26,230 bases of DNA from positions 1 to 26,230 of IMG/VR virus record IMGVR_UViG_3300031851_000151, one strand, 5' to 3'. The stretch is from a virus. Under the pieces are notes generated by a model. That model was given only the letters and a program-made list of their open reading frames with translations. It was not told the origin of the DNA and ran no database searches. Shown one piece after another: positions 1-26,230 of this stretch (its first letter is position 1; the number at the start of each line of letters is the position of its first letter). Made by a program: the position numbers and the translations under genes.

Positions 1-148
1 CACCAATTACAAGTAAACTAAAAGCCGTTGACCAAACAAAACTTAATGTGGTCAGTAATTGTAATCTAACTGTTTTTGGTAATGCTCTAAGATCATTCTT
101 ACTGTCATCAAATAGAATGGTTGCCGTAGATATCATCCACTGTTTCAT
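1..148 (-). CDS. Hypothetical membrane protein, 3' end outside the window
   Basis: This is the first 49 codons of a gene that runs off the left edge. The ATG at 148 overlaps the TAA stop of the preceding 35-aa gene (ATGTAATG arrangement), so translational coupling is likely. The visible protein starts MKQWMISTATILFDDSK and then has a hydrophobic stretch (TTLSFVWSTAFSLLVIG) near residues 33-49, which looks like the start of a transmembrane helix. The family is not recognised. It is the third gene of the operon that begins behind the promoter near 847-875. Confidence 0.6.
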   Translation of the reverse strand, partial: MKQWMISTATILFDDSKNDLRALPKTVRLQLLTTLSFVWSTAFSLLVIG

Positions 149-255
149 TACATCACTCCTGCATGATTTGCCGACAGTACCATTCCGAATGTAAACATCA
201 GAATAATATAGATTATAGGCAAGTTGTCTAAAATCCACCATTTAAATTTTTTCAT
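148..255 (-). CDS. Small single-pass membrane protein, 35 aa
   Basis: The ORF encodes MKKFKWWILDNLPIIYIILM followed by FTFGMVLSANHAGVM: a basic and aromatic N-terminus, then one hydrophobic helix. An AAGGA Shine-Dalgarno lies 5 bases before the ATG. The ATG overlaps the TGA stop of the upstream 145-aa gene (ATGA) and the stop overlaps the start of the next gene, so three genes are chained by overlaps. The function is unknown. Tiny membrane proteins are common in phage early operons, where some alter host membrane functions, but nothing here shows which. Confidence 0.6.
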   Translation of the reverse strand: MKKFKWWILDNLPIIYIILMFTFGMVLSANHAGVM

Positions 256-689
256 TTTAATCCTTTCAACACATCTAATTCGTCCGCTTTTGGTTCTTCT
301 TCAGGCTCAGGCTCTTTTTCAAATTCTACATCTTTTGGTTCTTCACAAGGCATACCAGAATTATCAAACCAACGACCATCTGCCGTTACATGAAATTGTT
401 GCCAAAAACCGGTGCCGTCTGATCTTTTTCTTCTTACTCTTTTATTTTTAAGTGTTCCTTTGTATTCTTCTCCATACTTGCCTTGTAGCAATCTATACTT
501 GCCATTAATACCGCCGTAAATTCTATCAATGCAGATAGGATTACCTTCTGCATCTTCGCCACGTTGATTAGATATCAGTAGTTGTTTTTGTCCTGAAACA
601 TATTCAGGAGGTACATATTTTTCTTTTTTAGGTTCTTTAGGTTTTGCAATCTTTTTCAAATTTTCTAGTAATTCTTCTTTTCTGCTCAT
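252..689 (-). CDS. Hypothetical acidic/basic-patterned protein, 145 aa
   Basis: The family is not recognised. The N-terminus is lysine-rich and helical (MSRKEELLENLKKIAKPKEP). A central region rich in Gly, Tyr and aromatics follows (IYGGINGKYRLLQGKYGEEY, then GFWQQFHVTADGRWFD), and the C-terminus is a Glu/Pro-rich acidic tail. The start at 689 is preferred over the in-frame ATG at 695: AGGAG at 696-700 lies 6 bases from 689 but directly abuts 695. It is the first gene after a consensus sigma70-type promoter and a 140-base structured leader, so its expression may be controlled through that RNA. It is followed by two overlapping small membrane genes. Confidence 0.75.
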   Translation of the reverse strand: MSRKEELLENLKKIAKPKEPKKEKYVPPEYVSGQKQLLISNQRGEDAEGNPICIDRIYGGINGKYRLLQGKYGEEYKGTLKNKRVRRKRSDGTGFWQQFHVTADGRWFDNSGMPCEEPKDVEFEKEPEPEEEPKADELDVLKGLK

Positions 690-699
690 ATCCATCTCC

Positions 700-840
700 T
701 GATGTTAAACCGTTGTGTTGCTTTGAAATCTAGATGTTTCGTCGACTTATGGTTCGCATAAGTCTCTCCAATATTGACCCTAAAGGGGAACTAGTTAGAT
801 TGACAAATGACTAACACCCGTCCACAACACAACGGTTAAT
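700..840 (-). ncRNA. Structured leader RNA or small RNA, family not recognised
   Basis: Read on the minus strand, the predicted transcript begins near 840 and is closed almost at once by a perfect 13-bp stem: AACCGTTGTGTTG complements of 825-837 and 708-720. Inside are a GTTAG/CTAAC hairpin, a CCC-TTTA-GGG mini-hairpin and a perfect 8-bp hairpin (744-751 with 757-764, loop CGAAC on the minus strand). The stem ends about 8 bases before the AGGAG ribosome site of the 145-aa gene. This fits a multi-branched 5' regulatory RNA (riboswitch-like) or a separately processed small RNA. It does not match any riboswitch consensus I can recall. No tRNA cloverleaf is present. Confidence 0.6.
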
Positions 841-846
841 ACAATT

Positions 847-875
847 ATTATACCTTAGAATTGTTTTTTTGTCAA
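847..875 (-). promoter_or_regulatory. Consensus sigma70-type promoter
   Basis: On the minus strand TTGACA (875-870) and TATAAT (852-847) are both perfect consensus hexamers separated by 17 bases. The -35 overlaps the TGA stop of the upstream fusion gene (872-874). The start point would be near 840, just at the base of the structured leader RNA. It probably uses the host housekeeping sigma factor, so this operon is likely early. Confidence 0.85.
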
Positions 876-1642
876 CTGTCTCTACGTTCAATGTCTTCTT
901 CAATGCATTGATTACCGTATTGAACTTCCAGAATATGGCAGAACTGCGAGGATTGATTACTGCCTTTGTGCCATTCTTTCTTTTGAATTGTAGTAGTTTG
1001 GTGTTCTGTTAGTCTACATTTTTCTTCTATGTCAGACGATACATTTATTGTATCGACTACTACCTCACCTTTTAAACAATACCAATGCTCTGTTCTATGT
1101 TCATGTCTTTGCATTGATAAACTTTTGCCTGGTTCAATTATTAATTCTTTTATTTTATACCCTGGACGATCCTGTAACACTCTATACCAACCCCATGCTC
1201 TTTGTACTTTTGGTTGTTTCCAGTTTTCTAAAATTCTACTAGATGAATTAAGTTTATTATTGCCACCTACGCCAAATGCAAATTGTACTTTGTCTTTGTA
1301 GGTTTGCATTTCTGGTATATTGTCTTTATCTCTATCACCGCCATTAGCAAATATTATTTGTTGTCCGTTGCCAACAGTAGACATCAGTTTGAATATTGCT
1401 CCGCAGGCTGTATCATCACTGTCATCAAAACTTACTATTCCATCTACCATGGATAAGTTTTCTATAATTGCTTTTCTTTCTTTGAACGGCAAGAATGCTT
1501 GACCTTTTTTGCGAGATAACCATTGGTCACTGTTGATACCAACATACAACTCGTCTCCAAGTTGACGTGCTGATTTAAAATAACTGATATGTCCTGAATG
1601 TAGAGGATCAAATCCTCCGGTTACTAATACAATTTTCTTCAT
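872..1642 (-). CDS. Nucleotidyltransferase fused to mannose-6-phosphate isomerase-like cupin
   Basis: Two domains are visible in 256 aa. Residues 1-140 resemble the RfaE/TagD cytidylyltransferase-like family: the nucleotide-binding signature GGFDPLHSGH is at 9-18, and a SSSRI motif is near 133-137, where the family has its ISSTxIR-like segment. Residues 148-256 match the type II phosphomannose isomerase cupin found at the C-terminus of ManC: WGWYRVL, GYKIKELIIEPG, then metal-binding His at 180, 182 and 186 (QRHEHRTEHW), H225, and ILEVQYG near the end. It probably acts in sugar-nucleotide or surface-glycan metabolism. An AAAGG ribosome site lies 6 bases before the ATG. Each domain is recognisable; the substrate is not, and the fusion is unusual to me. 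Confidence 0.8.
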   Translation of the reverse strand: MKKIVLVTGGFDPLHSGHISYFKSARQLGDELYVGINSDQWLSRKKGQAFLPFKERKAIIENLSMVDGIVSFDDSDDTACGAIFKLMSTVGNGQQIIFANGGDRDKDNIPEMQTYKDKVQFAFGVGGNNKLNSSSRILENWKQPKVQRAWGWYRVLQDRPGYKIKELIIEPGKSLSMQRHEHRTEHWYCLKGEVVVDTINVSSDIEEKCRLTEHQTTTIQKKEWHKGSNQSSQFCHILEVQYGNQCIEEDIERRDS

Positions 1643-1661
1643 AGGATACCTTTCTAAAGTA

Positions 1662-2159
1662 TTATCCTACGTGTAAGCCAAACCATTTCTTAGTATCGTT
1701 GAGATACTTTTCCCAACGAGTATCAGCAAGTGAATACTCGAAGTTTTGAGTTTCGTGATTCAGTCCTATTCTGACTGCTCCGTTTTTCTCGTGAAAATTT
1801 TTAGCCATCAACGTAAGAGGTGATAAAGTTATTACTCTTTTAATCTGTTTAGAATCTCTAGCCATTTTTAATAAATGATCTATTATTGTCTTGCCTGCTC
1901 CTTTTGTATGACTCCATACTGTATATGCAATAGCAATACTTCCTGCAGGATCAGAAAACTTCTTAAGTTCATCAACACTTTTTGGAACAAACTTACAATG
2001 TGCTATACAAACCACAGATGCATATTCGCCTTTGTCGTCTACTAGAGCATAAATTTCTCTGCCTCTAGTTTCAGAATTTCTAAATGCTAATGACAATTCT
2101 GGTCTAACTGGGTCTTGTTCTATATCTATTACATCTATTTTTTGGAATTTAAATGCCAT
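1662..2159 (-). CDS. GNAT-like acetyltransferase-fold protein
   Basis: This 165-aa protein shows features of the GNAT fold: a strand reading SIAIAYTVWSHTKGAGKTII near residues 73-92 resembles the acetyl-CoA pyrophosphate-binding region (strand, then Gly-rich turn, then helix), followed by VITLSPLTLMAKNFHEKNGA, which resembles the late GNAT segment where a helix leads to the Asn-Gly-Ala turn. The substrate cannot be told. Its ATG overlaps the sufB stop by one base (TAATG), so it is probably translated by coupling to sufB. The pairing with sufB may mean shared timing rather than a shared pathway. Confidence 0.5.
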   Translation of the reverse strand: MAFKFQKIDVIDIEQDPVRPELSLAFRNSETRGREIYALVDDKGEYASVVCIAHCKFVPKSVDELKKFSDPAGSIAIAYTVWSHTKGAGKTIIDHLLKMARDSKQIKRVITLSPLTLMAKNFHEKNGAVRIGLNHETQNFEYSLADTRWEKYLNDTKKWFGLHVG

Positions 2160-3607
2160 TATCCTACAGATCCTTCCATGCTGACTTCCAAAAGTTTGTT
2201 GGCTTCAACGGCAAACTCCATAGGAAGTTTTTGAAAAACTTCTTTGCAGAAACCTGATACCAATAAATTTGTTGCATCTTCTTCAGTTAATCCTCTCTGT
2301 CTACAATAAAATAATTGTTCTTCATCTATCTTAGATGTTGTTGCTTCGTGATTACAGTTACTAGTATTACTGTTGTTTTCTATATAAGGTATTGTGTTTG
2401 CTGAACATTCATTACCCATCATTAATGAATCACAAGCAGTAAAATTCTTTGCCTTGTCGGCAGACTTTAATACTTTGACCAATCCTCTGTATGTGTTTGA
2501 TGACTTGCCTGCAGAAATACCTTTTGAGATTATTGTACTTCTAGTATTTTTACCTATGTGTATCATTTTAGTACCTGTATCTGCTTGTTGATGACCGTTT
2601 GTAAGAGCAACTGAATAAAATTCTCCTATCGAGTTATCACCTTTTAGTATACAAGAAGGATACTTCCATGTCAATCTACTTCCTGTCTCAAATTGTGTCC
2701 AAGTTATGCGAGAACTATGACCTTTACATAGTCCTCTTTTGGTAACAAAGTTATAAATTCCGCCTTTGCCTGTGACAGGATCACCTGGATACCAGTTTTG
2801 TATTGTTGAATATTTTATTTCTGCATTGTCCATGGCAATTAATTCTACATTGGCGGCGTGTAATTGATTTTCATCTCTCATTGGTGCTGTGCAACCTTCA
2901 AGATAACTTACACTACTGCCTTCATCTGCAACTATAAGTGTTCTTTCGAACTGTCCTGTGTTTGATGCATTTATTCTAAAGTATGTAGATAGTTCCATAG
3001 GACATTTTGTATTTTTTGGAATATAAACAAATGTGCCATCTGAGAATACTGCTGAATTAAGTGTGGCAAAGTAATTGTCTGAACGAGGTATTACACTACC
3101 TAAATACTTTTTAACTAATTCAGGGTGATTGTTTACTGCTTCTGAGAACGAACAAAATATTATACCTTTTTTTGCAAGTTCTCCGTGAAATGTAGTGGCA
3201 ACAGACACAGAATCAAATACTGCATCAACGGCCACTCCTGCTAGTTTGGCACGTTCTCCTAATGGTATTCCTAATCGTTCAAAATCTTTTTTAATCTCTG
3301 GATCCACTTCGTCATAACTTGCAGGACCTTTCTTTGGAGCAGAATAATAACTGATAGATTGATAATCTATGGGATTGATATCAAGTGTTGACCAATCGGG
3401 TTCTACCATTTTTGTCCAACGTCTGTATGACTTTAGTCTATAATCAAGCAACCATTGAGGTTCTTTCTTAATTTTTGATAATCTTGTTACAATTTCTTCG
3501 TTGATACCTGGTTCGAACGTTTCGCTTTCGACATTCGTGACAAACCCTGCACTATATTCTTGCTCTAATCTTTGCTCTACTTTTTTTCTATCTTTAATTT
3601 CTGGCAT
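2159..3607 (-). CDS. sufB: Fe-S cluster assembly scaffold SufB
   Basis: This full-length SufB (482 aa; E. coli about 495) is the scaffold subunit of the SufBCD Fe-S cluster assembly complex in the cytoplasm. The C-terminal half is nearly textbook: [91 protein letters not shown] and a terminal EGSVG. By hand alignment to E. coli SufB from memory, C239 matches C254, C392 matches C405, and H420-E421 match H433-E434, the residues implicated in cluster assembly, so it looks functional. No sufC, sufD, sufS or sufE is present in the window, so it would have to work with host partners. A TTAAATA motif ends 6 bases before the ATG. Confidence 0.95.
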
Positions 3608-3613
3608 ACATCA

Positions 3614-3621
3614 TATTTAAC
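3614..3621 (-). promoter_or_regulatory. Possible late-type promoter of sufB
   Basis: GTTAAATA ends 6 bases before the sufB ATG at 3607, predicting a near-leaderless transcript. It includes the stop of the 49-aa gene, so chance cannot be excluded. Confidence 0.45.
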
Positions 3622-3766
3622 CCTGCCATGGCCATGGCTTATTACGTTCTTGTTCCTTGTTTTTGTCTCTTTCTATCTTATTGATCACAAGATAGACGAT
3701 CGTACCACCTATTGCTATTGCACACAGGCCGACCGCCAACATACCAAATCCGTCTGCTACTGTCAT
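3617..3766 (-). CDS. Small single-pass membrane protein, 49 aa
   Basis: The protein starts MTVADGFGMLAVGLCAIAIG, continues with a hydrophobic helix to about residue 30, and ends in a charged tail (KIERDKNKEQERNKPWPWQG). The start at 3766 is chosen because AAGGAG sits 4 bases upstream and the ATG overlaps the stop of the previous gene (ATGA). A longer in-frame start at 3808 has no comparable site and would overlap that gene by 46 bases. A short N-terminal tail outside and a long basic/acidic tail inside is one possible topology. Function unknown. Confidence 0.65.
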   Translation of the reverse strand: MTVADGFGMLAVGLCAIAIGGTIVYLVINKIERDKNKEQERNKPWPWQG

Positions 3767-4047
3767 AAACTCCTTTCTTCTATTTTTGTTTGTTTTTCTG
3801 GATCCCAAATATAATGATGTGGATGTGCTTTTGGTCTCACAATTCTAATTTTGTCCATATGGTCATGTGCATCGTCTATATTGTCAAAACGTGCAACAAC
3901 TAACTCATCCTGGATACGTGGAATATACCATACTTCGTACATTTTCTTTGTCCTTTCCTTTTTGTGTAGTCTTGATTGCTTAAGACCAATGGCCAATATC
4001 TTTTCGTCTTCTTCTATTGCTTCATGGAAATATCTTTTTTTGGTCAT
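3763..4047 (-). CDS. Conserved-looking hypothetical protein, 94 aa
   Basis: The family is not assigned. The start at 4047 (MTKKRYFHEAIEED) is preferred because AGG lies 4 bases upstream and it begins just after the stop of the preceding gene; an in-frame ATG at 4059 would overlap it. The second half is more protein-like and may be the conserved core: MYEVWYIPRIQDELVVARFD, then DAHDHMDKIR and RPKAHPHHYIWDP, a pattern like small alpha/beta proteins carried by T4-like marine phages. An internal ATG at 3942 also has a GGA-rich upstream sequence, so a 59-aa product is possible. Stop overlaps the next start. Confidence 0.6.
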   Translation of the reverse strand: MTKKRYFHEAIEEDEKILAIGLKQSRLHKKERTKKMYEVWYIPRIQDELVVARFDNIDDAHDHMDKIRIVRPKAHPHHYIWDPEKQTKIEERSL

Positions 4048-4048
4048 C

Positions 4049-4273
4049 TTACCTGGCATTTTTCTTTTCCATTAATATTTGTTTTGGTGTTTTGCTACCC
4101 GGTTCTAGTTTAATAAGTCTACAACTGAATAACTTCTTCTTACCTTTGCTTGTTTGTAGCACAGGTTGTCCATGCTCATCAATTGATATTGATTTTATCT
4201 TTGTTTGTACGTTTCTAAAACGTCCAACAGATATCATATCACCTGCTTTGATTGTTAGTTTATATTCACGCAT
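4049..4273 (-). CDS. Small hypothetical beta-rich protein, 74 aa
   Basis: The sequence MREYKLTIKAGDMISVGRFR, followed by NVQTKIKSISIDEHGQPVLQ and KKKLFSCRLIKLEPGSKTP, alternates strands and turns and suggests a small beta-barrel-like domain, possibly nucleic-acid binding, but no family is recognised. An AGGA lies 4 bases from the ATG, and the ATG overlaps the end of the HNH-like gene by 8 bases. It may be a tail gene of the ParB/nuclease operon that begins at 6433, as no promoter is seen between them. Confidence 0.65.
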   Translation of the reverse strand: MREYKLTIKAGDMISVGRFRNVQTKIKSISIDEHGQPVLQTSKGKKKLFSCRLIKLEPGSKTPKQILMEKKNAR

Positions 4274-4793
4274 TGTATCCTATCATTTTAAAATGATCCT
4301 CCAGAGTGTAAGTTTCAAAGTCTATCACATCACCTCGTACACTTTTAATAGTTTTATTGAATCCTGCTAACTGATATCGTTTAAAAGGATATTCCCACGT
4401 TGCACCGTGTTGCCAATCAGTTTCTAAGATATGCTTATCACTATCATTAATCATACACAATGGCATCTGCAATACAACTTCTGCTGAAATCTTATCATGC
4501 AAGTATGCATTAATAATTTTATTCTGTGGTATTACGTGTTCTAGGTGTCCTTTTTCAATATTCGTTGCTTTATAGTGAGAACCTTGTGGTGCAAGTTTTT
4601 TTTGCATAGTTCTAATATAAAGTATTAATGATGATCTGATATGTTTCTTTGTAGGTGCAGACCAATTGTTAGAAAATAAATCTTTCTTCATGTGATCTAT
4701 ATAATCTGCAAGTTCATTTAAATGAGGTTTATCTGTGCTTTCGAACTTAATCTCTGGCAAAGAAATAATATCTAGTTGTTGTACATTAAACAT
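4266..4793 (-). CDS. Possible HNH-type nuclease (DUF1524-like motif)
   Basis: This 175-aa protein contains GHLEHVIPQNKIINAYL near residues 82-98, which resembles the (D/E)H-hydrophobic-hydrophobic-P motif of HNH/DUF1524 domains, followed about 15 residues later by MPLCMINDSDKHILE, where the family typically has a conserved Asn-containing segment. The match is short, so the nuclease call is tentative. GGAG and GAG sites precede the ATG, which overlaps the end of the PD-(D/E)XK-like gene by 8 bases. It is the third gene of a tightly overlapped set with a ParB/DGQHR protein and a restriction-endonuclease-like protein, which supports a DNA-related role. Confidence 0.45.
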   Translation of the reverse strand: MFNVQQLDIISLPEIKFESTDKPHLNELADYIDHMKKDLFSNNWSAPTKKHIRSSLILYIRTMQKKLAPQGSHYKATNIEKGHLEHVIPQNKIINAYLHDKISAEVVLQMPLCMINDSDKHILETDWQHGATWEYPFKRYQLAGFNKTIKSVRGDVIDFETYTLEDHFKMIGYNA

Positions 4794-5352
4794 TTTTTAC
4801 TCGTTCTCCATTTTTAAACCAAATAATATCATTTGTATCTACATATTCTAATACTTCTTTAACTGACATATAGATTGCTAATCTACCACCTGGTTTGTTT
4901 TGTTTCAATGTTTTGTATTCGTTTACTTTTTTGTCAAATAGTGGATGTAACTTTTTTATGTGTTCTTTGCTTATCCAATAACTCGCAATAGGTATAGCAT
5001 CTCCGTTTTTGTGAAACAGTGAATGACCAAATCCTTCGAAGTCGTATAACTTTTTGATGTCATCTGTTTTACTCATATCAAACATCGCAGACTGCCAATT
5101 ATTAATGCTGGGTACTTTTTCAAATTGACTGCTTTTTAGTTCAATGTTTTTATATCCTTCATCCTCTGCTTTAGCATCTTCACCTTTCCTGCCAGGAGTT
5201 TTTTCAATGCTAGATAGTATTTGCCGTAATTCAACAACTTGCATCAATTCACGATACCCGTAATTGTCTAACGGATTTATACCTGTTGACTTTCTAAAAT
5301 CTGCAAGTTTCTTAAGTCCATCTACTAAATTTGCAACGTCTTCGCTAGTCAT
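4786..5352 (-). CDS. PD-(D/E)XK restriction-endonuclease-like protein
   Basis: The protein is 188 aa from the preferred start at 5352 (MTSEDVANLVDGLKK). A candidate catalytic core is GRKGEDAKAEDEGYKNIELK at residues 54-73: acidic residues D59/D64 and the E71-L72-K73 triad fit the D...(D/E)-x-K pattern of this nuclease fold, with E35 and E41 in the preceding helix as a possible extra metal ligand. The start at 5352 overlaps the ParB-like gene by 8 bases; longer in-frame starts up to 5418 would overlap by 74 bases. The substrate is unknown. It may cut host or competitor DNA, or act with its two neighbours as one system. Confidence 0.5.
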   Translation of the reverse strand: MTSEDVANLVDGLKKLADFRKSTGINPLDNYGYRELMQVVELRQILSSIEKTPGRKGEDAKAEDEGYKNIELKSSQFEKVPSINNWQSAMFDMSKTDDIKKLYDFEGFGHSLFHKNGDAIPIASYWISKEHIKKLHPLFDKKVNEYKTLKQNKPGGRLAIYMSVKEVLEYVDTNDIIWFKNGERVKNV

Positions 5353-6433
5353 GTTTTCTCGATAGGTATTTGTTAAATGCCGTTTGTGCCTCTGAGTCTG
5401 GAGCAACATCTCCATCAAATAATTTCAGTGTGACATTTGGCATATAACTTGGTTCAAACAAATCATCTTCAATTAAATGTACTTCTCTCAACATATGACC
5501 CATTGCCACTGGTGCGTCCCAACCAACACCGTTTGCGTATTGCCATTGTTTCTTTGTTGCTGAATGTATTAGTGTAGCACTTGGACAAACTTTCTTTGCT
5601 GATTCGAGCATCTTAACCATCCAGTCTGCAGGTAATCGTTTAAGTCTTTTTGCTTCAGCACCCATTTGATACTGTTTCATTAATCCAATAAACAAACCTT
5701 GATTAATTTCTCCTCCGTCCTCGTCTCCATACACAGTTTTGATTGCCTCGAGAGCATTAAACAATCCTTCGTCGCCGGCCATTTTCATTCCTTTGTATGC
5801 GTAATCAAAATGTGAGAAGTAGTGTTTGTTAGGTCCACATTTTCCTGTAGACTTACGAACTCTCTTTGGCTCTAAATCAATAGAGCATTTATCAAATATC
5901 TCTTGAACTTTATGTGCTGTCAACACTCTTTCTGTTTCAGTTTCACCCATTTTGTATCTGTGTAATAGACATCTGTGAATCTCTTCTGTACCTGCTCGTA
6001 GAATACCTGAATCATTTACAATCTCGAATGCTTCTGCATCAAAGGCCGGCTCATCTGTTTCTACTATTGTTACTGGTATTTCGTTATAACCTAACAATGA
6101 TAGAGCAACTGCTCTGTGTTGTCCATCGAATATATACAGTCTTTCACTGTCAGAACGTCTAACTGCTGAAACAGGAGTACACACTCTTGGATCAAACTTT
6201 TTCATTATGTTCATCACGTGTCCTGCTCGTACATCTCGTTGAACAGAGTAGTTGAATGCAAAATCTTTTAGTGGGTGTGCTTCTGTACCCAGTGGTAATG
6301 TTCTACCTTTTGCTATTTGATTTTTTAAATTAACTTTTGCTTCTGCAAATCTTTTGGAAAAATTTGGCACATCTTCTGGTGCTTCTTTTTGAACTTCTGC
6401 GACGACGTCGAGAAGCAGTTTGACATTACTCAT
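5345..6433 (-). CDS. ParB/DGQHR-domain protein
   Basis: This 362-aa protein has a clear ParB-like N-terminal core: VQRDVRAGHVMNIMKKFDP (about 64-82) and then LYIFDGQHRAVALSLLGYNE with the DGQHR signature at 103-107, followed by IPVTIVE. ParB-fold proteins bind or hydrolyse nucleotides; DGQHR members include DndB, the regulator of DNA phosphorothioation, as well as phage-borne ParB-like nucleases. The remaining 230 residues are unassigned. AAGGAG lies 6 bases before the ATG and a strong host-type promoter is 79 bases upstream. It heads the operon with PD-(D/E)XK-like and HNH-like genes. Confidence 0.8.
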   Translation of the reverse strand: MSNVKLLLDVVAEVQKEAPEDVPNFSKRFAEAKVNLKNQIAKGRTLPLGTEAHPLKDFAFNYSVQRDVRAGHVMNIMKKFDPRVCTPVSAVRRSDSERLYIFDGQHRAVALSLLGYNEIPVTIVETDEPAFDAEAFEIVNDSGILRAGTEEIHRCLLHRYKMGETETERVLTAHKVQEIFDKCSIDLEPKRVRKSTGKCGPNKHYFSHFDYAYKGMKMAGDEGLFNALEAIKTVYGDEDGGEINQGLFIGLMKQYQMGAEAKRLKRLPADWMVKMLESAKKVCPSATLIHSATKKQWQYANGVGWDAPVAMGHMLREVHLIEDDLFEPSYMPNVTLKLFDGDVAPDSEAQTAFNKYLSRKHD

Positions 6434-6511
6434 ATTATTCTCCTTGGTATATTAATATGTGCTATTCAAAGCAGAATTCCTGCAATAGGATAAACTCTAA
6501 ATAACAGTCTA

Positions 6512-6539
6512 ATTATAACACTATTTGAGTATTTGTCAA
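6512..6539 (-). promoter_or_regulatory. Consensus sigma70-type promoter of the ParB/nuclease operon
   Basis: On the minus strand TTGACA (6539-6534) and TATAAT (6517-6512) are perfect hexamers with a 16-base spacer. The start point would be near 6505, giving a leader of about 70 bases before the ATG at 6433. The promoter sits just after the lipoprotein stop (6544), so this operon is transcribed separately from the nuclease pair upstream. Confidence 0.8.
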
Positions 6540-6543
6540 GACT

Positions 6544-6741
6544 TTAAAACGTACATTTTACTTGTCCACCTGGTTTGGTAATATCTTTTACCTGGTCGAC
6601 AATGCCTTGTTTGTCTTCTTTTGTATCTGATTCTGATTGTTTTTCTTGTTTAGGAACTTGAAATTCTACTGTAGGTTCTACACCACAATCATTAACTTGA
6701 CAGGCTGTGAGTAGTAAGAACAGTAATAACCACTTATGCAC
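6544..6741 (-). CDS. Small predicted lipoprotein, 65 aa
   Basis: The N-terminus (MHKWLLLFLLLTAC) has a basic residue, a hydrophobic stretch and a lipobox LLTAC, with Cys at residue 14 as the expected lipidation site. The mature part is short, charged and probably disordered (KQEKQSESDTKEDKQ), ending GGQVKCTF. The start is a GTG at 6741 that overlaps the nuclease stop by 8 bases; no strong ribosome site is seen, so translation is probably coupled. Phage lipoproteins are often spanins (o-spanin) or superinfection-exclusion factors; an o-spanin is plausible from size and layout, but no i-spanin partner is identified. Confidence 0.6.
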   Translation of the reverse strand: MHKWLLLFLLLTACQVNDCGVEPTVEFQVPKQEKQSESDTKEDKQGIVDQVKDITKPGGQVKCTF

Positions 6742-7168
6742 CTAATTTTTTTCTGTTCTTAAGGTGTTGTCCTTCGACTAGGTCTTTGTTTTGTCCGTAG
6801 TAGGCAACTGCATAACCTTTTTTACACATTTCCATATTGACATTTTTACCATCAACAAATATTTCACCCAGGATACGACCAAACTTACCAGTCTCTTCAC
6901 CTTTGTGTGTTTTGATTGTTTTCTTAGTGCCTTTGGCTAGTGCTTCTTGTAGGAACTTTTTAGACATGAGTCCGTATTTCTTTTCAACTAGATCTCTTGT
7001 TCTACTTTCGGGTGTGTCTATACCGAACAGTCTAACTCTGCTTTTATATTTGATATCAAATCCTAAATCAATCATTACATCGATAGTATCTCCGTCAACA
7101 ATTTTTACTACTTTGTCTATACGATAACTGAAGTCTGTAGGATCACCTAGTTTTGCCTGCTTTGCCAT
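6734..7168 (-). CDS. Staphylococcal-nuclease (thermonuclease) family protein
   Basis: This 144-aa protein is a clear TNase/SNase domain, a calcium-dependent phosphodiesterase fold. It shows VVKIVDGDTIDV (20-31), YKSRVRLFGIDTPESR (41-56), GKFGRILGEIFVDGKNVN (95-112) and GYAVAYYGQ. By motif, D25, R46, D51, E54 and R98 match the catalytic D21, R35, D40, E43 and R87 of the staphylococcal enzyme, so it should be active. No clear signal peptide is visible, so a cytoplasmic role such as host DNA breakdown is likely; similar nucleases occur in cyanophages. An AATAAATA late-type motif ends 8 bases before the ATG. Confidence 0.9.
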   Translation of the reverse strand: MAKQAKLGDPTDFSYRIDKVVKIVDGDTIDVMIDLGFDIKYKSRVRLFGIDTPESRTRDLVEKKYGLMSKKFLQEALAKGTKKTIKTHKGEETGKFGRILGEIFVDGKNVNMEMCKKGYAVAYYGQNKDLVEGQHLKNRKKLGA

Positions 7169-7176
7169 TATGTATG

Positions 7177-7184
7177 TATTTATT
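7177..7184 (-). promoter_or_regulatory. Late-type promoter of the thermonuclease gene
   Basis: AATAAATA (7 of 8 to TATAAATA) ends 8 bases before the ATG at 7168, predicting a leader of about 2 bases. No ribosome site is seen. Confidence 0.55.
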
Positions 7185-7197
7185 GAAAAGTGGTAAT

Positions 7198-7488
7198 CTA
7201 CTTACGTTTCTTACGAGATCCGTACATGGTTTGTACCTGTTTTTTACAAGCATCATGCCAGTATATTCCTGAATCCCTCAATCGCTCATTCGCTCTTCGA
7301 AGTCTTTCAAGTTTACGTTCAAATGCTTTGTATTTTGTCTGTGATAATTCATTACCAATTAATTTTTCTAACTGATTTAGAACATCGTCAATCGCTGGAC
7401 AAGTGATGTCAGGCACCTTTGGTGCTTTCTTTCTAATTTTGCCCCACGATAATCGAAATTTCTTCTGTGATCCTGGTATCAAAAACAT
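7198..7488 (-). CDS. Basic hypothetical protein, 96 aa
   Basis: The start at 7488 (MFLIPGSQKKFRLSWG) has GGGAG 5 bases upstream; a GTG six bases earlier is too close to that site. The protein is strongly basic with a long helical and probably coiled middle (FERKLERLRRANERLRDSG), a Cys at CPAIDD and another at HDACKK, and ends in GSRKKRK. It may bind nucleic acid, but no family is recognised. It lies between the tmRNA gene and the nuclease, and may be read through from the tmRNA promoter. Confidence 0.6.
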   Translation of the reverse strand: MFLIPGSQKKFRLSWGKIRKKAPKVPDITCPAIDDVLNQLEKLIGNELSQTKYKAFERKLERLRRANERLRDSGIYWHDACKKQVQTMYGSRKKRK

Positions 7489-7549
7489 ATACACTCCCTA
7501 TAAATTGTTAATACTACAAATTATTTACTAATCAATATTGCCGAATGAA

Positions 7550-7885
7550 GTGCTACTATAAGTTTTCGTAGCAGATTATAGAGTGCCCCACTTCTGTTGC
7601 AAGGCAGGGGCCGCCCCTGAAATTGTTGGTTATTACGCCGCTAATCTCAATTCAGACATACCAACTGTTAAGTCAGCAAATCCTAATGCTTTTTTGTTTG
7701 CATTTATAAACTTGGCCGTTACCTCGTTCCAACTGGATAAACTCCACATCTCTTTACACGCCCGTCGATCCTAGTTCACCCCCGGAAGGGATTACATAAG
7801 CCACCAAGTAATAAATTGGTGGAGGTGGTCGGTACTGCCCCGACGTCCGCAACGTTTATTTCAAATGCTTCAACGTCTACAAATA
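7550..7885 (-). ncRNA. ssrA: Circularly permuted (two-piece, alphaproteobacterial-type) tmRNA
   Basis: Read on the minus strand, the acceptor piece comes first: CGGACG, a 5-bp T-arm (7844-7840 with 7832-7828) and CACCTCC-A-CCA ending at 7817 (CCA encoded). A 33-base intervening sequence follows (7816-7784). The coding piece then begins at 7783 with GGGGGTGAACTAGGATCGAC. The two acceptor strands pair over 7 bp with G-U at the third pair, the alanine identity element. GTTTAT near 7740 can pair with ATAAAC near 7856 (helix P2). The tag frame starts at GCA (7701), has 22 codons, ends SELRLAA and is closed by TAA TAA (7635-7630) followed by CC, as in E. coli. A GC-rich hairpin (7605-7619) follows. 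The T-loop lacks the usual TTCRA. The piece ends at 7550/7885 are estimates. It rescues stalled ribosomes and tags peptides for proteolysis. Confidence 0.9.
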
Positions 7886-7929
7886 TATTTAAGCACAAGG
7901 TTGACAATTTGTCAACCATATCGTAATAT
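7886..7929. promoter_or_regulatory. Palindromic divergent promoter (tmRNA leftward, small-gene operon rightward)
   Basis: A 9-bp inverted repeat with one central base, GGTTGACAATTTGTCAACC (7899-7917), places a TTGACA hexamer on each strand. On the plus strand TTGACA (7901-7906), a 17-base spacer and TAATAT (7924-7929) drive the gene at 7935. On the minus strand TTGACA (7915-7910), an 18-base spacer and TAAATA (7891-7886) drive the tmRNA. The two -35 boxes share the palindrome, so polymerases would compete; the palindrome could also be an operator. Confidence 0.75.
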
Positions 7930-7934
7930 ATTGA

Positions 7935-8210
7935 ATGCAAACAGAAAAAAGTAAAAGAAAACTTTCAATAAAAATCACAGACTTGAAAGAATTTGAGGAG
8001 ATAAAGGAGGGTTTATCCTTCAAGAAGATAATTAAAAGCGTTCAAGGTGGACTTCCAAAAGGAACTACTGAGATCAGTGTTGAATACACTAACCGAAAAG
8101 GACAGAAAATTGCTAGAATGCAGAAGGTCCCAATTGGTAGAAAAGTGAGACAGGCTGAACTCCAAGAGAAAAAGAGAGCGGCCTTAAAAGCGAAATTAGT
8201 TAGACGTTAA
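7935..8210 (+). CDS. Basic hypothetical protein, 91 aa
   Basis: The family is not recognised. The protein is strongly basic at both ends (MQTEKSKRKLSIKITDLKEF; KKRAALKAKLVRR) with a central LPKGTTEISVEYTNRKGQ that looks like beta strands, which could suit RNA or DNA binding. The ATG lies only 5 bases after the -10 box, so the predicted transcript would begin at or next to the start codon and be leaderless; no upstream ribosome site exists. It heads a rightward run of four small genes. An 8-base tandem repeat (GACGTTAA, 8203-8218) spans the stop. Confidence 0.7.
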   Translation: MQTEKSKRKLSIKITDLKEFEEIKEGLSFKKIIKSVQGGLPKGTTEISVEYTNRKGQKIARMQKVPIGRKVRQAELQEKKRAALKAKLVRR

Positions 8211-8271
8211 GACGTTAAGAGAGTATAAGTTTGTGGCATTAAAGGTTAGAAAGTTGATAGTAAGATTAAGA

Positions 8272-8388
8272 ATGTGGTATGCAGATGTGCGTGGACATCA
8301 CGGACACCGATGGGACTACGAGCCAGGCGAGAACTATCTTGGCATGAAAAAAAGCAATTACTGGAAGAGAAATCACAAAGACCAATGA
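8272..8388 (+). CDS. Very small hypothetical protein, 38 aa
   Basis: The reading frame gives MWYADVRGHHGHRWDYEPGE followed by NYLGMKKSNYWKRNHKDQ: an aromatic, His-rich composition unlike random translation. Its TGA overlaps the ATG of the next gene (ATGA), supporting real translation. An in-frame GTG at 8233 could extend it by 13 residues; neither start has a strong ribosome site. Another frame over the same bases gives an Arg/Cys-rich sequence that looks like a shadow. Function unknown. Confidence 0.45.
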   Translation: MWYADVRGHHGHRWDYEPGENYLGMKKSNYWKRNHKDQ

Positions 8389-8474
8389 CTACAAAATGGA
8401 TAGTGTGCATTATATCAATCTACACAATGTTGTTAATTTACGGAACTTACATTAAATTTTGGGGAGTAGCATAA
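8385..8474 (+). CDS. Tiny single-pass membrane protein, 29 aa
   Basis: The ORF reads MTTKWIVCIISIYTMLLIYG then TYIKFWGVA: almost entirely one hydrophobic helix. It is coupled by overlaps at both ends: ATGA with the preceding gene and TAATG with the following gene. Function unknown. The overlap chain is the main support; the length alone would not be enough. Confidence 0.5.
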   Translation: MTTKWIVCIISIYTMLLIYGTYIKFWGVA

Positions 8475-8665
8475 TGTGGCCATACACTGATGAAGAAATG
8501 TCTTGGGTTTCAGGACAATCAATACCTACAAAGAAGAAAAGAGTTAGCAATCAAACAGCAGACGGACAGCCACCTAAAACACAGGATTATCGTAAGCATG
8601 ATTGGGCAATCAAAACTACTATCGAAGTAGACGGCAAACACTACGTGGTGCCAGTACAAATATAA
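8474..8665 (+). CDS. Small hydrophilic hypothetical protein, 63 aa
   Basis: The start at 8474 (MWPYTDEEMSWVSGQSIPTK) has GGGGAG 7 bases upstream and overlaps the previous stop by one base; a start at 8459 would overlap more and lacks this site. The middle is basic and probably flexible, and the C-terminus (HDWAIKTTIEVDGKHYVVPV) resembles two short beta strands. No family is recognised. It is the last gene of the rightward run and ends 4 bases from the stop of a leftward gene, with no clear terminator between. Confidence 0.6.
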   Translation: MWPYTDEEMSWVSGQSIPTKKKRVSNQTADGQPPKTQDYRKHDWAIKTTIEVDGKHYVVPVQI

Positions 8666-8669
8666 TTGA

Positions 8670-8765
8670 TTAAAATATTCCTGTATATCCAGGTTTCATA
8701 AAAATAGCAAGAAATAACAAAGCCAATATCAGTATTGCTGTAAACCAGTAACTGTTGGGATTCAT
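8670..8765 (-). CDS. Tiny single-pass membrane protein, 31 aa
   Basis: The ORF reads MNPNSYWFTAILILALLFLA then IFMKPGYTGIF, with one hydrophobic helix from about residue 7 to 23. A strong AAGGAG lies 5 bases before the ATG, and the gene directly follows the 405-aa protein, so it is probably the last gene of that late operon. Its size and layout would fit a small phage membrane protein such as a holin-like or lysis accessory protein, but the function is not shown. Confidence 0.6.
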   Translation of the reverse strand: MNPNSYWFTAILILALLFLAIFMKPGYTGIF

Positions 8766-8774
8766 AATATCTCC

Positions 8775-9992
8775 TTACGATAGTGTATCTGTTGCTTGAC
8801 TGTTTTCTAATTCTTTTTTAATACTGTCAACGTCATGTTTGTTCATGTTGTCTAACAATAATTTGCTTTGAGAATATGTTGATAATCCTTCTACTTCTAT
8901 ACTTAATAGTTCACAGGCTTTTTCAATCAGTTGTTCGGTTGTTTTATTTTGATTGGAAATAACTGATGAAAGTCTTGTATCTCTTAATAATTTTTTTGCA
9001 ACAGATACTAAATCATGATGGTTTAACACATCAGGTAATCCTCTTAATCGTAACACTTGTTCCACTGTTGAATCATTACTGCTGTCTGACGTGTAATTGT
9101 ATATTGGATTGTAATTATTTTTCCGTGAATCGTATTTAGAATAATAATCTTGCCATTCAGTACTGCCTGATGATTGTTGTATAATGTCTTTTAGTTTAGT
9201 ATTTTCTGCCAGTGAAACATAACTTTGAGTGTTGACTAAACTTTTGACATATGCTCTTATGCCTCCGATGTTCGTAACTTCTTTAGTTATTTGGTCATTA
9301 ACCGTTGTTCTGTTTGTTGTTAAACTTGTTCTCCAAGTTAGATATGGTTCTGATGCTAATGCGTTATCTAAATTTGTTTGTGCTGTTGATACTGCACTTG
9401 CAAATGTGTTTAAAGTTTGTTGAAAATCTGTAGAATCATCTTTAACAGAATCTATAAAATTAATTAGGTTTGTTATTGCTGTTCTGTATGCTGTATCTGT
9501 TGCCATACTTGCATTGTTAATCGATGTTAAATTATCTCTAATAGTATTCATGTTTGGTCTAATAGATAATCGTAGAGTACCAAAGTAATCATCTACACCC
9601 TTACCAATACTATCTGCTGTGTTTCCAAACAATGATGGAACTAAAGAGTCGATGGAATTTGTTAATTGCATATGTTCTAAGAACGTTCCTCTATCTCCGC
9701 TACCTACCACATTCTCATCACCTAGTTCGCCTGTTAAAATTTTATCTGTGTGTATATCTAGATCATCAAACAGTTGTCCAATGTTTAAGTAAGGTTTACT
9801 ATTAATTGTATTTTTTAAATCTGTTTTTTGTGAAGTTGTTAGTACTGTGTTTGTACGAATTTTTTGTGCTAGTGAATACGAAAGTGTTGCGTAACCTTTG
9901 TTGGTATCGGCAATCAAAACATTCACAGCATTGTTGCTTAGGTTTGGTGACTTCTCTGCTAATGATTTTAATCCTTGTTTTACTCTAGCCAT
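8775..9992 (-). CDS. Probable virion structural protein, function unknown
   Basis: This 405-aa protein is rich in Asn, Thr, Ser and Asp with long amphipathic helical stretches (TNLINFIDSVKDDSTDFQQT; TAQTNLDNALASEPYLTWRT) and no enzyme motif I can recognise. GGAG lies 7 bases before the ATG, and it follows the PAAR protein by 2 bases, so the two are surely cotranscribed. In T4-like phages PAAR proteins cap the baseplate spike, which makes a baseplate or tail-associated role likely. This is inference from context only. Confidence 0.6.
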   Translation of the reverse strand: MARVKQGLKSLAEKSPNLSNNAVNVLIADTNKGYATLSYSLAQKIRTNTVLTTSQKTDLKNTINSKPYLNIGQLFDDLDIHTDKILTGELGDENVVGSGDRGTFLEHMQLTNSIDSLVPSLFGNTADSIGKGVDDYFGTLRLSIRPNMNTIRDNLTSINNASMATDTAYRTAITNLINFIDSVKDDSTDFQQTLNTFASAVSTAQTNLDNALASEPYLTWRTSLTTNRTTVNDQITKEVTNIGGIRAYVKSLVNTQSYVSLAENTKLKDIIQQSSGSTEWQDYYSKYDSRKNNYNPIYNYTSDSSNDSTVEQVLRLRGLPDVLNHHDLVSVAKKLLRDTRLSSVISNQNKTTEQLIEKACELLSIEVEGLSTYSQSKLLLDNMNKHDVDSIKKELENSQATDTLS

Positions 9993-9994
9993 TG

Positions 9995-10363
9995 TTATGC
10001 TCCACCTTCGCCAAAATTACTGCCATCGTCTGGAACAAGTGATTCACTAGTGTTATCTTTTGATCCACTTCCACCATTAGCAAATACATTTGGTGATCCT
10101 TCGGCAACTGATGTACAACCTGCTATTGGATCTCCTATTCTACCTACTGGTATTCCTTCTGCAAATACATTAGGAGAACCTTTTGCGATCGGTGCCTGAT
10201 GATTTAAACAGATTGGTGGTGCAGGAAACAAATGTCCTGTGTTGTTGTGTCCTTCGCATGACACTTCTATTCCGTTGCAGAACACAGTCTTAACATGGCC
10301 TTCTCTGACCATGCCTGAACAATGTGATACGTCTGCGTCTCCTACTCTTGTTATTGCTGGCAT
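9995..10363 (-). CDS. PAAR-repeat tail-spike tip protein
   Basis: This 122-aa protein carries PAAR-type repeats: ITRVGDADVSHCSG and EGHVKTVFCNGIEVSC (4-36), then two near copies, GSPNVFAEGIPVGRIGDPIAGC (62-83) and GSPNVFANGG (89-98). His and Cys residues (H14, H23, H39, H44, C52, H55) could supply the ligands that bind a metal ion at the tip, as in T4 gp5.4. PAAR proteins form the sharp cone on the central spike that pierces the outer membrane. The acidic, Gly/Ser-rich C-terminal tail is probably flexible. A perfect TATAAATA late promoter ends 5 bases before the ATG, and no ribosome site is seen. Confidence 0.9.
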   Translation of the reverse strand: MPAITRVGDADVSHCSGMVREGHVKTVFCNGIEVSCEGHNNTGHLFPAPPICLNHQAPIAKGSPNVFAEGIPVGRIGDPIAGCTSVAEGSPNVFANGGSGSKDNTSESLVPDDGSNFGEGGA

Positions 10364-10368
10364 ACCAA

Positions 10369-10376
10369 TATTTATA
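10369..10376 (-). promoter_or_regulatory. T4-type late promoter of the PAAR gene
   Basis: A perfect TATAAATA on the minus strand. In T4 the octamer occupies about -13 to -6, which would put the transcript start exactly on the A of the PAAR ATG at 10363. Confidence 0.75.
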
Positions 10377-10394
10377 GTAGAAAATAATGTACTA

Positions 10395-11495
10395 TTATAA
10401 TGAGAACTTGCTGAATTGTTTTTTCTTGATATCTTGCTTAATACCGCCTACGATGTACGATTCAACTTCAGTTTCTTGTGGTGCTACTTGTACACCTTTA
10501 GATGACAACCAATGTTGTGTCCATGGTAAAGGGTTTGCGTTTGCTGGTATGTCGTATATTGGATCAAAACCAATTGCTTTTAATCTTTTGTTTGCAATCC
10601 ATTCTACGTATGAAGCAAGTAATCTTTCGTTCAATCCAATGATAGATCCATCTTTGAACAAATGCCTTGCCCATGCTTTTTCTTCATCAATACATTTTTT
10701 AAACATTTCAACAACTTGCTTGTCACATGACTTCATTATCTTAAGCATATCTTTATCATCACCTTTTTGCCATGCTTTGATCACGTGTGTTGTTAAGTTT
10801 AAGTGTGTTGCTTCATCTCTTGCAATCAACGATAATAGTTTTGCTGAACCTTCCATAAGTTTAAGTTCACCAAATGCAAATGTACAAGCAAATGAAACAT
10901 AAAATCTTAAACCTTCTAAGATGTTTACGTTTATCATTGCAAGATATAATTGTTTCTTGACCTCAAGTATATCGCCTTTGCCTTTGACAAAATAGTCTTG
11001 TGCTAACTTACCAAATGCATCGTAATTTTGTGTAACTGATTGTGCTCTTTTAAGTATTTCATCATCATGAAGAATAGTATCAAAAACTTCTGCTGGGTTT
11101 GAGTAAACGTTTTTCATTATGTGAGTGTATGCTCTTGAGTGTATTGTTTCGAAAAAGTCCCAAGTTACAACACAACCTTCGAGTTCTGGATTAGAAACAT
11201 AAGGTAAAAAATTTAAACATGGACCTCTGCCTTGCACAGAATCTAATAGTGTTTGATACTTTAAATTTGCTGTAAAAATATGTTTTTGTTCTGGTCTAAA
11301 CTGTTGAAAGTCTGCTCTATCTTTTTGCAGTGATACTTCTTCTGGTCTCCAAAAATATCCTAACATTGTTTGGTTAAGTTTATCAAACTGAGGATACTTC
11401 ATGTTATCGTATCTTTGTATTGCTAGATCTTCGCCAAAGAACATTGGTTGTTTCATCCAGTCTACATTATTGGTATTAAAAATTGTCTTTGTCAT
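10395..11495 (-). CDS. nrdB: Class Ia ribonucleotide reductase, beta subunit
   Basis: NrdB houses the diferric-tyrosyl radical that is passed to NrdA for reduction of ribonucleotides to deoxyribonucleotides. All radical-site residues are visible by motif: LLDSVQGRGP (Asp ligand), WDFFETIHSRAYTHI (Glu and His ligands and the radical Tyr), NILEGLRFY (Glu) and RDEATHL (Glu, His). Length is normal for the family (366 aa). The ATG at 11495 is preferred over an in-frame GTG at 11501, with AGG 5 bases upstream. It follows nrdA by 10 bases. A TATAAATA octamer overlaps the nrdA stop and could give a separate late transcript. Confidence 0.97.
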   Translation of the reverse strand: MTKTIFNTNNVDWMKQPMFFGEDLAIQRYDNMKYPQFDKLNQTMLGYFWRPEEVSLQKDRADFQQFRPEQKHIFTANLKYQTLLDSVQGRGPCLNFLPYVSNPELEGCVVTWDFFETIHSRAYTHIMKNVYSNPAEVFDTILHDDEILKRAQSVTQNYDAFGKLAQDYFVKGKGDILEVKKQLYLAMINVNILEGLRFYVSFACTFAFGELKLMEGSAKLLSLIARDEATHLNLTTHVIKAWQKGDDKDMLKIMKSCDKQVVEMFKKCIDEEKAWARHLFKDGSIIGLNERLLASYVEWIANKRLKAIGFDPIYDIPANANPLPWTQHWLSSKGVQVAPQETEVESYIVGGIKQDIKKKQFSKFSL

Positions 11496-11502
11496 GGGCA
11501 CC

Positions 11503-11510
11503 TATTTATA
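11503..11510 (-). promoter_or_regulatory. Possible T4-type late promoter of nrdB
   Basis: A perfect TATAAATA overlapping the nrdA stop codon and ending 7 bases before the nrdB ATG. It may be fortuitous because it includes the stop, but the spacing matches other genes here. Confidence 0.5.
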
Positions 11511-13968
11511 TTGTACAGGCTTCACATTCGCCGTCATCTTCTGCGTTATTTTCATACAGATTTTCGACAGCAGGTTCTAAACCATTTACTACGTGTAAGC
11601 CATTTGCGTGAGTTTTTAAATCCATTTCTACTTCTTCGCCGGCATCTTCTTCAACTACTGCCATTAATCCTGCAGGTTGTACTTCTTCCTCTTCGCCTTT
11701 AAAGTCGTAGGTGTTTTGATAGTAAGATGTTTTCCATCCAAGTTTGTATGCTGTTAACATATCATGAGCCATTGCTGATAGTGGTACTTCATTGTTTTCA
11801 AACTTCAACGGATTGTATGACCAGTTGCCAGATATGGCTTGATCAAAATATTTCTGCATCATAGACACAATGTTAATGTATCCTTCGTTGCTCGGCATTT
11901 CCCATAACAGAGTGTAATCGTTTTTAAGTTTAGGAAAGCCAGGAACTATTTGTTTTAGTGGTCCTTTTTTAGATTTTTTAATTGATAATAATGCTCTAGG
12001 TGGTTCTATTCCATTTGTTGCGTTACTGACAACGGAAGAACTTTCTGAGGGCATCTGTGCCGATAGTGTTGAATGTCTCAATCCATGTTTTGCAATATCT
12101 TTTCTTAGACTCTCCCATGCCATTCTCTGTTTGTGTGGCACGATCTCATCTACTTCTTTCTTGTAGTGATCTATTGGCAGTTGTCCATCTGCATATTTTG
12201 TTCTATCAAATTTATCACACTTGCCTTTTTCTTGTGCAAGTTCATTTGATGCTTTTAATAGATAAAATTGGAATGCTTCGGACAATCTATCTACTGATTC
12301 CCATGCCTTTTTATCGCTGTATCCATAGCCTAATTTTGCTAGATAGTGTGCTAGGCCTATATAACCCACACCCAAACTTCTCCTAGCCTTAGTGCTTATC
12401 TCTGCCGCTTTAACGGGGTAATCTTGATAGTCGATGATCTCGTCCAGTGCTCTTACACTTAGGTTACATAAGTTTTCTAACTCAGATACATCATTGATAG
12501 TACCCACATTTATTGCTGAAAGAATACATAATGCAATCTCTCCTTCGGGGTCGTGTATGTCTTGTATGGGTGTTGTAGGTAGTGTAATTTCTTGACATAA
12601 GTTTGACATAGAAACTTTGTCTTTAAACGAAGAATGAGAATTACAGTGATCAATATTCATTATATAGATACGTCCTGTCTCTGCTCTTTCTTTTAGTAAA
12701 TCAAAGAACAAGTCTTGTGCCGGCATAGTTTTTTTAGGTATGCTGTCGTCTTTTTCATATTTTTTGTACAATGCATCAAATTTATCTGTACCAAATGCAT
12801 CATATAATCCTGGTACTTGATGTGGAGAAAACAATGTAATGTCTTCCTCATTAATAAATCTTTCATAGAACAGTTTAGATAATTGTATCGAGTAATCCAT
12901 TCTTCTTACTCTGTTATCTTCTGTACCTTTGTTATTTTTTAATACAAGTATGTCTTCGATCTCTTGGTGCCATATAGGAAAGTGTACTGTTGCGTTGCCT
13001 CCACGTACTCCGTTTTGTGTGCAACATCTCACAGTCGATTCGAATTTTTTTAGAAACGGAATCACTCCTGTGTGTGCTACTTCCCCACCTCTTATCTTAG
13101 AGTTGATTGCTCTGATACGTCCTGCGTTGATTCCTATACCTGCTCTTCTGGCAACATATAAACCTATTGCCATGTCACTTGAGAATATAGAAGGCAATGA
13201 ATCATCACTGTCAACTAAAACGCAAGAAGCAAATTGTCTGATAGGTGTTCTTACTCCTGACATAACCGGAGTTGGGATATTAATTTTGTGTAATGAGATA
13301 GCGTCATAATATTTTTTAATATATGATAGTCTAGTTTTCTTAGGATAGTTGGCAAATAGAGTTGCCGCAATCATCATGTACATATCTTGAGGAGTTTCAT
13401 ACAATGTGCCTGAACTTCTATCTTGTACAAGATATTTGTCTACAACTTGTCTTAGTCCTGCGTATGTAAAATTTAAATCTCTTTCTCTTTTTATCCATGT
13501 GTTTAGTTTTTTAATTTCTGTAGATGTATAATTTTCAACAATGCCTTTGTCGTAAACACCTAGTCTAATATTTCTGACAATTAATTTTAGTAAAGGAACA
13601 TATTCGTACTGTCCGTGTGCTTCTTTTCTTACATCATAAGATAAAAGTCTTGCCGCGGCGTATTGATAGTTGGGTGCATCTAAAGATATAAGATCATTTG
13701 CCGAACGCACTAAAACATTTTGTATGTCTTTGGTTGTCATGCCATCATAGAACTGTATGTTGGCATTCATTTCTATTTGTGATGCTGATACACCCGAAAG
13801 ACCTTCGCAGGCTTCTTCTACAACAAAATGAATTTTGTTGATATCTAAGTTTTCATACTTGCCATCTCTTTTTAGAACTTTCAAGTTTGCGTTGTTGGCA
13901 GTATTCATTACTCTTTTGCTTTTTATTCCTGGTGTCTGTAAATTTTTTTGTGTTGTTGTTAAAGTCAT
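11506..13968 (-). CDS. nrdA: Class Ia ribonucleotide reductase, alpha subunit
   Basis: NrdA is the catalytic subunit that reduces ribonucleoside diphosphates. The N-terminal ATP-cone is present (LKVLKRDGKYENLDINKIHF). The active-site cysteines appear in ASCVLVDSDD, MSNLCQEI (with the Asn and Glu of N-L-C-x-E) and IALCILS; the radical-transfer Tyr pair in TSYYQNTYD; and the C-terminal Cys pair in GECEACTI. The full frame gives 820 aa. A start at 13908 (MNTANNANLKVLKRDG, 800 aa) aligns better with the E. coli start and leaves the extra 20 residues unexplained; I keep the longer frame but rate both as possible. A host-type promoter lies at 14042-14070. Confidence 0.96.
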   Translation of the reverse strand: MTLTTTQKNLQTPGIKSKRVMNTANNANLKVLKRDGKYENLDINKIHFVVEEACEGLSGVSASQIEMNANIQFYDGMTTKDIQNVLVRSANDLISLDAPNYQYAAARLLSYDVRKEAHGQYEYVPLLKLIVRNIRLGVYDKGIVENYTSTEIKKLNTWIKRERDLNFTYAGLRQVVDKYLVQDRSSGTLYETPQDMYMMIAATLFANYPKKTRLSYIKKYYDAISLHKINIPTPVMSGVRTPIRQFASCVLVDSDDSLPSIFSSDMAIGLYVARRAGIGINAGRIRAINSKIRGGEVAHTGVIPFLKKFESTVRCCTQNGVRGGNATVHFPIWHQEIEDILVLKNNKGTEDNRVRRMDYSIQLSKLFYERFINEEDITLFSPHQVPGLYDAFGTDKFDALYKKYEKDDSIPKKTMPAQDLFFDLLKERAETGRIYIMNIDHCNSHSSFKDKVSMSNLCQEITLPTTPIQDIHDPEGEIALCILSAINVGTINDVSELENLCNLSVRALDEIIDYQDYPVKAAEISTKARRSLGVGYIGLAHYLAKLGYGYSDKKAWESVDRLSEAFQFYLLKASNELAQEKGKCDKFDRTKYADGQLPIDHYKKEVDEIVPHKQRMAWESLRKDIAKHGLRHSTLSAQMPSESSSVVSNATNGIEPPRALLSIKKSKKGPLKQIVPGFPKLKNDYTLLWEMPSNEGYINIVSMMQKYFDQAISGNWSYNPLKFENNEVPLSAMAHDMLTAYKLGWKTSYYQNTYDFKGEEEEVQPAGLMAVVEEDAGEEVEMDLKTHANGLHVVNGLEPAVENLYENNAEDDGECEACTI

Positions 13969-14041
13969 ATTTATCGTAATCTTCCAATCTCCATTGTATA
14001 TAAAACTACGGCTTCGTTTTACATTTTTTTAATGTATTACT

Positions 14042-14070
14042 ATTATAAAAGATTAATTTATGTTTGTCTA
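14042..14070 (-). promoter_or_regulatory. Host-type promoter of nrdA-nrdB
   Basis: On the minus strand TAGACA (14070-14065), a 17-base spacer and TATAAT (14047-14042). The start point would be near 14035, leaving a leader of about 67 bases to 13968 or 127 to 13908. A small hairpin (TAAAAC/GTTTTA, 14000-14020) lies in the leader. This fits early or middle expression of RNR. Confidence 0.7.
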
Positions 14071-14127
14071 TTGATTAATTATATTTGTATATAATAAAAT
14101 GTGTACAACCTACAATTTTATTGTAAG

Positions 14128-15720
14128 TTAAACCAATGTCTCAACTTCAACATCCATTGTTGCCGCTGTTCCACTGTTGGTAGTAGTGTATTTTACAATA
14201 ACCGTTTTGTCAAGAGATGTAGAATCGTCTCTTCCTATTACCGCTGTAAGTTCAACTCCAACGTCAGATGCACTTTCATTAAAATTGTCATCGTACTGTA
14301 CACCGGCAGATGAGGCACACATAGTAAATGTACCTACTCTAAGATTTGAACCTCTTTCGATTTTGTAATTCAACACAATTGATTTTCCAAGAGAAGCAGA
14401 TCCAGATGGAAATTCTAAAGTAGTAGTGGTGGCCGTTGATGTGTTGTTTGCTAACGAAATCTGTTTTACTGCCTTAACTTGTTTGCCAATTCCTTGTACT
14501 TCAGGCGCCATGTTAAGTTCTGAACTACCGTCTGTTCTTCTTAGATCAGATCTTTCAAAATAGTCTGCAATACTTTCACACTCGTCAGCATTGTAATCTA
14601 CAACAGGTACTTCTCTAATTGAACCAACGCCTTCAAAGTTGTTACCTACTGTTTTTGCATACCAGTTTCCAAAACTAACAACATTTTTAATACTGCCGTT
14701 GTTCAATACACTGATTGCGTTTTGTCCAATGTTGCTCCATCTAGAATTTAAAAATTGTATATTTCTTGGTCCTGTTATTAATCCATTTGCTGAACCGTTT
14801 GTTGATTGTCCAAGTCTTGCACCGTAGTAAGCAACAGAGAAATCACAATCTCTAAATTTTACTGATGTAATATCGTGTGAGAAATCAACTAGTCTTGCAT
14901 ACTTTGTGAATGAGCATTGATCAAATACAACATTTGTTGATGGAAGTGCTGTTGTTGAATTGTTTGAAACCGCTTTTGAACCCGAAGCATCTGCACCACC
15001 CGATGCGTATGTTCCTTGCCATTTACAATTTCTTGCATATAAATTTGTAGTACTGTCGATTGACAATCCTACTTTTGCTGTACCTTGTTTGAAAGTAATT
15101 CCTTCTATTGAAATATTCTTTGGTGTAACTGCACTACCTGATCCAATACTTCCGTGTCCGTTGCCTGCATTGTCAACTGTGACTGCTAGGTTATCACCTG
15201 AACCAGTTCTGTATAATATTGTTTTGTCTTGTCCTTCACCAACTAAATGTGCGTAAGGTGGAATTTTTATTTCAGCAGTGATGTTGTATTGTCCTGCAGG
15301 AAAAAATAAAACTCTTCTTGCTCTTGGATCTGTTTTATCAGTGTTTCTGTAAAGTTTTTCTAATGCTTTGTTAATTGCAGATGCATCGTCTGTTGATCCA
15401 TCTCCTTTTGCATTAAAGTCTTTTACTGAAACTCTTTCGTCTAATTTTGTTTGTAATGTTCTTTGTGTTGCATCACCTGATATTCCAGGATCGCCTAAGT
15501 AACCGTGATATAGATATTTTAATGCGGCACCAAATGCAGATGAACCTGTTGTAACAATCTCTGTGTTTCCTATTGCAGGTGCTCCGTCTGCCAGTGTACC
15601 GTTACCTATGTATAATTTTTGATCATCTATTACCCAACCTAATTCGCCGGCCGCTAACTGTGGCAGATCCGTTGATTTTCCACGTCTGTGTTGTATTCTA
15701 GATATCTGTACTATTGGCAT
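14128..15720 (-). CDS. Tail spike/fibre with pectate-lyase-like beta-helix
   Basis: The 530-aa protein starts with a short attachment domain of a type common in T4-like tail proteins (ISRIQHRRGKSTDLPQLAAG, then ELGWVIDDQKLYIGNG). From about residue 95 it has the pectate-lyase-superfamily signature SVKDFNAKGDGSTDDASAIN, followed by VLFFPAGQYNI and the repetitive short strands of a right-handed beta-helix to about 390. The C-terminal 130 residues form a Ser/Thr-rich beta domain, probably the receptor-contact or trimerisation end. The likely role is host recognition or surface polysaccharide breakdown; catalytic residues cannot be placed. AAGGA precedes the ATG, and a TAATAAATA late-type motif ends 19 bases upstream. 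Confidence 0.85.
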   Translation of the reverse strand: MPIVQISRIQHRRGKSTDLPQLAAGELGWVIDDQKLYIGNGTLADGAPAIGNTEIVTTGSSAFGAALKYLYHGYLGDPGISGDATQRTLQTKLDERVSVKDFNAKGDGSTDDASAINKALEKLYRNTDKTDPRARRVLFFPAGQYNITAEIKIPPYAHLVGEGQDKTILYRTGSGDNLAVTVDNAGNGHGSIGSGSAVTPKNISIEGITFKQGTAKVGLSIDSTTNLYARNCKWQGTYASGGADASGSKAVSNNSTTALPSTNVVFDQCSFTKYARLVDFSHDITSVKFRDCDFSVAYYGARLGQSTNGSANGLITGPRNIQFLNSRWSNIGQNAISVLNNGSIKNVVSFGNWYAKTVGNNFEGVGSIREVPVVDYNADECESIADYFERSDLRRTDGSSELNMAPEVQGIGKQVKAVKQISLANNTSTATTTTLEFPSGSASLGKSIVLNYKIERGSNLRVGTFTMCASSAGVQYDDNFNESASDVGVELTAVIGRDDSTSLDKTVIVKYTTTNSGTAATMDVEVETLV

Positions 15721-15745
15721 ATAAATTCCTTTGTAACGTTATTTA

Positions 15746-16450
15746 TTAAAGGATTGCCTTGTAGTATTGTTCCAATTTAGCATACCACTGGCCAACCCAA
15801 TGGTCGTAGTTGTCGATTTCAAATGTTTGATATTCGTTAGCCTGTGTGCATATAAAAATTTTACCTGTACGTATTTTAGTACCATATTGAATGTTATGTG
15901 CTTCGGAGTATGCACACAGTTGAAGGAAGTAATCTTCAACCCATTCTTTTTTCTTTAGTCTACGTGCTTGTTTGAAATCCATTATAGCAGGTTCACCTTT
16001 AAACACACCAACAAGGTCTGTCGTTCCTGCATATAATTCAGGATAATAAAGATTAACTTCTGATCCCCAAACTTCTGATACATCTGTCAGTCCATTATCT
16101 ATAATAACATTGGCCATTGTGTGTGCTTTTTGTTGTATTAGATTTGATCCTGGAGTACGATCCTCACCTTTTACGTGTTTCTCTAAACTCCTGTGCATCA
16201 CAGTTCCAATGTTTGCTGATTCTGTTGTGATCTGTTGTGCTTTTTGTACGCCAATTCTTTTACGCCATGCGTGTAGATGAGTCATGTCCTTGGTTGCTGA
16301 CAGAACTGTTGTTACTGATGGAACAACTCTACCATCTGGTGTTTCGTAATGTCTTTTTTTATCTCGTGTCGTTCTTGCAATCTCTCCATATGGAAATTTC
16401 TGTACGTAACGAATTCCTCGAGATTTCAATACATCATTAGGTATCATCAT
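15746..16450 (-). CDS. RecB-like PD-(D/E)XK exonuclease
   Basis: This 234-aa protein has the full RecB-family nuclease pattern: GTVMHRSLE with H86 and E90, E131 in a strand, GTTDLVG with D145, AIMDFKQ with D158 and K160, and QLCAY with Q177 and Y181. This matches the H...E...D...D-x-K...Q-x-x-x-Y order of the PDDEXK_1/Cas4-like exonuclease family. Similar single-domain exonucleases are found in T4-like cyanophages, where they may act in recombination or host DNA degradation. Two adjacent ATGs (16450, 16447) share a GAG ribosome site; the first is used here. It lies among structural genes and is probably late. Confidence 0.85.
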   Translation of the reverse strand: MMIPNDVLKSRGIRYVQKFPYGEIARTTRDKKRHYETPDGRVVPSVTTVLSATKDMTHLHAWRKRIGVQKAQQITTESANIGTVMHRSLEKHVKGEDRTPGSNLIQQKAHTMANVIIDNGLTDVSEVWGSEVNLYYPELYAGTTDLVGVFKGEPAIMDFKQARRLKKKEWVEDYFLQLCAYSEAHNIQYGTKIRTGKIFICTQANEYQTFEIDNYDHWVGQWYAKLEQYYKAIL

Positions 16451-16502
16451 TTACTCAGTATAGTAGGTTATTTAAAATTATGCAAGTGTTTTGTAGATAT
16501 TA

Positions 16503-16859
16503 TTATTTTCTTCTATTCATGGCAGATTTTGCCATCTGCTTAACTTTGTCTGTAGAACCTTGGTTATCAAAATCCATCTGAGGATCATCTTCTGCATCTT
16601 TTTCTGTTTTAATAACTATTTTTTCTCTGTCAAAATCTTTTACTACTTGTTTTAGAGAGTCTCCTTGATCATACATCTGTTTGAATAGATCATAATTGAA
16701 AGTTGGAAAGCCTGTATTTTTCATAATGCTTGTTACAGCATCAAAACTTATTTGTGATGATTGATCTTTTTCGTCTGCTTCTCCTCTTAATTGATTAAGA
16801 GTGTTCATTAATGCACTTTCAAGTTCTTTATTGGAATTTTGAAATTCAAGGAATCTCAT
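16503..16859 (-). CDS. Hypothetical protein, 118 aa
   Basis: The family is not recognised. The protein is mainly helical and charged: an N-terminal MRFLEFQNSNKELESALMNT, a middle region (FPTFNYDLFKQMYDQGDSLK) that may fold, and a Lys/Arg/Asp-rich end (KVKQMAKSAMNRRK). It begins 5 bases after the 293-aa gene, so the pair is cotranscribed. Similar paired genes exist in T4-like marine phages without assigned roles; an assembly or virion role is only a guess from the neighbours. Confidence 0.6.
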   Translation of the reverse strand: MRFLEFQNSNKELESALMNTLNQLRGEADEKDQSSQISFDAVTSIMKNTGFPTFNYDLFKQMYDQGDSLKQVVKDFDREKIVIKTEKDAEDDPQMDFDNQGSTDKVKQMAKSAMNRRK

Positions 16860-16864
16860 CAGGT

Positions 16865-17746
16865 TTACTTTCCTGCTAGTTTACTATACAGTCTGCTTGA
16901 CGATTCGAATACTTCTTTGGATTCTCTTTGTTCTCTGCCTTCAGGCTCTGTTCCACCTGCTTCTGCATCAGTGGCTCCAAACTCATCTGATACTTCATCT
17001 TCTGGACCTTCTAAATCATCTAATCCTGTTTCAGCATCAGTGTTCATAGTATCGTCATTGCCCATTGGTTCTGACATAGTTTCTTCGCCTGTTAATATTC
17101 TAACACCGTTGTCTAGTTCTTGTCTTGTTGTACCAAGTGTTGCTTCTGCTTGTTCAATAGCAGGTTGAATTTTTTGTAAGAAAGCATCTGCCTTTTCTGC
17201 TCCCATTTCATCTCTGATTCTATCAGCAAGTTCTAACATACCTTCTGTTTTCATTGATGCTAAATCTTCTAAGAATGACGTAACTTTATCCATCATGTCC
17301 TTAGCCGCTAAAATTAATTCTGATTGTTCTTCTACGCCTTCTTTAACTTCTTTACTTGCCATAAGTTTTGCCGCCGCTGATCTTTCATCTGGACTTAATG
17401 CTTGTCCTTTTTTAAGTTTTTGTTTAATTGGATCAGTTGCTTTTTGTATGATTGGATTGTCATCACCATATTCTTTAATTCCCATTCCTTTATACTCATA
17501 TTCTCTAATTGCTTGGTTAACAATATCAAGCATCATTTGACTTTTTTGGTAGTCATGATTTTTTAGTTCTTGACCGAAATGCTCGTTTTGAGTAATATTG
17601 TGAATTTTAGTTCTAACTTTGTTTGCAGTATCTTCTAGTTCTTCTTTTGTAAATTTGCTCAAGTCCATTGTTTGATTGAATCTTGATTCAAACTGCGTTA
17701 AAAGTGATTCAGTAGTAATCGGTTTTGTAAGTTCGTTGCTGTGCAT
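16865..17746 (-). CDS. Helical acidic protein, possible structural/assembly role
   Basis: This 293-aa protein is predicted almost wholly helical (MDLSKFTKEELEDTANKVRT, QSELILAAKDMMDKVTSFLE, AFLQKIQPAIEQAEATLGTT) with a long acidic, low-complexity C-terminal tail from about residue 222 to 275 and a basic final segment (SSSRLYSKLAGK). Helical core plus acidic tail resembles phage scaffold or core proteins, but no family is recognised and I do not claim it. A CATAAATA late-type motif ends 6 bases before the ATG and no ribosome site is visible. Confidence 0.6.
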   Translation of the reverse strand: MHSNELTKPITTESLLTQFESRFNQTMDLSKFTKEELEDTANKVRTKIHNITQNEHFGQELKNHDYQKSQMMLDIVNQAIREYEYKGMGIKEYGDDNPIIQKATDPIKQKLKKGQALSPDERSAAAKLMASKEVKEGVEEQSELILAAKDMMDKVTSFLEDLASMKTEGMLELADRIRDEMGAEKADAFLQKIQPAIEQAEATLGTTRQELDNGVRILTGEETMSEPMGNDDTMNTDAETGLDDLEGPEDEVSDEFGATDAEAGGTEPEGREQRESKEVFESSSRLYSKLAGK

Positions 17747-17752
17747 ATGATA

Positions 17753-17760
17753 TATTTATG
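17753..17760 (-). promoter_or_regulatory. Late-type promoter of the 293-aa gene
   Basis: CATAAATA (7 of 8 to TATAAATA) ends 6 bases before the ATG at 17746, predicting a leader of about one base. Confidence 0.6.
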
Positions 17761-17773
17761 AAGTAAAACTACA

Positions 17774-18277
17774 TTATGTAGAAAAGGTATCTGCGAATAT
17801 GTCCATTATTTTCTGCTTGTATTGGTCTGCAAGGCGGTTTGCGTCTTCAAATTTCTGTGTTTGTATCTCCATTCCCACTTCGTTCTTTTCTTTTTTAGCC
17901 ATTTTAAACATTCTTCTAGAGTTAGTAATAGCAAATAGATGTGATGAAAATTGCTCGTCTAACTTTAACACCTGTGTTGGTTCACCCTTGCCATCTGCTA
18001 GATTGTGTGCGACTAATATGGCTGTTTGTTTTAGATGTATGTCATCATACATTATAGTTGCTTTAACCATGTCAGCAATTACATAGATGTATCGAGTACC
18101 ATCAGAACGTTTAGGTACAATGGCAATATTGCCTATCAATATTCCTTTGGAAAACTGTTTGGGTAGATGCCTAAAAGGTCTACGTTCTTCGTCTTTTTTT
18201 GCCAAGTCGGCAAGTTTAGATTTAAGGCCGTAAGCCTCAATCTGCTTTACCAGTTCGTATCTATTTTTTATTCCCAT
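17774..18277 (-). CDS. Hypothetical protein, 167 aa
   Basis: The family is not recognised. The N-terminal 45 residues are helical and charged (MGIKNRYELVKQIEAYGLKS), the centre alternates short strands (GILIGNIAIVPKRSDGTRYI; YVIADMVKATIMYDD), and the C-terminus is helical (KFEDANRLADQYKQKIMDIF). Its start overlaps the end of the 78-aa gene by 17 bases, so coupling is likely. It sits in a late-looking cluster of conserved T4-like unknowns. Confidence 0.65.
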   Translation of the reverse strand: MGIKNRYELVKQIEAYGLKSKLADLAKKDEERRPFRHLPKQFSKGILIGNIAIVPKRSDGTRYIYVIADMVKATIMYDDIHLKQTAILVAHNLADGKGEPTQVLKLDEQFSSHLFAITNSRRMFKMAKKEKNEVGMEIQTQKFEDANRLADQYKQKIMDIFADTFST

Positions 18278-18497
18278 GGTGTGATATCCGTATAGTTCTA
18301 TTTACTGCATATTGAGTGTCGGTTGTAAGTTTTTTTCTTACAAGTACACTTTTGTCTGCTAGAAGTTTTGCAATTTGAACTTCTTCAACAGACAGTTCAC
18401 TTTGCTTAAAATACGGTTTGCTCGAGTATTTTCTTAGGAATGATAGTTGGTCTCCTGAAATCCATACTCGCACCTTTGCGGAAATATTAATAAACAT
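18261..18497 (-). CDS. Small hypothetical protein, 78 aa
   Basis: The ORF starts MFINISAKVRVWISGDQLSF and continues through SELSVEEVQIAKLLADKSVL and RKKLTTDTQYAVNRTIRI, a strand-helix-helix-strand pattern that resembles a small winged-helix-like domain. The family is not recognised. No ribosome site or clear promoter precedes the ATG. It overlaps the next gene by 17 bases. Confidence 0.6.
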   Translation of the reverse strand: MFINISAKVRVWISGDQLSFLRKYSSKPYFKQSELSVEEVQIAKLLADKSVLVRKKLTTDTQYAVNRTIRISHHGNKK

Positions 18498-18524
18498 AAA
18501 ATTGGTAATTTAAAGTTAGTTATA

Positions 18525-18827
18525 CTAGCCTGGCATTTTCATAAGGATAACCACCACTGTTGATAGTAATCCTGCTATGACTGTGCCTGCTGTCGCTATA
18601 ATTGTTTTAGAATGAGATTTTTGTCCTGTCTTCATATCTTCATTGATATGATTCAAGGTTGTTTCGATCGCACTTAATCTGTCGTGTAGACCTTTATATC
18701 TTTCAGCACATAGGTCAACGTGTGCTTCTAGGTTTTGTTTTTCTAATTCTGTTGTGCTCATAATTCTCAATTCCTTTTTTACATCGGTTAGATGGTTGTA
18801 GATTGCCTGGAATTGTGCCTGTGTCAT
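18525..18827 (-). CDS. Coiled-coil plus C-terminal membrane anchor (XhlA-like)
   Basis: The 100-aa protein has a heptad-like helical body (ELEKQNLEAHVDLCAERYKG; LHDRLSAIETTLNHINEDMK) and one C-terminal membrane helix (TIIATAGTVIAGLLSTVVVI) ending LMKMPG. This order, coil then tail anchor, matches the XhlA haemolysin/holin-associated family and class III-like holins, so a lysis role is possible. An internal ATG at 18761 (MSTTELEKQNL, 78 aa) has a GAG site and fits the family's usual length better than the full frame. Known family features support the call only in outline. Confidence 0.5.
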   Translation of the reverse strand: MTQAQFQAIYNHLTDVKKELRIMSTTELEKQNLEAHVDLCAERYKGLHDRLSAIETTLNHINEDMKTGQKSHSKTIIATAGTVIAGLLSTVVVILMKMPG

Positions 18828-18925
18828 TGCCTAGAATGCCTATTAATGTTGTTGTTTAGTTGCCTAAATGTGCCGTAATCAATGATATTTATCGCAGAAC
18901 GTAAAATAAGAAATGTATGTCTTTT

Positions 18926-19447
18926 TTAATTTTCGTATTCGGATAGTACTTCGTTAACGATATCTCTGTATTGAACTTCCTCTTCGTCAGACTTTACCTT
19001 TAATACGAATGTATTTCTAGTATCGTCGTCCTGTGTTAGGAAAGCATTTTGAGGGAAAGTAGCAGTCTCTTTACAAAAGGATATAATTGGTATCAAATCT
19101 AGGTCTTTTTCTACTGCACCTGTCTGACCGTCTGTGTCAGCATATACATCGTTCTGGTCTGTGTAAAATATAAATGTCCATAGTTTGTGTTTGCCTTCAT
19201 ACACTTTACCAAATTTAGTATTGCCAGTCACTATGTCAGTCATCATAGGATGTTGGTCCCATGTTATGTTGGCTCTTAATTGTAGTGATTGAACAAGTGT
19301 ATTAAAATTTTGTTTTTGATTCTTTGCCAGTGCCAGTGTTTCTTTGTCATGCACAAGATGGCCACTCTTTGTGGTGAACGGAAATGTTTTGTTTAGGTTT
19401 CCTGAATCTGATATGTCTACTAGGGTTTGTACACAATATATTGTCAT
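18926..19447 (-). CDS. Hypothetical protein, 173 aa
   Basis: The family is not named. The protein looks like a folded, mixed alpha/beta domain (MTIYCVQTLVDISDSGNLNK; QNFNTLVQSLQLRANITWDQ; HKLWTFIFYTDQNDVYADTD) with an acidic C-terminus (EVLSEYEN). Proteins starting MTIYCV with a QNFNTL segment occur in T4-like cyanophages as I recall, always without a role. It lies just beyond the terminator of the 108-aa gene, and no clear promoter or ribosome site is visible. Confidence 0.65.
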   Translation of the reverse strand: MTIYCVQTLVDISDSGNLNKTFPFTTKSGHLVHDKETLALAKNQKQNFNTLVQSLQLRANITWDQHPMMTDIVTGNTKFGKVYEGKHKLWTFIFYTDQNDVYADTDGQTGAVEKDLDLIPIISFCKETATFPQNAFLTQDDDTRNTFVLKVKSDEEEVQYRDIVNEVLSEYEN

Positions 19448-19468
19448 TGTTATTACTTAACACTCAAG

Positions 19469-19500
19469 ACAAAAGGGCAAACAATTTCTTGCCTGCCCTT
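19469..19500 (-). terminator. Rho-independent terminator of the 108-aa gene
   Basis: On the minus strand AAGGGCA (19500-19494) pairs with TGCCCTT (19479-19473), with an inner CAA-GAAA-TTG mini-stem, and is followed by TTTTGTC. It follows the 108-aa gene stop by 27 bases and would keep its transcript short. Confidence 0.7.
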
Positions 19501-19526
19501 CTGAATATTTTTTTTCTACTGTGATA

Positions 19527-19853
19527 TTATAGTATGTCTGCTAGTAACGATGAAGTTACACCAGTTGAACCAATACCAAAGTCTGAAGCCGCCGTAAATG
19601 CGCCTGTACCTTGGATCACGATTTGTACATTATCAGTTGTTCCTGCTGTGAATACACCTGATTCTGTTAAACAAGAAACGCCTGCAACTGTGTGTGCATC
19701 GTTAGTTCCTGCTACGTCACCTGCCGCTAGATATCTTAATGCCGCATCTAGTTCGTCTTGAGTGATGTTTGTCTTTGCAAGGTTGATGATTCTAGTTCTT
19801 GGACCTAGACCATTACTCGCTTTTGCCGCCTTAGTTGATGTTATACCTGCCAT
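19527..19853 (-). CDS. Small, probably abundant virion protein, 108 aa
   Basis: The sequence (MAGITSTKAAKASNGLGPRT; QDELDAALRYLAAGD; VQIVIQGTGAFTAASDFGIG) is rich in Ala, Gly and Thr with predicted beta strands, typical of small phage head-decoration or tail proteins, but no family is recognised. It has the strongest ribosome site in the window (AGGAGG, 8 bases from the ATG), its own late-type promoter with a hairpin-bearing leader, and its own terminator. This combination suggests high expression as a single-gene unit, which supports a major structural component. That role is inference. Confidence 0.65.
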   Translation of the reverse strand: MAGITSTKAAKASNGLGPRTRIINLAKTNITQDELDAALRYLAAGDVAGTNDAHTVAGVSCLTESGVFTAGTTDNVQIVIQGTGAFTAASDFGIGSTGVTSSLLADIL

Positions 19854-19927
19854 TGTAATATCCTCCTTTTTTTCTCTGATTTACATGACTGCGTCATCGC
19901 TCCGATGACACATTGTAAGTATTTAGT
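19854..19927 (-). promoter_or_regulatory. Late promoter and hairpin leader of the 108-aa gene
   Basis: ACTAAATA (19927-19920 on the minus strand) predicts a start near 19914. The 60-base leader contains a perfect hairpin (GTCATC/GATGAC, 19893-19909) and then AGGAGG. A 10-codon mini-ORF (MCHRSDDAVM) begins at the predicted start and spans the hairpin. The hairpin could stabilise the mRNA. Confidence 0.55.
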
Positions 19928-19955
19928 AAGTTGGTTGGTAAATTCTGTGGATATA

Positions 19956-20810
19956 TTACCGTTTTTGGTTCTTTTTTGCTCTTTCGTGTATAGATTGTAA
20001 TAATCTAACGAATGCAAAGCCACCGTTGGCAATATCATCTACCATTCTCATGATAGGAACATAAGCACTGACTACATTTGCTGGAATTGACTTTCCATCT
20101 TTTGCAAGTTCAACTGCCATCTTTGCTCTTCTAATATTTGCAGGTCCTACTAGTATTCTGTAAGCATTTAATTCATCTCCGGACATTTTTTTAGTGTCTG
20201 TGCCTGTTTCAGCATCTAACACATTGTCTAGTTCAAACTTTTGTTTCTTAGAAAACTCTTCAACTTTTCTAGAAATATCCGTGCCTGGTAGTTTGGCTCT
20301 TACTGCCTGAAGTAATCTAGTAACTGTAATTTTTTTTCTTCTAGTGTCTAATGAATCAAAGTCTGCTATCGCTCTTCTTAAGTTTTTGTAGTCTCCGTTA
20401 GTGATTCCTAAGGCAGTTTCCATGGCAGTTAAAAATCCATAATCATCTTGCATCATTCTAAGATATCTTTTAACAATAAGAGTAGGTACACTCTGTCTTT
20501 GTCTTAGAGCCTGTGCGGCGTTGCTATTAGACAACTTTAATGCAATAGCAGGATCTCCGTCTACTACTGCTAACATATTGTGAAGATCGTTCGCTGAATA
20601 TCTTACTTTATCAAAGCCACCGTATGTCATTGTTTCACGACCATATTGTCTTGCCCATCTAGATGTTTGTGAGAAACGTTTCAACAAAGACAAACTTAGG
20701 AAACTGATGTAGATCTTTTCACATATCTCTTGGAATGTATATCTAGATAGTTCTCCTGGACGTCTAACTACTCTACCTTCTGCTACGAATTTTAAAAATG
20801 GTGCTTTCAT
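19956..20810 (-). CDS. Hypothetical helical protein, 284 aa
   Basis: The family is not recognised. The protein is basic and mostly helical: an N-terminal KAPFLKFVAEGRVVRRPGEL, a middle with RQSVPTLIVKRYLRMMQDDY and ITVTRLLQAVRAKLPGTDIS, and a Lys/Arg-rich end (QSIHERAKKNQKR). No enzyme motif is visible. An AATAAATA late-type motif ends 5 bases before the ATG and no ribosome site is seen, so a leaderless late mRNA is predicted. It follows the ligase-like gene by 8 bases and may also be cotranscribed with it. Confidence 0.65.
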   Translation of the reverse strand: MKAPFLKFVAEGRVVRRPGELSRYTFQEICEKIYISFLSLSLLKRFSQTSRWARQYGRETMTYGGFDKVRYSANDLHNMLAVVDGDPAIALKLSNSNAAQALRQRQSVPTLIVKRYLRMMQDDYGFLTAMETALGITNGDYKNLRRAIADFDSLDTRRKKITVTRLLQAVRAKLPGTDISRKVEEFSKKQKFELDNVLDAETGTDTKKMSGDELNAYRILVGPANIRRAKMAVELAKDGKSIPANVVSAYVPIMRMVDDIANGGFAFVRLLQSIHERAKKNQKR

Positions 20811-20815
20811 ATCAG

Positions 20816-20823
20816 TATTTATT
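20816..20823 (-). promoter_or_regulatory. Late-type promoter of the 284-aa gene
   Basis: AATAAATA (7 of 8 to TATAAATA) ends 5 bases before the ATG at 20810, predicting a leaderless transcript. It overlaps the end of the ligase-like gene. Confidence 0.6.
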
Positions 20824-22033
20824 TTTTAAATTTGTTGACTGCTGTGAGGTTACGTCTTGAGAACCCTAATCTATCTACCAGTTTGACTGCATTACCCATT
20901 CTGTCAACGGCAACAAATCCTTCGGGATCGGTAACTTCTAACCCATTATCAGTTTGTGCAAATGATCCAATAGTCATTGCTTGATTCATTTTCTTCAACA
21001 CAAAACCTTTCATGGTTTGTACTGCTTTGTAGAATGTCAGCATCGCTTGTAATGGTTTTCTGACTCTTGCAATAAACTGTGGCATCTGTTTCATTTTATC
21101 TTGTCTTAACGTTAGAGCCTTCTGTGCTTTCAGTCCTGCCATCTGTTGTTGCATTCTGTCTGCGTAAAACTTTTTAAATCCTAACAGGAATTGATTTATG
21201 TTGTTAGGTAATTGACCTTCTTTAACCATTGCATTGATATACATCTGAAAGTATCCTACGAAGTCATTGTTCTGTCCAAGTTGTCCTGATAGGTCTCTTG
21301 GTACGTTTGCTAATAATGATTCTAGTTTGTCTAGGCCACTCATAAACTGTGCTGTTTCATCTGCTGTAAATTTAGCAGACCCTGATACATCTTTGTAAAC
21401 TGCGTTATCAAAAAATACATCTGGGTTTTTACTCAACGACTGAACATTGGCTCCACCTTTAGCATTCATGTCGGCAAGTGTCTCACCAACATAAGTTGTA
21501 TGAAATATGATTCCTAGTTTTGCGGCGTCTATTTGTTTGCCTAGTTCTGATTGTTCTTCTACTGCATATGTTATTGTGTTTGGTGTAAATGTTATGTGTG
21601 GCTTACCTTTGACATTTTTTCTTGTGATATCATTGTCAGTAAACAGTAAGTCTCCTTGTAGTACTTCTCTGATATCTAATTTTTGTAAATGTACAAGACA
21701 TTTCAAAAGTTTTTGTCCAAGATCATCTGTGCCGTGATTTTTTGCTATATCTTTCTTTGTGTAATTTATTTTGGCATTCTGAGCAAATACTGATTTAGTA
21801 CCTACAAAAAATTTACCATTGTCTGGATTGGTACCACAAATGACAGCAGGAGCACCGTCCCATTTTACAGACACTTCCATTGACTCTGCTGATGATCCTT
21901 GTAGTGTTACTAATAGTCCACGGAAGTATTCAACAACAGACTTGCCGCCTTCGTATCCGTTTGTTACTACAAGATCTTCGATGTGTTCTAAATGTGTTCT
22001 CTTAAACTCGTTAAGGACGTCTTCTATTAACAT
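20819..22033 (-). CDS. Ligase-like covalent nucleotidyltransferase, divergent
   Basis: The 404-aa protein carries motifs that match the DNA/RNA ligase superfamily in order: motif I as VKWDGAPA with K57 and D59 (K-x-D-G), a motif III-like LQGDLLF at 126-131, GIIFHTTY at 174-181, motif IV as EGFVAVD at 371-377 and motif V as AVKLVDR at 382-388. In that family the motif I Lys is the site of AMP attachment. A helical insert of about 130 residues (about 225-355) separates the parts. Related proteins in T4-like marine phages are, to my memory, annotated as unknown. The ATG overlaps the previous stop (TAATG) with AGAGG upstream. The ligase assignment is my inference from motifs. Confidence 0.6.
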   Translation of the reverse strand: MLIEDVLNEFKRTHLEHIEDLVVTNGYEGGKSVVEYFRGLLVTLQGSSAESMEVSVKWDGAPAVICGTNPDNGKFFVGTKSVFAQNAKINYTKKDIAKNHGTDDLGQKLLKCLVHLQKLDIREVLQGDLLFTDNDITRKNVKGKPHITFTPNTITYAVEEQSELGKQIDAAKLGIIFHTTYVGETLADMNAKGGANVQSLSKNPDVFFDNAVYKDVSGSAKFTADETAQFMSGLDKLESLLANVPRDLSGQLGQNNDFVGYFQMYINAMVKEGQLPNNINQFLLGFKKFYADRMQQQMAGLKAQKALTLRQDKMKQMPQFIARVRKPLQAMLTFYKAVQTMKGFVLKKMNQAMTIGSFAQTDNGLEVTDPEGFVAVDRMGNAVKLVDRLGFSRRNLTAVNKFKK

Positions 22034-22335
22034 TACTCATCCTCTTCTCTGTATTCACCCTCTTTAATGACTAACGATTCTTTTATTCTTTTTAATTCTT
22101 TTATTCTTGAAACACCATTATTGAATTTGGTTGGGTCCATTTGTTTTACCGCAGTTAAGAACTTCTTCTCTAATTTATATGCAGTTTCTTGATCAAAATT
22201 CTCTCGTATAAAACCAAATAGGTTAATAGATGAGTCAATGATGTGACTGGCTCTGCTTAACACAAGATTTTCTTTGTCCTGTGTTTTATTGACCGCTGTT
22301 AGTTCTTCTAATATACTACGAGTTTTGTTTTGCAT
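22033..22335 (-). CDS. Hypothetical helical protein, 100 aa
   Basis: The protein is helical and charged (MQNKTRSILEELTAVNKTQD; ASHIIDSSINLFGFIRENFD; VSRIKELKRIKESLVIKEGE). Similar proteins with an NKTRxILEEL start and a SRASHxI segment are, as I recall, common in T4-like cyanophages and have no assigned role. A GTTAAATA late-type motif ends 5 bases before the ATG, with no ribosome site. The stop overlaps the start of the ligase-like gene, so the two are translated together. Confidence 0.7.
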   Translation of the reverse strand: MQNKTRSILEELTAVNKTQDKENLVLSRASHIIDSSINLFGFIRENFDQETAYKLEKKFLTAVKQMDPTKFNNGVSRIKELKRIKESLVIKEGEYREEDE

Positions 22336-22340
22336 AATGG

Positions 22341-22348
22341 TATTTAAC
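22341..22348 (-). promoter_or_regulatory. Late-type promoter of the 100-aa/ligase-like operon
   Basis: GTTAAATA ends 5 bases before the ATG at 22335, predicting a leaderless transcript for the 100-aa gene and the coupled ligase-like gene. Confidence 0.55.
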
Positions 22349-22390
22349 TCATATTATAGCAGAATTATATTAATTGTCTATGGGTAAAAC

Positions 22391-22398
22391 TATAAATA
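22391..22398 (+). promoter_or_regulatory. T4-type late promoter (rightward)
   Basis: A perfect TATAAATA on the plus strand, the only clear rightward late promoter here. The predicted start near 22404 is 3 bases before an ATG at 22407 and 13 before the ATG at 22417. Confidence 0.7.
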
Positions 22399-22416
22399 TC
22401 TTTAATATGGGCCGTT

Positions 22417-22908
22417 ATGACATTACTTTTATTAAAAACATCGTCAAAAAATAAAAATAAAAACCTACTACGAAACAATCCAACAATATACACTTTTAGA
22501 AATTCCTCCAATTACGATATGGGAGATGACGGCGAAGATGGCTGGGTAGTACTAGGTATCCTAGGAGCAGTAATTGGTTTGTGGTGGGGGTTTATACATT
22601 TAATAGATGCTTTTACATTCGACTTCATGGTATGGTGGGTTGAGCCGTTCACTGTATTACCTATGTTTGCTTATCTATTAATGATCGAATTCACACAACG
22701 TAAAAATCCAATACACTGGTGGCCTTTGGTTTGGGGATATAAAATTCAAATGGCCAACAATGATAGAATACCATCACATTTGATAGATGAAGAAATACTT
22801 TACAAAGAGTATGGTGGTCCTTTAAATGTTTATGTTGATGGTAACTGTATTAAATTTCGTAAACAAAAAGATGCAGTGATCTATAGTCTAACTAAAAGAT
22901 ACTCATAA
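22417..22908 (+). CDS. Membrane protein, 163 aa, with possible frameshifted N-terminus
   Basis: The main frame has two hydrophobic helices (WVVLGILGAVIGLWWGFIHL and VEPFTVLPMFAYLLMI) and a soluble C-terminal domain ending in KQKDAVIYSLTKRYS. Its own N-terminus (MTLLLLKTSSKNKNKN) has no ribosome site and looks artificial. A second ATG at 22407, nearer the late promoter, opens MGRYDITFIKNIVKK and stops at an A-rich run (GTCAAAAAATAA); a +1 shift there would join the two frames. So the gene may use a frameshift, may carry an indel, or may be read as annotated. The family is not recognised. It is the only rightward gene in a leftward region. Confidence 0.6.
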   Translation: MTLLLLKTSSKNKNKNLLRNNPTIYTFRNSSNYDMGDDGEDGWVVLGILGAVIGLWWGFIHLIDAFTFDFMVWWVEPFTVLPMFAYLLMIEFTQRKNPIHWWPLVWGYKIQMANNDRIPSHLIDEEILYKEYGGPLNVYVDGNCIKFRKQKDAVIYSLTKRYS

Positions 22909-22936
22909 AAAAAGGGCGATAGTTTCCTACCGCCCT
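22907..22936 (-). terminator. Rho-independent terminator (leftward)
   Basis: On the minus strand AGGGCG (22936-22931) pairs with CGCCCT (22918-22913), with a TAG/CTA inner stem, followed by seven T residues. It ends the transcript of the 22953 gene. Its T-run overlaps the stop of the rightward membrane gene. Confidence 0.8.
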
Positions 22937-22952
22937 AATATTGTCTCAATTA

Positions 22953-23324
22953 TTATGCAGAGTAGTTAATTACTTTTCTACCTGATTTTTTAAGCAATGA
23001 AATAACATTTGATTTCATTGTTAATGCAGAAGCCTTAGGTGCAGTACCTAGTACTTCTACTGTAAAGTCGATACCTTTTGCAAGTAACTTGTTAGTTGCA
23101 GTTTTTCTTGCAGTACCTTTTACAGCCAAGTTTTTAAACTTGATTTTGCCACCGTGTACTTCACCATTTACTTTGTATGAAGATGCCGGCTCCGCAAATA
23201 CACCAATCTGCTTCGCTCTTGTTTTGAAGTTTCTTGTGTAGATAACGTATTGTGTTGAGTTTGCCATGTTGTTTTTTCCTTTTTCATGATTAGGAAATAA
23301 AGTCTTAAACATTGTTGATAACAT
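22953..23324 (-). CDS. Small basic hypothetical protein, 123 aa (or 104 aa)
   Basis: The core (MANSTQYVIYTRNFKTRAKQ; GEVHGGKIKFKNLAVKGTAR; SNVISLLKKSGRKVINYSA) is basic with alternating strands and helices, which could suit nucleic-acid binding; no family is recognised. Two starts are plausible: 23324, with AGAGG 4 bases upstream, and 23267 (MANSTQ), with AAAGGA about 9 bases upstream. The gene has a perfect host-type promoter, its own terminator and good ribosome sites, so it is likely a highly expressed early single-gene unit. Confidence 0.65.
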   Translation of the reverse strand: MLSTMFKTLFPNHEKGKNNMANSTQYVIYTRNFKTRAKQIGVFAEPASSYKVNGEVHGGKIKFKNLAVKGTARKTATNKLLAKGIDFTVEVLGTAPKASALTMKSNVISLLKKSGRKVINYSA

Positions 23325-23399
23325 TTTTCCTCTTTCTTTCCTTGGTTAAAAGTTATAATCGGAATTTCAATCTCTTTTATCCTTACAACTTATAAACAC

Positions 23400-23427
23400 A
23401 TTATACACAATTATAGTCTAATGTCAA
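23400..23427 (-). promoter_or_regulatory. Consensus sigma70-type promoter
   Basis: On the minus strand TTGACA (23427-23422) and TATAAT (23405-23400) are perfect hexamers with a 16-base spacer. The start would be near 23393, giving a leader of about 70 bases before 23324. Confidence 0.8.
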
Positions 23428-23450
23428 CCGTATGGGCAAACTTTTTTTGG

Positions 23451-23903
23451 TTAGTTGTCTTTAATCTCGGGAACATGAAATAAATCAATGCCTTCGTCCA
23501 GTAATTCTTCTGCTTCGTTGTTGGTAGCACTACCATAAAAGTCTTCGTTTCTTTCACCTTTGTGTGCTTTTCTGGCCTCTTTAGCAAAGTCTTTACCAAC
23601 GTTCTCAAAGTTTTTCTTAACATGATCTTCTAATTGTTTTAATAATGTTCTTGCTCTGCCACCCATTACCAACTGTTCACTGGTCTTGCTTTCAACTGTT
23701 TTCTTACTGCGTGTTTTAGATTTTGCTGTAGATTTTTTCTTAATGTTCGGAGCCATTATGTCTCTTCGTACTTTACCGTCACACATTGGACACACCAATT
23801 GTCCTGATGCTACCTGATCCTCAAAGTCTTGTATGCTAGGAAACCAGCCTTCGAACTTGTGTTTGTCATCGTCTTCACAAATAAGTTTATATTTTATGCT
23901 CAT
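23451..23903 (-). CDS. DUF1178-family-like protein
   Basis: The 150-aa protein fits the DUF1178 pattern: an N-terminal MSIKYKLICEDDDKHKFEGW with a following FPSIQDFEDQ, a Cys pair in LVCPMCDGKVRRDIMAP (residues about 36-52), a basic linker, and the C-terminal NVGKDFAKEARKAHKGERN, then YGSATNNEAEELLDEGIDLF. In cellular members the C-terminal half reads nearly the same (YVG..FA.EAR..H.GE...YG.A). Function is unknown; one Cys-x-x-Cys pair suggests metal binding. The family is typical of alphaproteobacteria, so a host origin is likely. The ATG overlaps the stop of the EEP-like gene (ATGA). Confidence 0.8.
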   Translation of the reverse strand: MSIKYKLICEDDDKHKFEGWFPSIQDFEDQVASGQLVCPMCDGKVRRDIMAPNIKKKSTAKSKTRSKKTVESKTSEQLVMGGRARTLLKQLEDHVKKNFENVGKDFAKEARKAHKGERNEDFYGSATNNEAEELLDEGIDLFHVPEIKDN

Positions 23904-24610
23904 ATCGTTTCATTTATATTAAATGTTATAGGCCAATGACCAAATTTTCTTGTACTCGAGTATTTAATAACTTTGATGTTGGAAACTTCTATCCTACTAT
24001 TCTTTGTTGTTATAATTTTATCTATACTTCTTAAAGATTGTCTTTCTTGTATCGATGGTACGGTGTATGCTGGTATTTCTGCTAAATGATTTATCATTCC
24101 ATTTCCTGTTAGGTTTATATCATAATCTATTAGTTGGTCATCTTCTACATGGAGGTCTGTGCAGAGTATTGTTCTGTCGTCTACCATGTCTAGTATTTCT
24201 TTTGCTTGTTGTTGAAAGATAAATTTGTTGACATCGTTGCCAGGATCATGAGTTTTTGACAAGTCACTTGGGTAACTTGTGAAGCCACTTATTATATTGT
24301 AATTTTTATAGCATAGTTTTTGCCAAACCTTGCATTGGTTTTCGTTTGCTCCTTCTACAAAAAAATTATAGTTGGAAAACTCAATGTCTTCTGGTGCCTT
24401 ATTAAAGATAACACAGTTTCCTTTTGCCCATTCTTCTCCGTCCTTAGGACTGATGTAGTTTCTTTTATAACTGTATCTGCTTTTAATACTGCTTTTAAGA
24501 TGTTCTGGATATCTATTGATCACACAAAGATCAAACTCTTGCTCGTTTATATCAAACTCAGGAGTTTTACCAGGATTAAGTTGATTGTGATTGACGTATA
24601 GGATTTTCAT
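23900..24610 (-). CDS. Possible endonuclease/exonuclease/phosphatase-fold protein
   Basis: The 236-aa protein has segments in the order seen in the EEP superfamily: MKILYVNHNQLN at the start, GNCVIFNK near 64-71, TILCTDLHVED where the family has GGDFN, SIDKIITTK where it has R-I-D-hydrophobic, and FGHWPITFNI where it has SDHxP. The key Asp-x-Asn and Asp-His residues are only partly kept, so activity is doubtful and the call is tentative. It is read from its own host-type promoter with a predicted 2-base leader, and is coupled to the DUF1178-like gene by an ATGA overlap. Confidence 0.45.
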   Translation of the reverse strand: MKILYVNHNQLNPGKTPEFDINEQEFDLCVINRYPEHLKSSIKSRYSYKRNYISPKDGEEWAKGNCVIFNKAPEDIEFSNYNFFVEGANENQCKVWQKLCYKNYNIISGFTSYPSDLSKTHDPGNDVNKFIFQQQAKEILDMVDDRTILCTDLHVEDDQLIDYDINLTGNGMINHLAEIPAYTVPSIQERQSLRSIDKIITTKNSRIEVSNIKVIKYSSTRKFGHWPITFNINETI

Positions 24611-24618
24611 TTAAAGTA

Positions 24619-24656
24619 ATTATAACATTGACTTTAAAAATTGTCTATCGTAATAT
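24619..24656. promoter_or_regulatory. Overlapping divergent host-type promoters
   Basis: Plus strand: TTGACT (24628-24633), 17-base spacer, TAATAT (24651-24656), serving the gene at 24666. Minus strand: TAGACA (24647-24642), 17-base spacer, TATAAT (24624-24619), serving the gene at 24610. The two promoters interlock and both starts fall 2-3 bases from an ATG. The plus -10 context TATCGTAATATAT is identical to that of the 7935 promoter. Confidence 0.65.
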
Positions 24657-24665
24657 ATAATTACA

Positions 24666-24848
24666 ATGCCAACTATTACAGACATATATTCTAGAGAAGA
24701 CATAGAGAACAAAGATAAAAAAATACAAGAACTTGAAAGAGATATTGGCAATTTACAATTTCAAGTATCTGAATATCAGCAGATAGTCAAAGAACTATCA
24801 GATAAACTTACTGATTACTCTCGTACTAAATCACAGAACAGTGAATGA
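24666..24848 (+). CDS. Small coiled-coil protein, 60 aa
   Basis: The ORF starts MPTITDIYSREDIENKDKKI and continues as one charged heptad-like helix (QELERDIGNLQFQVSEYQQI, then VKELSDKLTDYS). No family is recognised. The predicted transcript starts about 3 bases before the ATG and no ribosome site is present. Its 3' end overlaps the end of the leftward amidinotransferase-like gene by 34 bases, an uncommon tail-to-tail overlap that would also make the two mRNAs complementary there. Confidence 0.6.
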   Translation: MPTITDIYSREDIENKDKKIQELERDIGNLQFQVSEYQQIVKELSDKLTDYSRTKSQNSE

Positions 24849-25825
24849 TATCCATACGCAAATGTTTGTGTGTGCAGTAGGTTAGATTCTATTATTTCAA
24901 ATCCGTGTGCGTTTAATAATTTACATAGTTCAGGTTGATCACTGTTGACCATCTTGTGTCTTTCATCTATGTTAAGCACTTGTAGATTAACATACTTTGA
25001 TCCTAGAGGATGTTTGTATGCACCTTTGTCTTTTAAAGTTTCTACCCATATCTTTTTATAGTCTTTAAATATTTTTGGTATTGCTTCTCCAGACAATCTA
25101 TCAGCATTACACAACAAAGTATTTTCATCCAGGGGCATCATATTATTACACAGTGATTCGTAATGATAAAATCTACCTGTTATTTCTACTTTGTATTCGT
25201 CACCTAGAACTTGTTGCAACCATTCAGCACCCAGTCTATTAGACCTAGCACTTGTGAAATACAATATAGTTTTGCCAAATTTTAATATGTCTGTTCCAAC
25301 AAACAATGGTTCGTTGTTTCTTGCGTAAAGTTTATTATCCTTCTGTGCTATAGATCCTGCTTCTAATTTTGATCTAGGAGCAACAACGTATGCTCCACCA
25401 TTCTCTTGAATGTATTTTTTTATTGGTCCATACACTTGTGATTCATAATGTTTAGATCTATAAGGGTGTGGACATTCAATTACTTTGTTACCGATAGTTA
25501 CTAGTGTTTCTCTCATATTGAGAGTGTTCATTCCTGTACACACCCAGTCGTGTGTTGCAACTGCTGTCTTCCAGTTGGCTCTAGTAGGTCTAACTATCTC
25601 TATATCAAAATCTAATTTTAATCTATCAATCAATAGATATATGTTTTCGTTTACACTTTCAATAACATCTTCTGGTATCTTATAAGGAAAGTGTCCGCCT
25701 TGGTCTCCAGGATACTTCAACCAAGTTTTAAACATAGGATCTTCGATAGGCCAATTGGCACCATCTGGTCTACCAACAACTATTGACTTGAGTTTACCAT
25801 ATTCACTGTTAGATTGTATATTCAT
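24815..25825 (-). CDS. Glycine amidinotransferase-like protein (pentein fold)
   Basis: The 336-aa protein matches the arginine:glycine amidinotransferase family: EYGKLKSIVVGRPDGANWPI (8-27), MNTLNMRETLVTIGNKVIEC with HPYRSKHYE following, a FVGTDILKFG segment, LQQVLGDEYKVEITGRFYHYES, and the C-terminal TQTFAYGYHSLFCDLVRE. In human AGAT the end reads GGGFHC with the Cys as nucleophile; here His327 is followed by Ser328, and the nearest Cys is 331. So the catalytic residue may be altered, or my alignment is one step off. If active it would transfer amidino groups (guanidinoacetate or similar). An ATTAAATA late-type motif ends 8 bases before the ATG. Confidence 0.8.
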   Translation of the reverse strand: MNIQSNSEYGKLKSIVVGRPDGANWPIEDPMFKTWLKYPGDQGGHFPYKIPEDVIESVNENIYLLIDRLKLDFDIEIVRPTRANWKTAVATHDWVCTGMNTLNMRETLVTIGNKVIECPHPYRSKHYESQVYGPIKKYIQENGGAYVVAPRSKLEAGSIAQKDNKLYARNNEPLFVGTDILKFGKTILYFTSARSNRLGAEWLQQVLGDEYKVEITGRFYHYESLCNNMMPLDENTLLCNADRLSGEAIPKIFKDYKKIWVETLKDKGAYKHPLGSKYVNLQVLNIDERHKMVNSDQPELCKLLNAHGFEIIESNLLHTQTFAYGYHSLFCDLVRE

Positions 25826-25833
25826 TGTAATAG

Positions 25834-25841
25834 TATTTAAT
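25834..25841 (-). promoter_or_regulatory. Late-type promoter of the amidinotransferase-like gene
   Basis: ATTAAATA ends 8 bases before the ATG at 25825, predicting a leader of about 2 bases. Confidence 0.5.
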
Positions 25842-25862
25842 GGCTCGCTATTGGCTCGCTAT
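25841..25862. repeat. Perfect 11-bp tandem repeat
   Basis: TGGCTCGCTAT occurs twice in direct tandem in the gap between the amidinotransferase-like gene and the next small gene, just upstream of the late-type motif. It may be a slippage duplication or a paired binding site. Confidence 0.8.
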
Positions 25863-25886
25863 TAGGTCTTGAAAAAGTGAGGATTA

Positions 25887-26117
25887 TTATGAATAGTCAG
25901 GCGTTGGTCCGCCGTACTTCTTGCCTTTGATTCTTTTGCCGGCAACTTTCTGCGTTCTTCCGCCAATCTTTTCATTACGACTGCCGGTTCTTTTCTTTTT
26001 GCCTTGTGATTTACAACTTGATACCCACGATGCAGGTAAGTCTGATGCTGGTCTAGAACAAGCACTTGCCGGAGCAGGGCCTATGTTTTCAGTGTTTAGT
26101 ACTTCGTTTATCTTCAT
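25887..26117 (-). CDS. Small basic protein, 76 aa
   Basis: The protein starts MKINEVLNTENIGPAPASAC, then has LPASWVSSCKSQGKKKRTGS, an Arg/Lys/Gly-rich middle (GGRTQKVAGKRIKGKK) and ends YGGPTPDYS. A LPxSWxxxCKxQGKK-type core followed by KKYGGPxPDYS is familiar to me from small proteins of T4-like marine phages, but no role is known. The basic, Gly-rich composition would suit binding DNA or RNA. The ATG at 26117 is used; a GCTAAATA late-type motif ends 8 bases before it and no ribosome site is visible. Confidence 0.6.
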   Translation of the reverse strand: MKINEVLNTENIGPAPASACSRPASDLPASWVSSCKSQGKKKRTGSRNEKIGGRTQKVAGKRIKGKKYGGPTPDYS

Positions 26118-26230
26118 GTTGTAGATATTTAGCAACTGTTATGTTCGCAGTTGATCTTAAAAATTTGTAACAATCTGTGTATAACAATGTACTATTATTA
26201 TGAAATTATTATAAGATGTTTAGGTATAAG
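26118..26230. other. Window-edge intergenic sequence
   Basis: AT-rich sequence with no convincing ORF. The only recognisable element is the late-type motif GCTAAATA (26126-26133, minus strand) serving the 76-aa gene. A gene or terminator may lie beyond the right edge. Confidence 0.5.

Follow-up and report, generated by a model that had tools for sequence, protein, structure and literature searches.

A two-piece tmRNA of T4-like phages with a long tag whose inner module is under selection as a peptide

We report a circularly permuted, two-piece tmRNA gene on the minus strand (approximately positions 7880 to 7582) of a 26.2-kb viral record with T4-like genes, IMG/VR record IMGVR_UViG_3300031851_000151 (from here: the window, meaning the whole analysed stretch of 26,230 nt). 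The tmRNA is real and functional-looking, and its tag is a new variant within an already known group. Phage two-piece tmRNAs themselves have been published; what is new here is a long phage tag with a selected inner module, a subject on which our literature search found no paper. We consider it quite probable that the gene specifies a working, phage-owned two-piece tmRNA that would use host SmpB and append a phage-specific tag probably readable by ClpXP, with the inner module perhaps serving a second recognition.

Two-piece tmRNAs in marine phages were previously reported with Melnitz and Mosig (PMC9004378). Of the 133 unique phage tmRNA structures surveyed there, 53 had the two-piece form, and marine or aquatic phages supplied 50 of these; the roles proposed for phage tmRNA were to keep the seized machinery running or to degrade host proteins (PMC9004378). 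A curated database lists 79 phage tmRNAs, the commonest tag length being 10 residues (PMC11915505). HTVC008M also carries a two-piece tmRNA (alpha_tmRNA 83.8 bits), and Mosig was matched at 67.6 bits. The window resembles Melnitz, Mosig and HTVC008M as a marine T4-like phage with an alphaproteobacterial-type permuted tmRNA. Melnitz and Mosig possess a glutamine riboswitch, a common but not defining element (PMC9004378), whereas neither this nor any other further Rfam family exceeded its gathering score in the window.

Identity and anatomy of the tmRNA gene

The Rfam covariance model alpha_tmRNA (RF01849) matched positions 7930-7582 of the minus strand with 110.6 bits (E 1e-29), and tmRNA_permuted (RF04321) matched 7880-7669 (-) with 107.5 bits (E 2e-20), both far above the gathering cut-offs of 50 and 47 bits, respectively. 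ARAGORN called a permuted tmRNA at 7912-7542 (-) with the predicted tag ANKKALGFADLTVGMSELRLAA followed by two stops. The original prediction of a permuted tmRNA on a phage, made from the letters of the DNA, is borne out by these matches. Because alpha_tmRNA is the model retained within its Rfam clan for this gene, the supported class is an alphaproteobacterial-type, phage-borne permuted tmRNA. The blastn search with the gene against annotated phages gave 0 matches, i.e. no close isolated relative. The extent first proposed, 7550-7885, needs correction: the coding piece does not reach as far as 7550, and the useful extent runs from approximately 7915, at the promoter, to 7582.

All elements of the RNA lie on the minus strand. 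The acceptor piece (7817..7880), the 3′ half of the tRNA-like domain, comes first and ends in the encoded CCA (7819-7817); its 5′ end was placed from the promoter spacing and the tmRNA_permuted match. It holds one strand of the inter-piece helix H2, TAAACGTT (7851..7858, partner 7762-7755), the T arm GTCGG-GGCAGTA-CCGAC (7828..7844) and the 3′ strand of the acceptor stem, CACCTCC (7821..7827), which includes U70 and is followed by A73 and CCA. A 33-nt intervening sequence (7784..7816), probably removed in processing, separates the CCA from the 5′ acceptor strand GGGGGTG (7777..7783), which would carry the mature 5′ end of the coding piece (RNase P site). The two acceptor strands form 7 of 7 pairs, 7783-7777 with 7827-7821, G3-U70 included.

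The coding piece, the mRNA-like part (7582..7783), is delimited by Rfam and ARAGORN. It contains the second H2 strand GGCGTGTA (7755..7762; like the T arm, supported by pairing over the relatives), the tag reading frame of 22 codons called by ARAGORN (7636..7701, resume codon GCA at 7701-7699), two stop codons, TAATAA (7630..7635), and a 3′ hairpin around the conserved loop GCAACAGAA (7583..7611). The order of the pieces, the 7-bp stem with G3-U70, the encoded CCA, the intervening stretch and the 22-codon frame ending in LAA with two stops had all been anticipated correctly. Two supposed oddities turned out to be typical of the family. The T-loop GGCAGUA, taken for non-canonical, matches the Rfam alpha consensus GGCgGUA and is normal for the alphaproteobacterial form (relatives have even canonical UUCGANU T-loops at the same place), and the D-side, thought to be unusual (GGATCGAC), agrees as GGAUCGAC with the alpha consensus AGGAUCGAC.

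With the alphaproteobacterial two-piece tmRNA (RF01849; Caulobacter, SAR11) the window gene shares the permutation, the CCA-encoded acceptor piece, a GGCRGUA T-loop, the AGGAUCGAC D side, the AUAAAUGCAAAC resume region and the GCAACAGAA hairpin loop. It differs in its tag, which has 22 residues and a conserved inner module where the SAR11 genes that were read have 9 residues, and in a far lower score.

Conservation of structure, promoter and locus

Relatives were gathered in three ways: by NrdA, by an acceptor/T-loop DNA pattern and by the tag pattern. Across 20 aligned relatives, the 19 named pairs of the tRNA-like domain were paired in 94.2% of cases, with a covariation score of 0.387 vs 0.125 (sd 0.017) in 500 shuffles; with the pairing partners slid, the score dropped to 0.02-0.08. 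Kinship alone can beat shuffles without any structure, but the slid controls retain kinship and yet collapse. The pairing of the tRNA-like domain is not chance, because covariation exceeds the shuffles and collapses on sliding.

In the same 20 relatives, covariation extended over the acceptor stem (100% paired, compensatory change at 2 pairs, 5 and 6), the T stem (100% paired, two-sided changes at 4 of 5 pairs) and H2 (84% of cells paired, two-sided changes at 4 pairs). Among 40 relatives, acceptor pair 5 was G-C, U-A or C-G and pair 6 was U-A or G-C, always paired, while the alanine identity pair G3-U70 was invariant in all 40. The encoded CCA was likewise invariant in the aligned relatives, and their tag stop was TAA or TAG. 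The 3′ hairpin was assessed sequence by sequence, as the MAFFT register made a formal count unreliable: its stem sequence varies, a helix of 5-8 bp persists in nearly all relatives, and the loop [C/G]AACAGAA is conserved. Both the acceptor strands and the tag frame, on which the original prediction depended, are conserved among the relatives.

The gene is directly preceded by a conserved sigma-70-type promoter, consisting of the -35 hexamer TTGACA (7910..7915, -), which 39 of 40 relatives also have immediately upstream, a 17-nt spacer and the -10 hexamer TTAAAT (7887..7892, -), which reads TATAAT in many relatives. In a palindrome, GGTTGACAAATTGTCAACC (7899..7917), the divergent -35 boxes of the tmRNA and of a gene for a 91-aa basic protein (7935..8210, +) overlap each other, and the TTGACA..GTCAA symmetry was found in many relatives. 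This divergent neighbour belongs to a family of small basic proteins of 67-91 aa with a conserved LPxGRKKK-GR end, whose gene diverges from the tmRNA out of a shared intergenic region in 33 of 44 relatives; among the remaining 11, the upstream sequence of 4 is too short for a judgement. The 91-aa protein gave no match over threshold in Pfam or PHROG. Its assignment to a known RNA-binding fold was rejected, with no PDB sequence or fold match and a weak model (pLDDT 70.5, pTM 0.42). A second conserved short ORF (8233-8388, +) follows in 30 of 44 relatives; it encodes approximately 51-55 aa with the core RMxYADxRGHHGKxWDYEPG.

In the window, T4-like genes (NrdA/NrdB, exonuclease, PAAR) surround the tmRNA, and viral relatives have it at the same locus, between NrdA-NrdB-PAAR-hyp405 and hyp98-(SNase)-ParB-like-HNH-like genes; one relative (L003) has the locus at the end of its contig, where the tmRNA copy is cut short. 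Relative to its neighbours, the unit of tmRNA and small protein has the same orientation in 23 of 44 relatives, counting the window with 22 others, and the opposite one in 21 (L006, L007, L011, L304, L325 and 16 others). Site-specific inversion of the cassette was considered, but despite both orientations being common there are no convincing flanking inverted repeats, and we claim no switch.

A gene for ribosomal protein bL12 lies 0.3-0.8 kb from the tmRNA in 6 relatives (L237, L245, L356, L358, L378 and L388), and this proximity points to a translation-related locus. There is none beside the tmRNA in the window. The phage ribosomal proteins bS21 and bL12 likewise let phages supplement or substitute parts of the translation apparatus with their own genes, but these are proteins and the tmRNA is an RNA; the paper describing them makes no mention of tmRNA (PMC6375957).

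The tag peptide and selection on it

Approximately 45 relatives at the one conserved locus have tags of 22-25 residues in which the inner module KALGFADLTV is followed by a linker that varies and an RLAA end that does not. All 45 follow the pattern xxxxA[L/F]GFAD[L/F]T[V/L], mostly with K or R before the A, and continue with a linker of approximately 5-8 residues and RLAA. The tag scan itself demands A-x-G-F-A-D, so that these residues are invariant in part because the search required them; V13 and RLAA were left unconstrained. The ARAGORN calls, which are independent of the tag pattern, included no intermediate tags.

In a set of relatives whose recruitment made no use of the tag pattern, codons 5-13 had a pN of 0.000 and a pS of 0.315, codons 19-22 a pN of 0.000 and a pS of 0.192, and the linker a pN/pS of 0.56. 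Inclusion of two length variants gave the core a pN of 0.014 vs a pS of 0.406. Shifted, out-of-frame readings lose this pattern. Changes in the module are almost all synonymous, and therefore the peptide and not only the RNA is selected: the inner module and RLAA are under selection as peptide, beyond RNA alone. A search for a phage protein that the tag core might mimic returned just unrelated matches in 6.6 million translated residues.

The selection on the tag bears on the idea of a decoy that titrates SmpB or blocks host trans-translation. Phages in which no SmpB was found would bring in a competitor for the host protein, and inhibition of tmRNA by a phage molecule that comprises only the tRNA-like domain was described for mycobacteriophage DS6A (PMC4131195). 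To a decoy, however, a tag is superfluous, yet the tag reading frame with its resume region and stops is conserved, the peptide is under selection, and G3-U70 and CCA are invariant; we regard a decoy as very improbable.

A plainer alternative is an ordinary extra tmRNA copy, which would add rescue capacity while host mRNA decays and whose tag would be a plain ClpXP degron, its module being kept for solubility, unfolding or speed of ClpXP uptake without a dedicated partner. The invariant RLAA end fits this, as does the frequency of phage tmRNAs with ordinary short tags in the same collections (HTVC008M, Mosig and many others). Nine consecutive residues fixed beside a free linker (pN/pS 0.00 vs 0.56) would be unexpected for such generic roles, and we rate both the extra copy and this account of the module as a serious possibility that falls short of even chances.

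In contrast to the long tag of the window, those of Mosig (GEDNFALAA) and HTVC008M (ANFNEYALAA) are both short. The original prediction had also held that the tag may differ from that of the host, and the comparison with sampled Pelagibacteraceae agrees. Here, alpha_tmRNA was over the cut-off in 80 of 99 genomes, and all 33 SAR11 tmRNAs that were read out (L186, L188, L189 and L192-L221) carry 9-residue tags, e.g. ANDKFALAA, ANESYALAA or ANEQFALAA. The 22-residue tag of the window does not conform to this nine-residue type.

Sister phages have a second long-tag type, A(N/K)AFKPEVTVPxSxFADxELVAA, which is also long (23 aa) and also encoded by a permuted tmRNA near NrdA/NrdB and hyp98, but with an unrelated inner sequence, a VAA end and no hyp67/hyp91 neighbour detected. 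In this group, synonymous change is too scarce to judge selection. Its carriers include L015-L018, L021, L026, L235 and L277, and ARAGORN often miscalls the tag as ADAELVAA.

Origin, host and proposed function

The prediction that the gene is of alphaproteobacterial type holds, alpha_tmRNA being the best model; that it was taken from SAR11 little changed does not. A passenger gene captured from a host not long ago would agree with the best fit of the alphaproteobacterial model, but dozens of diverged relatives have the gene at the same conserved locus, and with alpha_tmRNA the phage sequences score 59-130 bits vs 178-247 bits for SAR11 genes. The phage tag pattern was not found in 385 alphaproteobacterial genomes, and purifying selection also speaks against a passenger. 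A weak tmRNA tree places the phage sequences apart from SAR11, but as non-SAR11 alphaproteobacteria fall inside SAR11 it is a hint only. These comparisons give no support to a recent capture from SAR11, and the passenger reading, to which we give hardly any credence, appears refuted.

The NrdA of the window is closest to that of Pelagibacter phage Mosig (68.5% over 98%), with cyanophages at approximately 72% over 90%; NrdB and a 404-aa protein are likewise nearest to pelagimyophages and cyanophages. As NrdA is nearly as close to cyanophages as to Mosig, we only infer SAR11 as the host. SspB was not found in 41 SAR11 genomes but was found in the controls E. coli and Caulobacter. If SAR11 is the host, its short tags and the failure to find SspB sharpen the contrast with the phage tag. 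Neither SmpB nor SspB was found in 23 phage records, many of them fragments, so that their absence is not proof. ClpP occurred in 1 of the phage records searched: a ClpP protease gene (251 bits) is present in L395 (contig of L384, G163 1136-1681), a relative with a long-tag tmRNA.

The G3-U70 pair directs alanylation, and CCA maturation, dependence on SmpB and the action of LAA-type ends as ClpX degrons are established features of tmRNA biology. The working phage-owned tmRNA that we favour builds on the observed RNA architecture, covariation, promoter, conserved locus and tag selection. Expression would start from its own sigma-70-type promoter, and host tRNA-processing enzymes would cut the transcript into the acceptor and coding pieces, held together by base pairs. 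After alanine charging through G3-U70, the tmRNA with host SmpB would enter stalled host ribosomes, where translation would switch to the phage frame and add the charged alanine plus ANKKALGFADLTVGMSELRLAA. The tagged fragments would probably be destroyed, because the terminal RLAA should still be readable by host ClpXP. KALGFADLTV probably serves a second recognition that differs from that of the short host tag, and its reader would be an adaptor or protease of either the host or the phage. This step is drawn by analogy with the E. coli tag, which has an SspB-binding part, and taken alone it has about even odds.

A further possibility, which we hold to be rather unlikely, is a private phage tagging code in which a dedicated partner would read KALGFADLTV...RLAA and the products would be handled unlike host-tagged ones; such a partner could be a phage protein, for instance the small basic one encoded divergently next to the tmRNA, or some host factor that is not SspB. 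The hypothesis in the original prediction that the tag could divert the peptides bearing it or promote translation of the phage gains some substance because the inner module is under selection. A selected inner module, in a clade that otherwise freely changes its tmRNA helices, offers a concrete handle on the purpose of phage tmRNA.

The window also contains a SufB-like Fe-S assembly gene (2159-3607, -; SUFBD_core 275 bits) in this T4-like phage context. Among annotated phages, Microcystis phage MaAM05 (64%) comes nearest, together with a faecal phage that is unannotated (61%), and a SufB scan of bacterial genomes gave best matches scattered across phyla, with no host signal. At 872-1642 (-), a cytidylyltransferase-like domain is fused to a mannose-6-phosphate isomerase C-terminal/cupin domain, and the gene at 24815-25825 (-) encodes an amidinotransferase-like protein with approximately 25% identity to Campylobacter phage and cyanophage proteins.
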